From Oscillospiraceae bacterium (GTDB taxonomy: Bacteria > Bacillota > Clostridia > Oscillospirales > Oscillospiraceae), in the NCBI GenBank assembly GCA_016286665.1, contig JAEETX010000001.1, positions 1 through 64,000 of the forward strand: a stretch of DNA of 64,000 nucleotides. Direction: 5' to 3'. This document shows, one piece after another, positions 1 to 64,000 of the stretch. Under the pieces are notes generated by a model. The model was not told the origin of the DNA. It did no database searches and saw nothing but the letters and a program-made list of their open reading frames with translations. Positions within the stretch are counted from its first letter, which is position 1; every line of letters starts with the position of its first letter. A program made the position numbers and the translations under genes.

Positions 1-15
1 ACGCTCTTCCGATCT
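1..15. other. Illumina adapter remnant (ACGCTCTTCCGATCT) at contig end
   Basis: Exact 15-nt match to the 3' end of the TruSeq read-1 adapter ...ACACGACGCTCTTCCGATCT. Confidence 0.93.
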
Positions 16-16
16 G

Positions 17-718
17 GGCTGCGGCAGTCTGCGCTCCCTCCGCCTTGCCTGCGCGCCCGCGCTTCTGCGCCGGGGCTTCCTGCGCGCCGGGGCGGAGGTC
101 TGTCCCCCGGAAGCGGGCGTGGCGGAGCTGCGCGCAGACGCGGATGGCTTCACCCTGGAGGCGGTGGACGAACTGGGCCGCGTCTGGCCCTGGGGCATGC
201 TGCTCTGTGCCCTGACGGCAGCGGAGCTGCGCGCCGGGGAAAGGGCCGTGGTCCTCCCCTACGACGCCCCCGCTCTGGCGGAAGCCGTCGCGCAGGCGTA
301 TGACGGCACGGTCTACCGCCTGGAACGGGACGGCGAGGAGGCCAGAAAGCTGCGGCGCGCTTCTCCCTGGTGCCGGGACGCCCTGCACCTGAGCCTGCGC
401 CTGTTTTCCCGCCTGCGGGAGGCCGGGGAGGAAAGGAAGCTCGCTTCGCTCATGGATTCCATGCCGGAATACCACACGCGGGAGGCGGTGCTGCGCCTGG
501 ACGGGCCGGAAACGGCGGTGCTGCGGCGTCTGTCCGGGGACGCGGGTGCGGAAACGGTGTCCGGCGTCCGGCTGCATCAGGGGGCGTGCACCGCCACGGT
601 CCGCCGCCTGGGGGAAGGAAAGCTGCGCATCCTGGCGGAGGGAATGAAAATGGAGGCCGCCGCGGAATTCTGCGACAGCCTCCGAAAAAGGATCGTGCAT
701 TTAGATAAGGAGCGATGA
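17..718 (+). CDS. Phosphoglucomutase/phosphomannomutase-family protein, C-terminal fragment (5' truncated by contig end)
   Basis: Frame is open from base 17 through the 119..718 ORF; C-terminal phosphohexomutase-like sequence ending at TGA 718. Confidence 0.6.
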   Translation, partial: GCGSLRSLRLACAPALLRRGFLRAGAEVCPPEAGVAELRADADGFTLEAVDELGRVWPWGMLLCALTAAELRAGERAVVLPYDAPALAEAVAQAYDGTVYRLERDGEEARKLRRASPWCRDALHLSLRLFSRLREAGEERKLASLMDSMPEYHTREAVLRLDGPETAVLRRLSGDAGAETVSGVRLHQGACTATVRRLGEGKLRILAEGMKMEAAAEFCDSLRKRIVHLDKER

Positions 719-720
719 AA

Positions 721-747
721 ATGGGGCGCTGCTTTGCAGCGCCCCAT
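721..747 (+). terminator. Rho-independent terminator
   Basis: ATGGGGCGCTGC-TTT-GCAGCGCCCCAT, 12-bp perfect arms, then TTTTT. Confidence 0.85.
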
Positions 748-760
748 TTTTATCGACTCG

Positions 761-869
761 GTGATATGCCCGCTTCGCGGGCGTGATATCCCGCTTCGCG
801 GGGTGATATACGGCCTTTGGCCGTGTGATATCGTGCCCGTCGGGCACGGTTAAGGTATCCCCTTCGGGG
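761..869 (+). repeat. GTGATAT-spaced mini-hairpin array (array 1)
   Basis: GTGATAT at 761, 783, 803, 825 alternating with perfect hairpins GCCCGC-TTC-GCGGGC, CCCGC-TTC-GCGGG, ACGGCC-TTT-GGCCGT, CGTGCCC-GTC-GGGCACG, then CCCC-TTC-GGGG. Confidence 0.88.
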
Positions 870-882
870 ATGTTTTTTTACA

Positions 883-3216
<2,334 letters not shown>

Positions 3217-3309
3217 AAATCCACCTTCCTTTCCGGTACCATCGCGTCCCTTGTCGCCGTGATTATATCACCGGCGGCGGACGCGCACAAATCGAAGTAT
3301 TTCCAGCTC

Positions 3310-3999
3310 TTACAGGCCCAGGAAGCTCACCAGGGGGCAGGTATCCATCAGCCATTTCAGCAGGATCGTGCTGTTCACCTTTTCCTCCGGCAGGAACATG
3401 CCCACGAAGCGCAGGAACCAGGCGATGGCAAAGACATAGATGAGGCCCTTGGCCAGCCCCAGCAGGGTGCCCAGCACGCCGCTGATCAGCTCCAGCCCCG
3501 GCAGCTTGAAGGCCAGGTTGAACAGGTTGCCGATCACGGCGAAGACGATGATGAGCAGGATGAACATGATGGCGAAGGTCAGGGCATAGGCCGCCACGAC
3601 GCAGAGCTTATCCACGATGGCCCTGCGCAGCGCGGGTCCGGTTTCCAGTACCTCGGCGGCGATCTCCCGCGTCACGTTTTTGGCGGCGGATTTCATGAAG
3701 CCCACGCCCTCCACCGTCTTCTCGGTCATATCATAGACCCCGGGCTCCTTGCCGCTCTTCGCGTAGGCGTCCTCCGCCGCGGAGCTGGCGGTGTCCACCA
3801 TGCCGGTCACGAAGGGCTCCAGCATCTTCGTGAATTCCCCGGAATAGGTGTCGGCCAGGATATCCGCCGCGTAGACGGAGAACAATACGGCGCACAGGGC
3901 CAGGATGCCGGCGATCAGGCCGTTGCGGAAGCCCCGCCAGGCGCAGAGGATGATGATCAGCAGAAGTACAAGATCGATGACCCAGTGGATCCAATTCAT
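3310..3999 (-). CDS. CvpA family membrane protein
   Basis: 229 aa, N-terminal MNWIHWVIDLVLLLIIILCAWRGFRNGLI typical of CvpA. Confidence 0.8.
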   Translation of the reverse strand: MNWIHWVIDLVLLLIIILCAWRGFRNGLIAGILALCAVLFSVYAADILADTYSGEFTKMLEPFVTGMVDTASSAAEDAYAKSGKEPGVYDMTEKTVEGVGFMKSAAKNVTREIAAEVLETGPALRRAIVDKLCVVAAYALTFAIMFILLIIVFAVIGNLFNLAFKLPGLELISGVLGTLLGLAKGLIYVFAIAWFLRFVGMFLPEEKVNSTILLKWLMDTCPLVSFLGL

Positions 4000-4012
4000 G
4001 TTTCATGCCTCC

Positions 4013-5086
4013 CTATGGTTCATAGACGGCAGCCCTGCCGCCGGAAATGATCACGGCGCTCCCGTCGGAGCGCATCACCGCCGCCTGGATGCCCGCGGTA
4101 TCCTCCAGGCTGCCGGTCACTCGGAATTCGTCGTCGTACAGCACCGTTTCATCCGCATAGCGGACGGCGATGTACTTCCCCGCAGCGCTGACGCTCTCGG
4201 TCTCGGCGCTGATCTCCAGGCTGCGCAGGAGATTGCCCGCCGTGTCCGCCATGAGGATGCGGCCGGTGTTCCCGGCCTTATAGCGCCCCAGGAGCAGGAC
4301 GGCGAAGCCCTCGCCCGAAGCGTAGCCCTTCAGGTATTCCCCGTCGAAGGACAGCTCCCCCAGGAGCTTCCCGTCGTCCTTCAGGAAGGCCGCCCCGTCC
4401 GTGGAGACCAGCATCAGCCTGCCGTCGGACAGATACTCCAGATCAAAACAGCTGCGGCCCTCGCTCCGGTATTCGGCATAGAGCTTTTCGCTGTCGGTGT
4501 TGTAAACGGTGACGCTGCTGCCCTCCGCCGTCAGGCTGAGGATGGCCACCCGGCGGGAATCCGGGGAAATATCCGCGTCCATGGGATAGCCGCTGCCCAC
4601 ATAGACACGGTAGACCTCGCTGTTGAGCTTGTCGATCACGGTGACCGAGCCCTTGTAGCCGATCTCTCCGGCCAGGACGACCGCCGTGCCCTCGTCGTTC
4701 ATATCCGCGGCGGTGACGCCGCCGGAAAAGTTCAGATCGGCGGCCCCCTCCGGACGGAGGAAGGTGATGCCCGCGCCCCCCTCGCTCCACACGGCGGCGC
4801 AGCTCTCCGCACCGGCGATCTGGAGCTCCGTATAGCTGCGGGAAGCGGTGCAGAGGGTCTCCCCGCTGCGCCCGTAGAGGCGGCAGGAGATATCCGAGAC
4901 CGCCGCGAAGCCGCTGCCGGCGGCGGCGAAGCGGGCGTTTTCATAGCCCAGGAGATCGGCGCTGAAGCCGGAATTATCCTTCTTGTTCATCCGGCTCCCG
5001 ATCACGCCGGAGGCGGCCAGGACCGCGACGGCCAGGACGACCAGGCCGATCAGTATCCTTCCCATGATCCTGCCGGGTTTTTTCAT
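4013..5086 (-). CDS. Membrane-anchored beta-propeller-like protein (DUF5711-like)
   Basis: 357 aa, N-terminal TM anchor, repeated beta-strand pattern; 4-bp overlap with truA. Confidence 0.55.
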   Translation of the reverse strand: MKKPGRIMGRILIGLVVLAVAVLAASGVIGSRMNKKDNSGFSADLLGYENARFAAAGSGFAAVSDISCRLYGRSGETLCTASRSYTELQIAGAESCAAVWSEGGAGITFLRPEGAADLNFSGGVTAADMNDEGTAVVLAGEIGYKGSVTVIDKLNSEVYRVYVGSGYPMDADISPDSRRVAILSLTAEGSSVTVYNTDSEKLYAEYRSEGRSCFDLEYLSDGRLMLVSTDGAAFLKDDGKLLGELSFDGEYLKGYASGEGFAVLLLGRYKAGNTGRILMADTAGNLLRSLEISAETESVSAAGKYIAVRYADETVLYDDEFRVTGSLEDTAGIQAAVMRSDGSAVIISGGRAAVYEP

Positions 5087-5847
5087 CCCTCCATCAGCCT
5101 CCCTGCCGCGCCGGGATAGCGCACATCCGTCATATACAGCCCCTGGGGCGGCACGGTGGGGCCGGCAAGGCAGCGGTCGCCGGAATCCAGGATGCGGGGG
5201 ATATCCTCCGGCGAAAGCTTCCCGATGGACGCATAGACCACCGTGCCCACCATGGCGCGGGCCATATTGTAGAGGAACCCGCTGGCCGCGATCCGGAAGG
5301 AGAACAGCGCCCCCTCCCGCTCCACCGCGAACTCGTAAACGGTCCTCACCGTCGTCTTCACATTGGTGCCCACGCTGCGCACGGCGGCAAAATCATGGGT
5401 GCCCAGAAAGCCCGCCGCCGCCCGGCGCATCACATCCAGGTCCAGCGCCTCCGGGCGATACCAGACCCGCCGCAGCTCAAAGGGGTCCCGATAGCCGCCG
5501 GAGCGGATATAATATGTGTATTCCTTCCTGGTGCAGGAAAACACGGCGTGAAAATCCTCCTCCACGGCGCAGGCGCCGGAAACCGCCACGTCGTGGGGCA
5601 GCAGGGCGTTGACCGCCAGGGGCAGCCGGTCCAGGGGGATGGCGCCCCGGGTCCGGAAATTCGCCAGATACTTCCTGGCGTGGACCCCCGCGTCCGTCCG
5701 CCCGCAGCCGGTGACATGGATTTCTTCCTTATACAGGCGGCTCAGGGCCTTTTCCAGCGTTTCCTGCACGGTGAGGGCGTTATGCTGCCGCTGCCAGCCG
5801 TGGTAGGCGGAGCCGTCGTAGCCCAGCCGGAGCGCGACGTAGTTCAC
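5083..5847 (-). CDS. truA: tRNA pseudouridine(38-40) synthase TruA
   Basis: 254 aa; YDGSAYHGWQRQ, GCGRTDAGVHA motifs. Confidence 0.95.
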   Translation of the reverse strand: MNYVALRLGYDGSAYHGWQRQHNALTVQETLEKALSRLYKEEIHVTGCGRTDAGVHARKYLANFRTRGAIPLDRLPLAVNALLPHDVAVSGACAVEEDFHAVFSCTRKEYTYYIRSGGYRDPFELRRVWYRPEALDLDVMRRAAAGFLGTHDFAAVRSVGTNVKTTVRTVYEFAVEREGALFSFRIAASGFLYNMARAMVGTVVYASIGKLSPEDIPRILDSGDRCLAGPTVPPQGLYMTDVRYPGAAGRLMEG

Positions 5848-6650
5848 AGCCCCAGCCTCCGCAGCAGGATCGTCAGGACCAGCAGCGCCGCGCCGCAGCC
5901 CAGGGCGATCCAGTCCCGCCCGGCCATTTTCAGCACCTTCATCTTGGTGCGGCCCTCGCCGCCGTGGTAGCAGCGGCTCTCCATGGCGGTGGCCAGCTCG
6001 TCGGCCCGGCGGAAGGCGCTGATGAACAGGGGCACCAGCAGGGGCAGCATGGCCTTGGCCTTCTGGATGAGGTTGCCGGTGTCGAACTCCGCCCCTCTGG
6101 CCTTCTGGGCGTTCATGATCTTGTCCGTCTCCTCGATCAGCGTGGGGATGAAGCGCAGGGCGATGGACATCATCATGCTCAGCTCATGGACCGGAACATG
6201 GAGCTTTTTCAGGGGATTCATCAGCTTTTCCATGCCGTCGGTCAGCTGCAGGGGCGAGGTGGTGTAGGTCAGCAGAAGGGTGCCCGTGATGAGCATCATG
6301 ATCCGCAGGGCCATGACGGCGGCGGTGCGCACGCCCTCCCAATAGATGCGGATGCGCCAGAAACTCACCAGCAGCCTTTCCCCCCGGGTGTAGAACAGAT
6401 TCAGGATCGCCGTGATCAGGATCAGCACCACCAGGGGCTTCAGGCCGCTGAGGATGGCCTTCAGGCGGATGCGGCTGAGGGCGATGCAGATGACCAGGAA
6501 CAGAAAGACCAGGCCGTAGGACACATAGCTTTTGGCGATGAACAGCAGGACGATATAGAGGATCGTCAGGATCAGCTTCGTGCGGGGGTCCAGCCGGTGG
6601 ACGACGGTATCGCCGGGGAAATACTGGCCCAGGGTGATGTCCTTAAGCAC
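5844..6650 (-). CDS. ecfT: Energy-coupling factor transporter transmembrane protein EcfT
   Basis: 268 aa, multi-TM, HRLDPRTKL start and AQKARGAEF coupling motif. Confidence 0.93.
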   Translation of the reverse strand: MLKDITLGQYFPGDTVVHRLDPRTKLILTILYIVLLFIAKSYVSYGLVFLFLVICIALSRIRLKAILSGLKPLVVLILITAILNLFYTRGERLLVSFWRIRIYWEGVRTAAVMALRIMMLITGTLLLTYTTSPLQLTDGMEKLMNPLKKLHVPVHELSMMMSIALRFIPTLIEETDKIMNAQKARGAEFDTGNLIQKAKAMLPLLVPLFISAFRRADELATAMESRCYHGGEGRTKMKVLKMAGRDWIALGCGAALLVLTILLRRLGL

Positions 6651-7509
6651 CGGCGACGCCCCCCTTCAGGCCCAGCAGGACCTCCACGGCCCTGTCCACG
6701 GTGTAGACGCCGTCCTCCACGGGAAGGCCCCGCTGCTTCAGGATCGACATGACCTTGGCGACGCTGGGGACCGTGAGGCCGATGCGCTCCAGCTCCTCCA
6801 CATGGCGGAAGACCTGGGCGGGCGGGCCGTCCAGAGCGATATGCCCCTTGCTGAAAACCACCAGACGGGTGGCGAAGCGGGCGATATCCTCCATGCTGTG
6901 GGTGATGTAGATGACCGTTCCGTTGACGGCGGCGTGGTAGCGGCGGATATTGTAGATGATCTCCTCCCGCCCGCGGGGGTCCAGCCCCGCCGTGGGCTCA
7001 TCCAGGATCAGCACGTCGGGCCGCATGGCGATGACGCCGGCGATGGCGGCGCGCCGCTTCTGCCCGCCGGAGAGGTCGAAGGGAGATTTGTCCAGCAGCT
7101 CCGGCTCCAGGCCCACGAAATCCGCGGCCTCCAGGACCCGCCGTTCGATCTCCTCCTTATCCAGCTTCATGTTCTTCGGCCCGTAGGCGATGTCCGCCCG
7201 GACCGTTTCTTCAAAGAGCTGGTATTCCGGGTACTGGAACACCAGCCCCACCTTGCTCCGCACCTGCCGGATGCGCCCGGGCGAGGAAAAGATCTCCTCC
7301 CCCTCCACCAGCACGCTGCCGGAGGTGGGCTTCAGCAGCCCGTTCAGGTGCTGCACGAAGGTGGATTTTCCGGAACCGGTATGGCCGATGATGCCGATGA
7401 ACTCCCCTCTGGACGCGGAAAAATCCACGTCCTCCACGGCAACGTGTTCAAACGGGGTGCCCGCGCTGTAGACATGCGTCAGCTTTTTTGTTTCGATGAG
7501 CGGCGTCAA
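6643..7509 (-). CDS. ecfA2: Energy-coupling factor transporter ATPase EcfA2
   Basis: Walker A GHTGSGKSTFVQHLNGLL, LSGGQKRR, DEPTAGLDP; TTG start at 7509 overlapping the ecfA1 stop is more likely than the 7554 start in the ORF track. Confidence 0.9.
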   Translation of the reverse strand: MTPLIETKKLTHVYSAGTPFEHVAVEDVDFSASRGEFIGIIGHTGSGKSTFVQHLNGLLKPTSGSVLVEGEEIFSSPGRIRQVRSKVGLVFQYPEYQLFEETVRADIAYGPKNMKLDKEEIERRVLEAADFVGLEPELLDKSPFDLSGGQKRRAAIAGVIAMRPDVLILDEPTAGLDPRGREEIIYNIRRYHAAVNGTVIYITHSMEDIARFATRLVVFSKGHIALDGPPAQVFRHVEELERIGLTVPSVAKVMSILKQRGLPVEDGVYTVDRAVEVLLGLKGGVAGA

Positions 7510-8357
7510 GCTTTCCGGTCTCCTTTGAAATACTGATACAGCGCCTCGGCGCATTCCTCCACGGTCAGCGCGTCCAGCGGCACGTCGCAGCCCCGCTTTT
7601 TCAGGGCGTACAGCAGCCCCACCGTGGCGGGGACGTCCAATCCGTTATGGCGCATCAGCTCCACCCGGGGGAAAACCTCCTTCGGCGTCCCGTCGGCGAT
7701 GATCTCCCCGTCGGACATGACGATGAGGCGGTCGGCCCCGATGCACTCGTCCATATGGTGGGTGATGAGGACCACGGTGATGCCCAGCTCCCGGTTCAGG
7801 CGGTGGACGGTGTCCAGCACCTCCCGCCGGCCCGCGGGGTCCAGCATGGCGGTGGGCTCGTCCAGCACGATGCAGCGGGGGCGCATGGCCACGATGCCCG
7901 CGATGGCCACCCGCTGCTTCTGGCCGCCGGAGAGGAGGTGGGGGGCGTGGGTGCGGTATTCGTACATACCCACGTCCTTCAGGGCTTCGTCCACCCGCCT
8001 GCGTATCTCCTCCGAGGGGACGCCCATGTTCTCCGGCCCGAAGGCCACGTCGTCCTCCACCACGTTGGCGACGATCTGATTGTCCGGGTTCTGGAACACC
8101 ATGCCCACGGTGCGCCGGATATCCAGCAGCTTCTCCTCGTCCGCGGAGTCCATGCCGTCGATCCAGACCTTGCCGCCGGTGGGCAGGAGGATGCCGTTGA
8201 GGTGCTTGGCGAAGGTGCTTTTCCCGGAGCCGTTGTGGCCCAGGACCGCCACGAAGGAGCCGGAGGCGATGCCGATATCCAGGGATTTCAGGATGGGCTC
8301 CCCTTCGCTTTCCGGGTCATAGCTGAAAACCAGCTTTTCCGTTTGGATGATGTTCAT
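7506..8357 (-). CDS. ecfA1: Energy-coupling factor transporter ATPase EcfA1
   Basis: 283 aa; GHNGSGKSTFAKHLNGIL, LSGGQKQRVAIAG, DEPTAMLDP. Confidence 0.93.
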   Translation of the reverse strand: MNIIQTEKLVFSYDPESEGEPILKSLDIGIASGSFVAVLGHNGSGKSTFAKHLNGILLPTGGKVWIDGMDSADEEKLLDIRRTVGMVFQNPDNQIVANVVEDDVAFGPENMGVPSEEIRRRVDEALKDVGMYEYRTHAPHLLSGGQKQRVAIAGIVAMRPRCIVLDEPTAMLDPAGRREVLDTVHRLNRELGITVVLITHHMDECIGADRLIVMSDGEIIADGTPKEVFPRVELMRHNGLDVPATVGLLYALKKRGCDVPLDALTVEECAEALYQYFKGDRKA

Positions 8358-8370
8358 GATATCCTCGATA

Positions 8371-9252
8371 TTATGCCAGCCAGCGGCAGGCAGCGCCGCA
8401 GGGCAGGATCAGGCCGCTTTTGGTCACGGGCAGGCCCAGCTCCTGACTGTCGCTTTTCCCGCCCCAGCGGGAGGAAAACACGGTCTCCGTCAGGTAGGTC
8501 AGCACCGAGGGGCTGAGGCCGGTGGTGTAGGAGCTGATGAGCACGAACAGGGGTTTTTCGCTGAGAACGCCGGCGCAGAGCTGCAGGAAATCCCACAGGC
8601 TGTCCTCCAGCTTCCACACTTCCCCCGTGGGGCCCCGTCCGTAGGAGGGCGGGTCCATGATGATGGCGTCGTAGGTCTTGCCCCGCCGGATCTCCTTCTC
8701 CACGAATTTGCGGCAGTCGTCCACGATCCAGCGGACGGGCTTTTCGGAAAGGCCCGAGGCGGCGGCGTTCTCCTTCGCCCAGGCCACCATGCCCTTTGCC
8801 GCGTCCACATGGCAGACGCTGGCCCCCGCCGCCGCGGCCGCCAGGGTGGCCGCCCCGGTGTAGGCGAAGAGATTCAGCACGCGGATATTTCTGCCCGCAT
8901 GGCGGACCGCGTCGTCGATGAAGGCCCAGTTGGCCGCCTGCTCCGGAAAGATGCCGGTGTGCTTGAAATTCATGAGCTTGATGTTGAAGGTGAGGTTGCC
9001 CTCCCGTATCTGCCAGGAATCGGGCACATCCGATTTCGTCCATCGGCCGCCCCCGGATTCGGAGCGGCGGTAGACCGCGTCCGCCCGGTCCCAATCCCGG
9101 TCCCGGGGGGTCTGCCAGATGGCCTGGGGATCGGGGCGGCGGAGGATATACCTTCCCCACCGCTCCAGCTTTTCCCCGCCGGAGCAGTCCAGAAGCTCAT
9201 AGTCCTTCCAGTGTCCGCTGACCCACATACCCAGCCTCCGCCAAATACGCAT
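8371..9252 (-). CDS. Class I SAM-dependent (RlmI-like) methyltransferase
   Basis: 293 aa; NLFAYTGAATLAAAAAGASVCHVDAAK, IIMDPPSYGRG. Confidence 0.88.
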   Translation of the reverse strand: MRIWRRLGMWVSGHWKDYELLDCSGGEKLERWGRYILRRPDPQAIWQTPRDRDWDRADAVYRRSESGGGRWTKSDVPDSWQIREGNLTFNIKLMNFKHTGIFPEQAANWAFIDDAVRHAGRNIRVLNLFAYTGAATLAAAAAGASVCHVDAAKGMVAWAKENAAASGLSEKPVRWIVDDCRKFVEKEIRRGKTYDAIIMDPPSYGRGPTGEVWKLEDSLWDFLQLCAGVLSEKPLFVLISSYTTGLSPSVLTYLTETVFSSRWGGKSDSQELGLPVTKSGLILPCGAACRWLA

Positions 9253-9371
9253 AGCTCAAGTGATTTTAGAGTATAACACAAAGCCAAACAGTTCGCAAAT
9301 GGATTTTTCATTTTTACACGGGGTTCACAATTGGGCAGAGGAATAACGACGGAAACTCCGATTTCCATCAT

Positions 9372-9459
9372 CCCCGGAGGGGATACCATAGCCGTGCCCA
9401 AAGGGCGCGATATCACACGGCCTTCGGCCGTATTTCACCCCGCGAAGCAGGTATATCAC
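9372..9459 (-). repeat. GTGATAT-spaced mini-hairpin array (array 2), homologous to array 1
   Basis: ATATCAC/ATTTCAC (rc of GTGATAT/GTGAAAT) at 9410, 9432, 9453; same hairpin order as array 1 when read on minus strand. Confidence 0.88.
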
Positions 9460-9460
9460 T

Positions 9461-9489
9461 GGGGGGCGCTGCAATCTGCAACGCCCCCC
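9461..9489 (-). terminator. Terminator hairpin downstream of ispA
   Basis: GGGGGGCGcTGCA-ATC-TGCAaCGCCCCCC stem-loop just after the ispA stop. Confidence 0.65.
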
Positions 9490-9514
9490 TTGCTCTGCCC
9501 CGGTCATACCGCGT

Positions 9515-10378
9515 TCAGTTTTTGCGCCCTGCCAGCTGTTCCGTGAGCCAGATCAGAAAACCCGGCGCGCCGAATTCTTTTCGCAGGATGCCCACGGCCT
9601 CCTCCGTTCTGACGCGCACCATCTCCCGGCAGTAGTCCGCGCCCCGCAGGGACAGGAGGGTGGATTTCCCGTTCTTCTCGTCGGAGCCCACCGGCTTCCC
9701 CAATTCCGGGGTGCTGCTCTCCACATCCAGCAGATCGTCCCGCAGCTGGAAGGCGACGCCCATGGCCCGGCCGCAGGCGTCGGCGGCGGGGAGCTTGTCC
9801 CAGCTATCGGCGCAGACGCAGCCCATCATGCAGGCCGCGGCGATGAGGGAGGCCGTCTTGCCGTCGTTGAGGGCGTTGATCTCCTCCTCCGACAGGCGCC
9901 GGTCTTCCCCGTCCAGGTCCAGAAACTGGCCGCCGCAGATGCCCCGCCAGCCGGCGGCCTCCGCCAGGATGCGCGCCGCCTCCGCCCGGACCGGGGCGCT
10001 CAGGCCGCTGCGCAGGATGGCGGCATAGGCTTCCGCCTGGAGGGCGTCCCCCGCCAGGAGGGCCAGCCACTCCCCGTAGACCACGTGGTTCGTGGGCTTT
10101 CCCCGCCGCAGCTCGTCGTCGTCCATGGCGGGCAGATCGTCGTGGATCAGGGAGGAGGTGTGCAGCATCTCGATGGCGCAGGCGGCGTCCAGCGCCTGGG
10201 AAGCTTCTCCCCCGCAGGCGCGGCAGAATTCCAGCACCAGGGTGGGCCGCAGCCGCTTGCCCCCCGCCAGGAGGCTGTAGCGCATGGCCTCCGTCAGCCG
10301 GTCCTTCCGGGGCAGCAGCGCATCCAGCCTTGCTTCCACAAGAAGCTTGTCCGCAGTCAGGATCCCTTCATTCTCCAA
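9515..10378 (-). CDS. ispA: Polyprenyl (farnesyl/geranyl) diphosphate synthase
   Basis: 287 aa; GGKRLRPTLVLE, LIHDDLPAMDDDELRRGKPTNH, LRDDLLD. Confidence 0.93.
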   Translation of the reverse strand: MENEGILTADKLLVEARLDALLPRKDRLTEAMRYSLLAGGKRLRPTLVLEFCRACGGEASQALDAACAIEMLHTSSLIHDDLPAMDDDELRRGKPTNHVVYGEWLALLAGDALQAEAYAAILRSGLSAPVRAEAARILAEAAGWRGICGGQFLDLDGEDRRLSEEEINALNDGKTASLIAAACMMGCVCADSWDKLPAADACGRAMGVAFQLRDDLLDVESSTPELGKPVGSDEKNGKSTLLSLRGADYCREMVRVRTEEAVGILRKEFGAPGFLIWLTEQLAGRKN

Positions 10379-10613
10379 GGTCGAACTCCGTTTCCGCCGG
10401 CGCGCCGTCCGCCCCCTTGGAGAGGACGACTACCTTCTTCTCCGCCTCGTTGAGCATTTCGTCGCAGCTCTGGGCCAGCCTCGTGCCCTCCTCAAAGAGC
10501 CGGATGGCGTCCTCCAGGGGCGCGTCCCCCTTTTCCAGCAGGCGGACGATCTCCTCCAGCCGCAGCATGCTCTCCTCGAAGCCGGGGGTATTTTTCTTTT
10601 CAGCGTCCATCAT
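10368..10613 (-). CDS. xseB: Exodeoxyribonuclease VII small subunit
   Basis: 81 aa; FEESMLRLEEIVRLLEKGDAPLEDAIRLFEEG; overlaps xseA and ispA. Confidence 0.93.
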   Translation of the reverse strand: MMDAEKKNTPGFEESMLRLEEIVRLLEKGDAPLEDAIRLFEEGTRLAQSCDEMLNEAEKKVVVLSKGADGAPAETEFDLGE

Positions 10614-11827
10614 CTGTCTCCTCTGTCCTCCGGGTCTTCTTCCACCCGGCAGTTCACCTTCCCGTCCGCCAAAAGCAGGCGCAGCCTTTGGCCGGGCAGG
10701 GCTTCCTCTTTGCTGCGGAGGATCGTTCCCTCCTCCGTCTCGGCGATGGCGTAGCCCCTGGCCAGGACCTTCAGGGGGCTCATGGCGTCCAGCGCCGCGG
10801 CGCAGCGCGCCAGCCTCCCCCGCCTTTCCGTCAGGCCTTCGCGATAGGCCGACAGCAGCATGGCGGAGGCGTGATCCAGGCTGAGCCGCCGGTCCGCCAC
10901 ATAGGCCCCCGGGTCCGTCAGCACCCGCCTTTCCCGCAGGCGCCGCAGCCTGTCCCGCCCGGCCTCCACCCTGCCCAGCAGGGCCGAAAGCATCCGCTTC
11001 CGGGCCGTCAGGAGGGAAGCATGCAGCTCCGTCTGATCCGGCACGGCCAGCTCCGCCGCGTTGGAGGGGGTGGCGGCCCGCAGGTCGGCCACATAATCGG
11101 CGATGGTCACATCCGGCTCATGCCCCACGGCGGAGATCACCGGTATCTCGGAATCATAGATGGCGCGGGCCACCCGCTCGTCGTTGAAGGCCCACAGGTC
11201 CTCGATGGAGCCGCCGCCCCGGCCGGTGATGATCAGGTCCGCCACCTTCCATTTGTTCGCGTAGCGGATGGCGGAAACGATCTCCGGCGGGGCCTCCGCC
11301 CCCTGCACGCGCACGGGCATCACGATCAGCTTCGCCACGGGATAGCGCTTGGTCGCCACCCGGATCACATCCCGCACGGCGGCTCCCGCGGAGGAGGTGA
11401 TGACGGCGATGCGCTCAGGATAGGGCGGCAGCGGCTTCTTGCGGCTTGCGTCGAACAGGCCCTCCTCCGCCAGCTTGGCCTTCAGCTGTTCAAAGGCGGC
11501 GTGGAGGTCCCCCACCCCGTCGGGCACCAGCTCGCTCACATAGAGCTGATAGACCCCGTCCCGGGGATAGACGGTGACGCGCCCCAGGGCGATGACCTTC
11601 ATGCCGCTTTCGGGCCGGAAGCGAAGACGCGACGCATCCCGGCGGAACATGACCGCTTTCAGCGTCGCTTCCTCGTCCTTGACGGTGAAATAGTGGTGGC
11701 CGGAGGGATAGACCTTGTAGTTGCTCAGCTCGCCCCGCACATAGACGCGCTGCAGGCTGTGCTCCCCGTCCAGCAGGTCCTTGATCTGCCTGGTCAGCTC
11801 GCCCACGGACCAGATATTCTCATTCAT
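10610..11827 (-). CDS. xseA: Exodeoxyribonuclease VII large subunit
   Basis: MNENIWSVGELTRQIKDLL start at 11827; GRGGGSIEDLWAFNDE, SAVGHEPDVTIAD; ORF-track extension to 12160 overlaps nusB. Confidence 0.93.
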   Translation of the reverse strand: MNENIWSVGELTRQIKDLLDGEHSLQRVYVRGELSNYKVYPSGHHYFTVKDEEATLKAVMFRRDASRLRFRPESGMKVIALGRVTVYPRDGVYQLYVSELVPDGVGDLHAAFEQLKAKLAEEGLFDASRKKPLPPYPERIAVITSSAGAAVRDVIRVATKRYPVAKLIVMPVRVQGAEAPPEIVSAIRYANKWKVADLIITGRGGGSIEDLWAFNDERVARAIYDSEIPVISAVGHEPDVTIADYVADLRAATPSNAAELAVPDQTELHASLLTARKRMLSALLGRVEAGRDRLRRLRERRVLTDPGAYVADRRLSLDHASAMLLSAYREGLTERRGRLARCAAALDAMSPLKVLARGYAIAETEEGTILRSKEEALPGQRLRLLLADGKVNCRVEEDPEDRGDR

Positions 11828-12275
11828 GGTATTCGTTCTCGATAAAGGCGGACAGGATGCCGTTGACAAAGCCCGCGATATCCCTGCCCTCATAGGTCTT
11901 GGCCAGCTCCACCGCCTCGTTGGCCGCCGCCTTGTAGGGCACCTCCGGCAGGTAGAGGATCTCGTACATGGCCGTCCGCAGGATGGCGGAGGCCACGCGG
12001 GAAATGCGGGAAAATTCCCAGTTTTTGGCATATTTGGCGATATACCCGTCCAGCTCGGCGGCATGGGCGGAAACGCCCCCGGCAAGCCTGCGGATATAGT
12101 CCAGCTGCTTATCGTCGGGGTATTCGGCGTAGGCCTCGTCCTCCGGCTGCAGGGTCGCAAAGTATTCGGGCTCGAAGAACGCGTCCAGCATCTCCCCCAT
12201 ATCCATCCGGTTCATCACCGTGGCGAAGCTGAGGTGCATGGCGATCTCCCGCGCCGTCCTTCTGGTCATTGGCAT
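11820..12275 (-). CDS. nusB: Transcription antitermination factor NusB
   Basis: 151 aa; C-terminal ...AANEAVELAKTYEGRDIAGFVNGIL. Confidence 0.92.
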   Translation of the reverse strand: MPMTRRTAREIAMHLSFATVMNRMDMGEMLDAFFEPEYFATLQPEDEAYAEYPDDKQLDYIRRLAGGVSAHAAELDGYIAKYAKNWEFSRISRVASAILRTAMYEILYLPEVPYKAAANEAVELAKTYEGRDIAGFVNGILSAFIENEYHE

Positions 12276-12295
12276 GATCCCTCCAACAGGACAAG

Positions 12296-12324
12296 GCGCG
12301 TTTTCACCGGGGGCGAAAACGCGC
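12296..12324 (-). terminator. Hairpin between Asp23-family gene and nusB
   Basis: GCGCGTTTTC-ACCGGGGGC-GAAAACGCGC, 10-bp perfect arms; no strong T-tract. Confidence 0.4.
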
Positions 12325-12335
12325 TTATCCGAGCT

Positions 12336-12716
12336 TTAAGCCTGCTTGGCCTTCTCAAAGGCGATGCCGGTGACGCTGACGTTGACGGCGCTCACCGGAA
12401 CGCCCGTCATATCCTGCACGGCCTTGGAAACGGCTTCCTGAATGTCCCGGGACACCTTGGTGACGGAATATCCGAAGCGGACGGTGATGTACACCTCCAC
12501 GGAAACGCTTGCTTCTTCCTTGACGATGCGGACGCCCCGGGATGCGCTCCGCCGCCCGATCAGCTCCGCCAGGTCGCCGGGAATGCCGGCGGCGGGACCG
12601 CCGAAGCCCTCCACCTCCCGCATGGCTTCCCATGCGATGATGGCGATGACGTCCTCCGAGATGTTGACGCTGCCGTCCCCCGTGCTGGTGATGATATAAT
12701 CCTTGTTCTCCGCCAT
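12336..12716 (-). CDS. Asp23/Gls24 family envelope stress protein
   Basis: 126 aa; GDGSVNISEDVIAIIAWEAMREVEGF. Confidence 0.92.
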   Translation of the reverse strand: MAENKDYIITSTGDGSVNISEDVIAIIAWEAMREVEGFGGPAAGIPGDLAELIGRRSASRGVRIVKEEASVSVEVYITVRFGYSVTKVSRDIQEAVSKAVQDMTGVPVSAVNVSVTGIAFEKAKQA

Positions 12717-12779
12717 GGCAAACCTCCTGAAAAAGGATTCTTACAGGATAATATACCACAGGCGGCGGAAAAATGGAAG

Positions 12780-13355
12780 TCATTTCACCTCGATTATTTT
12801 GATCTGCTCCGTATTCAGCTCCGTTTTTTCCAGAATGATGTCCGTGATGCGGCTCACGGCGGTGCTCGTCAGGCCCGAGGGCGGCGCGGGGACCGCCACG
12901 ATGGCGCTCTGCCCGTCCAGGAACACCAGGCAGTCCTCAAAGCCCTTGGCCATCACCAGGGATTCGATCTCCGCCTCCGTGACGGTGTACTGCGCCATGA
13001 CCGTGATGGCCTCCAGCGCGCCGCTGACGGCCTCCGCCGCGGCGCTTTCCGTCTCCGCCGCGTCCCGGAGGGTGGAGATGGCGCTGTCCCTGGACTGCCG
13101 GCGGGTCAGCCGGGCGGAGGTGAAGTATTCCGTCACGGCGCTGGCGGTGCTGACCGCCGGCACCGGCGCTTCATAGAACAGGCCCTCGCCCCCGTCGGAG
13201 GCGCTGACGGCGCTGACGGTCTCCCGCGCGTCCGGCTCCGTCAGCGCCTGCTCCTGCCGGTTGTAAGCCCAGTTCAGGTAGACCGCCACGCATACGAACA
13301 GGATGGCGGCCAGGATGATGGCGTTTCGCTTGATGATTTTCATAACTACCCCCAT
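12780..13355 (-). CDS. spoIIIAH: Stage III sporulation protein AH
   Basis: 191 aa; N-terminal TM plus conserved C-terminal domain, position in spoIIIA operon. Confidence 0.88.
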   Translation of the reverse strand: MGVVMKIIKRNAIILAAILFVCVAVYLNWAYNRQEQALTEPDARETVSAVSASDGGEGLFYEAPVPAVSTASAVTEYFTSARLTRRQSRDSAISTLRDAAETESAAAEAVSGALEAITVMAQYTVTEAEIESLVMAKGFEDCLVFLDGQSAIVAVPAPPSGLTSTAVSRITDIILEKTELNTEQIKIIEVK

Positions 13356-13379
13356 TTTCGCCCTGCGGCGTGATACAAA

Positions 13380-13865
13380 TTATTTGCCGGTCACCACGGT
13401 GATCCGGTCCGATGTGAGGCCCGTCAGGGCGGCCACCGCCTGGGTGAGGGCCAGCCTGAGGCCGCTGCCGCTCCCCTCGGCGACGATCAGGGCGCCCCGA
13501 TACCGGGGGTAGGCGACCTTCACCGTCAGGGCTTCGTCCCCCACGCGGGCCACCTCGCTGCGCTCCTCACTGCGGCCGCCGGCCGTCTCGCCCTGCCGGT
13601 CGGAATCGGTGTTGCGGGCATATACCCGCTCCTCGGAGGCCTCCAGGGTCAGCACCACCGTCACCCTGCCCGCCCCCTCGATGCGCCCGAGGGCCGCCTC
13701 GATGCGCTTTTCCTCGGCTTCCAGGGAAAAGGGAAAGGCTTCCTCCCGGGAAGCGGCGGCCTCCGCCGTATGCCTCGGCAGCATAAGGAGCAGCCCGGCA
13801 GCCAGGGCCAGCAGCACCCAGAGCGCCTGCTTCGGTATCCTTTTCCACACGCTAACCAGCATCAT
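13380..13865 (-). CDS. spoIIIAG: Stage III sporulation protein AG
   Basis: 161 aa; N-terminal TM, ...RGALIVAEGSGSGLRLALTQAVAALTGLTSDRITVV. Confidence 0.88.
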   Translation of the reverse strand: MMLVSVWKRIPKQALWVLLALAAGLLLMLPRHTAEAAASREEAFPFSLEAEEKRIEAALGRIEGAGRVTVVLTLEASEERVYARNTDSDRQGETAGGRSEERSEVARVGDEALTVKVAYPRYRGALIVAEGSGSGLRLALTQAVAALTGLTSDRITVVTGK

Positions 13866-14346
13866 CCGTGCTCCATGTCTGCCTTTCCCGCGGAATGCCC
13901 AGCTCCCCCTCCAGCAGCAGGGACAGCTGTTCCCGCTGCCGGGGCGTCAGCTCCCCCGTCAGGTCGATGCTCCAGGGAACGGGCACTTCGCCCTCCGTTT
14001 TCAGCCGGAGGCGGACGCCCAGCCGTTCCACGCCCAGCCGCCGGGCCGCATCCCATATATATGCCTCCGTCTCCCGTCTTATGATGCCGCTCCAGAGCTC
14101 CGCGGAGAGTTCCTCCGTCTCCTCCGCCAGCGCGGAGCTCTCCAGCCGCCGCGCCGTCAGCAGCTCCGTCAGGCGCTCCGGGTCCAGGCTTCTCAGGGGG
14201 CGGAGCAGCAGGATCGTCAGCAGGCAGGCGCAAGAGAGCTTCACCGCGCGCTTTTCGCTCCCCTCCGGGACCAGCAGCAGCACCGCCGCGCAGAAGATGC
14301 CGGCCAAAGCCGTCGTGCGCACCCAATCCGCCAGCGCGTCGATCAT
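13852..14346 (-). CDS. spoIIIAF: Stage III sporulation protein AF
   Basis: MIDALADWVRTTALAGIFCAAVLLLVPEGSEKRAVKL start at 14346. Confidence 0.85.
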   Translation of the reverse strand: MIDALADWVRTTALAGIFCAAVLLLVPEGSEKRAVKLSCACLLTILLLRPLRSLDPERLTELLTARRLESSALAEETEELSAELWSGIIRRETEAYIWDAARRLGVERLGVRLRLKTEGEVPVPWSIDLTGELTPRQREQLSLLLEGELGIPRERQTWSTDDAG

Positions 14347-15407
14347 GCCGCCGCCGCCCGCAGAAGCGCATACACGGAGAAAAAGACCAGCAGGGCGCAG
14401 GAGCCCAGGCAGCCCAGCAGGAGCGCCATGGTCTCGCTGAGGCGGCGCAGCATAAGGGCCGCGGCGCTCTCCGCCAGTTCCGAGGAAACAAGGGCGATCC
14501 CCTTGAGGAGCAGATACCGGACCCCCGTGTGCAGGAAGGGGGCCAGGAGGATGGAAGCCACGGCCAGCAGCCCGAAGGAGCCCACGGACTGACGGATGAC
14601 GGCGGCGGCCGCCAGGATGGAGGAGGCCGCGTCCCCGGCGATGCCCCCCACCACCGGCAGCGCGGCGGCCACCGCCGTTTTCGCGCTGCGCACGAGGGCC
14701 GCGTCGGCGCTGTTGGCGGCCATGGCGGTGAGGCTGAGATAGAGGGTGAAGGCCAGCATCAGGGCGGACAGGGCCGTGGCCCCGCACCATTTGAGGAAGC
14801 CCAGGACGCCGCTCATCACGCCGCCGCCCACGGCCGCCTCCGCCGCCGCGGCGGCCAGATACAGCCGGATCAGGGGCAGCACGAAGCCGCAGCACAGGTT
14901 CACCAGCGCATTGAGGAACCAGGCCGCGGCGGCATATTTCACCGCCGCCGCCGTGACCTGCCCGGAAAGCAGGGCGGCGGAGCCCAGAACGGGCAGCAGG
15001 GCGTTCGCCGCATCCTGCAGGCGATAGATCGCCGTTTCCGCCGCCGCCGTCAGGCCGTTCTGCCCGCCGCCGAGAAGCAGCATCACGGCGCAGGCCCCCG
15101 CCAGGGACACGGCGTCGAAGCTCCCGGCGGGCTTTCCCGTCACCGTGCGCGCCGCGGCCAGCAGGAACACCACCGGCAGCACCGCCGCCAGCTCCCGCAG
15201 CAGCCGGGGCGACGCCACCGCCCGCACCGTCTCCGCCAGCAGGTTTTGCAGAAAGCCCTCCCCGTCGAAGCCCTCCGCCATGCTGCCGTAGTCCTCCAGC
15301 CCCGTCTCCTCCGCCAGCGTCTCCAGTTCCTCCGCGCCCAGCGCCTCCAGGAGAGCTTCCCGCGCGTCCGAGGCAGAGACGTCGGTGCACAGCAGCGCCG
15401 CCGCCAC
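14343..15407 (-). CDS. spoIIIAE: Stage III sporulation protein AE
   Basis: Multi-TM protein in the frame of ORF 14343..16580; likely GTG start near 15407 (start uncertain). Confidence 0.83.
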   Translation of the reverse strand: MAAALLCTDVSASDAREALLEALGAEELETLAEETGLEDYGSMAEGFDGEGFLQNLLAETVRAVASPRLLRELAAVLPVVFLLAAARTVTGKPAGSFDAVSLAGACAVMLLLGGGQNGLTAAAETAIYRLQDAANALLPVLGSAALLSGQVTAAAVKYAAAAWFLNALVNLCCGFVLPLIRLYLAAAAAEAAVGGGVMSGVLGFLKWCGATALSALMLAFTLYLSLTAMAANSADAALVRSAKTAVAAALPVVGGIAGDAASSILAAAAVIRQSVGSFGLLAVASILLAPFLHTGVRYLLLKGIALVSSELAESAAALMLRRLSETMALLLGCLGSCALLVFFSVYALLRAAAA

Positions 15408-15412
15408 CAGGA

Positions 15413-15799
15413 TCAGGCAAAGGCGAAGACCAGCTCGATGAGGCTTTGCAGCAGGGGCAGGGAGACGCAGAGGACGGCGCAGGTGGAGGCCAGCTCCACG
15501 GCGGCAGCCGCGGCAGCCTGTCCCGCGTCCCGGCAGAGCTGGGCGGATATCCTTCCCAGCAGCGCGACGCCCAGGCTTTTCAGCACCGGCAGCGTCAGCG
15601 CCGGGCGCAGGGCGGCCCGTTCCATGGCGCGGCGCAGGACCGCCTCCGTTTCCCCCAGGCTCCCCACGGCGGCGGCGAAGATCATCACGGCGGCCGCCAG
15701 GCCCAGCAGAGAAGCCTGCTCCTCCCGCTCCCTGCGCACCATAAGGCCCAGCAGAGAAGCGCTTACCCCCAGGGCGGCGCATTTCCACATGAGCTCCAT
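15413..15799 (-). CDS. spoIIIAD: Stage III sporulation protein AD
   Basis: 128 aa hydrophobic protein in operon position. Confidence 0.88.
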   Translation of the reverse strand: MELMWKCAALGVSASLLGLMVRREREEQASLLGLAAAVMIFAAAVGSLGETEAVLRRAMERAALRPALTLPVLKSLGVALLGRISAQLCRDAGQAAAAAAVELASTCAVLCVSLPLLQSLIELVFAFA

Positions 15800-15802
15800 G
15801 CC

Positions 15803-15994
15803 CTAGCCGAACAGCCGGCGGATCAGGCTGAACAGCTCGCCGATCTCCCGGACCACCATGATGAGCGCCAGCACCAGCCCCGCGATGGTGACCATCAGCG
15901 CCTGCTCCTCCCTTCCGGAGCGGCTCAGCAGGATGCTGAGGACCGTCACGATGATCCCCAGGGCCGCCAGCTTGAATATCAGGTCGATCTCCAT
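15803..15994 (-). CDS. spoIIIAC: Stage III sporulation protein AC
   Basis: 63 aa two-TM protein MEIDLIFKLAALGIIVTVLSILLSRSGREEQALMVTIAGL. Confidence 0.92.
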   Translation of the reverse strand: MEIDLIFKLAALGIIVTVLSILLSRSGREEQALMVTIAGLVLALIMVVREIGELFSLIRRLFG

Positions 15995-16003
15995 CCCTCA
16001 TCC

Positions 16004-16522
16004 TCACAGCAGCAGGATCGCCAGCATCGCGCCCGCGCCTGCGCCCAGCGCTGCCCGCAGGCGGTTTTTCTTCATGCGCTCCCGCTCCTCCAGCTCCAGG
16101 AACAGCGCGAGCTTCTTTTCCGCGGAAAGGATGGCCTCCGCCTGCTCCTTCAGTCCGCTCCTGCCCAGCTGCCGTCCCAGGTTTTCCATCGCCTGCCGCT
16201 CCTCCGGCAGAAGGCAGAGGGGCTCCGTCTCCTTCAGGGCCATCTCCCAGGCGGCGGCAAAGGGCAGCTCCCGCCGCACCAGGTTCACCGCCGCCGCGCC
16301 GAAAAACTCCGCCGCCGGCTGCGTCTGCCGGCTTGTGAGCTTCTCCAGCAGCTCCGGCAGGGGCGTATGCCGCTGCGTCAGCTCCCCGCGCATGGCGCTC
16401 AGGGCCTCCAGGAGGGAACGCAGGGCGCGGATGCGCTGCCGGGACCGGACGACCTCGTTCATGCTCAGCAGAGCGCTGCAGAGCACCACCAGGGAAGCGC
16501 AGGCCCACCTCAGCATTTCCAT
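16004..16522 (-). CDS. spoIIIAB: Stage III sporulation protein AB
   Basis: 172 aa in operon position. Confidence 0.85.
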   Translation of the reverse strand: MEMLRWACASLVVLCSALLSMNEVVRSRQRIRALRSLLEALSAMRGELTQRHTPLPELLEKLTSRQTQPAAEFFGAAAVNLVRRELPFAAAWEMALKETEPLCLLPEERQAMENLGRQLGRSGLKEQAEAILSAEKKLALFLELEERERMKKNRLRAALGAGAGAMLAILLL

Positions 16523-17379
16523 TCCTCCACCCGGTACCGGCGCACCCCGTCCCGCACCTCGATGCCCACCGCCGCGTCAAAAAGGCCGTCGGGGACGCCC
16601 CGGCGGCGCAGCTCCTCCCGGCTCCCGGCGTGGGCCGTGGCCAGCAGGCGGACGCCCGCCGCCAGGCCCGAGGAGAGCAGCGGCGCTTCCTCCGCCGTCA
16701 CCTCGTCCACCGCCAGCACCTGGGGCGACATGGTGCGCAGCAGCATTTCCGCGGCGAAGCGCTTGGGGCAGCCCTCGATCACATCCGTATGCTTTCCCAC
16801 GTCGAACTGGGGAACGCCGCCGCAGAGGGCCGCCAGCTCGCCCCGCTCGTCCGCCAGGGAGACCCGGACGCCCCCGTCGGAGACCCGGCGGATCAGGTCC
16901 CGCAGGAAGGTGGTCTTCCCGCCCCCCGGCGCGGAATAAATGAGGACGCTGCGCTCCCCCAGCCGCCGCAGCAGCTCGTCCGTGACGCAGTGCACGCAGC
17001 GGGGGATGCGGATGCTCACGGAGGAAATGCTGCGAAACCCCTCGACCCGGCCATCCCGCAGGATGACGCTGCCGCCGAAGCCCAGGCGATAGCCCCCCTC
17101 CGCCGTGAAATACCCGGCGCGCATGCTCTCCTCCGCCGTGTACAGGCTGGATTTGGACGCACGCAGCAGCGTCTCCTCGATCTCCTCCCGGCCCACGGGC
17201 GCGCGGAGGGGCGTCTGCCCCTCCGGGAGGCGCAGCCAGGCCCCCATGCCGCAGCGGAGGCGGATCTCCTCCGCCCGTTTCCGCAGCGAGGCCGGCTGAA
17301 ACAGCGCTTCCGAGCGCAAAGCGCCGGGGAGCAGCACCGCCGCCCGGTCGAATGCTTCCGTTCCGTTCATGCTCCGCAT
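16510..17379 (-). CDS. spoIIIAA: Stage III sporulation protein AA (AAA ATPase)
   Basis: 289 aa; YSAPGGGKTTFLRDLIR, VSLADERGELAA. Confidence 0.92.
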   Translation of the reverse strand: MRSMNGTEAFDRAAVLLPGALRSEALFQPASLRKRAEEIRLRCGMGAWLRLPEGQTPLRAPVGREEIEETLLRASKSSLYTAEESMRAGYFTAEGGYRLGFGGSVILRDGRVEGFRSISSVSIRIPRCVHCVTDELLRRLGERSVLIYSAPGGGKTTFLRDLIRRVSDGGVRVSLADERGELAALCGGVPQFDVGKHTDVIEGCPKRFAAEMLLRTMSPQVLAVDEVTAEEAPLLSSGLAAGVRLLATAHAGSREELRRRGVPDGLFDAAVGIEVRDGVRRYRVEEWKC

Positions 17380-17430
17380 CCCTCCTTCGTTCGGTTCATG
17401 TCTATGCGGCGGAGGAGCCGGACATGCAAA

Positions 17431-17460
17431 AAACCTCCGCGCCGGCCGGCGCGGAGGTTT
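17431..17460 (-). terminator. secDF terminator
   Basis: AAACCTCCGCGCCGG/CCGGCGCGGAGGTTT, 30-bp perfect palindrome with T-run on the minus strand. Confidence 0.85.
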
Positions 17461-17475
17461 TCGGAGGCTTCGGGT

Positions 17476-19707
17476 TCACCTTACCTTGACTTTGTTTTTC
17501 TTTCCCTTCAGCAGGTTCCACAGGGGACCGGCCACGCAGACGGAGCTGTAGCAGCCGGAAATGACGCCCACCATGATGGGGAAGGCGAAGTTGCGCAGGG
17601 AATCCACCCCCAGGATCAGCAGGAAGATGATGGGCAGCATGGTGGTCAGGGTGGTGCCCAGGCTGCGCCGCAGGGTCTGGGTGATGCTGCGGTCCACCAC
17701 GGCGGCGAACTCCTCGTGGCCGCCGGTCCGCTTCACGTTTTCGCGGATGCGGTCGAACACGACGATGGTGGCGTTGATGGAATAACCGATGATGGTGAGG
17801 GCCGCGGCGATGAAATTCATGTTGAGCTGGATGCGGAAGATCACATAGCAGCTGAGCATCACCATCAGGTCGTGGAGAAGGCAGATCACGGCGGCCAGGC
17901 CGGAGCGGATCTCAAAGCGGACGGTGATATAGATGAGGATCAGGGCGGCGGCCACGATGGAGGTGATGAAGGCCGCCTTTGTGATATCCTTGCCCACGGA
18001 GGCGGAGACGAAGTTGCTGCTCTCCATGCGCACCCGGTCCGCGCCGAAAAGCTCCTGCAGGCCGGTGCCCACGCTGTCCCGCTGCTCGGTGGTCAGCTCC
18101 TGGATGCGGATGTTGACGATGGTGCCCCGGTCGCCCGCCCGGACGACGGCGGAGGGCCGCACCCCCGTTTTATCCAGCACCATGTCCGAGACCTGGGCGG
18201 AGATATCGCTGTTGACCTGCTGGCCGATGTCGTATTCCAGCACCACGCCGCCGGCAAAGTCGATATCCAGATTGAAGAGGTTCACGCCGAAGGGCAGCAG
18301 GATCAGGGAGACGACGGCGGTGACGCACAGGACGATGGAGACGATCGCCGTGATCTTGCCCTTGGAGACGAAGCCGATGCGCTTGTTGAGGCTGTCGGCG
18401 TCGATCTTCTTCCGGGGCAGCCCGTAGAGGAAGGGCTTGTACTTCCGGAGGCCCGCCAGGCTGCGGAGGATGGCCCTGGGCACGATCAGCATGCAGATCA
18501 TGCTGAGGACGACGCCGATGAGCAGGGTCTTGGCGAAGCCCAGGATGGTGCCGGTGCCCTTCCACAGAAGGACGAAGCCGGCGATCATGGTGGTGATATT
18601 GGAGTCCAGAATGGCGGTGATGGCCCGGCGGAAGCCCGCGTCCACGGCGCTGCGCAGGGTCTTGCCGGAGATCAGCTCCTCCCGTATGCGCTCGTAGATG
18701 ACCACGTTGGCGTCCACCGCCATGCCGATGGTGAGGATGATGCCGGCGATGCCGGGCAGGCTCAGGTTCAGGCGCATGGCGGACATGACCACCAGGAACA
18801 GGGCGATATACAGCACCAGGGCCAGGTCCGCCACCAGGCCGGGGATGCGGTAGACGACGATCATGAAGATCATGACCAGGATGATGCCGATGATGCCCGC
18901 GGTGATGCCGGTCTCCAGGCTGCGCTCGCCCAGGGAAGCGCCCACGGCCTGCAGCTTCGTGTCCTTCAGCTCAAAGGGCAGGGAGCCGGAATTGATGATG
19001 CCCGCCAGATAGGTGGCATATTCCACATTGTTGCTGCTGTCCCCCAGCTGGATGATGGGAGAATCCGTGTCGATGCCGGTGGAGGCATATTCCGCGCTGA
19101 CCCGGGGGGCGCTGATGACCTCCTCGTCCAGCACGATGGCGACCCAGCGCTGCTCCTCGTCGCTCAGTGCCGCCACTTCCCTGGTGCCGTCGCGGAACTT
19201 CTCCCGGCCCTCCGCCGTCAGCTTCAGGGAGACGATGTACTCGTCCACCCCGGTGGTGCCGTTGGGCTGGTAGGCCGCCGTGGCGGACTCGATGTCCTCG
19301 CCGGTGATGATGGTCCTTCCGGTATAGTCCCGGAATTCGATGACCGCGGTGCTGCCCAGCATCTGCAGGGCCTGCTCGGGATTGGACACATTGGGGATGG
19401 ATACGTTGACCCCCCGGTCCCCGGAGAGGACGACGGTGGCCTCCGTATAGCCCATGCTGTTGAGGCGCTGGCGCAGCATGGTCTGCACCGCCTCCATGCT
19501 CTGACTGAGCTCACTCTCGGAGATGCCCTCCGGGACGACGGCCTCATAGGTGATCTCGCTGCCGCCCACCAGGTCCAGGCCCAGAGAGATCCCCTCCTGC
19601 AGGGGCTCGATGCTGAACGCGCCGAGATTGAAACCGAAAAAAACACCGAACAGCAGCAGCGCGATGATCAGGACCACCACGCCGATGCTCAGAATACATT
19701 TCTTCAT
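17476..19707 (-). CDS. secDF: Protein translocase SecD/SecF fusion
   Basis: 743 aa; SecD half (DLVGGSEITYEA...GMAVDANVVIYERIREE) fused to SecF half (DFAGGVVLEY...GYSINATIVVFDRIREN). Confidence 0.95.
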   Translation of the reverse strand: MKKCILSIGVVVLIIALLLFGVFFGFNLGAFSIEPLQEGISLGLDLVGGSEITYEAVVPEGISESELSQSMEAVQTMLRQRLNSMGYTEATVVLSGDRGVNVSIPNVSNPEQALQMLGSTAVIEFRDYTGRTIITGEDIESATAAYQPNGTTGVDEYIVSLKLTAEGREKFRDGTREVAALSDEEQRWVAIVLDEEVISAPRVSAEYASTGIDTDSPIIQLGDSSNNVEYATYLAGIINSGSLPFELKDTKLQAVGASLGERSLETGITAGIIGIILVMIFMIVVYRIPGLVADLALVLYIALFLVVMSAMRLNLSLPGIAGIILTIGMAVDANVVIYERIREELISGKTLRSAVDAGFRRAITAILDSNITTMIAGFVLLWKGTGTILGFAKTLLIGVVLSMICMLIVPRAILRSLAGLRKYKPFLYGLPRKKIDADSLNKRIGFVSKGKITAIVSIVLCVTAVVSLILLPFGVNLFNLDIDFAGGVVLEYDIGQQVNSDISAQVSDMVLDKTGVRPSAVVRAGDRGTIVNIRIQELTTEQRDSVGTGLQELFGADRVRMESSNFVSASVGKDITKAAFITSIVAAALILIYITVRFEIRSGLAAVICLLHDLMVMLSCYVIFRIQLNMNFIAAALTIIGYSINATIVVFDRIRENVKRTGGHEEFAAVVDRSITQTLRRSLGTTLTTMLPIIFLLILGVDSLRNFAFPIMVGVISGCYSSVCVAGPLWNLLKGKKNKVKVR

Positions 19708-19764
19708 ATGACCAACGGCTTTCCTTTTCCTATTATAATAATATTGTTGTTTGTGTTGCCTGCC

Positions 19765-20241
19765 TTAAAGCTCCGAGAAGCCGGAGGCGCTGCGGAAGCT
19801 GGTGCGGCTGCGGCGCACCCCCTCCAGGGACTGGTTCAGGGTGTCCTCCGTGCGCTTGAGCAGCTCGTCCGCATAGGCGCTGGAGGCGCGGCGGAGCTCA
19901 TCGGACTTTTTCTGGGCCTCGTCCACGATCTCCTGCGCCCGCCGCTTGGCCGCGGCGACGATGCTCTCCTTTTCCACCATGCGGGCCGCCTCGGCGGCGG
20001 CGTCCTTCTTGATCTGGTCCGCTTCCTCCCGCGTTTTGCGGATCACCTCCGCCTTGGCGCTGACCAGGCGCTTGGCTTCCGCCACCTCGGCGGGAAGCTG
20101 GGCCCGGATCTCGTCCAGCAGGTCCAGGGCGTTGTCCCGGTCGAGAATGCACTTGTCCACGCTGAGGGGAAAGCCCTTTGCATCCGAAATGGAGGCGTAC
20201 AGCTGATCGATCAGTTCGTTGATGCCGCTTGCCATGATCAT
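19765..20241 (-). CDS. Coiled-coil hypothetical protein conserved next to coaD
   Basis: 158 aa, charged coiled-coil (AEAKRLVSAKAEVIRKTREEADQIKKDAAAEAARMVEKE); 4-bp overlap with coaD. Confidence 0.7.
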   Translation of the reverse strand: MIMASGINELIDQLYASISDAKGFPLSVDKCILDRDNALDLLDEIRAQLPAEVAEAKRLVSAKAEVIRKTREEADQIKKDAAAEAARMVEKESIVAAAKRRAQEIVDEAQKKSDELRRASSAYADELLKRTEDTLNQSLEGVRRSRTSFRSASGFSEL

Positions 20242-20729
20242 TTCCGTCCTTTCCGGTCAAATTTCGCCTCGATCTCCCCGATGATCTCCCGGGGGGCGAA
20301 GGCGCTCAGGTCCGCGCCGAAGAGCGCAAGCTCCTTGACGGCGCTGGAACTCAGATACATATATTTTTCGCTGGCGGGCAGGAAGAAGGTCTCCAGCTCG
20401 GGATTCAGGCGCTTGTTGATCAGCGCCATCTGACATTCCTTCTCGTAGTCCGACACGGCCCGCAGGCCCCGCACCACGACACCCGCGCCCTTCAGCCGGG
20501 CATATTCCGCCACCAGCATGTCGGAGGAATCCACCTCCACATTGGGAAAACGCGCCGTCACCTCTGTCACCTGGCGGACCCGCTCCTCCACGGTGAACAG
20601 GGGGGTTTTGTTCTTGTTGTACATGATACAGACAATGACCCGGTCAAAAACTCTGGAGGCCCGCTTGATCAGGTTCAGGTGCCCCAGGGTGATCGGGTCA
20701 AAGCTGCCGGTGTAGACCGCTGTGGTCAC
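20238..20729 (-). CDS. coaD: Phosphopantetheine adenylyltransferase
   Basis: 163 aa; AVYTGSFDPITLGHLNLIKRA, YLSSSAVKEL. Confidence 0.96.
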   Translation of the reverse strand: MTTAVYTGSFDPITLGHLNLIKRASRVFDRVIVCIMYNKNKTPLFTVEERVRQVTEVTARFPNVEVDSSDMLVAEYARLKGAGVVVRGLRAVSDYEKECQMALINKRLNPELETFFLPASEKYMYLSSSAVKELALFGADLSAFAPREIIGEIEAKFDRKGRK

Positions 20730-21274
20730 GGTTCCGATCCCTCTCTTTTTGTAAATGTCGTGATCCGAACCTTCCCATAGCGATAGGTGCGCAGCTTCAG
20801 ATAGGGCGCTCCGGGGGATTCCGGCTCGTAATCCGCAGAACTTTCAACGACCATTATACCACCGGTGTGCAATTTGTCAAAATCTTTTATGCGCTCCAGC
20901 ACTTTTTCATAAAGCCCCGATCGATAAGGCGGGTCGATGAAAATGAGATCGTATTTCTCCCGCGACGTCAGAAAGCGCAGAGCGTCGTCCTGGAAGACCT
21001 GCCCCTGCAGGCCGGTCTTTTCCAGGTTCAGCTTCGTGAGCCTGACGGCGGCGCGGTCCGCGTCCACGAAGACGCAGCTCTCCGCGCCCCGGGAAAGGGC
21101 CTCGATCCCCATCTGTCCCGTGCCGGAAAAGAGGTCCAGGCAGGTCCTGCCCTCCACGTCTCCCTGGATGATGTTGAACACCGATTCCTTCACCTGGTCG
21201 GCGGTGGGACGGATGTCCATGCCCTCCGGTTCCTTGAGCTTCCTGCCTCTGGCGGCGCCCGTGATCACTCTCAT
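20726..21274 (-). CDS. rsmD: 16S rRNA (guanine(966)-N(2))-methyltransferase RsmD
   Basis: 182 aa; MRVITGAARGRKLKEPEG, RPTADQVKESVFNI, IFIDPPYRSG. Confidence 0.95.
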   Translation of the reverse strand: MRVITGAARGRKLKEPEGMDIRPTADQVKESVFNIIQGDVEGRTCLDLFSGTGQMGIEALSRGAESCVFVDADRAAVRLTKLNLEKTGLQGQVFQDDALRFLTSREKYDLIFIDPPYRSGLYEKVLERIKDFDKLHTGGIMVVESSADYEPESPGAPYLKLRTYRYGKVRITTFTKREGSEP

Positions 21275-23106
21275 GCTTTCTCCTGCTCCTCCCTCGGTTC
21301 CCGCCGGAACCAGTCATATACGCTTTTTGCCGCCGAGGCGGGCAGCACGGAGCGAAGCTCCTCCTCCGAAGCGGCGGCCACGGCCTTGACGGAGCGGAAG
21401 CGCTTCAGCAGCTCGCCCCGCCGCTTTTCCCCCACGCCGGGGATCTTGTCCAGCTCGGAGCCGATGCGGCCTTTGCGCAGGCTCCGCTGATATTCGATGG
21501 CAAAGCGGTGGGTCTCCTCCTGGATGCGCCCGATGAGGGCGAAGGCGGCGGGGTTCCCCTCCAGGCCCAGCTCCCGCCCGTCCGGCGAAGCCAGGGCGCG
21601 GGTGCGGTGCTTGTCGTCCTTCACCATGCCCAGGACCGGGATCTCCAGCCCGAAGGAGCGCACCACCTCCTCCGCCGCCGAAGCGTGCACGCTGCCGCCG
21701 TCGATGAGGAACAGGTCCGGCAGGGGGGCAAAGCGCTCGTTTCCCTCGCTGTATTCCGTGAGGCGGCGGCGCAGGGTCTCCCGCATGCTGCCGTAATCGT
21801 CCCCGCCCCCGGCTTCCTTCATTTTGAAGCGCCGGTAATCCCGCTTCAGGGGCCGGGCGTCCGCGAAGACCGTCATGGAGGAGACCGCGTCCTCCCCGGC
21901 AAGATGGGACACGTCGTAGGCCTCGATGCGCCGGGGCGGCCCGGGCAGGCCCGCCGCCTCCGCCAGCCAGGTCAGGATGCCGGAGACCTTCTCCTCCCGG
22001 TCCGTGGCCCGCTCGGTCTCCTGTTGGGCGTTCAGCCGCGCGGTCTCGGCCCGGATGCGCATATCCCCCCGGAGGGGCACGTGGAGGCTCACCTTATGGG
22101 CATAGGTCTCCGTCAGCAGGCGCTCCAGCTCCTCCCCGTCCTCCGGCATCAGGGGCAGCAGGACCGTCCGGGGACAGACGCCCCGCTGCAGATAGTACTG
22201 CCGCACAAGGGCGCTGAGCACCTCCCCGTCCTCCTCCATGGGCGAGGGCAGCAGGAGCATGTCCTTGTCCAGCAGCTTCCCGCCGATATAGTGGAGCACC
22301 ACGAAGCAGGCCTTGGCCGCGCCCCGGAAGAAGCCCACCGCGTCCGTATCCGCCACGGCGCCGGAGACCGCCAGCTGCTTCTCCCCCAGGGAGTGCAGGG
22401 CCCGCAGCCGGTCCCGCAGGACGGCTGCCTTTTCAAAATCCAGGGCCTCCGCCGCCGCCTCCATTTCTCCCTGCACCTGCTTTTCCAGCTGGCCGGATTT
22501 CCCCTCGAAGACCAGCAGGGCGTCCCCGATCCGGGCGCGGTAGGCTTCCGCGTCCGGCGTGCCGGTGCACCAGCCCTCGCACAGGCCCATCTCCCTGTTG
22601 AGACAAGGCCGTTCCCTGCCGATGTCCGCCGGGAAGCGGCGGCTGCACTGGGGCAGGCGCAGGGCCTTCTTCACCGCGTTCAGGGCGGCGAACAGCGTCG
22701 TCCGGCTGCCGTAAGGCCCCAGATAGCGGGCCCCGTCGCTGCCGGGACGGCCCACCACCTTCCAGCCGGGATAGGGCTGCCGGAGGTCCGTGCGGAGATA
22801 GGGGTAGCCCTTGTCGTCCTTCAGCAGGATGTTGTAGCGGGGCTTGTGGTGCTTGATGAGCTGGTTTTCCGTGATGAGGGCCTCGAATTCGCTGCGCACC
22901 ATGATGACGTCGAAGCTGTCCACATGGGAGACCATCGCCTCGGTCTTGGGGCTGTGGCTCCCCTCCCGGAAATAGCTGACCACCCGGTTTTTCAGCTTCT
23001 TGGCCTTGCCCACGTAGATGACCTCGCCCCGGCGGTCCATCATGATATAGACGCCGGGCTGCAGCGGCAGCGCCAGCGCTTTTTCTCTCAGTTCGTCTCT
23101 GGTCAT
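21271..23106 (-). CDS. uvrC: Excinuclease ABC subunit C
   Basis: 611 aa; GIY-YIG start LPLQPGVYIMMDRRGEVIYVGKAK, UVR motif, C-terminal HhH. Confidence 0.96.
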   Translation of the reverse strand: MTRDELREKALALPLQPGVYIMMDRRGEVIYVGKAKKLKNRVVSYFREGSHSPKTEAMVSHVDSFDVIMVRSEFEALITENQLIKHHKPRYNILLKDDKGYPYLRTDLRQPYPGWKVVGRPGSDGARYLGPYGSRTTLFAALNAVKKALRLPQCSRRFPADIGRERPCLNREMGLCEGWCTGTPDAEAYRARIGDALLVFEGKSGQLEKQVQGEMEAAAEALDFEKAAVLRDRLRALHSLGEKQLAVSGAVADTDAVGFFRGAAKACFVVLHYIGGKLLDKDMLLLPSPMEEDGEVLSALVRQYYLQRGVCPRTVLLPLMPEDGEELERLLTETYAHKVSLHVPLRGDMRIRAETARLNAQQETERATDREEKVSGILTWLAEAAGLPGPPRRIEAYDVSHLAGEDAVSSMTVFADARPLKRDYRRFKMKEAGGGDDYGSMRETLRRRLTEYSEGNERFAPLPDLFLIDGGSVHASAAEEVVRSFGLEIPVLGMVKDDKHRTRALASPDGRELGLEGNPAAFALIGRIQEETHRFAIEYQRSLRKGRIGSELDKIPGVGEKRRGELLKRFRSVKAVAAASEEELRSVLPASAAKSVYDWFRREPREEQEKA

Positions 23107-23969
23107 TCCACTCCCGTCCCGTCAAACGCGGGCACATACGCGCCGTCCGCGCTGGAGAGCTCCTGCACATAGCCGCTGCGGATCCCCAGCATATAGAGAT
23201 AGTCCGTCACTTCCTGCCATTCCTCCGGCCGCAGACGCCGCTCCGGCCCGCCGAAGCCGTTGGGCGTGTACTGGGCCATGAGGCTCAGCATCGTTTCCCC
23301 CTTGGGAAAGGCCCCGGCAAACCATTCCAGCACGTCCTTGGAATTGGCGAGATATCCCGGCAGCACCAGATGGCGCACCAGGACGCCCCGGGTCAGCAGG
23401 CCATCGGCGTCGAAGCGGCAGGGTCCCGTCTGCCGGAACATCTCCCGGATGGCGGCGTCCGCCCTTTCAAAATAGTCCGGCGCGGCGGAGAGGGCCTGCG
23501 CCAGGCTGCCGTCGGCATATTTCATGTCCGGCAGGTACACGTCCACCTTCCCCTCCAGCATGCGCAGCGTCTCCAATCCCTCGTAGCCGGAGCTGTTCCA
23601 CACCACCGGGATGCCCGGCGGCGCCTCCAGCGCCTCGGCGATCACATCCGCATAGGGGGTGGCGGTGACGAGATTGAGGTTGTGGACGCCGCTGTCCCGC
23701 AGCCGGGCAAAGAGGGCCCGCAGCGCCGGCACATCCAGGGTCTTTCCCCGGAGGGAAAAACTGATCTCCCGGTTCTGGCAGTAAACGCAGCCCAGGTTGC
23801 AGCCGGAAAAGAACACGGCCCCGGAGCCCCGGCTGCCGCTGATGCAGGGCTCCTCCCAATCGTGCCGGGCCGCTCTGGCCGCCACGGGCAGCGCTCCCGC
23901 GCCGCAGAAGCCCCTCTCTCCGGCGCTTCGGTCCGCCCCGCAGAGGCGGGGACAAAGAAAGCATTTCAT
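23103..23969 (-). CDS. Radical SAM protein (pyruvate formate-lyase-activating-like)
   Basis: 288 aa; CNLGCVYCQN (CX3CX2C). Confidence 0.88.
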   Translation of the reverse strand: MKCFLCPRLCGADRSAGERGFCGAGALPVAARAARHDWEEPCISGSRGSGAVFFSGCNLGCVYCQNREISFSLRGKTLDVPALRALFARLRDSGVHNLNLVTATPYADVIAEALEAPPGIPVVWNSSGYEGLETLRMLEGKVDVYLPDMKYADGSLAQALSAAPDYFERADAAIREMFRQTGPCRFDADGLLTRGVLVRHLVLPGYLANSKDVLEWFAGAFPKGETMLSLMAQYTPNGFGGPERRLRPEEWQEVTDYLYMLGIRSGYVQELSSADGAYVPAFDGTGVE

Positions 23970-24042
23970 AGGCGCATTATAACCGCTCCCCGCGGTTTTG
24001 ACAATTCCAAATACGGCCTTCCGGCAAAACGCACATTTTTGA

Positions 24043-24071
24043 TTGACTAATCCCGCCGGGAATTATATAAT
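24043..24071 (+). promoter_or_regulatory. Sigma-70-type promoter for the dipeptidase gene
   Basis: TTGACT - 17 bp - TATAAT. Confidence 0.7.
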
Positions 24072-24119
24072 TTACTATGATTTACCGATTCCATTTTGTA
24101 TCATCTTCGGAGGTCCGCT

Positions 24120-25550
24120 ATGTCCGTCTTAGATGCTTCCATTCCCGTTTTCCGCTATTTTGAGGAGATTTCCGCCATTCCCCGCGGCTCCGGCAACGAG
24201 GAGGGCGTCAGCCGCTATCTGGCCGGCTTCGCCGAACGGCAGGGGCTGAACTATGTCCGGGACGCCCTGAACAACGTGGTCATTTACAAGCCCGGCTCCC
24301 CCGGGCGGGAGCAGGAGCCGCCCCTGATGCTCCAGGCCCATATGGACATGGTCTGTGAGCAGACCGGCTGCTGCGGCCACGACTTTCTTTCCGACCCCAT
24401 CCGGCTGATCCGGGAGGGGAACATCCTCCGGGCCGACGGCACGACCCTGGGGGCCGACGACGGCGCGGGCGTCAGCTGGATGCTGGCCGTTCTGGCGGAC
24501 GGCAGTCTGAGCCATCCGCCCCTGGAATGCGTGTTCACCGTCGGCGAGGAAACGGGCATGGACGGGGCCCGCGGCCTGAAAAAGGACCTGATCACCGCCC
24601 GGCGCATGATCGGCCTGGACGGGCACGGAGAGACCGTCACCTGCGTCTCCTCCTCCGGCGGACGGCGGCTGCTGGCCCGCTGCCCCATCATTTTCAGCGA
24701 GAACACCGCCCCCTGCTATCTGCTGACGGTGACCGGCCTCCGGGGCGGCCACAGCGGCAACTGCATCGATCAGGGCCTGGGCAACGCCATCAAGCTGGGC
24801 TTCCGCATGCTCTATCAGCTGCTGGAGCGGGGCGTGGACATCCGCGTCATCCGCATCACCGGCGGTGCCAAGATGAACGCCATCCCCAGGGAATTCGCGG
24901 TGCTGTTCGCCTCCGCCTTCTCCGCGCCCATGCTGGAGAAGTATGTGGACAATATCGCCGCCGACCTGAAGGAGGAGCTGATCGAGGCCGATCCCGGCCT
25001 GACCATCGGGCTGGAGGCGGCGGACAAGGTCAGCAGCGCCATCACCCAGGAGGACACCGGCGCCCTCATCACCATGGGTTATCTGCTGCCCGACGGCATG
25101 CTGGCCAGGTCTCCCAAGCTGGGCATCCCCTTCGCCTCCCTGAACCTGGGCGTCCTGGTCCAGACGGCGGAGAACATCGACTTCGACTACTGCGTGCGAA
25201 GCCCGGTGCGCAGCATGCGGGAGGACATCAGCCGCCGGATCGAGGCCGTCAGCAGCATCTTCGGCGGCTTCATCCAGGTGCAGAACGACTATGACGGCTG
25301 GAGCTACACCGAGACCTCCCCCCTGCGGGACGCGCTGCGCAGGGTGCTGGCGGCCAAAGGCGTCGCCCTGGAGGAGCAGGCCACCCACGGCGGCCTGGAG
25401 ACCGGCGTCTTCAAGGGACGCTATCCCCAAATGGACATCATCACCTACGGGCCGAGGATGTCCGGCTGCCACACCCCCGACGAGCAGCTGGAGCTGGACA
25501 GCTTCCTGCGCAGCTATGAGAATCTGACAAGGGTCCTGGAAATCGTCTGA
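24120..25550 (+). CDS. pepD: Aminoacyl-histidine dipeptidase (M20 family, PepD-like)
   Basis: LQAHMDMVCEQ, LGADDGAGVSW, GEETGMDGARGL; ATG 24120. Confidence 0.92.
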   Translation: MSVLDASIPVFRYFEEISAIPRGSGNEEGVSRYLAGFAERQGLNYVRDALNNVVIYKPGSPGREQEPPLMLQAHMDMVCEQTGCCGHDFLSDPIRLIREGNILRADGTTLGADDGAGVSWMLAVLADGSLSHPPLECVFTVGEETGMDGARGLKKDLITARRMIGLDGHGETVTCVSSSGGRRLLARCPIIFSENTAPCYLLTVTGLRGGHSGNCIDQGLGNAIKLGFRMLYQLLERGVDIRVIRITGGAKMNAIPREFAVLFASAFSAPMLEKYVDNIAADLKEELIEADPGLTIGLEAADKVSSAITQEDTGALITMGYLLPDGMLARSPKLGIPFASLNLGVLVQTAENIDFDYCVRSPVRSMREDISRRIEAVSSIFGGFIQVQNDYDGWSYTETSPLRDALRRVLAAKGVALEEQATHGGLETGVFKGRYPQMDIITYGPRMSGCHTPDEQLELDSFLRSYENLTRVLEIV

Positions 25551-25566
25551 TCAGGCAAGTGATATA

Positions 25567-25729
25567 AGGCAACACCGCACAATTCTCGGTACACATCTCG
25601 CTTGCATCATGTTCCGTCATATTGCCCGAAAATCTTGGCCAATACAGGAAGTATTACCCGCGATTTTCAGACAATCTGACGAAAATTCTGACTGCGCAAT
25701 CTGCGCACCAGAATTGTGCGGTGTTGCCT
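25567..25729. mobile_element. MITE-like palindromic element with terminal inverted repeats and possible TA target duplication
   Basis: AGGCAACACCGCACAATTCT ... AGAATTGTGCGGTGTTGCCT perfect 20-bp TIRs flanked by TA on both sides; interior is also imperfectly palindromic; no coding capacity. Confidence 0.75.
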
Positions 25730-25770
25730 TAAGCATACGGTCCGAACATCTGAACAAGGAGTGAGTGATT

Positions 25771-26823
25771 ATGTTCCGCAAGATCCCCTTCGTCCCCGCA
25801 GAGCTGGATATCGTGGAGGAGCTGCCCGGCTGGTTCGGCGGTCCTTCCACCCCCCTGCGCAACACCCCCGTTACCTCCCGGGAGAACATGATGGCCCTTT
25901 TCTATGAGAAGCGGCCCTTCTGGATGCCCACCGGCCAGGAGCACAAGATGCTGAGCTCCGCCATTTATAATGACAACTTCGGCCGGGGCATGGGCCACGA
26001 CAACAAGGACGTCTTCGGCATCGAATGGGAATGGGTGCCCGCCGTGGGGGGCAGCATCGTGCGGCCCGGCGAGCCCATGCTCGGCGACGTGCGGGAGTGG
26101 AAGGACAAGATCCATTTCCCCGATCTGGACAGCTTCGACTGGAAGGAAGAAGCGAAAAAGGTCAAGGTCGACGGGCGCTTTGCCTATCAGCTCAGCCTGG
26201 TCAACGGCTTCTGGTTCGAGCGGCTGATCTCCTTCATGGACTTTGCCCCCGCCGCCATGGCCCTCATCGACGAGGAGCAGCAGGACGCGGTGAAGGAGTT
26301 GTTCCAGGCCACCACCGATTTTGCCTGCAAGCTGGTGGACAAGCTCTGCGAGACCTGGCCCATGCTGGACGGCTTCAACATCCACGACGACTGGGGCGCG
26401 CAGAAGGCCCCCTTCTTCTCCGAGGACGTGGCCTATGAATTCTTCGTGCCCTTCATGCGGCAGCTCACCGGGCACATCCACGCCAGGGGCCGCTACGCCA
26501 CCCTCCATTCCTGCGGCCATGTGGACAGCCGCGTGCAGTGCTTCATCGACGGCGGCTTTGACCAGTGGGACCCCCAGCAGATGAACGATATCCACGCCCT
26601 GTACGAGCGCTGGGGCGACAAGATCGTGCTGGGCGTCTGGCCGGACGTGTTCGACCCGGAGACCACCAGCCTCGCCGAGCAGCGGGAGCGGGCCAGGGAA
26701 TTCGTGAAGATGTACACCCAGGAGGGCAAACCCGCCATCTTCGGCCACTACGGCCGCTTCGCCCAGACGGAGGCCTTCACGGAGGAGGTTTACATCGCCT
26801 CCCGGAAGCGCTACGGCGGCTGA
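25771..26823 (+). CDS. Uroporphyrinogen decarboxylase (URO-D) family protein
   Basis: ~350 aa; TLHSCGHVDSRVQCFIDGGFDQWDPQ typical of URO-D-like proteins. Confidence 0.8.
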   Translation: MFRKIPFVPAELDIVEELPGWFGGPSTPLRNTPVTSRENMMALFYEKRPFWMPTGQEHKMLSSAIYNDNFGRGMGHDNKDVFGIEWEWVPAVGGSIVRPGEPMLGDVREWKDKIHFPDLDSFDWKEEAKKVKVDGRFAYQLSLVNGFWFERLISFMDFAPAAMALIDEEQQDAVKELFQATTDFACKLVDKLCETWPMLDGFNIHDDWGAQKAPFFSEDVAYEFFVPFMRQLTGHIHARGRYATLHSCGHVDSRVQCFIDGGFDQWDPQQMNDIHALYERWGDKIVLGVWPDVFDPETTSLAEQRERAREFVKMYTQEGKPAIFGHYGRFAQTEAFTEEVYIASRKRYGG

Positions 26824-26850
26824 CCGCGTTTTTGATCCTTCTGCCTTAAG

Positions 26851-26897
26851 AGGAGGGCTTTTCGGATCGAACGGTCCGCAGAAGCCCTCTTTTTTTC
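26851..26897 (+). terminator. Terminator after URO-D-like gene
   Basis: GAGGGCTT ... AAGCCCTC followed by TTTTTTTC. Confidence 0.75.
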
Positions 26898-26937
26898 ATA
26901 TTCTCGCGGAAATCCTGTGAAACCGGCAGAAAATCGC

Positions 26938-26966
26938 TTGCTTTTTCCGGTATTTTGCGGTATAAT
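26938..26966 (+). promoter_or_regulatory. Promoter for V-ATPase operon
   Basis: TTGCTT - 17 bp - TATAAT upstream of the first subunit gene. Confidence 0.65.
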
Positions 26967-27019
26967 TTCTTGTTCATGGTTTCATTTCATTTTTCATCGC
27001 AGGAATCATTGAGTGGAGG

Positions 27020-27337
27020 ATGATGCTTATGGACGGCATTGATTCGATCCTTCAGGCGGAAAAGGAGGCCGAACGCCTCCGCCGGGAAGCCAGGACCGAG
27101 GCGGACGCCCTGCTGGGCAGCGCCGAGGGCTACCGGCAGCGGGCGCTGGAGGCTGCCCGCCGGGAGGGCGAGGCGGAGCAGCAGCGGCTGCTGGACAACG
27201 CGCGGAAACGGGCGGAGGATCGGAAGGCCGAGCTGCAGACCGTCGCCGGGCTGAAAAACGACGAGCTGCGCGCCGAAGCCGAGCGCAGGCTGGACGCAGC
27301 AGCGAAAATGATCGCGGAAAGGATCGCCGGAGCCTGA
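27020..27337 (+). CDS. V-type ATP synthase subunit G/H-like stalk protein
   Basis: 105 aa charged coiled-coil, first gene of V-ATPase operon. Confidence 0.8.
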   Translation: MMLMDGIDSILQAEKEAERLRREARTEADALLGSAEGYRQRALEAARREGEAEQQRLLDNARKRAEDRKAELQTVAGLKNDELRAEAERRLDAAAKMIAERIAGA

Positions 27338-27338
27338 T

Positions 27339-29754
<2,416 letters not shown>

Positions 29755-29761
29755 ACTGCCG

Positions 29762-30343
29762 ATGAACGGGATCGACAAAGTCGCCGGGCGCATCGTCTCC
29801 GACGCGCAGCAGGAGGCTTCCGCCCTGAAGGCGGAGGCCCGGGCGCGGGCCGCCGAGCTGAAGGACAGCGCGGACAGGCACGCTTCCGAGCTGCGGCAGA
29901 CGCTTTTGGCCGAAGGCGACGCGGAAGCGGAAAAGCTGTATTCCCTGCTGGTGGCCTCCGCCGAGACGGACGCGCGGAAGGAGACCCTGCAGGTGAAGCA
30001 GGACCTTCTGTCCGAGGCCTTCGACCGGGCGGTCCTCTATCTGCGGAACCTGGATGAGGAGCGCTATGTGCTTCTGCTGGCCTCCCTGGCCCGGAAGGCC
30101 TCCGAAACCGGCAGCGAGGAGATCATCCTCAATCCGGCGGACCGGGCGAAATACGGCGAAGCGCTGATGAAAACGCTGAAGGAAAGCGGATGCGCTCTGA
30201 CCCTCGCGGAGGAGACAAGGCCCATCATCGGCGGCCTGATCCTCTCCCAGGGCCGGATCGAAGTGAACTGCGCCCTGGACACGCTGGCGGAGCTGCACCG
30301 CAGCGAGCTTTCCGGCGAAGCGGCCAGGCTGCTGTTCGGCTGA
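29762..30343 (+). CDS. ntpE: V-type ATP synthase subunit E
   Basis: 193 aa in operon position. Confidence 0.87.
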   Translation: MNGIDKVAGRIVSDAQQEASALKAEARARAAELKDSADRHASELRQTLLAEGDAEAEKLYSLLVASAETDARKETLQVKQDLLSEAFDRAVLYLRNLDEERYVLLLASLARKASETGSEEIILNPADRAKYGEALMKTLKESGCALTLAEETRPIIGGLILSQGRIEVNCALDTLAELHRSELSGEAARLLFG

Positions 30344-30352
30344 GGTTTCGAC

Positions 30353-31153
30353 GTGAAAAAGATCAAGGATACGGATTATCTCTACCTTTCCTCCTATCTG
30401 CAGGCCAAAATGGCCCGCCGGGGGGAGACTGCCGAGGACAAGGCCGCCGTCTACCGGGAGCTCGGTTCCCTGGCTCCCGATCCCCGGGTCGTGGACTTTT
30501 TCCGGCTCAAATACGATTATCACAACGCCAAGGTCTATCTGAAAAGCGTTGCGGCGGGCGTGGACGCCGGGAGGCTCTATCTGCCCATGGGCCGCAGCGA
30601 TCCCGCCGCGCTGACGGAGGCCTGCCGGACGGAGGATTACCGCGCCTTGCCGCCGTTCTTCGCCGCGGCGCTGAAGGAATCCTCCGAAACCCTGGGGCGG
30701 ACCTCTGACCCCAGACTGGCGGATTTCATCCTGGACAAGGCCTTCCTCCGGGAAATGAAGGACACGGCGGAAAAGACGGGCAGCGAATTTCTGCGGGGCT
30801 ACGCCTCCCTTTATGCCGACGCCGTGAACCTGCGGGCCTTGGTGCGCATGCTGAAAAGCGGCGTGCAGCCGGAGCAGCTGACGGGCGTGCTGACCGACTG
30901 CGGCAGCGTCACCGGCAAGGCTGTCGCCGCCGCCTATCCGGACGCGCCGGCGGTGCTCGCCCTTTTCAAGGCCACGAAGCTGGCCCCCGCCCTTCCCGAG
31001 GCGGAAAAGGCCGTCAAAGGCGAGGGCTTCACCCCCTTTGAAAGGGCCGTGCGCGCCTGTCTGGACGGGTATATGGAAAAGGTGAAATACGCCTGCTTCG
31101 GAGAAAGCGTCCTCATTCGCTACCTTTATCAGATCGAGGAGCAGAGCACATGA
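30353..31153 (+). CDS. ntpC: V-type ATP synthase subunit C
   Basis: 266 aa (GTG start); DYLYLSSYLQAKMARRGE, V-ATPase C/d-like. Confidence 0.85.
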   Translation: MKKIKDTDYLYLSSYLQAKMARRGETAEDKAAVYRELGSLAPDPRVVDFFRLKYDYHNAKVYLKSVAAGVDAGRLYLPMGRSDPAALTEACRTEDYRALPPFFAAALKESSETLGRTSDPRLADFILDKAFLREMKDTAEKTGSEFLRGYASLYADAVNLRALVRMLKSGVQPEQLTGVLTDCGSVTGKAVAAAYPDAPAVLALFKATKLAPALPEAEKAVKGEGFTPFERAVRACLDGYMEKVKYACFGESVLIRYLYQIEEQST

Positions 31154-31473
31154 ACGGATATAAGATCGCCGTCATCGGCGACCGGGAAAGCGTGATGGGC
31201 TTCCGGGCCCTGGGGCTGGACGTGTTCCCCGCGGAGGAGGCGAACGCCAAGGCGGTCTTCAACGCCCTTCTCCGCCCGGAGCAGGAACCCGGCTACGCCA
31301 TCCTCTACATCACCGAGGAGCTGACCATCCCCCTGCGGGCGGAGATCGACGCCCTGAAGGACGAGCTGATCCCCGCCGTCATCCCCATCCCCTCCAAAAA
31401 CGGCACGCTCCATCTGGGCATGAACGCCCTCAACAGCGCTGTGGAGCGGGCCGTGGGCAGCAACATCCTCTGA
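31150..31473 (+). CDS. ntpF: V-type ATP synthase subunit F
   Basis: 107 aa; KIAVIGDRESVMGFRALGLDVFP. Confidence 0.93.
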   Translation: MNGYKIAVIGDRESVMGFRALGLDVFPAEEANAKAVFNALLRPEQEPGYAILYITEELTIPLRAEIDALKDELIPAVIPIPSKNGTLHLGMNALNSAVERAVGSNIL

Positions 31474-31521
31474 TTTTGCATTTCGCTTCTCATTCGTAAT
31501 AGGAATGGAGTTATCGGACAT

Positions 31522-33276
31522 ATGGGAAAAATCATTAAGGTATCCGGCCCGCTGGTGGTGGCCGAGGGTCTGGCCGACGCGGGCATGGCCGACGTGGTCA
31601 AGGTCGGCGCCCAGGGCCTGAAGGGCGAGATCCTGACCATGACCGGCGACCAGGCTTCCATCCAGGTCTACGAGGAGACCGCCGGTCTGGGTCCCGGCGC
31701 GGAGGTGGTCACCACCGGCGCGCCCCTCAGCGTGGAGCTGGGCCCCGGCCTGCTGGAGAGCATCTACGACGGCATCCAGCGCCCCCTGACGGAGATCCGC
31801 GCCATCGCCGGCGAGACCATCGCCAGGGGCATCGACGTGCCCGCCCTGAACCGCACGAAGAAATGGCATTTCACCCCCGTCACCGTGGCCGGCAGCGCCG
31901 TCACCGGCGGCGATATCATCGGCACCGTGGAGGAGACCAGCGCCATCACCCACCGCATCATGGTGCCCCACGGCGTCGTGGGCACCCTGGAATCCATCAC
32001 CGAGGGGGATTTCACGGTGCTGGACACCGTGGCCGTGGTGGAGCTCAAGGGCGGCGGGAAGAAAGAGCTCACCATGATGCAGACCTGGCCGGTGCGCCGC
32101 AGCCGGCCCTATAAGCGGAAATTCCTGCCCGACACCCCCATGCAGAGCGGGCAGCGGGTCATCGACACCCTTTTCCCCATCGCCAAGGGCGGCACCGCCG
32201 CGGTGCCCGGCCCCTTCGGCAGCGGCAAGACCGTGGTGCAGCACGCCCTTGCCAAGTGGTCCGACGTGGATGTGGTCATCTACATCGGCTGCGGCGAGCG
32301 GGGCAACGAGATGACGGACGTGCTCATGGAGTTCCCGGAGCTGCAGGACCCCCGCACCGGCGAACCCCTGATGAAGCGGACCGTGCTCATCGCCAACACC
32401 TCCGACATGCCCGTGGCCGCCCGGGAGGCCTCCATCTACACCGGCATCACCATCGCCGAATACTTCCGGGACATGGGCTATGACGTGGCCGTCATCGCCG
32501 ACTCCACCTCCCGCTGGGCCGAGGCCCTCCGCGAGATGTCCGGCCGGCTGGAGGAGATGCCCGGCGAGGAGGGCTACCCCGCCTATCTGGCCTCCCGCCT
32601 GGCCCAGTTCTACGAGCGGGCCGGCTGCGTGGAATGCCTGGCTTCCGAACCCCGCCGCGGCTCCCTCACCGCCATCGGCGCGGTTTCCCCGCCGGGCGGC
32701 GACACCTCGGAGCCCGTCTCCCAGGCCACGCTGCGCATCGTCAAGGTCTTCTGGGGCCTGGACAGCAGCCTGGCCCACGCCCGCCACTTCCCCGCCATCA
32801 ACTGGCTCAACAGCTATTCCCTGTATATGGACAACCTGCGCCCCTGGTACGACCGCAACCTGGGCCGGAGCTTCCTGGAGAACCGGGCCAAGGCCGTGGC
32901 GATCCTCCAGGAGGAGAACAGCCTTCAGGAGATCGTCAAGCTGGTGGGCCAGGACGCCCTTTCCGCCGGCGACCGCCTCACCATGGAGACCGCCAAGATG
33001 GTCCGCGAGGACTTCCTTCAGCAGAACGCCTTCGTGGATATCGACAACTATTCCTCCTACGAGCGCCAGGCCATGCTGCTGGACATCATCCTGCGCTACG
33101 ACGCCCTCTGCCGCAAGGCCATCAGCGACGGCGCAGACCTGAACAAGCTCATCCGCATCGAAGCCAGAGACCGCATCGGACGCGCCAAATCCGTGCCCGC
33201 GGAGACCTACGCGGAGGAGTATTCCCGCATGGCCGACGACATGGCCGCGCAGATCAAGGAGGCCACCCATGATTAA
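31522..33276 (+). CDS. ntpA: V-type ATP synthase subunit A (catalytic)
   Basis: 584 aa; [11 protein letters not shown] Walker [13 protein letters not shown]. Confidence 0.97.
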
Positions 33277-34645
33277 GGAATACAGGACCATCCGGGAAAT
33301 TTCCGGCCCTCTGATGATCGTCAAGAACGTGGAGGGGGTCACCTACGACGAGCTGGCGGAGATCGAGCTGCCCACCGGCGAGGTGCGGCGCTGCAAGGTG
33401 CTGGAGGTGGACCGGGACCGGGCCGTCGTCCAGCTGTTCGACTCCTCCAGCGGCATCAACCTGGCGGAGAGCAAGGTCCGCTTCCTGGGCCACGGCATGC
33501 AGCTCGCCGTCAGCCCGGACATGCTGGGCCGCGTCTTTGACGGCATGGGCCGCCCCGCTGACGACGGGCCGGAGATCCTGGCGGACAAATACGAGGACAT
33601 CAACGGCCTGCCCATGAACCCCGCCGCCCGGGACTACCCCTCCGAATTCATCCAGACCGGCATTTCCGCCATCGACGGGCTGAACACCCTGGTCCGGGGG
33701 CAGAAGCTGCCCATCTTCTCCGGCTCCGGCCTGCCCCACGCCAACCTGGCCGCCCAGATCGCCCGTCAGGCCAAGGTGCTGGGCACCAGCGAGCCCTTCG
33801 CCGTGGTGTTCGCCGCCATCGGCATCACCTTCGAGGAATCGGAATACTTCGTCAACGAGTTCCGGCGCACCGGCGCGCTGGACCGCACCGTCATGTTCTC
33901 CAACCTGGCCAACGACCCCGCCGTGGAGCGCATCTCCACCCCCCGCATGGCCCTGACCGCCGCGGAATACCTGGCCTTTGAGCAGAACATGCACGTCCTG
34001 GTCATCATGACGGACATCACCAACTATGCCGAAGCCCTCCGCGAGATTTCCGCCGCCCGGAAGGAAGTGCCCGGCCGCCGGGGCTATCCCGGCTATCTCT
34101 ACACGGACCTGGCCTCCATGTACGAGCGGGCGGGCCGCCGCCAGGGCAAGAAGGGCTCCATCACCCTGATCCCCATCCTGACCATGCCGGAGGACGACAT
34201 CACCCACCCCATCCCCGACCTCACCGGCTACATCACCGAGGGGCAGATCATCCTCTCCCGGGAGCTCTACCTCAAGAATTACCTCCCCCCCATCGACGTA
34301 CTCCCCTCTCTGAGCCGTCTGAAGGACAAGGGCATCGGCGAGGGCAAGACGCGGGAGGACCATGCCGGCACCATGAACCAGCTCTTTGCCGCCTACAGCG
34401 CCGGCAAGGACGCCGCCGAGCTCATGACCATCCTGGGCGAAGCCGCCCTCTCCGACACGGACAAGCTCTATGCCAAGTTCGCCGGAGAATTCGAAAAGCT
34501 CTACATCGGCCAGGGCCAGGAGACGGACCGCAGCATCCAGGAGACCCTGGACCTGGGCTGGAAGCTGCTCAGCATCCTGCCCAAGAGCGAGCTGAAGCGC
34601 ATCAAGCTGGAATACGTCGAGAAGTATCTTCCCAAGGAGGACTGA
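33269..34645 (+). CDS. ntpB: V-type ATP synthase subunit B
   Basis: 458 aa; [19 protein letters not shown]. Confidence 0.97.
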
Positions 34646-34647
34646 GC

Positions 34648-35304
34648 ATGGCCGTCATGTCGGACGTCAAGCCGACCCGCATGGAGCTGAAGAAGACCAA
34701 GGCCCGTCTCAAGACCGCCAAGCGCGGCCACAAGCTGCTCAAGGACAAGCGGGACGAGCTGATGCGCAACTTTCTTCAGATCGTGCGGGAGAACAAAGCC
34801 CTGCGCCAGAAGGTGGAACAGGGGCTGCAGGAGGCCATGGCCCGCATGGCCGGCGCTTCCCGGCTCATGAGCCCGGAGATTCTGGAACAGAGCCTCCTTT
34901 GCCCCAAGCAGGGGGTGGAGGTGGATATCCGGCTGAAAAATATCATGAGCGTCAACATCCCGGAATACACCTTCCGCACCCGCACCGACGCCGCCGAGGA
35001 CATCTACCCCTACGGCTACGCCATGACCTCCGGCGAGCTGGACGAGAGCCTTGACCGCCTCAGCGAGGTCTTCCGGGACATGCTGGAGCTGGCCGAGGCG
35101 GAGAAATCCATGCAGCTCATGGCCGCGGAGATCGAGCGCACCCGGCGGCGGGTCAACGCCCTGGAATACGTCATGATCCCCCAGATGGAATCCACCATCC
35201 GCTATATCACCATGAAGCTGGAGGAAAACGAGCGCAGCACCACCACCCGCCTCATGAAGGTGAAGGACCAGATCCTCCAGGAAGCCCACGATTTCGACTA
35301 CTAA
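34648..35304 (+). CDS. ntpD: V-type ATP synthase subunit D
   Basis: 218 aa; PTRMELKKTKARLKTAKRGHKLLKDKRDEL. Confidence 0.96.
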   Translation: MAVMSDVKPTRMELKKTKARLKTAKRGHKLLKDKRDELMRNFLQIVRENKALRQKVEQGLQEAMARMAGASRLMSPEILEQSLLCPKQGVEVDIRLKNIMSVNIPEYTFRTRTDAAEDIYPYGYAMTSGELDESLDRLSEVFRDMLELAEAEKSMQLMAAEIERTRRRVNALEYVMIPQMESTIRYITMKLEENERSTTTRLMKVKDQILQEAHDFDY

Positions 35305-35535
35305 GTCAAATCGGACCCGCTCCGCTGGGCTCCGATTTGAGAAGGTTTGCGCTGCGCTCCCCGCAGGCCCCTTGACGGGGCCCACAGTCCGCTCCGCGAA
35401 AGGTATTTTGGGGCAGAAGTGAATTCCGCCCCAAAATGATTCCGATTGTGTTCGTGGCTTGCGAGCCGCGAACTCTGCGAGGCATCGCCTCGAAAATAAC
35501 GGACGCCTGCTACTTGCGGGCGTCCGCTTTTTTCT
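35305..35535 (+). repeat. Multi-hairpin intergenic block downstream of V-ATPase operon (array 5), ending in a terminator
   Basis: Successive stem-loops: TCAAATCGGA...TCCGATTTGA; ATTTTGGGGC...GCCCCAAAAT; TTCGTGGCT...AGCCGCGAA; CGAGGC-ATC-GCCTCG; CGGACGCC...GGCGTCCG then TTTTTT. Confidence 0.8.
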
Positions 35536-35559
35536 CTCAGCGGGGCGCTTTTATTTTCG

Positions 35560-35588
35560 TTGCATCGGAAAAAGGTTTGCGCTATAAT
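35560..35588 (+). promoter_or_regulatory. Promoter for ferredoxin-type gene
   Basis: TTGCAT - 17 bp - TATAAT. Confidence 0.65.
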
Positions 35589-35601
35589 AGAGTGACAAAT
35601 C

Positions 35602-36432
35602 ATGATTAGGAGAATGCGTATGGCACTCGCTTTTGTCATCGACGCGGCCAAGTGCAACGGCTGCTACAACTGCCAGATCGCCTGCAAGGACGAGCATGTG
35701 GGCAACGACTGGCGGCCCTACGCCGCGCCCCAGCCGGAGGTCGGGCAGTTCTGGCTGCGGGTGGAGGAGCAGGTGATGGGCACCATCCCCAAGGTGCGCA
35801 TCCACTATCTGCCCCGCCTGTGCAACCACTGCGGCAGGGCCGCCTGCCTGGAAGCCTGCCCGGAAAAGGCCATCGAACGCCGGGAGGACAGCCTGGTGCT
35901 CATTTCGCCGGAAAAGTGCACCGGCTGCGGTGCCTGCCGGGACGCCTGCCCCTACGGCGTCATCTATATGAACGCGGAGCTGGGGATCGCCCAGAAATGC
36001 ACCGGCTGCGCCCACCTGCTGGACCACGGCAGGACGATGCCCCGCTGCGTGGAGGCCTGCCCCACGGAGGCCATCCAATTCGGAGAGGAAGCGGACCTTG
36101 CCGACGAGATCGACGGCGCGGAGGTCTGGCAGCCGGAGACCGGCCTGCACCCCCGGGTCTTCTACCGCAACGTGCCGGGGACCTTCATCGCCGGGACCCT
36201 CTATGACCCGGAAAAGAAGCTGATCGTGGAGGGGGCCCGCTGCCTGCTCTCCAGCGGCGGCAAAAACTGGGAAGCGGTCACGGATTCCTTCGGGGATTTC
36301 TGGTTCCGGGACCTCCGACACGGCGTCTACGAGCTTCTGATCCACGCCGAGGGCTTCGCGCCCAAGCGCATCGCCCCCATCCGCAACAAGAATTCCGTAA
36401 ATCTTGGTGATATTCCCTTGGAACGGGCATAA
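35602..36432 (+). CDS. 4Fe-4S ferredoxin-type electron-transfer subunit, transhydroxylase small-subunit (BthL)-like, with C-terminal beta domain
   Basis: CNGCYNCQIAC, CNHCGRAACLEAC, CTGCGACRDAC, CTGCAHL...CVEAC plus C-terminal CarboxypepD_reg-like segment; start may be internal Met (MALAFVIDAAKC). Confidence 0.8.
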   Translation: MIRRMRMALAFVIDAAKCNGCYNCQIACKDEHVGNDWRPYAAPQPEVGQFWLRVEEQVMGTIPKVRIHYLPRLCNHCGRAACLEACPEKAIERREDSLVLISPEKCTGCGACRDACPYGVIYMNAELGIAQKCTGCAHLLDHGRTMPRCVEACPTEAIQFGEEADLADEIDGAEVWQPETGLHPRVFYRNVPGTFIAGTLYDPEKKLIVEGARCLLSSGGKNWEAVTDSFGDFWFRDLRHGVYELLIHAEGFAPKRIAPIRNKNSVNLGDIPLERA

Positions 36433-36437
36433 AGGTC

Positions 36438-36466
36438 TTGTACTTTTTCGGAAAATCCGCTAAAAT
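36438..36466 (+). promoter_or_regulatory. Promoter for OYE-type reductase gene
   Basis: TTGTAC - 17 bp - TAAAAT. Confidence 0.5.
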
Positions 36467-36511
36467 ATAAAATATCAACATAACGAAAACAATGTGAAAG
36501 GATGATCACCT

Positions 36512-38527
36512 ATGGGCTCCAAGTATTCCCACGTTTTCCAGCCGATTCGGATCCGCGGCATCGACTTCAAGAACCGCATCACCCTGGCTCCCCCCTCCCC
36601 CAACCTGGCAAGCGAGGACGGCCGCGTGACCCACGACTTCGTGGACTGGTTCCGTCAGTTCGCCCGCGGCGGCGTCTGCACCCTGTATGTGGGCAACTGT
36701 TCCATCGACATCACCGAGTGCAAGGACGAAGCCTATCAGCTGGACATGATGAACGAGAACGGCGTCCTCCCCATGACCTGGTACGCCGACATGTGCAAGC
36801 AGTATGCCTGCCATGCCTCCTTCGAGATCAACCACAACGGCGAAAACACCCGCTATGAGACCGTGGGCCACTGGCCCTACAGTTCTTCTGCCTGGATCTC
36901 CGACAACGAGCGCCGGGCCGCCCAGCAGAACCACCGCGAGCCCCATCCCTGCATCGAGATGAGCATCGACAAGATCCATGAGACCGTGGAGAAATACGGC
37001 GCTGCCGCCGGCAAGATGAAGAGAGCCGGCATGGACATCGTCCTGGTCCACGGCGGCCACGGCAACCTCATCAGCCAGTTCACCAGCCCTCTGTACAACA
37101 AGCGCACCGACGAATACGGCGGCGACACCAAGAGCCGCGCCCGCTTCGCCATCGAGGTCTGCGATTCCATCCGCCGTCACTGCGGCGAGGATTTCGTCAT
37201 CGAATACCGCATCTCCGCCGACGAGATCGCCCCGGCGGGCATGCACTTTGACGAGACCCTGGAGCTGATCGGCTACCTGAAGGACCACATCGACATCCTC
37301 CATGTTTCCGCCGGCCTGCACTCCGACTTCAACATGGCCTACTTCAACAACTGGTGCCAGAACTACCTGATGGACCACTGCTTCAACGTGCACTATGCGG
37401 CCGACGTGAAGAAGCGCTATCCCGATCTGCTGGTCAACACCGTCGGTTCCATCATGAGCATCGACTATGCCGAGCAGATCATCGCCAACGGCTGGGCCGA
37501 CTTCGTGTCCATGTGCCGTCCCCTGATGGCCGACCCCGACATGCCCAAAAAGTATGCCGAGAACCGCCCGGAGGACCGCCGTCCCTGCCTGCGCTGCAAC
37601 ACCTGCATGAACCACCTGATGATCCCGAAGCCCATCTACTGCGCCATCAACCCCATCTCCGCCATGACCGGCGAGCTGAAGGACGGCGTGGTGCCCAAGG
37701 CCCGGAAGAAGAAGAGAGTCGCCATCGTGGGCGGCGGCCCCGGCGGCATCCAGGCCCTGCAGACCCTGCTGGACCGCGGCCATGACGTGACCCTCTATGA
37801 AAAGAGCGGCCAGCTGGGCGGCAACGTCATCGGCGCCGCCACGCCTCCCTTCAAGGTCGACGTGCAGGATTACCTCAAGTGGATGCGCCACACCGCGGCC
37901 CAGTGCGTCAAGCGGGGCGCCCGCATCTACCTGAACCTGGAATGCACCAAGGACATCCTGGACAAGGAAGGCTATGACGCCGTGGTCATCGCCGTGGGCG
38001 CCGAGCCCATCGTGCCCGGCAGGATCCCCGGCATCCGCAAGCCCCATGTGGCCTGGGCTCCCGACGCGGAGCGCGGCCTCGCCAAGGTGGGCGACGAGAT
38101 CGTCATCGTCGGCGCCGGCCAGGTGGGCCTGGAAGCCGCCCTCGACTTTGCCGAGCAGGGCAAGAAGGTCACCGTCATCGAAATGATGGACCAGATGACC
38201 GCCATGTTCAAGTCCCGCGGCAGCCGCGACCTGATGAAGAAGATGGCCGACGACGGCATCAAGTTCGACGTGTTCTACGGCACCGCCCTTGAGGAAGTCA
38301 AGGACGACTGCGTGGTCGCCAAGGACGTGAAGACCGGCGAAAAGAAGGAATTCAAGGCCGACACCGTGCTGCTGGCCATGGGCATCCGGCCCCGGCTGGA
38401 GCTGGTGGATCAGCTGCGGCACTCCTGCCCCGAAACCAGCGTGGTCATCGTGGGCGACTGCAACAACAAGGCCGGCACCATTTCCGAGGCCGTCAACCAG
38501 GCTTTCCAGGGCTGCCTGCACATCTGA
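36512..38527 (+). CDS. NADH:flavin oxidoreductase (old yellow enzyme / 2,4-dienoyl-CoA reductase / enoate reductase-type), FMN-FeS-FAD
   Basis: 671 aa; HGGHGNLISQFTSPLYNKRTDEYGG, CLRCNTCMNHLMIPKPIYCAINP cluster motif, VAIVGGGPGGIQAL dinucleotide fold. Confidence 0.9.
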   Translation: MGSKYSHVFQPIRIRGIDFKNRITLAPPSPNLASEDGRVTHDFVDWFRQFARGGVCTLYVGNCSIDITECKDEAYQLDMMNENGVLPMTWYADMCKQYACHASFEINHNGENTRYETVGHWPYSSSAWISDNERRAAQQNHREPHPCIEMSIDKIHETVEKYGAAAGKMKRAGMDIVLVHGGHGNLISQFTSPLYNKRTDEYGGDTKSRARFAIEVCDSIRRHCGEDFVIEYRISADEIAPAGMHFDETLELIGYLKDHIDILHVSAGLHSDFNMAYFNNWCQNYLMDHCFNVHYAADVKKRYPDLLVNTVGSIMSIDYAEQIIANGWADFVSMCRPLMADPDMPKKYAENRPEDRRPCLRCNTCMNHLMIPKPIYCAINPISAMTGELKDGVVPKARKKKRVAIVGGGPGGIQALQTLLDRGHDVTLYEKSGQLGGNVIGAATPPFKVDVQDYLKWMRHTAAQCVKRGARIYLNLECTKDILDKEGYDAVVIAVGAEPIVPGRIPGIRKPHVAWAPDAERGLAKVGDEIVIVGAGQVGLEAALDFAEQGKKVTVIEMMDQMTAMFKSRGSRDLMKKMADDGIKFDVFYGTALEEVKDDCVVAKDVKTGEKKEFKADTVLLAMGIRPRLELVDQLRHSCPETSVVIVGDCNNKAGTISEAVNQAFQGCLHI

Positions 38528-38561
38528 TTCCCCCAAAACCGCATATAATTGTTGCCTAACG

Positions 38562-38591
38562 AAATGGCATGGTCTCCGGACCATGCCATTT
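38562..38591 (+). terminator. Terminator/hairpin after OYE-type gene
   Basis: AAATGGCATGGTC-TCCG-GACCATGCCATTT, 13-bp perfect arms. Confidence 0.65.
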
Positions 38592-38764
38592 CTGTTGTCC
38601 GGGAAAAAATATGGAAATCCTTGCTGACAAACGGGGCCTTTTGTGATAAAGTAATAGAAAGTCATGGAATTAAATTCCTATGGTTTCACTTCCCAGGCGA
38701 AGCAACTTTCCCAAGCCAACAGTTTTCATGAAAGGGAGCAAAGCAAAATTTGAAGGAGGTAGCA

Positions 38765-41700
38765 ATGAAAAAACATCGAACGCGCATCCTGTCTCTGCTG
38801 CTTGCCGTCATCATGCTGGCAAGCCTGCTGCCCGTGGATTCCGTATGGCAGATCACCCGGGCAGACGACAGCCCCTACAACCTGACCATCGACTTTGACT
38901 ACGCGAAACGAGAGGGCGTCACCACGCCCACCGACGCGCTGCGTGTCATGGGCGATCAGCACAGGCACTACGAAAATACCGACGAAGATTTCTGGAAAAG
39001 CACCTACAACAACTACCATTGGCAGCACGCGGATCATTGGACCAGCAACACGCCGGAGGACGGCTCCATCCGCAAGCTGCTGACCTCCACCGATCCGGCG
39101 GACAAATACATCTCTTTGCTCGGCAGCGACCATCACGAGCACCATGGCCGCGGCCCCTGGGTCCCCATGAAGATCACCACGGACAAGGTGCTGGACCTCA
39201 ACGGCTATTCCATGGAGATCCAGTTCAACCGCAACCGGAACAACTCGGAAAGCAACAAATACCAGAACCCCTTCCCCGACGTTCTCAACTGCGTTGCATT
39301 CGAGATCGAAAACGGCGCGACCCTGACGATCATCGACTCCTCCGCCTGGCGGGGCGAGGGGAAAGACGGCAAGGGCACCGGCAGCCTCTCCTTCACCGCC
39401 TACATGATCGACCCCTATAAGTACGACATCAACTACTACACCACCCGGGATATGTTCTGGGTCAACAACGGCAACCTGGTCATCTACGGCGGCACCTTCC
39501 AGGCCGGGCGGAAAAAGGACCAGTTCAAATCCAACTTCTCCTGGAGCAAGCTGAAGACGGTCATCGGCCAGACCGTGGAGCTGGGCGTCAGCGTGGCGAG
39601 CTATGCGACGGGCCTGGACGTGGCGACCTCCAAGTACACGGACCTGCTGAATACCACCCTGAACAAGACGGCCCTCAAGGAGAACGGGAACACCGGCGAG
39701 GACGACGGCACGGAAGGGCCGACCCAGACCACCATCCCCCGGGACGGCACCAACCTGGACCCGAAGAAGGACACCAAGAAGGATACGCCCGACAAGGCGG
39801 GCGCCGGCGACCAGACCATCGGTGAAAAGAAGGACGAAAAGGACAAGAACATCGATGGCGGCAAGGAAGGCACCAAGGAAGGCACCAACAAGGAAAACGA
39901 CAAGAAGACCGGCAAGGACGACACCCAGACCAAGCTGGCCGAGGAGCGGAAAAACGTCGTCAACCAGGCCGTGAACAAGAGCGGCATCATGGGCATGGTG
40001 GACAGCGCCTTCTCCCTGGTGGAGGGGATCTGCGGCCTGTTCGGCTCTGACCCCAAGACCCGCATCACCAACATGATCCTCGGCACGGTGGTGCACGTGG
40101 GCAACCAGGGCTCCTTCGTCTCCTACGGCGGCACCTTCAAGGGCTACGGCAACACCCCCAACACCCGCAACGGCGTCGTCGAGGTCACCGCCATCCCCGG
40201 CACCACCAAGGTCTTCGACCATTCCAAGACCAAGGGCGGCATGGCCTACATCTACGGCGGCACCTACGAGGCCTATGCCGGCGCGAACATCTTCAACATC
40301 ACGCGCTACAACGAGAACCAGTTCGCCATGCAGTACTCCCAGGATGAATACGGCAGGCGCACCGGCCCCACCAAGGTCCCCCTCACCCTGCAGGAGACCG
40401 CCGGCGTGGAAGTCCTCTATTACAACAACCAGTCCGAAATCGCCGCGGACACCACCGGCAAGGTCGTGCCAGTGCCGGTCGACACCGGCAACATCCAGGT
40501 GCGCGGCGGCCTGTTCCGCTGCTTCTATGACGTGATGTATCTCTCCGTCAAGGGCGACAGCGACGAGCACTTCACCAAATTCCCCGGCACCGTGGGCAGC
40601 GTGAACCTGGGCATCGAATCCTTCAACGAAGACCTGATCCAGGACGGGCGCATCCAGATCATCGACAAATACGGCGACGGCGCCCTGGTGCTTCTGGACG
40701 AGCGGAAGGACGAGGAGGTCAAGCAGGACGGGCTTTATCACTACCGCCTCTTCTGCGGCGAAAACGAGCTGCGGGTGAAATCCTATCTGGAGGTCTACCC
40801 CAACACCGCCAAGACCAACACCTCCCATTCCATGCAGCTGGCCACCTATGTGGGCACCGGCAAGCGCACCGCCAGCATCTTCGTTGACGACGAGGACAAC
40901 GACCGCGCCCCCTACCGGCAGACGGAGAACTATTTTGACTATATGATCGACGCCACCAACGCCGCCAACTACTCCGTCATGCCCAACTTCCACTTCAACG
41001 AGACGGACAGCCAGCAGGCGAAGATGGACGTCTACGGGGAAAGCCTGGCAAATTCCGAGATCTGGTATTACAACACCCCCCTGACCGCCGACGGCGACCC
41101 CATTGCCGACATTCCCTACGGCTATGCGCAATTCACCGCCACGAACAAGGACCAAAGCGGCGGTCTCTACTGCAATCAGCAGCTCTTCAGCGACAAGGAC
41201 TGGAAAAACGTCCTGAAGCGCGCGGACCCGTCTACGGTCAAATATACCGTTCAGTACAACGACAGAATCTGCAACAACCTCAAATACTTCACCTACCGGG
41301 TCTACCGCGTCGACCCCCTGACGAGGGAGAACATCAGCGAATCCTGCTCCTTCGGCGAGGACATGCCCCTGCTGGAGGTGTGCTACGGCGCCAGCACGGA
41401 TTCCCTGAAGTGCAAGCTGCCCCTGAAGGACGTGGAAGCCCGCATCATCCAGAAGCGGGGCTACGGCTATCAGCCGGGCGAAATGTTCCGCATCATCCTC
41501 GACGTGGAGGAATATGTGGCCTGCGGTTATCGCGGCGGCGGCCTTTACGGCCAGACCCTTCCTGCCGCGAAATCCGAATCCTCCATCCTGTTCCGCTGCT
41601 TCTCCTCCCAGGAGACGAAGGACACCAACGAAGTCTACAAGGCCCATGACTTCACGCCCCTGCAGTGGAATTCCGACCCCTACCACGGCAAGGTCTTCGA

Positions 41701-44700
41701 CATCGAGCCCGGCAAATATGCCAAGATCGAGCTGATCAACGGCAAGGCCGGCATGACCGACTTCCGGGGCGACTGCCAGGTGTTCGACCTCTACTATCAG
41801 TGGTGGGAGGTCACCGCCGACGGCACGCCCATCCGCTTGATCGCGGGCACCGACAACATCTATGATCCCTCCATGGGCGACCGGGACGATCACCGCCCCG
41901 AGACCTGGAACGTGGGCAAGGACGGCAAGACCTATGTGAACACCGTCAGCCCCACGGACCCCCTGGCCTCCACTTACGGGGACAACGGCCTGCCCAAGGA
42001 CAAGCTGGAATGGACGAACACCCAGCTCCACATGTACGCCACCGGCACCACGCCCATCAACGAGCTGACCAAGGACGGCACCAGCAACCTCCACCTGGGC
42101 AACAACGACATCTTCAAGCATAATTCCGACCGCTGCTATATCCCCATGGAAATGGAGGGCAAATATCTGCGGGTCAAGGTGGTCGCCCTGAACGTGGGCT
42201 GGCCGGACGCCTTTGACAGCCGGCAGACCTTCTGGTCCCACATCGTGAAGCTGCCCGAGCAGCCCCTGGAGCCCCTCACCGGCGAGCTGGGCATCAAGTT
42301 CAACGGCGCCAACTACGCCACGGCAGAGAAACCGGCGACCCTCTCCCTCGACGGCGTCACCAACCTGGGCGTCAACGAGACCATCACCTATGTGTACTAC
42401 AGCGTAGGGGGCAGGGGCGTCTCCTTCGACAAGCTGAACGTCAAGGACCCGAAGGACCTCCCCACCGTCAGCTACCCCAACGATTTCTATGAGACGCAGA
42501 AGCAGATCGACAAGATGAGCCCCTATCCGCGGGAAGGCTACGCCTATTTCCGCACCAGCAAGGGCCGCAATTTCACAACGACGAAAGAAAGCTTCAATTT
42601 CGAGGTCGAAGCCAAGTCCACCAGCGTGTGGGCGGAAGGGGAAATCGGGAAGATCCGGTTCACCGACACCCAGGGCGGCGACAATCTTACAGGCTATTAC
42701 AATGTGGTATTGAATACGATTTCCGGAGATAGCCGCATTTTCCTCCCCGAACCCTACAATGCCACCGTGGGCTGGTCCTGCAAGGACGCCACCAGCACCA
42801 ATCCCGGCGTCGCCACCGTGGATGAGCGCGGTTATGTCCAATATGGCGGCAAGACCGGCGAGACCACCATCTCTGTGAAGGGGCCGGACGGCAAGACCGT
42901 TTCCAAGACGGTGCAGGTGTACAACTACTTCACCCACGTGGACATCAGCGGCATTTCCGCCCCGGTGATCGGCGAAACCTTCGACTACACCGCCGAGGTC
43001 CCCGCCGACGCCCCGTATCATGTGACGAAGGTGGAATGGGCCAGAGGCTCGACCGGTCTCCGCGGTTATGGCTCCTATGAGGATGTCACGGAATCCTCCG
43101 TGGCGGAATACTGGCAGCCCTACACCGTCTATGTGACCATCGCCCCCGACGACTTCACCGAATTCCATGAAAGCGAGTCCTCCCTCACCTTCACCGTGGA
43201 CAACGCCGACGGCAGCCAGAGTGTGAAAAACTGGAAAGGCTGGAGCAATCAGGACTTCGACGAAGAAATCTATGACTATGTGAACACCTATACCTACAGC
43301 TACACCTTCCCGGCGACCGGCAAGTATGAGGCTTCGAAGATCACGGAGATCCATGTGGACTTCCCCGTCGAGGTAGCGGAGGGCAGCAACGTCACGGAAT
43401 GGTTCCATAACATGCAGGTCACCACCAACGGCCATGACGAGGACCTGGACATCCAGCTGACGCCCACCTATTCCGCGAACACCTACAGTCTCCTCCCCGT
43501 CTATAATTGCAGCGGCTTGGGCTTGAACGACGCAAACGAGCCCAGTATCAACACCTTCATCCAGGGCGTGCAGACCGGCATTTCCGCCCGCATCTCGATC
43601 CTTGGCCCCGACGCCTTTGCCGACAAGGGCGAGCTGGCCATCTACATCAACGGCGAGCAGTGCGCGCACATCACGGCGCTGTATGACGACGACATCTGGT
43701 TCGAAGCGGCGGATACCCTGACGGTGACGGAGGGCAAGCTGGCCCCCGTGATGCCGTCGGCGGCCTATGGCCTCAAGCCCATCAACCTGGTGCTCAATGA
43801 GCCGGTGGACCTGGAGGATGTGCTGGCCACCAGCGACGATCGCTTCTCCATCGACTTCGCCTACATCTATCTCGGCAGCTATGAGGCTTCGGATTACTTC
43901 ACCTATGACGACAGCAGCAAAACGCTGACGCCCATCCAGCCCCTGCCTTCGTTCCAGCCCACAGCGACGGTCTACGTCTATGTTTCCTTCGACGCAGACG
44001 GCGACGGCGTCTATGAATACAGGGATCTGCACTCGATCGCGTACGACCAGGAGGTCTATGCCTCCGCTTCCGAAGCCCCCGACCTCAGCAGCGGCGGCAG
44101 CACGACCGCGCCCACCGTTTATGACTATCGCATCCTGGACCCCAAGGGCGCGCTGATCGAAGAGGGCAAGTATCAGGGCGACAGCGACACGATCCCGGTG
44201 CCCGACGATCTGATCATCGCTTCCATCGACAAGACGGGGGCGACCCATGAGGTCACCACCGTTTATGCCAAAGATCTGGAAATCCATGCCGGCGCGAACG
44301 TCGCCTATGCGTTCCTGAAAAACAGCGACGGCACGGACGTCGACGACCTGCAGTTGTCTGTCGACGGGCTCCACTACGCCAGGACGGACAACGTTGCCGG
44401 GCTCACGCCCAGCACGGAATACGTGCTGTATTACCGCAGGGGCAACGAGGGCCATATCTTCACCAAGGTCTTCACCACCGCGGGGAAGAATTACGGCGTG
44501 ACCGTGGCCCGCACCCCCGTGACGGAGCTGAACGCCGGCAACCTGGAGAAGGACGGCTGGTCCTATGACCCCGACACCAAGACCCTGACCCTGAAGGACT
44601 GCACCATCGTGGATTCCGGCAGCACCGCGGAAGTCGGCAGCTTCTCCTCCTTCAGCTACACGGATGAATCCGTCATCACCTCCGGCAGCGACCTGACGGT

Positions 44701-46432
44701 GCTCCTTTTGGGGAACAACACCATCCACAGGCTCAAGAGCCGCAGCAACAGCGCGATGTTTGAATTCGTCATCTTTGCCAAGGGCGACCTCCACATCACC
44801 GGCACCGGCAACCTCACCATCGAGGGAGAATCCGGCATCGGCCAATCCGTCTACAGCAAGGAGGGCAGCATCTATCTGGAGGGCAGCGGCACCCAGACCT
44901 ATACGCGCGGCTCTGCTTTCGATACCGGAGAAGACAGCGAAAAGATTTATTACATCAACGGCACCATCGACTTCATACCGCCGATGAGAGGCAGCGGGGA
45001 TACCACGTATCAGGGCGGAAGCCTCTGCTTTGATTCCAACCAGCTCGACCTCAGCCGCGCGACCCATTCCCTGAGCATCTCCATGGCGGGCAGAGACGGA
45101 GTCCTCATTCCCATGACGGAAAGCGAGATGCGCGATCAGTATGAAACGAACCGTACCACCTCCAACTTCGACCATTTCAGGGAGGAAATCCACATCGTTC
45201 CCAACCACAGCGACGTGAACAAGGTCACGACGGAAGCCTACTTCGTTTCCGGCGACTGCGAGACGGGTTCCACCTATTACTATTCCTGCGACTGCGGTCA
45301 CATCGGCGCCGAGACCTTCACCACCGCCGCCGCCGGCCACAGCCTGGTGCACCATGAGGCGAAGCCCGCCACCTGCACCGAGGACGGCTGGCTGGCCTAC
45401 GACACCTGCGCCAACTGCAGCTACACCACCTTCCAGGTACAGCCCGCTCTGGGCCACGACTGGACCCATCATGACGCTTTGGAGCCCACCTGCACCGCCA
45501 ACGGCCACCCCGCCTATGACGAGTGCTCCCGCTGCGGCCTGAGCTCCGAGGCGGAAATCCCCGCCGGCACCGACGCCGCCTCCTGGGAGGGCGTCGACGC
45601 CGATCTCCTGCAGTGGAAGGCCCTGGGCCACGAGCTGAAGAAGGTCAGCGGCGTGCCCGCCACCTGCACCGAGGACGGCACCGTCGACCATTATGAATGC
45701 GTCCGCTGCGGCGAGAAGTATCTGGACGAAGCCGGCACGACCAAGGCCGGCGCGGACGACCTGGTCGCCCCCGCCCTGGGCCACAGCTGGGGCGAATGGA
45801 CAAACAGCGGCGACGGCAAGGAGACGCGGACCTGCGCCCTCTGCGGCGAAGTCGAGACCCGGGATGCGGCCTCCCCCGAGCCCACGCCCGATCCGGGACC
45901 CGAGCCCACGCCCGAACCCACGCCGGAGGAGAACCCCTTCGAGGACCTGAATACGACGGATTACTACTATGACGCCGTGCTGTGGGCCTATAACGCGGAG
46001 CCCCAGGTCACCAACGGCATGGACGCCACCCACTTCGGCCCCGCCAACACCGTCACCCGCGGCCAGGCCGTGACCTTCCTCTGGCGCGCCATGGGCTGCC
46101 CGGAGCCGACGAGCACGACGAACCCCTTCGAGGACGTGACCGAGAGCAAATACTTCTACAAGCCCGTCCTCTGGGCGGTGGAGAAGGGCATCACCAACGG
46201 CACCGACGCCACCCACTTCACCCCCAACCAGACCTGCTCCACGGCCCACATCATCACCTTCCTCTACCGTACCATGGGCATCGGCACCAACGGCTGGGGC
46301 AAGGAGTCGGAGGAATGGGCCAGAGCATCCGGCCTGCTGGATGGGCTGGACGTCACCGTTGCGCCGGGCGTGGATTGCCCCCGCAGCGACGTGGTGCTCT
46401 ACCTCTACCGCGAGCTGGCGGCGAAACCCTGA
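38765..46432 (+). CDS. Giant secreted S-layer-homology surface protein (~2,556 codons) with beta-helix-like, Big-like, CTEDG Cys-repeat and SLH regions
   Basis: SD AAGGAGG upstream of ATG 38765; signal peptide MKKHRTRILSLLLAVIMLASLLPVDS; repeated GGTF motifs; Asp/Lys/Thr-rich linker; PATCTEDG repeats; C-terminal SLH motifs. Confidence 0.9.
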   Translation: MKKHRTRILSLLLAVIMLASLLPVDSVWQITRADDSPYNLTIDFDYAKREGVTTPTDALRVMGDQHRHYENTDEDFWKSTYNNYHWQHADHWTSNTPEDGSIRKLLTSTDPADKYISLLGSDHHEHHGRGPWVPMKITTDKVLDLNGYSMEIQFNRNRNNSESNKYQNPFPDVLNCVAFEIENGATLTIIDSSAWRGEGKDGKGTGSLSFTAYMIDPYKYDINYYTTRDMFWVNNGNLVIYGGTFQAGRKKDQFKSNFSWSKLKTVIGQTVELGVSVASYATGLDVATSKYTDLLNTTLNKTALKENGNTGEDDGTEGPTQTTIPRDGTNLDPKKDTKKDTPDKAGAGDQTIGEKKDEKDKNIDGGKEGTKEGTNKENDKKTGKDDTQTKLAEERKNVVNQAVNKSGIMGMVDSAFSLVEGICGLFGSDPKTRITNMILGTVVHVGNQGSFVSYGGTFKGYGNTPNTRNGVVEVTAIPGTTKVFDHSKTKGGMAYIYGGTYEAYAGANIFNITRYNENQFAMQYSQDEYGRRTGPTKVPLTLQETAGVEVLYYNNQSEIAADTTGKVVPVPVDTGNIQVRGGLFRCFYDVMYLSVKGDSDEHFTKFPGTVGSVNLGIESFNEDLIQDGRIQIIDKYGDGALVLLDERKDEEVKQDGLYHYRLFCGENELRVKSYLEVYPNTAKTNTSHSMQLATYVGTGKRTASIFVDDEDNDRAPYRQTENYFDYMIDATNAANYSVMPNFHFNETDSQQAKMDVYGESLANSEIWYYNTPLTADGDPIADIPYGYAQFTATNKDQSGGLYCNQQLFSDKDWKNVLKRADPSTVKYTVQYNDRICNNLKYFTYRVYRVDPLTRENISESCSFGEDMPLLEVCYGASTDSLKCKLPLKDVEARIIQKRGYGYQPGEMFRIILDVEEYVACGYRGGGLYGQTLPAAKSESSILFRCFSSQETKDTNEVYKAHDFTPLQWNSDPYHGKVFDIEPGKYAKIELINGKAGMTDFRGDCQVFDLYYQWWEVTADGTPIRLIAGTDNIYDPSMGDRDDHRPETWNVGKDGKTYVNTVSPTDPLASTYGDNGLPKDKLEWTNTQLHMYATGTTPINELTKDGTSNLHLGNNDIFKHNSDRCYIPMEMEGKYLRVKVVALNVGWPDAFDSRQTFWSHIVKLPEQPLEPLTGELGIKFNGANYATAEKPATLSLDGVTNLGVNETITYVYYSVGGRGVSFDKLNVKDPKDLPTVSYPNDFYETQKQIDKMSPYPREGYAYFRTSKGRNFTTTKESFNFEVEAKSTSVWAEGEIGKIRFTDTQGGDNLTGYYNVVLNTISGDSRIFLPEPYNATVGWSCKDATSTNPGVATVDERGYVQYGGKTGETTISVKGPDGKTVSKTVQVYNYFTHVDISGISAPVIGETFDYTAEVPADAPYHVTKVEWARGSTGLRGYGSYEDVTESSVAEYWQPYTVYVTIAPDDFTEFHESESSLTFTVDNADGSQSVKNWKGWSNQDFDEEIYDYVNTYTYSYTFPATGKYEASKITEIHVDFPVEVAEGSNVTEWFHNMQVTTNGHDEDLDIQLTPTYSANTYSLLPVYNCSGLGLNDANEPSINTFIQGVQTGISARISILGPDAFADKGELAIYINGEQCAHITALYDDDIWFEAADTLTVTEGKLAPVMPSAAYGLKPINLVLNEPVDLEDVLATSDDRFSIDFAYIYLGSYEASDYFTYDDSSKTLTPIQPLPSFQPTATVYVYVSFDADGDGVYEYRDLHSIAYDQEVYASASEAPDLSSGGSTTAPTVYDYRILDPKGALIEEGKYQGDSDTIPVPDDLIIASIDKTGATHEVTTVYAKDLEIHAGANVAYAFLKNSDGTDVDDLQLSVDGLHYARTDNVAGLTPSTEYVLYYRRGNEGHIFTKVFTTAGKNYGVTVARTPVTELNAGNLEKDGWSYDPDTKTLTLKDCTIVDSGSTAEVGSFSSFSYTDESVITSGSDLTVLLLGNNTIHRLKSRSNSAMFEFVIFAKGDLHITGTGNLTIEGESGIGQSVYSKEGSIYLEGSGTQTYTRGSAFDTGEDSEKIYYINGTIDFIPPMRGSGDTTYQGGSLCFDSNQLDLSRATHSLSISMAGRDGVLIPMTESEMRDQYETNRTTSNFDHFREEIHIVPNHSDVNKVTTEAYFVSGDCETGSTYYYSCDCGHIGAETFTTAAAGHSLVHHEAKPATCTEDGWLAYDTCANCSYTTFQVQPALGHDWTHHDALEPTCTANGHPAYDECSRCGLSSEAEIPAGTDAASWEGVDADLLQWKALGHELKKVSGVPATCTEDGTVDHYECVRCGEKYLDEAGTTKAGADDLVAPALGHSWGEWTNSGDGKETRTCALCGEVETRDAASPEPTPDPGPEPTPEPTPEENPFEDLNTTDYYYDAVLWAYNAEPQVTNGMDATHFGPANTVTRGQAVTFLWRAMGCPEPTSTTNPFEDVTESKYFYKPVLWAVEKGITNGTDATHFTPNQTCSTAHIITFLYRTMGIGTNGWGKESEEWARASGLLDGLDVTVAPGVDCPRSDVVLYLYRELAAKP

Positions 46433-46474
46433 GCTTTCCCTGACGGGATAAGGAAACAAAACCCATAGAAACTA

Positions 46475-46510
46475 CGCTGCCCCGCCGGCCGAAAGGCCGA
46501 CGGGGCAGCG
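46475..46510. terminator. Hairpin between convergent surface-protein and corA-like genes
   Basis: CGCTGCCCCG-CCGGCC-GAAA-GGCC-GACGGGGCAGCG. Confidence 0.65.
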
Positions 46511-46577
46511 TCCTTGTTGCGTATGCTTCTTGCGTATGCTTCTTATGTATTCGTCGAAGCCGGCGCATCAGAACCGG

Positions 46578-47510
46578 TCAAAACCACTTTTTCCGCCTGC
46601 CGATCAGCACCAGGACCACGACCACCACCACGGAAAGGAGGATCACATAGAGATAGCCGAAGCGCCAGTAGAACTCCGGCATGGACTGGAAGTTCATGCC
46701 GTACCAGCCCACGATGATGGTCAGGGGGAAGAAAATGCTGGTGATGACGGTGAAGAACTTCATGGTCTTGTTGAGGTTCATGTCCAGATAGGAGGAATAG
46801 GCGTCCTGCAGGTGCACCACCATGTTAGAGAGGGCGTCCACGTCCTCCCGCAGGCGGACGATCTTCTTCCCCATGTTGGAGATATACATGAGGCTGTCCG
46901 TGTCGAAAATGTCGTTCTCGTTCTCCTCCACGGCCTCCGTGATGTCCAGCAGCTGCTCATAGTAGTTGTGGGCGCTCAGCATGCGGTTTTTCAGGTCCAG
47001 CAGCGTGGTGGAGAAATCGTCGTCCGCCTCGTCCCGCAGCACCTGGGCCTCCAGCTCGCTCACCTCCGCGCCGGTGCTCTCCAGCATGAGGATGTCCCCG
47101 GCCACCAGCGCGTCCAGGAAAGCGTAGATGATTTTTTCCAGGTTGACGCTGTGGGGCGGGAAGCGGCGCAGGGCCTGCCGGAAGCGCTGCTGCGTGGAGC
47201 GGTCCTCGTCCAGCACGTCGATCACCAGAAAGAGATTCTTTCGGATGAACAGGGCCACGCAGTCGTCATTGACCTCCGGGTGCACCGGGTCCACGATGCG
47301 CAGCTCCGTGAAGGTGTATTCGTCGTAGACCTCCACGCCGGAGCGGAAATAGCGGTTGGCGCTGCGGCAGGCCTCCACGTTGGAGGCGGCGAAGCCCAGG
47401 GCGTCGCTGACCTCCGCCAGCTCGTCGCAGCTGAGGTAGCCCACGGTCAGCCTGTCCCCCGCCGGCAGCTTTTCCGATTCTTCGATCTTCGTTCCGAAGG
47501 TGTAGTACAT
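46578..47510 (-). CDS. CorA-like Mg2+/divalent cation transporter
   Basis: C-terminal YGMNF motif and two TM helices; likely start MYYTFGTK at 47510. Confidence 0.9.
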   Translation of the reverse strand: MYYTFGTKIEESEKLPAGDRLTVGYLSCDELAEVSDALGFAASNVEACRSANRYFRSGVEVYDEYTFTELRIVDPVHPEVNDDCVALFIRKNLFLVIDVLDEDRSTQQRFRQALRRFPPHSVNLEKIIYAFLDALVAGDILMLESTGAEVSELEAQVLRDEADDDFSTTLLDLKNRMLSAHNYYEQLLDITEAVEENENDIFDTDSLMYISNMGKKIVRLREDVDALSNMVVHLQDAYSSYLDMNLNKTMKFFTVITSIFFPLTIIVGWYGMNFQSMPEFYWRFGYLYVILLSVVVVVVLVLIGRRKKWF

Positions 47511-47591
47511 GTCCCTCACCCTCCCCTTTTGCTTGTACTGTGCGGAGAGATTATAGCAGGATTCTCCGGGAAATACAATGCAGCTCAAATA

Positions 47592-47766
47592 GTGAAATCG
47601 CGGCAAGGCCGCGGTGAAATCTTCGGGCTTCGCCCTCAGGTGAAATCGCTTACTCCGTTCGCGGTGAAATAAAATCCGTCCTTCACCCCGCTCTGCGGGA
47701 TTTCACCGCGCAGCGATTTCACCGCCCGCCAGGGCGATCTCACCCGTCCGTCAGGACGGATTTCAT
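47592..47766. repeat. GTGAAAT-spaced mini-hairpin array (array 3), with inverted halves
   Basis: GTGAAAT at 47592, 47614, 47640, 47664 then ATTTCAC/ATCTCAC/ATTTCAT at 47700, 47716, 47737, 47760. Confidence 0.85.
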
Positions 47767-47767
47767 T

Positions 47768-47805
47768 GAAAAAAGTCTCTTTTGCAAACAAAAGAGACTT
47801 TTTTC
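47768..47805 (-). terminator. Bidirectional terminator downstream of tRNA-Gln
   Basis: GAAAAAAGTCTCTTTTG-CAAA-CAAAAGAGACTTTTTTC, 17-bp perfect arms. Confidence 0.88.
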
Positions 47806-47880
47806 TGGCTGGGATGGCGGGATTCGAACCCACGACTGCAGGAGTCAAAGTCCTGTGCCTTACCGCTTGGCGACATCCCA
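47806..47880 (-). tRNA. tRNA-Gln (anticodon TTG), CCA encoded
   Basis: Cloverleaf on minus strand; anticodon loop CTTTGAC; TTCGAATCC T-arm. Confidence 0.95.
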
Positions 47881-47888
47881 AAAATAAC

Positions 47889-47915
47889 GCCGGGACGATG
47901 GTACCGTCCCGGCGG
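47889..47915 (-). terminator. Terminator between tRNA-His and tRNA-Gln
   Basis: CGCCGGGACG..CGTCCCGGCG hairpin with T-rich tail on minus strand. Confidence 0.6.
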
Positions 47916-47917
47916 AA

Positions 47918-47995
<78 letters not shown>

Positions 47996-48066
47996 ATTTC
48001 CGGCGGTATGATGCATCTTACACTATCGGACGCTGAAAATCAATACCTCCGGGAAAAAAACGCAAA

Positions 48067-49098
48067 TCAGGGCTGCGGGAAGCCCGGCGTCGTCTCGACT
48101 GCGCCGTCTATATACCAGAGGGCCTCCGCGCCGAAGGCGCGCGCCAGGGCCGCCCCCTCCTCCCGCGGCAGGAGGAACAGGGCCGTGGAAAGTGCGTCCG
48201 CCGCGGCGCTGTCCGGGCAGAGGACCGTCACCATTTCATACTGCCGCGCCGGCTGACCGCTGTCCGGGTCCACGATGTGGCAGTATCGCACGCCATCCAC
48301 CTCATAATACCGCTGATAGCTGCCGCTGGTCACGGCGGCGCCATCCGCCATTTCCAGCACCAGCAGGCTGCCGCCGCTGCCGTCCGGCTTCTCCAGCCCG
48401 ACGCGCCAGGGGCTCCCGTCCCCCTTCAGGCCCACGGCGCGGACATTGCCCCCCGCGGAAATGAGGAAGCCGCCGTACCCCTTCTCCTGCGCCAGGCGGC
48501 AGGCGCGCTCCACGGCCCAGCCCTTGGCGACGGCCCCCACGTCCAGCTGCATTTCCGGGTCCAGGAAGCGCACGGCGGAGGCCTCCCGGTCGATTTGCAG
48601 GGATGCGGGGTCCATGTGCTCCATGGCGGAAAGGAGCAGCCCCCGCTCCGGCAGGGCCGCGCTTTCCGGGTGCTCGCCGGCAGCCTGCCGCGCCTCGTGC
48701 CACAGGGACAGGAGGCTGCCCATGCACACATTCAGCTTCCCGCCGGAGGCTTCCCCCATTTCCAGGCTGAATTCCAGCAGGTCCAGGATGCGCCCGTCCA
48801 CCGTGACCGGCCCTTCCCCTGCCAGTCGGTTGACCGTGCAGAGGTTCGTGAGGCCGTCATACTCCTCATAAATGTCAAACAGGCGGTGGCAGGTCAGGAG
48901 CTCGGCGTGGAGCAGCTCCGCCAGCTCGTCCGCCTCCGCCTGGCTGCGGGCAAAGACCGTGATCCCCGTCACCGTGTCGAAGACGTCCAGATAGGTATAA
49001 TGAAAGCTTGCCGTCCGCCCGCCGCAGGAACAGAGGACCAGGGCGAGGCAGACGGCAGGAAGGAGGCTCCGGCCCAGACGCTTACAGACCGCTGACAT
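48067..49098 (-). CDS. apbE: FAD:protein FMN transferase (ApbE family) lipoprotein
   Basis: Lipobox LVLCSC; LDVGAVAKGWAVERA; SAGGNVRAVG; HIVDPDSGQPA. Confidence 0.92.
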   Translation of the reverse strand: MSAVCKRLGRSLLPAVCLALVLCSCGGRTASFHYTYLDVFDTVTGITVFARSQAEADELAELLHAELLTCHRLFDIYEEYDGLTNLCTVNRLAGEGPVTVDGRILDLLEFSLEMGEASGGKLNVCMGSLLSLWHEARQAAGEHPESAALPERGLLLSAMEHMDPASLQIDREASAVRFLDPEMQLDVGAVAKGWAVERACRLAQEKGYGGFLISAGGNVRAVGLKGDGSPWRVGLEKPDGSGGSLLVLEMADGAAVTSGSYQRYYEVDGVRYCHIVDPDSGQPARQYEMVTVLCPDSAAADALSTALFLLPREEGAALARAFGAEALWYIDGAVETTPGFPQP

Positions 49099-50842
49099 AT
49101 TCTTCCGTATAGTGCAGGAAGTCCTGCGTGAACTGGACGGATTCCTCCGCATTGGAGGAATATTCGTGGGGCATATAGCTGGGATTGTCCGCTTTCAGGG
49201 TGTAGATGGCGATGTTGGAGCAGTGGGCGGAGACACGCTCGAAATTCGTGATCAGGTCGTTGAAGACAAAGCCCACGTTGATGGTGCAGCGCCCGGCCTG
49301 GAGGCGGTTCACGTGCCTTAGCTTCAGCTCGTCGCAGACGATGTCGATGACCTTCTCCAGGGGCTCCACCTTCAGGGCCGTGGGTACGTCGCCGCTGGTA
49401 TAGGAGGTGGTGGCCAGCTCCGTGATCTCCCGCAGGGCGCGGCAGATCAGCGCCAGCTCCTCCCCCGCCTCCGGGGAGAAATACTGCTTCTTCTCCTGCA
49501 TCTCCACCGCCAGCTCCGCGATGTTCAGGGCGTGGTCCCCCATGCGCTCCAGGTCGCTGATGCAGCTGAGGATCTTTTCCGCGCTGCGCTCCTGGGCCGG
49601 CAGCGCCTCCGCGGCCAGCAGGTGCATCATATAGTCCCCCAGCTTGTCCTCGTATTTGTCCAGCAGGGTCTCCCTGGCGTTCACCCGCTCCACCACGGCC
49701 TTGTCGAAGGTCACCACGAGGCCCAGGGCGTCGAACACGGTTTCCCTGGCGATCTCCGCCATCTTCCGCGCGGCGGCCTGGGACAGGCTGAGGGCGGTGC
49801 TGGGATAGCGCAGGGCGGTCTCCGTCAGCTTCTCCAGATATTCGCTGTCTGCGTCCTCGGCGGGATCATAGCGGATGATCCAGTAGCAGATCTTCTCCAG
49901 CAGCTTCCGCAGGGGCATCATCAGCACGACGGAGAAGGCGCGGGTAGCGGTGTTCAGCAGGGCGACGCTCACCGGCCCGGCGGCGCCGTCCATAAAGGGC
50001 AGGACGCCGAAGGCCCGCAGGGGATAGTAGAACAGGCACACCAGGCACACCCCCAGCACGGCGGAGACGACATAGATCACGGCGGTGCGCTTCCCGTTCT
50101 TGGAGGAGCCCATCATGCTCAGCAGCACCGGGCTGCAGCAGCCGATGTTGATGCCCATGACCAGCGGAAGACAGGCGTCCAGCGACAGCACGCCCGCCGC
50201 GGAGATGGCCTGCACGATGCCGACGCCGGCGCTGGAGCTCTGGATCACGGCGGCCAGGGCGACGCCCATGAGCAGGGCGGGCAGCGGATGGGAAAAGAGG
50301 GTGAGGATGCTGAGGAATTCCGGGTCCTCCCGGAGGGGCGTCACCGCGCCGGACATGGTGGACATGCCGGTCATCAGCAGCCCGAAGCCCAGAAGGATGG
50401 CCCCGAAATGCTTCATGCTCCGCTTTTTGACGAACATATAGAGGATGATCCCCGCCAGGGAGAAGACGGGGACGAAGGTCCCGGCGGAGAAAATGCGGGC
50501 GAAGCCGCCGCCGCTGCCCTCGGCCCCCGCCAGGGTCAGCAGCCAGCCGGTCACCGTGGTGCCGATCTGGGAGCCCAGGATCAGGGCGATGCTCTGGCCC
50601 ACCTTCATCATGCCCGCGTTGACAAACCCAACCACCATTACGGTTACTGCGCCGGAGGACTGGATGACGGCGGTGACGAAGACGCCGAGAGCCAGGCCCT
50701 TGAGGGGGTTGGAGGAGAGCTTGCCCAGCACGCTCTCCATCTTCTTTCCCGCCAGGGACTTGAGCCCGCCGCCCATCACCGACATGCCGAACAGGAAAAA
50801 CGCCAATCCCCCCAGGAGGGTGATCACGTCGAATACCGTCAT
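49082..50842 (-). CDS. Na/Pi cotransporter family protein with C-terminal PhoU-like domain
   Basis: Repeated NaPi motifs (VTAVIQSSGAVTVMVVGFVNAG; AAVIQSSSAGVGIVQA), PhoU-like C-terminus; likely start 50842. Confidence 0.92.
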   Translation of the reverse strand: MTVFDVITLLGGLAFFLFGMSVMGGGLKSLAGKKMESVLGKLSSNPLKGLALGVFVTAVIQSSGAVTVMVVGFVNAGMMKVGQSIALILGSQIGTTVTGWLLTLAGAEGSGGGFARIFSAGTFVPVFSLAGIILYMFVKKRSMKHFGAILLGFGLLMTGMSTMSGAVTPLREDPEFLSILTLFSHPLPALLMGVALAAVIQSSSAGVGIVQAISAAGVLSLDACLPLVMGINIGCCSPVLLSMMGSSKNGKRTAVIYVVSAVLGVCLVCLFYYPLRAFGVLPFMDGAAGPVSVALLNTATRAFSVVLMMPLRKLLEKICYWIIRYDPAEDADSEYLEKLTETALRYPSTALSLSQAAARKMAEIARETVFDALGLVVTFDKAVVERVNARETLLDKYEDKLGDYMMHLLAAEALPAQERSAEKILSCISDLERMGDHALNIAELAVEMQEKKQYFSPEAGEELALICRALREITELATTSYTSGDVPTALKVEPLEKVIDIVCDELKLRHVNRLQAGRCTINVGFVFNDLITNFERVSAHCSNIAIYTLKADNPSYMPHEYSSNAEESVQFTQDFLHYTEEYVSGL

Positions 50843-50979
50843 AAAAAACCTCTGTTTTGTGGGAATCCCCAAATTTCACCAAGTATATCTTAGCACAAAA
50901 AGGCGGAAAATGGAAGACCGTCGCCGCAGTTTTCAGAAAAGTAACATTCTGTCGCTGCGGCCCGCGGGGCGAAAAACAG

Positions 50980-51007
50980 TTGCAAGATTTGCGACAGATG
51001 CTATAAT
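50980..51007 (+). promoter_or_regulatory. Promoter for tRNA-Leu
   Basis: TTGCAA - 16 bp - TATAAT. Confidence 0.7.
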
Positions 51008-51018
51008 ACACATACCGC

Positions 51019-51101
51019 GCGGGCATGATGGAATTGGCAGACATGCGAGATTTAGGTTCTCGTGGGAGACCGTCGGGGTTCAAGTCCCCGTGCCCGCACC
51101 A
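51019..51101 (+). tRNA. tRNA-Leu (anticodon TAG), CCA encoded
   Basis: Type II tRNA with long variable arm; anticodon stem CGAGA/TCTCG with loop TTTAGGT. Confidence 0.95.
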
Positions 51102-51103
51102 CC

Positions 51104-51143
51104 AAAAACGCCTCTTTTGCCGCTTGGCAAAAGAGGCGTTTTT
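51104..51143 (+). terminator. tRNA-Leu terminator
   Basis: AAAAACGCCTCTTTTGCC-GCTT-GGCAAAAGAGGCGTTTTT, 18-bp perfect arms. Confidence 0.88.
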
Positions 51144-51144
51144 G

Positions 51145-51309
51145 CATGATGTGTTCCGCTGTGCGGAACGTGATGTTTCCTTCGGAAGTGCTGTGCATTC
51201 CATGCGTGATGTGTGCCTTCTGCACGTGAGTGGAACGCATCACTGCGGCTGAACGGAGCGGCAGCACGATGCCGCAAGGCATACGATCGCTTGCGCCAAC
51301 GGCGCAAGC
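51145..51309 (+). repeat. GTGATGT-spaced mini-hairpin array (array 4)
   Basis: CATGATGT/GTGATGT/GTGCTGT/GTGATGT spacers at 51145-51212 alternating with GTTCCGC-TGT-GCGGAAC, TTCC-TTC-GGAA, GCAT-TCC-ATGC, GTGC-CTTCT-GCAC; further hairpins to GCTTGCGCC-AAC-GGCGCAAGC at 51289-51309. Confidence 0.82.
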
Positions 51310-51417
51310 ATCTGCCGAGCCTCTTTTGTCTGCCTGCCGAAGTTGACAACGTATCCGGCGCCTATCCGAAGACCGGCCCCGAAAACACTCTTTTCTTCCG
51401 AAAACTCCCGTCAGCCC

Positions 51418-51446
51418 TTGCAAAACCGCCGGAAATGCAATACAAT
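51418..51446 (+). promoter_or_regulatory. Promoter for PrsW-like gene
   Basis: TTGCAA - 17 bp - TACAAT. Confidence 0.5.
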
Positions 51447-51502
51447 AGCGAAACACAGAAGAACCGCTGCAAATGTGTTTCGCCCGAAAGGTCCTGTAAG
51501 GA

Positions 51503-52210
51503 ATGGTTTATGTTTTCTATCACCCCATCCTGATCGCCGCCGCGGTGATCCCGGCGGTGCTGCTGATGATCCGCGTCTACCGGGCGGACCGCCTGGAGCG
51601 GGAGCCCGCCGGGCTCCTGCTGGGGCTGGTGCTGCGGGGCGCTCTGGCGACGGTGATCGCCCTGGTGCTGGAAAGGCTCGGGGAGGCGGTCCTGGCCTTC
51701 TTCCTGGACGAATCCTCTCTTCTCTACCGGCTGCTGCTCTGCTTCGTGGTGGTGGCCTGCTCCGAGGAGGGGGCGAAGCTCTTCCTGCTGAAGCGGCGGA
51801 CCTGGAATTCCCCCAGCTTCGACTGCCAGTTCGACGGGGTGGTCTACGCGGTCTTCGTCTCCCTGGGCTTCGCCCTGTGGGAGAATATCGGCTATGTGGT
51901 GATGTACGGCCTGGGGACGGCCCTGGTCCGCGCCGTGACCGCCGTGCCGGGGCACGCCTGCTTCGGCGTGTTCATGGGCATGTGGTACGCCACGGCCAGG
52001 CGCTATGAAAACTGCGGCTGGCATGACAGGAGCGAAAACAGCATGTGGAAGGCCTTCCTCATCCCCACGGCCCTCCACGGCTGCTACGACACCATCGCCC
52101 TCTCGGAGGAGGAGGGCTTCGGGCTCATCTTCCTCGTTTTCGTCACCGCCATGTTCATCGCGGCCCTTGTTCTGATGAAGAAGCTCTCCCGCCGGGACAG
52201 CTATTTCTGA
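51503..52210 (+). CDS. PrsW family intramembrane metalloprotease
   Basis: 235 aa; CSEEGAKLFLLK, PGHACFGVFMGM, HGCYD. Confidence 0.88.
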   Translation: MVYVFYHPILIAAAVIPAVLLMIRVYRADRLEREPAGLLLGLVLRGALATVIALVLERLGEAVLAFFLDESSLLYRLLLCFVVVACSEEGAKLFLLKRRTWNSPSFDCQFDGVVYAVFVSLGFALWENIGYVVMYGLGTALVRAVTAVPGHACFGVFMGMWYATARRYENCGWHDRSENSMWKAFLIPTALHGCYDTIALSEEEGFGLIFLVFVTAMFIAALVLMKKLSRRDSYF

Positions 52211-52219
52211 AAAGAAAAA

Positions 52220-52252
52220 CGCCGCCGCGGCGGAAAGACCGCCGCGGCGACG
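52220..52252. terminator. Convergent terminator between prsW-like gene and tRNA-Thr
   Basis: GCCGCCGCGGCGG-AAAGA-CCGCCGCGGCGAC stem-loop. Confidence 0.65.
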
Positions 52253-52328
52253 TGGAGCTAGTGGGGAGACTCGAACTCCCGACCTGCTGATTACGAATCA
52301 GCTGCTCTACCGACTGAGCTACACTAGC
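52253..52328 (-). tRNA. tRNA-Thr (anticodon CGT), CCA encoded
   Basis: Cloverleaf on minus strand; anticodon stem GCTGA/TCAGC with loop TTCGTAA. Confidence 0.95.
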
Positions 52329-52449
52329 ATCGCAAATCATCAGCAAACGGTATATTAACAGACCGGCGAAGGAATGTCAATCCCTTTTTTCCCGCGCACA
52401 CGCCGGGGCCGGTTACAGACGTCTGCTTTCGGGCAGAGGGGAGGTTTCC

Positions 52450-53259
52450 ATGAAGGAAAAAAAGCGCATCGTCATCAAGGTGGGCACTTCCACGCTGACC
52501 CACGAATCCGGCGCGCTGAACCTGCAGCGCATCGAGCATATGGCCCGCGTGCTGGCGGACCTGCACGGCATGGGCCACGAGGTGATCCTGGTCTCCTCCG
52601 GCGCGATCGCCGTGGGCGTGGCGGAGCTGCAGATGGGCGCCCGGCCTACGGAGCTTCGCTATAAGCAGGCGGCGGCCGCCGTGGGCCAGTGCAACATCAT
52701 GCATATTTACGACAAGCTCTTTTCCGAATACACCTGCTCGGTGGCCCAGATCCTCCTGACCGGGGACGACGTGGACGATTCCATCCGGGCGGAGCACCTT
52801 TCCAACACCTTCTCCGCCCTGCTGGAGATGGGGGTCATCCCCATCGTCAACGAAAACGACTCGGTCTCCTCCGCGGAGATCGAGACGGGCCACAACAAGA
52901 TCCTGGGCGACAACGACACCCTCAGCGCCATCGTCGCCAAGCTCTGCAAAGCGGACCTGCTGGTGCTGCTCAGCGACATCGACGGGCTCTATGACGCGGA
53001 CCCCCACGCGGACCCCCACGCGAAGCTGATCCCCACGGTGACGGCGCTGACGGAGGATATCCTCCGGCTGGCGGGGGGCAGCGGCACCTGGCGGGGCACC
53101 GGCGGCATGGCGACCAAGCTGAACGCCGCCGGCATCGCCATGGCCGCGGGCGTGGAAATGGTGATCACCAACGGCTCGAGAATGGAAGATATCTACGGCA
53201 TCGTGGCGGGGCAGCCCATCGGCACCCGCTTCCTTGCCTCCGGAAACGGGAGGGAATGA
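52450..53259 (+). CDS. proB: Glutamate 5-kinase (no PUA domain)
   Basis: 269 aa; VIKVGTSTLTHESG, VSSGAIAVG, NENDSVS, TGGMATKLNAA. Confidence 0.95.
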   Translation: MKEKKRIVIKVGTSTLTHESGALNLQRIEHMARVLADLHGMGHEVILVSSGAIAVGVAELQMGARPTELRYKQAAAAVGQCNIMHIYDKLFSEYTCSVAQILLTGDDVDDSIRAEHLSNTFSALLEMGVIPIVNENDSVSSAEIETGHNKILGDNDTLSAIVAKLCKADLLVLLSDIDGLYDADPHADPHAKLIPTVTALTEDILRLAGGSGTWRGTGGMATKLNAAGIAMAAGVEMVITNGSRMEDIYGIVAGQPIGTRFLASGNGRE

Positions 53260-54506
53260 ACATGACGCTGAATGCATTGGGCGCGGCCGCGAAGGCAGCG
53301 GGAAAGGCGCTGGCCATCGCCGGCAGCGCGCAGAAGGACAAGGCGCTGGCCGCCATGGCGGACAAGCTGACGGAAGGCAGCGCGCAGTGGCTGAAGGCCA
53401 ACGAAGAAGACCTGGCTGCGGCGCGGGCTGCGGGCATGCGTCCCTCCCTGCTGGACCGCCTGACCCTGACGGAGAAACGGATCATGGGCGTCGCCGACGG
53501 CATCCGCCAGGTGATCGCCCTGCCGGACCCCATCGGCAGCGTGGACGGCATGGAGACGCGGCCCAACGGCCTCATCCTCGGCCGCCGGAGAGTACCCCTG
53601 GGGGTCATCGCCATCATCTTTGAGGCGCGGCCCAACGTGGCGGTGGACGCCGCGGCCCTCTGCCTGAAATCCGGCAACGCCTGCATCCTGCGGGGGGGCA
53701 AGGAGGCCATCCGCTCCAATATGGCGGCGGTGAAGCTGATGCGTGAGGCCCTGAAGGAGGCCGGGCTGCCGGAGGACTGCATCTGCCTCGTAGAGGATAC
53801 CAGCCGGGAGAGCGCGCGGGAACTGATGCACCTCAGCGATTATGTGGATGTGCTCATCCCCCGGGGCGGGGCGCAGCTCATCCGCACCGTGGCGAAGGAG
53901 GCCACCGTCCCCGTCATCCGCACAGGGGAGGGCGTCTGCCACGTCTACATCGACAAGGACGCGGACCTGGACATGGGGGCGAAGATCCTCTACAACGCCA
54001 AATGCTCCCGTCCCTCCGTGTGCAACGCCGCCGAGTGCGTGCTGATCCACCGGGACGTCGCGGCAGAGTTTCTCAAAAAGGCCGTTCCCCTGCTGGATCA
54101 GGACAAGGTGGAGCTGCGCTGCGACGACGCTTCCCTGGCCATTCTGGGCAGCCGCGGCGTGCCCGCCGGGGAGGAGGACTGGGACGCGGAATACGGGGAC
54201 TATATCCTGGCGGTCCGGGTGGTGGACAGCGAGGAGGAGGCCATGGCCTTCATTGAAAAGCACGGCACCGGCCACTCCGAGGCCATCGTGACCCGGGATT
54301 ATTTCGCCGCCCAGAGGTTCCTGAACGAGGTGGACGCCGCCGCCGTCTATGTCAACGCCTCCACCCGCTTCACCGACGGGGGCGAATTCGGCCTCGGGGC
54401 CGAGATCGGCATTTCCACCCAGAAGATGCACGCCCGGGGCCCCATGGGCCTCAAGGAGCTGACCAGCTGGAAATACGTGGTCTACGGCGACGGACAGATC
54501 CGGTAA
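53256..54506 (+). CDS. proA: Glutamate-5-semialdehyde dehydrogenase
   Basis: 416 aa; PLGVIAIIFEARPNVAVDAAALCLKSGNACILRGGKEA. Confidence 0.96.
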   Translation: MNMTLNALGAAAKAAGKALAIAGSAQKDKALAAMADKLTEGSAQWLKANEEDLAAARAAGMRPSLLDRLTLTEKRIMGVADGIRQVIALPDPIGSVDGMETRPNGLILGRRRVPLGVIAIIFEARPNVAVDAAALCLKSGNACILRGGKEAIRSNMAAVKLMREALKEAGLPEDCICLVEDTSRESARELMHLSDYVDVLIPRGGAQLIRTVAKEATVPVIRTGEGVCHVYIDKDADLDMGAKILYNAKCSRPSVCNAAECVLIHRDVAAEFLKKAVPLLDQDKVELRCDDASLAILGSRGVPAGEEDWDAEYGDYILAVRVVDSEEEAMAFIEKHGTGHSEAIVTRDYFAAQRFLNEVDAAAVYVNASTRFTDGGEFGLGAEIGISTQKMHARGPMGLKELTSWKYVVYGDGQIR

Positions 54507-54518
54507 GCAAACGTGAGA

Positions 54519-54558
54519 ACGCCCCCGGTGCGGTCCATGCAAACCGCACCGGGGGCGT
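54519..54558. terminator. Terminator after proA
   Basis: ACGCCCCCGGTGCGGT-CCATGCAA-ACCGCACCGGGGGCGT, 16-bp perfect arms. Confidence 0.8.
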
Positions 54559-54613
54559 ATTCTTTACATCGCGGAGAAACGGCCGCTGCGCCGGATGCCG
54601 GCAGCCAGGGCTT

Positions 54614-55900
54614 TTACGCGGGGAACATGCTGTCCCGGGTGGAGGGGGTCTTGCGCTCGTAGATGGGGAAGCGGCGGCACAGCTCCGACACCCGGTTCAG
54701 GACCTCCTTGCGGTTGGCGGCAAAATCCAGGGTGGCCTTGCAGATCAGCTCGCCCACCTCTTTCATCTCCGGCTCCTTGAAGCCGCGGCTGGTGACGGCG
54801 GGAGAACCCAACCGGAGGCCGCTGGTCTCCTTGGGCGGCCGGGGATCGGCGGGAACGGCATTCTTGTTGGCGGTGATGCGGACGCTGTCCAGCCGCGTCT
54901 CAAGCTCCTTGCCGCTGATTTCCAGCTTGCGCAGGTCCACCAGCATCAGGTGGTTGTCCGTGCCGCCGGAGACCAGCTCCAGCCCGCCGTCCTTCAGGCT
55001 CTGGGCCAGGGTGGCGGCGTTGGCGACGATCTGATGCTGATACGCCTTGAAGTCGGGCCGCAGCGCCTCCCCCAGGGCCACTGCCTTGGCGGCGATGATG
55101 TGCATGAGGGGGCCGCCCTGCACGCCGGGGAAGATGGCGCTGTCGATCTTTCTGGCGATCGTGGCGTCGTTGGTGAGGATGATGCCGCCGCGGGGGCCGC
55201 GCATGGTCTTATGGGTGGTGGTGGTGACCACGTCGGCATAGGGCACGGGAGAGGGATGCTCCCCTGCCGCCACCAGGCCGGCGATGTGGGCCATGTCCAC
55301 CATCAGATAGGCGCCCACTTCCTTGGCGATCTCGCTGAAGATGGCATAGTCGATGATCCGGGGATAGGCGGAAGCCCCGGCGATGATCATCTTCGGATGG
55401 TTGGCCAGGGCCAGGTCCCGGACCTGATCGTAGTCGATCCTGCCGGTGGCGGGGTCCAGCCCGTAGGAAACGATGTGATAATTCTTGCCGGAGAAGTTGG
55501 CGGCGCTGCCGTGGGTCAGATGGCCGCCGTTGTCCAGGCTCATGCCCATGACCGTGTCCCCCGGCTTGCAGAGGGCCAGGTACACGGCGTAGTTGGCCTG
55601 GGAGCCGGAGTGGGCCTGCACGTTGGCATAGTGGGCGTCGAAGATGATCTTGGCCCGCTCGATGCAGATATTCTCGGCCATATCCACATATTCGCAGCCG
55701 CCGTAGAAGCGGCGGCCGGGGTAACCTTCGGCGTACTTGTTGGTCAGCACGCTGCCCATGACCGCCATGACCTCCTGACTGACCAGGTTTTCCGAGGCGA
55801 TCAGCTCCAGATTGTTGCGCTGCCGGTCCAGCTCCAGGGAAAGCACCTTCGCGATTTCGGGATCATAGGCGCTGATATACTGCATGCTTTCTTCTACCAT
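54614..55900 (-). CDS. glyA: Serine hydroxymethyltransferase
   Basis: [58 protein letters not shown]; start [10 protein letters not shown] at 55900. Confidence 0.97.
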
Positions 55901-56024
55901 GTCCGTCCTCCTGTCAGGCATAAAAACAGCCGATATGCGATCGTTTTTTTGTGATACGCGATCATAGCATAGGGAAAAGAAAAAGTCAATGGTGAACCTA
56001 TACGAAAAGCTTGCCCTATTGCCC

Positions 56025-56053
56025 TTGACATCCGTTCAAAGGAAACGTATTCT
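56025..56053 (+). promoter_or_regulatory. Promoter for signalling cassette
   Basis: TTGACA - 17 bp - TATTCT, about 45 bp upstream of the first gene. Confidence 0.6.
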
Positions 56054-56096
56054 ATTTTATGGATAAATAGCAACGCTGAAAGCTGGTGGTATCTGC

Positions 56097-56897
56097 ATGG
56101 ACCGCGTGACGATCCTCGGCGCCAGAGGGAGCGTTCCGAGGGCCGGGAGCGAATTCGCCCGGTTCGGCGGAGACACGACCTGCATCCTGGCGGAGCTGGC
56201 CGGGGAATCCCTCCTGCTGGACGCGGGGACCGGGCTGATGAACTGCCCTCTTCCCCCGGCGGCGGAAGACCGGTCCCTGAGCCTGCTGCTCTCCCATTTC
56301 CACACGGACCATCTGCTGGGTCTCGCCCTCTCTCCCCTGCTGATGGATGGGCGGAACCATCTGCATATCTATGCCGGATGCCGGGATGCCGCGGAGGCGG
56401 AGACGATCCTTGACCGCATCTTCTCCCCGCCGCTGTGGCCGGTGCGCCTGAAGGACCTGCCCGCGGAGGTGCGCTTCCGCCCGCTGCCGGAGCGGCTGCA
56501 GCTGGGGGCTTTGACGGTGGAGACCGCCCGGGGCTGCCACCCCGGCGGCGTGACCCTGATGAAGCTCAGGGGGGGCGGACATACCGTCGTCTTCATGCCG
56601 GACTGCACGGTGACCGACGAAAACCTGCCCGCTCTGGCGGAATTTGCCCGGGGCTGCGACCTGCTGCTGTGCGACGGTCAGTATTTCGACGAGGAATGGC
56701 CCCTCCGCTCCTCCTTCGGCCACAGCACCTGGAGCCGGGCCGTTCGCCTCGCCCTGGCCTCAGGGGCGGGAAAGCTGCGCATCATCCACCACGACCCCTT
56801 TCACACGGACAGCATGCTGGCCGAAGCCCAGGCGCAGCTGACCGCCCGTTATCCCGATTTCGGCTTTGCCCTGGATCAGGAGGTGATCGTCCTATGA
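56097..56897 (+). CDS. MBL-fold metallo-hydrolase (cyclic phosphate/cyclic nucleotide phosphodiesterase-like)
   Basis: 266 aa; LSHFHTDHLLG, DGQYFDEEWP..GHSTW, IIHHDP. Confidence 0.83.
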   Translation: MDRVTILGARGSVPRAGSEFARFGGDTTCILAELAGESLLLDAGTGLMNCPLPPAAEDRSLSLLLSHFHTDHLLGLALSPLLMDGRNHLHIYAGCRDAAEAETILDRIFSPPLWPVRLKDLPAEVRFRPLPERLQLGALTVETARGCHPGGVTLMKLRGGGHTVVFMPDCTVTDENLPALAEFARGCDLLLCDGQYFDEEWPLRSSFGHSTWSRAVRLALASGAGKLRIIHHDPFHTDSMLAEAQAQLTARYPDFGFALDQEVIVL

Positions 56898-58345
56898 CCC
56901 CCGAACAGATACGCCAGTTTTTGCGCATGTGCCTCTCCCTTTCCGCGGAGCGGGACAGGGAAACGCTGCTCTCCCAGATCCTGGACACGGCGATGGACCT
57001 CGCTGACTGCGACGCGGGCACCCTCTACCTTCTGGAGGACGACGGTCTGCACTTCTGCCGCATGGTGACCCGCTCCATGGGCGTTCGCCAGGGCGGCCAT
57101 GCGGACCCCATCACCCTGCCGCCCGTGCCCATGGACCCCAGCTACGTCTGCTCCTGGGTCGTGCTGCACAAGGAACCCATCAACATTTCCGACGTTCGTT
57201 CCGATACGCGCTTCAATTTCTCCGGCTCCGCCAGATACGACGAGATGACCGGCTACCGCACGAAAACCATGCTGGTGCTGCCCCTGGCGGACGACCGGGG
57301 CCAGCTGATCGGCGCGATGCAGCTCATCAACGCCCTGGATGGGGAGGGCAACACGATCTCCTTCGACAGCAGCATCGAGCTGCTGGCCATGGCCATCGCC
57401 TCGCAGGCGGCCATCAGCCTCACCAACATGCGCTATGCCGAGCAGATCACCGCCCTGCTGGATTCCCTGGTGGGGGCCCTCTCCACCGCCATCGACGAGC
57501 GAACCCCCTACAACGCCAACCACACCCGCAACATGGTGAAATACGCTTCCGCTTTTCTGGACTGGCTGGACCGGCAGGGCAGCGAATACCGCTTCGACAG
57601 CGACAAGCGGCGCACCTTCCTGCTGAGCGTCTGGCTCCACGACGTGGGCAAGCTGGTGGTGCCGCTGGAGGTCATGGACAAGGAAAGCCGCCTGGGCCCC
57701 GCGCTGGAGGATATCCGGCAGCGCTTCCGCACCATGGCCCTGCTGGACCGCATCGCCCTGCTGGAGGGAAAGCTGACGGAGGCGGAGGCGGAAGCGCTGG
57801 CAGAGGCGCGAAAGGAGGGCATGGCCCTCGTGGAAAGGCTCAACAAGGCGGGCTTTGTGACGGATGAGGACCTGGCGCAGGCGGACGCCCTGGCCGCGCG
57901 CAGCTTCACCGACGAAGAGGGAAATACCCGCCCCTGGCTCACCGACGAGGAGCACCGGGACCTCTCCATCCGCAAGGGCACCCTGACGCCGGAGGAACGG
58001 CGCATCATGGAGAGCCACGTCACCGTCACCGGCCGCATCCTGGAGCACGTCAGCTTCCCGAAAACCTATGCCCAGGTGCCCCAATGGGCCGGCGGGCACC
58101 ACGAATACCTCAACGGCAAGGGCTATCCCCGGCGCCTGACCGCGGAGGATATCCCCTGGGAGGTGCGGCTGCTGACCATTCTGGACGTATTCGACGCGCT
58201 GACCGCCCGGGACCGCCCCTACAAGGCCCCCATGCCCGTGGAGAAAGCCCTGGCGATCCTCCGCAGCATGGTGGAGGAGGGCAGCCTGGACGGCAGTATT
58301 CTTGCTCTGTTTGAAGCAAGCAGAGCGTGGGAGGAGAGCATATGA
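56894..58345 (+). CDS. GAF domain - HD-GYP-type phosphohydrolase
   Basis: N-terminal GAF; WLHDVGKL ... GGHHEYLNGKGYPRRL; ATGA overlap with both neighbouring genes. Confidence 0.85.
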   Translation: MTPEQIRQFLRMCLSLSAERDRETLLSQILDTAMDLADCDAGTLYLLEDDGLHFCRMVTRSMGVRQGGHADPITLPPVPMDPSYVCSWVVLHKEPINISDVRSDTRFNFSGSARYDEMTGYRTKTMLVLPLADDRGQLIGAMQLINALDGEGNTISFDSSIELLAMAIASQAAISLTNMRYAEQITALLDSLVGALSTAIDERTPYNANHTRNMVKYASAFLDWLDRQGSEYRFDSDKRRTFLLSVWLHDVGKLVVPLEVMDKESRLGPALEDIRQRFRTMALLDRIALLEGKLTEAEAEALAEARKEGMALVERLNKAGFVTDEDLAQADALAARSFTDEEGNTRPWLTDEEHRDLSIRKGTLTPEERRIMESHVTVTGRILEHVSFPKTYAQVPQWAGGHHEYLNGKGYPRRLTAEDIPWEVRLLTILDVFDALTARDRPYKAPMPVEKALAILRSMVEEGSLDGSILALFEASRAWEESI

Positions 58346-59787
58346 AACGATTCCTGAGCCTGATATTGACGCTGGGGCTGCTCATTACCCTGGCCGAACC
58401 CGCCTCCGCCGCGGCCGCCAGAGCCGCTGTGATGCGTCTGCAGCTGGCGGAGGGCAGCGTATCCGTTCAGGATTCCGTGGGGAACAGCCTGAGCTACGTG
58501 AAGGACATGCGGCTTTACAGCGGCTACACCGTCAGCACCGGCAGCGACAGCAGCGCCTACATCCTGCTGGACGACACCAAGGCGGTGAAGCTGGACCGGG
58601 ATACCACCGTCACCATCAGGAAATCCTGGCGGAAGCTGCAGGTCAAGCTGAAATGCGGCCAGCTCAGCTTCAACGTGACCTCGCCCCTGGAGGCCAACGA
58701 ATCCATGGAGATCCGCACTAGCTCCATGGTGCTGGGCGTGCGCGGCTCCTCCGGCGTCGTGAGTCTCCGGGAGGTGATCTTCGTCACCGGACACGGCGTG
58801 GTCCACGGCGGCGGATCGGCGCAGGCCGTCGCGGGCGGCCAGGCCTTCCGCCCGGGGGAGGGCGTCTCCCCCGCCGGCATCTTCGAGCTTCCCGCCTTCT
58901 TCCTGCGGGAAGTGCGGGATAACAGCGAGCTGCAGGACCATATCCGGCAGGAAGGGGTCTATCGGGTGGAGCAGCTGATCGCCGCGCTTCCCGCAGCCGA
59001 GGCCCGGGAGGCGGAGGAACTGGAGGCCGCCATGGCAGCCGTCGAAGCGCCCCCCGCGGCGGAATCCGTCGATCCCGCCTTCGGGAAAGCCTCCTACACC
59101 GTCACCTGGAAGGACGGCGACCGGGTGCTGAAGACCGAGCGGGTTTCGGCGGGCACGGTGCCCGCATGGAGCGGGAAAAAGCCCGTGAAGGAATCGGACG
59201 AAGCGCATGACTATGCCTTCTCCGGCTGGACGCCGGAGCCCTCCGCCGCCGACGGCGACGCGGAATATACCGCCGTCTTCAAGGCTTCCGACCGCAAATA
59301 CACCGTCACCTGGCGCAGCGACGACGGCTCCGTCATCGACACGACCTCCGTTGCCTACGGAAAGACCCCGAAGCACGACGCCCCCGTGAAGGAGGGCGCG
59401 GCGGGGGTAGTCTACGCCTTCACCGGCTGGGACAGGGACCCCGTCCCCGTCACGGGCGACGCGGAATACACCGCCGTCTTCGAGACGACCTATGATTTCG
59501 CCGTCCTCATCCCCCAGGGCACGGATAACTTCTACTATGAAGTCTTCTTCCCCACGGAGGGCAACACCCCCATCACCACCGCCAGGGAGGGAGAGGAATT
59601 CACCTTCTACCTGGGCGGCGCGCCCGGCGGGGTTTCCGTCGAGGTTCTGGTCAACGGCTATGTGCTGGGCGGGGGCCCGGTCACCTTCCACGACGACACG
59701 GAAGCCTTCGTCTGCACCTTCATCGTTCCGAAGGACCCCGTGATCGAAATACGTCCGGCCGCCGCGGATGCGCCGGCCGCCAAGTAA
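58342..59787 (+). CDS. Secreted FecR-domain protein with two InlB B-repeat-like modules
   Basis: Signal peptide; FecR-like GNSLSYVKDMRLYSGYTVSTGSDSSAYILLDDTKAVKLDRDTTVTI; repeats YTVTW...YAFSGW...DAEYTAVF. Confidence 0.8.
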   Translation: MKRFLSLILTLGLLITLAEPASAAAARAAVMRLQLAEGSVSVQDSVGNSLSYVKDMRLYSGYTVSTGSDSSAYILLDDTKAVKLDRDTTVTIRKSWRKLQVKLKCGQLSFNVTSPLEANESMEIRTSSMVLGVRGSSGVVSLREVIFVTGHGVVHGGGSAQAVAGGQAFRPGEGVSPAGIFELPAFFLREVRDNSELQDHIRQEGVYRVEQLIAALPAAEAREAEELEAAMAAVEAPPAAESVDPAFGKASYTVTWKDGDRVLKTERVSAGTVPAWSGKKPVKESDEAHDYAFSGWTPEPSAADGDAEYTAVFKASDRKYTVTWRSDDGSVIDTTSVAYGKTPKHDAPVKEGAAGVVYAFTGWDRDPVPVTGDAEYTAVFETTYDFAVLIPQGTDNFYYEVFFPTEGNTPITTAREGEEFTFYLGGAPGGVSVEVLVNGYVLGGGPVTFHDDTEAFVCTFIVPKDPVIEIRPAAADAPAAK

Positions 59788-59834
59788 GCAGCCGCCGCTG
59801 CGGCTGACGTCACTTTTTCCGCAATGGAGGCGCT

Positions 59835-61658
59835 ATGAAGATTTCCCCGGCACTTAAACGCATCCTCGCAGCGGTGCTGGCCGCCGCGGCGCTGACTGCT
59901 CCGGCAGCCCTGGGGCTGCTGCGGGACCAGGACCTGACCGTGTCCGACGCGCTCTATCAGTCTCCCGCCGCCGGGGACGTTCCCATCGTGGTCGTGGGCA
60001 TGGACCAGCGGGCGGTGGACGCCCTGGGGCCCCTGCCCTGGCCCCGCAGCGCCATGGCCCGGGCGATCCGCTATCTGAACGGCGAAGAATCGCTGAAGCC
60101 GGCGGTCATCGGCGTCGACGTGCTCTTTGTGGGGGAAAGCGCAGACCCCGCAGAGGACGCGGCGCTGGCCTCTGCGGCGGCGGAGGGCGGCAACCTGGTC
60201 TTTGCCTCCGCGGGGACCTTCCGCAGCGATCTCGCGGCGGAGGGCGGCGGCTTTTATGTGGACAAGCAGGCCCTGCAGGGTTGGGACAAGCCCTATGACG
60301 CCCTGGCCGCCGTTTCGGGCACCGGGCATATCAACGCCATGGCGGACAGCGACGGCATCCTGCGCCACGCGAAGCTCTTCGTGGATGTGCCGGGGACCGG
60401 CAGGGTCGATTCCTTTTCCCGGGTGATTTATGAAAAGTACGCCGCATTTTGCGGCAAGGCGCCGTCAGAGCGGCCCGCGACCAACGCCAAGGGCTTTTTC
60501 TACATTCCCTTTACCGGGATGCCCGGCAGCTATTACGGCGGCGTCAGTATCCTCGACCTGATGGAAGGGACCGTGCCCCGGGACCACTTTGCGGGAAAGA
60601 TCGTCCTCATCGGCCCCTATGCGCCGGGCATGCAGGACGAATACCGCACCAGCATGGACCACGCGGCCCCCATGTACGGCATCGAATTCCACGCGAACCT
60701 GATCGAAGCCTTCGACACTGGCTTCTATCCCAGGGAGGTGGGGCGGCTGTGGCAGCTTGCGCTCCTGTTCCTTCTTTCCGGCCTCTGCTTCTGGTGGCTG
60801 TGGGACCGGAAGATGCTCCACGCCGCCGTGGCCTGGCTTCTCCTCTGCGCCCTCTGGATCGGCCTCTGTCTGGGCCTGTACCGGCTGGCGGGCCTGGTGC
60901 TCCACGTGCTGTGGATCCCCGCGGCCGTCACCGCCGTCTTCATCGCCTCCGTGGCCCTGAACTACATCCGGGCCTCCCTGGAAAAGCGCTATATCACCAA
61001 CACCTTCCGGCGCTATGTGGACCCGGCGATCCTCAAGGAGCTGCTGGTGAAGGGCGGCGCGGCGGAGGACCTGGGAGGCAGGACCTTCGACATCGCCGTG
61101 CTTTTTGTGGATATCCGCGGCTTCACCACCATGAGCGAATCCCTGGACCCCCCCACGGTGGTGAGCATCATCAACCAATACCTGACCCTGACCACGGAAT
61201 GCGTCATGCGCCGTCACGGCACCCTGGACAAATTCGTCGGGGACTGCACCATGGCCTTCTGGAACGCCCCCCTGCCCCAGGAGGACCCGGTTTACCTGGC
61301 CTGCTGCGCCGCCATGGACATGGTGGAGGGCTCCAAGGAGCTGGGGCGGCAGCTGCAGGAGCGCTTCGGGCGCACCGTCAGCTTCGGCGTGGGCGTCCAC
61401 TTCGGACCCGCCGTCGTGGGCAACATCGGCGCGCCCCAGCGCATGGACTACACCGCCATCGGCGACACCGTGAACACGGCTTCCCGGCTGGAATCCAACG
61501 CGCCGGGCGGCACGATCTACATCTCCCGCGCCGTGGCCGACGCCCTGGGCGACCGGGCAAGGACCACCTCGTTGGGCGGAAGCGTCAAGCTCAAGGGGAA
61601 AGCGGAGGGCTTCGAGGTGCTGACGCTGGACTCCCTGGACATGGAAGAAAGGAAATGA
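59835..61658 (+). CDS. CHASE2 domain - class III adenylate/guanylate cyclase
   Basis: 607 aa; extracytoplasmic CHASE2, three TMs, cyclase core FVDIRGFTTMSE / KFVGDCTMAFWN / DYTAIGDTVNTASRLE. Confidence 0.9.
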   Translation: MKISPALKRILAAVLAAAALTAPAALGLLRDQDLTVSDALYQSPAAGDVPIVVVGMDQRAVDALGPLPWPRSAMARAIRYLNGEESLKPAVIGVDVLFVGESADPAEDAALASAAAEGGNLVFASAGTFRSDLAAEGGGFYVDKQALQGWDKPYDALAAVSGTGHINAMADSDGILRHAKLFVDVPGTGRVDSFSRVIYEKYAAFCGKAPSERPATNAKGFFYIPFTGMPGSYYGGVSILDLMEGTVPRDHFAGKIVLIGPYAPGMQDEYRTSMDHAAPMYGIEFHANLIEAFDTGFYPREVGRLWQLALLFLLSGLCFWWLWDRKMLHAAVAWLLLCALWIGLCLGLYRLAGLVLHVLWIPAAVTAVFIASVALNYIRASLEKRYITNTFRRYVDPAILKELLVKGGAAEDLGGRTFDIAVLFVDIRGFTTMSESLDPPTVVSIINQYLTLTTECVMRRHGTLDKFVGDCTMAFWNAPLPQEDPVYLACCAAMDMVEGSKELGRQLQERFGRTVSFGVGVHFGPAVVGNIGAPQRMDYTAIGDTVNTASRLESNAPGGTIYISRAVADALGDRARTTSLGGSVKLKGKAEGFEVLTLDSLDMEERK

Positions 61659-61660
61659 CC

Positions 61661-63178
61661 ATGAAACGAATCCTTCCGGCTGTACTGCTGATCTGCGCCA
61701 TCCTGACCTGCGCCGTCTCCGCCGCCTTCGTCTCCCCGGATTTTGAGGGGGGCATGATCTCCGGTATCTGGCTGGACGGCGGCACCCTGTATGCGGCGGA
61801 CATCCAAAACAAGGTCGTCTGGCGCGTCCGGGACGGGGAGGCCGCGGTCCTTGCCGGCGACCGCAGCTATCGGGATGCCAGCGGCGTCGTCTTCCCCGAT
61901 TACTTCGACGCCGCCCTGACGGAGGCCCGCTTTGCGGAGCCCTGGGCGATCGTTCCCTTCCTGGAGGGCTGGGCGGTCTCCGACGCCGGTTCCAACACGG
62001 TCCGCTATATTGCCGGCGGCAAGGTGATGACGGCGGCCGGCAAGCGGGAAGCCGGCTTCCTGGACGGCTTCTGCACGGACGCCCGGCTCTCCCGTCCCAC
62101 CGGCCTTGCCCGGGATGACGAAGGGGGGCTTTACATCGCCGACACCGGCAACGGCGCGATCCGCCGCCTGGACACGGAGGGCAATCTCACCACGGTCCGG
62201 ACCGGCCTTCAGGGCCCCACGGGGCTCTGCTGGCATGACGGCGCGCTCTACATCGCCGAGACCGGGCGCAGCCGCATCCTCCGCCTGGAGGGGAACAAGC
62301 TGGAGGTCCTGGCGGGAGACGGCGGCGAAATGGACGAATACGGGGTCTACGGCTGCGGCTATGCCGACGGGCCCGCGGCTTCTGCCCTGTTCGAGCACCC
62401 CCAGGGCGTCGCCGTCAGCGACGACGGCACGGTCTATATCGCCGACACCGGCAACGGGGCCGTGCGGCGGCTCATGGATGGCCGGGTCAGCACCATGGCG
62501 GTCACCAGCGAGGACGATCTGCTTCTGGCTTCCCCCCAGGGCATCCTGGTCAGCGGAAACAGCATCCTGGTTTCGGATTCCCTCACCGGCGCGATCATGG
62601 AATTCGATACCCGCATCCACCGGTTCAGCGACGTTTCCGAGAAGGTATGGTATGCGCCCTCCGTGCGGGAGGCGCTGATCCGGGGCATCATCGACGGCGG
62701 CAGCGATACCTTCCGCCCCAACGATCCCATGACCCGCATGGATTTCGTGCGGATGCTGGCAAACCTCCAGCTGAGCCTGAACGGCAGCACCGTGATCAAC
62801 GGCAGCTTCTCCTTCACGGACGTCGGCGACGAAACGCCCTTTGCCGCCGTCGCCCGCTGGTCCGGCGACTTCGGCATCATCACCGGCAAGACCACCGGGG
62901 AATTTGCCGGGGACGAGCCCATCCAGCGGCAGCAGATGGTCGCCATCCTCTACCGCTTCATCACCATCAGCGAGATGGACAACGTCCCCTCCGGGGACCT
63001 CAGCGCCTTCACGGACGGGGACAGGACCTCCCGCTACGCGCGGGACGCCATGGTCTGGGCCGTGAGCCGGGGCATCATCAACGGCTTCCCCGACGGCAGC
63101 CTCGACCCCTTCGGCGGCGCCACCCGCGCCCAGGCGGTAAAGATGATCGTCTATTTCATGGACATGTATGGATTCTGA
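61661..63178 (+). CDS. Secreted NHL-repeat beta-propeller protein with C-terminal SLH domains
   Basis: Signal peptide MKRILPAVLLICAILTCAVSA; repeated LYIADTGNGAIRRL; C-terminal SLH motifs. Confidence 0.88.
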   Translation: MKRILPAVLLICAILTCAVSAAFVSPDFEGGMISGIWLDGGTLYAADIQNKVVWRVRDGEAAVLAGDRSYRDASGVVFPDYFDAALTEARFAEPWAIVPFLEGWAVSDAGSNTVRYIAGGKVMTAAGKREAGFLDGFCTDARLSRPTGLARDDEGGLYIADTGNGAIRRLDTEGNLTTVRTGLQGPTGLCWHDGALYIAETGRSRILRLEGNKLEVLAGDGGEMDEYGVYGCGYADGPAASALFEHPQGVAVSDDGTVYIADTGNGAVRRLMDGRVSTMAVTSEDDLLLASPQGILVSGNSILVSDSLTGAIMEFDTRIHRFSDVSEKVWYAPSVREALIRGIIDGGSDTFRPNDPMTRMDFVRMLANLQLSLNGSTVINGSFSFTDVGDETPFAAVARWSGDFGIITGKTTGEFAGDEPIQRQQMVAILYRFITISEMDNVPSGDLSAFTDGDRTSRYARDAMVWAVSRGIINGFPDGSLDPFGGATRAQAVKMIVYFMDMYGF

Positions 63179-63191
63179 ACTGCACACACAA

Positions 63192-63406
63192 AACGCCGCC
63201 TGCCCGGTTGGGGCAGGCGGCGCTCAAGCTGTCGACACTTTGTCGACAGCTTGAGCGCAAAATCAGAAATGCATTCTGATTTTGCAAGGATATTACGTGA
63301 GGGGGGATTCCCGTCCCCCCTCACGGTTCCCCCATGCATGTCGAACCTCTGCCGAAAGGTTTGTCTACAGTCTGAACGCCGCCTGCCCGGTTGGGGCAGG
63401 CGGCGC
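63192..63406. repeat. Multi-hairpin intergenic block flanked by a 33-bp direct repeat of a terminator hairpin (array 6)
   Basis: AACGCCGCCTGCCCGGTTGGGGCAGGCGGCGCT at 63192-63224 and 63374-63406; between them perfect hairpins at 63220-63258, 63257-63285, 63296-63325. Confidence 0.88.
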
Positions 63407-63419
63407 TTTTATGCTTCGA

Positions 63420-63989
63420 TCACTTCTTCGGCAGGTCCCTGCCGTCGTAGATGTACTGGCCGTCGCGGTAAACGATCTTGCCGTAGCTTCCGTTGGGATA
63501 GAAGGGCTCAAAGTTGATGGGCGCGCCCAGGCGCTTGATGACCACCGGGCCGTGCCAGAGGCCGGCGGGGACGCGGACCACCGTGGGCTCGGTGATGGTG
63601 TAGGTCTCCAAATGCTCGGGATCGGGCCCCAGGGAGATCTCGATCTCGGCGTCGAATTCAAAGAACTTGGAGATATCCGCGCCGGTGAAGAACAGGTATT
63701 CCTCCACCGCATGGTGCATGTGGACTTCGCCGATGGTGCATTCCTTCTGCACGATGTTGTAGAGATACCACAGGCGGCTCTCCTCCATCTCCTCCTGACC
63801 GCGGAATCCGCCCCGGGGGCTCAGGAACCGGCTGTCGGTGTGCACGTCGGGCTTGTAGGGATAGACATACTTGTCGTATTTGCCGGTGCGGGGCTTTTTC
63901 GCCATCTCATAGTAGGGGGCCAGCAGGTTCTGCTGGGGGGCGGGCGCATCCTTCTTCTCCTCCGGCTTCTTCTCGTCAAAGTCCTTCAT
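63420..63989 (-). CDS. Cupin-like protein (5' end may extend past the window)
   Basis: 189 aa; GEVHMHHAVEEYLFFTG, VRVPAGLWHGPVV. Confidence 0.65.
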   Translation of the reverse strand: MKDFDEKKPEEKKDAPAPQQNLLAPYYEMAKKPRTGKYDKYVYPYKPDVHTDSRFLSPRGGFRGQEEMEESRLWYLYNIVQKECTIGEVHMHHAVEEYLFFTGADISKFFEFDAEIEISLGPDPEHLETYTITEPTVVRVPAGLWHGPVVIKRLGAPINFEPFYPNGSYGKIVYRDGQYIYDGRDLPKK

Positions 63990-64000
63990 GGCCTTGGAGA

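Follow-up and report, generated by a model that had tools for sequence, protein, structure and literature searches.

Organization of the Locus

The window analysed here is a stretch of 64,000 nt from an Oscillospiraceae bacterium (GCA_016286665.1, contig JAEETX010000001.1, positions 1 to 64,000). On its + strand lie five open reading frames, at 56097-56897, 56894-58345, 58342-59787, 59835-61658 and 61655 or 61661-63178, as the original prediction had placed them. The domains assigned to their products are borne out by Pfam: Lactamase_B_2; GAF and HD_5 (HD-GYP); FecR; CHASE2 and Guanylate_cyc; and NHL with three SLH repeats. The set occupies about 7 kb, and its neighbours are housekeeping genes (glyA, proA).

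The operon of five genes is real, with co-transcription inferred from spacing only. Two of the ATGA overlaps claimed for it (56894-56897 and 58342-58345) are exact, as is the 47-bp gap, whereas the third (61655-61658) hinges on the start chosen for the NHL gene. Two close ATGs are available there, and the equally plausible one at 61661 would leave a 2-bp gap instead of an overlap. The predicted sigma-70-like promoter TTGACA-17-TATTCT is present at 56025..56053 on the + strand, 44 bp upstream of the first ATG and with 10/12 matches, and it is the sole intergenic promoter-like site on that strand ahead of the operon. Taken alone it is weak evidence, as shuffled sequence yields 1.2 such sites per region. 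Of 56 loci compared, 24 have promoter-like sites ahead of the MBL gene, with no conserved position or regulator site seen. Downstream, a terminator-like hairpin with a T-rich tail (63377..63405, + strand) is of unsure role because it lies inside a repeat element of the genome.

The first gene (56097..56897, +) encodes an MBL-fold hydrolase of 266 aa, which is likely an atypical class-II cyclic-nucleotide phosphodiesterase, its activity being inferred from sequence. Its motif SHFHTDH fits [T/S]HXHXDH, the signature of the atypical class-II phosphodiesterases Rv1339, YhfI and C. glutamicum CpdA (PMC9293780), with which it also shares the MBL fold. The initial S/T is found in 44/46 aligned rows and the metal ligands in 46/46. 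The protein matches the NCBIfam cNMP-PDE equivalog NF041851 (6.7e-14), but at 51.9 bits it does not meet the cut-off of 400, and we therefore describe it as related to that equivalog rather than as a member. It further differs from these phosphodiesterases in being genetically tied to one cyclase. Structural matches comprise YhfI (among the top ones), RNase Z and Apyc1; RNase Z is as near in fold as the cNMP-PDE relatives, which counts against reading the enzyme as a cAMP hydrolase.

The second gene (56894..58345, +) encodes a protein of 483 aa, proposed to read cAMP and to hydrolyse c-di-GMP (or 3',3'-cGAMP); both binding and hydrolysis are inferred. Its GAF domain (56954..57421) carries the cNMP-binding motif D-x-x-T-G-Y-x-T at residues 116-123. 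PDB matches are headed by cNMP-binding GAF domains (PDE5, CyaB2, PDE10A and PDE2A, plus 5w10, the Lcd1 GAF with cAMP bound), so that sequence, fold relation and the D-x-x-T-G-Y/F-x-T motif all meet the test for a cNMP GAF of the PDE2/PDE5/CyaB2/Lcd1 type. The contact role of this motif reportedly derives from the structure of PDE2A GAF-B.

The HD-GYP domain (57449..58321) meets its own membership test (HD, HHExxxGxGYP, seven or eight metal ligands), with a helical insert of about 100 residues between HD (H249-D250) and HHE...GYP (H402-P412). Seven of the eight PmGH metal ligands are present, and H210, H249, D250, H375, H402, H403 and D431 are each found in 39/39 aligned rows. Y206 sits at the E185 position, which places the domain in the Y/F subfamily, whose members may not share the PmGH substrate.

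The third gene (58342..59787, +) encodes a putatively secreted protein of 481 aa with a hydrophobic N-terminus, a FecR domain (about 58528-58755) and two InlB/List_Bact-type repeats (about 59095-59487). By eye the predicted InlB-like repeats can be made out, although those of the window copy stay under the Pfam cut-off (Flg_new, 16.6 bits vs 27). Fec-type signalling, with FecR as anti-sigma factor, was considered and rejected, as the operon holds neither an ECF sigma factor nor a TonB receptor gene. The last gene (61655 or 61661..63178, +; 505-507 aa) combines an NHL beta-propeller (about 61748-62620) with three SLH cell-wall-anchor repeats (about 62621-63169).

Between these two lies the gene of a class IIIb adenylate cyclase (59835..61658, +; 607 aa), with a CHASE2 extracytoplasmic sensor domain (59886..60767, E about 1e-38) and a class III catalytic domain (61089..61607). 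The membership test for class III(b) is met by the two metal Asp, the transition-state Asn and Arg, and the Lys with Thr/Asp for adenine; K466/T540 is the adenylate pair of class IIIb. Each of the six catalytic residues (D426, K466, D470, T540, N547 and R551) is present in 81/82 aligned rows, a count to be read with the fact that loci were found with patterns including DCTMAFWN and MDYTAIGD. That the product is cAMP is inferred, in the absence of activity data. Catalytically dead enzymes would have refuted the original prediction; the residues tested in cyclase, MBL and HD-GYP are nearly invariant.

In the host genome (83% complete), only one class III cyclase (the CHASE2 type), one GAF with the cNMP motif and a single YhfI/Rv1339-like MBL were found, all three in the operon. 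The sole CRP-family protein lacks the phosphate-binding Arg. There are 11 GGDEF domain matches, PilZ was not found, a point against the proposed relay, and a c-di-GMP-I riboswitch search was silent but uninformative, as it was silent in control genomes too.

Conservation of the Gene Set

Loss of the neighbourhood in relatives would equally have spoken against a functional unit, and it is kept in most of them. Some 100 relatives, Negativicutes among them, have loci in which the set recurs in shuffled order and within unrelated flanks; [Clostridium] asparagiforme DSM 15981 and Butyrivibrio sp. AE3009 are cultured carriers. Among the 47 loci whose CHASE2 cyclase has 6 kb or more of sequence to either side, a GAF output gene is present in 36, the MBL gene in at least 28 and a FecR/NHL/LPP20 surface gene in 40, while just 3 have none of the partner genes. 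Cyclases without the module occur at L106, L059 and L024. Loci cut by contig ends were scored as lacking genes. The locus counts are slightly inflated because some loci represent the same genome in two collections (L003=L099, L004=L102, L013=L103 and L019=L101, with identical cyclase rows). The 47 also include L116 and L117, where distant cyclases stand beside a GAF-HD-GYP that is shorter and has no cNMP motif, together with FecR and NHL; these two were excluded from the cAMP argument. CHASE2 itself is patchy, occurring in 6/118 genomes of the class.

A reverse search by the MBL alone in 147 genomes of the order points the same way, as 4/5 other matches without a contig end beside the downstream side of the MBL adjoin cyclase and/or FecR genes. 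At one locus (L128) the MBL lacks a nearby cyclase. Besides the cyclase, the MBL and the GAF enzyme are the most constant pair, in most cases overlapping or nearly so, with 46/49 pairs no more than 150 bp apart.

Exchange of Output Genes

The output gene differs among loci, taking the form of GAF-HD-GYP (as in the window), GAF-GGDEF, an MBL-GAF-GGDEF fusion in one protein, or proteins with a CRP-type cNMP-binding domain (CNBD) on GGDEF, SpoIIE, DUF2225 or an antiporter. GAF-GGDEF appears at three or more separate places on the cyclase tree and is the output architecture in Negativicutes; since GGEEF and GHNAGD are intact, these proteins are taken as c-di-GMP synthases. The CNBD outputs are confined to loci where no GAF gene was found (5/37 vs 0/63, p=0.006), with L132 as a sixth case outside that count; the one at L108 is a CNBD-GGDEF. 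On the surface side, one relative encodes FecR-LRR-SLH-NHL as a single protein.

These exchanges hint at a hitherto undescribed family of plug-in operons, modular signalling units present in both Clostridia and Negativicutes, a reading that we consider evenly balanced. The surface arm, the CHASE2 cyclase and the MBL phosphodiesterase would make up its fixed input and reset core, while the outputs that read the cNMP would be interchangeable (GAF or CNBD on HD-GYP, GGDEF, SpoIIE phosphatase, DUF2225 or antiporter), giving opposite c-di-GMP responses to one surface signal across species.

Proposed Relay and Alternative Explanations

We hypothesize that the operon encodes a self-contained relay from the surface to the cytoplasm, converting a cAMP signal into a c-di-GMP response, and assign this reading a probability of roughly 60% without binding, activity or expression data. 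FecR, InlB repeats, SLH and NHL would together make up an extracytoplasmic arm, fixed in the cell wall, that serves for sensing and anchoring. In response to an outside signal, itself inferred, this arm would act on the membrane cyclase through its CHASE2 domain, leading to synthesis of cAMP. Binding of cAMP to the GAF domain would switch the HD-GYP domain, most likely on, so that c-di-GMP falls, and hydrolysis of cAMP by the MBL enzyme would reset the signal. Related loci have a GGDEF synthase at this position, and there an identical input would be expected to increase c-di-GMP.

The predicted circuit of synthesis, sensing and degradation with an outside sensor or anchor is supported by the conserved linkage and the near-invariant catalytic residues. 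Its "one or two hydrolases" hold up as well, but the two probably act on different messengers: the MBL would suit the clearing of what the cyclase makes (cAMP), and the GAF-HD-GYP protein fits c-di-GMP turnover. The latter is read as a cAMP-reading c-di-GMP enzyme on the grounds that GAF-GGDEF or CNBD-GGDEF repeatedly takes its place.

The substrate could instead be 3',3'-cGAMP, with the relay otherwise unchanged. V-cGAP3, a 3',3'-cGAMP phosphodiesterase that likewise has Y at the E185 position, is among the two best PDB matches of the domain. We nevertheless regard this as unlikely, since the replacing synthases are canonical GGDEF proteins rather than of the hybrid (Hypr) type and the host genome has its own GGDEF complement.

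It is similarly doubtful that the MBL and HD-GYP are turnover enzymes without an allosteric link, merely co-regulated, while the GAF senses another cue such as redox state or a metabolite. GAF domains are known to bind a wide range of ligands; of the related ones, a few lack T119-G120, and 11/64 GAF ORFs (some truncated or distant) are without the strict motif. D116, Y121 and T123 are almost invariant, however, and both the restriction of the unrelated CNBD fold to loci where no GAF gene was found and the MBL-GAF-GGDEF fusion speak against such independence.

A surface or adhesin cluster, with the FecR, InlB, SLH and NHL proteins as its output and with signalling genes that do no more than regulate their own surface genes, would suit the several very large tandem FecR or LRR proteins at L004, L043 and L098, but it appears improbable given the constancy of the MBL and GAF pair and the lack of any DNA-binding protein encoded in the window operon. 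Defence based on a class III cyclase, whether an anti-phage system like Pycsar or another, can practically be set aside. The cyclase domain is matched by the PycC models of PADLOC and the MBL is related to Apyc1, yet the former is only a generic class III match, and the effector (PycTIR or PycTM) that Pycsar membership requires is absent. PADLOC gives no matches for genes 1-3, its match to the NHL protein is marginal (E=0.00094), and the operon has a CHASE2 membrane cyclase with secreted partners and housekeeping neighbours.

Relation to Known Systems and Significance

Single enzymes of the proposed kind are already known. Tlr0485 of Thermosynechococcus is a cAMP-activated c-di-GMP phosphodiesterase that, like the window protein, joins GAF and HD-GYP under (here proposed) cAMP control (PMC8846402); we came across no account that gives it a cyclase within an operon, a cAMP hydrolase of its own and a surface arm. 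The Leptospira protein Lcd1 (LIC13137), a parallel cited from PMC8846402, is a cAMP-activated GAF-GGDEF diguanylate cyclase. Its GAF fold matches that of the window and its architecture is that of the Negativicutes output gene, but Lcd1 is a synthase whereas the window output is a hydrolase. Bd1971 of Bdellovibrio, a cNMP-binding-EAL protein, likewise places c-di-GMP breakdown under cAMP control and parallels the CNBD-GGDEF variant, with EAL in place of HD-GYP and cyclases encoded elsewhere (PMC6717892). Rv1339 is a further known enzyme of this kind.

The BiofilmReg operon of Burkholderia encodes a LysM-FecR protein, a CHASE2 histidine kinase and a response regulator (PMC5192318), and thus also sets a secreted FecR protein beside a CHASE2 membrane sensor. 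Its output is the kinase and regulator rather than cAMP, and it has no MBL, GAF-HD-GYP or NHL-SLH; the window operon, with CHASE2 on a cyclase and no kinase or regulator, is not a member. Neither the operon family nor its output swapping was described in the literature searched, in agreement with the suggestion that the cluster is not a named system.

To our knowledge, almost nothing has been established about how Clostridia of the gut and rumen use cAMP as a signal. The operon offers a complete circuit to make, read and remove cAMP, as predicted from its genes, in a genome where no other class III cyclase was found, and it predicts a direct link from cAMP to c-di-GMP. The set recurs with exchangeable outputs in Clostridia and Negativicutes of the rumen and gut, and this repeated exchange provides a natural experiment on what CHASE2 and FecR sense and on how a single input comes to drive opposite outputs in the course of evolution. 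The operon may couple contact at the cell wall or surface to changes of lifestyle in bacteria of these habitats.

Organization and conservation of the operon

As originally predicted, the genes for an MBL hydrolase, a GAF-HD-GYP protein, a FecR/InlB-repeat protein, a CHASE2-class III cyclase and an NHL-SLH protein all lie on the + strand at 56097-63178, and every domain of their products was identified (Pfam). The sole intergenic gap of 47 bp and the ATGA overlaps at 56894-56897 and 58342-58345 were borne out, while the third proposed overlap (61655-61658) hinges on the choice between two close ATGs, and the proposed promoter (56025-56053) is present and well positioned with weak statistical support. 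Upstream lies glyA on the opposite strand; downstream are a cupin-like gene in convergent orientation and, at 63180-63410, a repeated MITE- or REP-like element of ~150-220 bp that contains 33-nt direct repeats forming hairpins, has imperfect inverted repeats at its termini and is represented by roughly two dozen related sites elsewhere in the genome. The window also contains a further match to the NHL-SLH profile upstream of the operon (about 45914) and two genes for Gut-1 RNA (RF01706), an sRNA family of unknown function, at 759-836 (+ strand) and 47695-47768 (- strand), the latter adjoining tRNA-Gln and tRNA-His.

With the cyclase as query, GTDB contigs yielded 80 loci (46-69% identical) from Lachnospiraceae, Oscillospiraceae, Selenomonadaceae and others. 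Neighboring genes were detected by profile searches on six-frame translations and counted over the 47 loci that extend 6 kb or more in both directions. A GAF output gene is found at 36 of these, FecR at 35, NHL at 26 and MBL at 28 or more (not counting divergent MBL portions of fusion proteins); 40 carry any surface gene, and three have no module gene at all. The loci differ in gene order and are flanked by unrelated genes, indicating that the linkage is not simple synteny. In the reverse direction, the MBL alone, searched against 147 genomes of the order, matched six others. Two loci (L129, L130) hold all five genes in the order of the window, L132 encodes MBL-FecR-cyclase-NHL-CNBD (CNBD, CRP-type cNMP-binding domain), and in L133 the MBL adjoins FecR at the contig end; L131 is cut off, and L128 has the MBL without a cyclase. 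One complete cluster is accompanied by a second, partial CHASE2-cyclase-like match (L056:3741-4898), as if the input gene had been duplicated.

Exchange of the output domain

Output swapping is the decisive clue to the wiring of the proposed circuit. At eight Negativicutes loci, the gene beside MBL encodes GAF-GGDEF in place of GAF-HD-GYP (at L061 the profile detected the GAF part only), and a single MBL-GAF-GGDEF protein is encoded next to or near the cyclase at L067, L071 (cut by the contig end), L074, L080, L112 and L115. L008 carries GAF-GGDEF and L009 a GAF-only gene. On the cyclase tree, GGDEF-type loci occupy three or more separate positions, neighbored by HD-type loci, and well-supported branches force five output changes. 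The Hypr enzyme rule tells c-di-GMP from cGAMP synthases by GGDEF residues; as GGEEF and GHNAGD are kept, the output GGDEF domains should make c-di-GMP, not cGAMP.

Among the 37 loci that lack a GAF output, five have CNBD proteins, against none of the 63 that have such an output (Fisher p=0.006). L108 has a CNBD-GGDEF gene directly 3' of MBL. Directly 3' of NHL, a CNBD is fused to a Na+/H+-antiporter-like membrane protein (L018:3546-5543; L132:507-2525, assigned by sequence likeness to L018), a possible cAMP-gated transporter. The CNBD-SpoIIE genes of L113 and L072 lie at least one gene away from the cyclase, so their membership is less sure. CNBD-DUF2225 is encoded at L107:4088-5224 and by a second L108 gene (L108:12240-13586), a possible cyclic-nucleotide link for DUF2225. 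The constant element across the swapped outputs is a cyclic-nucleotide-reading domain, which argues, without binding data, that the ligand of the GAF is what the cyclase makes.

Catalytic residues and folds

The active-site residues compared are near-invariant, in line with the originally proposed synthase and hydrolases, and judged by sequence all three enzymes look alive. Cyclase D426, K466, D470, T540, N547 and R551 are each kept in 81 of 82 rows, the K466/T540 pair being that of class IIIb adenylate cyclases; CyaB of P. aeruginosa and CyaC are among the closest structures. The cyclase conservation is somewhat biased, since the loci were found partly via active-site patterns; that of MBL and HD-GYP is free of such bias. 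All 46 MBL rows keep H67, H69, D71, H72, H148, D169, H209 and H231, and 44 bear the [T/S]HXHXDH signature of Rv1339/YhfI/CpdA phosphodiesterases. The HD-GYP domain retains seven of the eight PmGH metal ligands in 39/39 rows. Y206 occupies the PmGH E185 position, placing the window protein in the described Y/F subfamily (PMC4159591). The AlphaFold models are confident (pLDDT 95.7 for MBL, 89.8 for GAF-HD-GYP), with RNase Z, YhfI and Apyc1 as nearest solved folds for the former and PmGH, PDE5 GAF, Lcd1 GAF with cAMP, CyaB2 GAF and DvhD for the latter.

Surface arm and host inventory

FecR and NHL genes recur among the loci, nearly all with hydrophobic N-termini. An SLH anchor is present in 28 of 53 NHL proteins; others carry further likely membrane or lipid anchors. 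L104 has a single 1346-residue ORF in which FecR, List_Bact repeats, LRR, SLH and NHL are combined, so these parts probably act together outside the membrane. Before the cyclase of eight Negativicutes loci, as at L039:9013-9939, FecR/NHL gives way to a ~305-aa secreted protein judged LPP20/FlgT-like by eye. The Burkholderia BiofilmReg operon likewise has a FecR protein adjoining a CHASE2 membrane sensor, whereas its CHASE2 is carried on a histidine kinase (PMC5192318).

The host is a 2.86-Mb MAG, 83% complete, which limits all absence claims. Within it, the operon cyclase is the sole class III cyclase and sole CHASE2 protein found, the operon MBL has no relative at E<=0.001, and only the operon GAF, one of three, has the cNMP motif; the other two GAF proteins resemble free methionine sulfoxide reductase and a motif-less GAF-GGDEF protein. 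The single CRP-family protein, encoded beside a ferredoxin-like gene, is missing the phosphate-binding Arg of cNMP receptors. As far as this assembly goes, this operon alone is therefore inferred to produce, sense and degrade cAMP. Eleven GGDEF domain matches indicate that c-di-GMP is available as substrate.

Proposed relay

We propose that a surface or cell-wall signal would pass through the FecR/NHL arm to the CHASE2 domain of the cyclase, which would make cAMP, with the MBL enzyme resetting the signal. The cAMP-bound GAF would switch HD-GYP and c-di-GMP would fall; in the GGDEF versions it would rise. Every chemical step is inferred from family and context, and activation rather than inhibition of the output enzyme by cAMP is assumed by analogy with Lcd1 and Tlr0485 (PMC8846402).

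That cAMP can directly control c-di-GMP enzymes is already known from these two proteins and Bd1971 (PMC6717892), and each operon enzyme type has a characterized relative. Searches limited to an open-access library (subscription papers were outside the scope) turned up no account of the operon family, of a cyclase-phosphodiesterase pair dedicated to a cAMP-controlled c-di-GMP enzyme, or of output exchange in such operons. With its enzyme types and cAMP control of c-di-GMP known, and the family and its output exchange undescribed, we rate the system as a variation on a known theme, and there is a good chance that the operon family deserves its own name.
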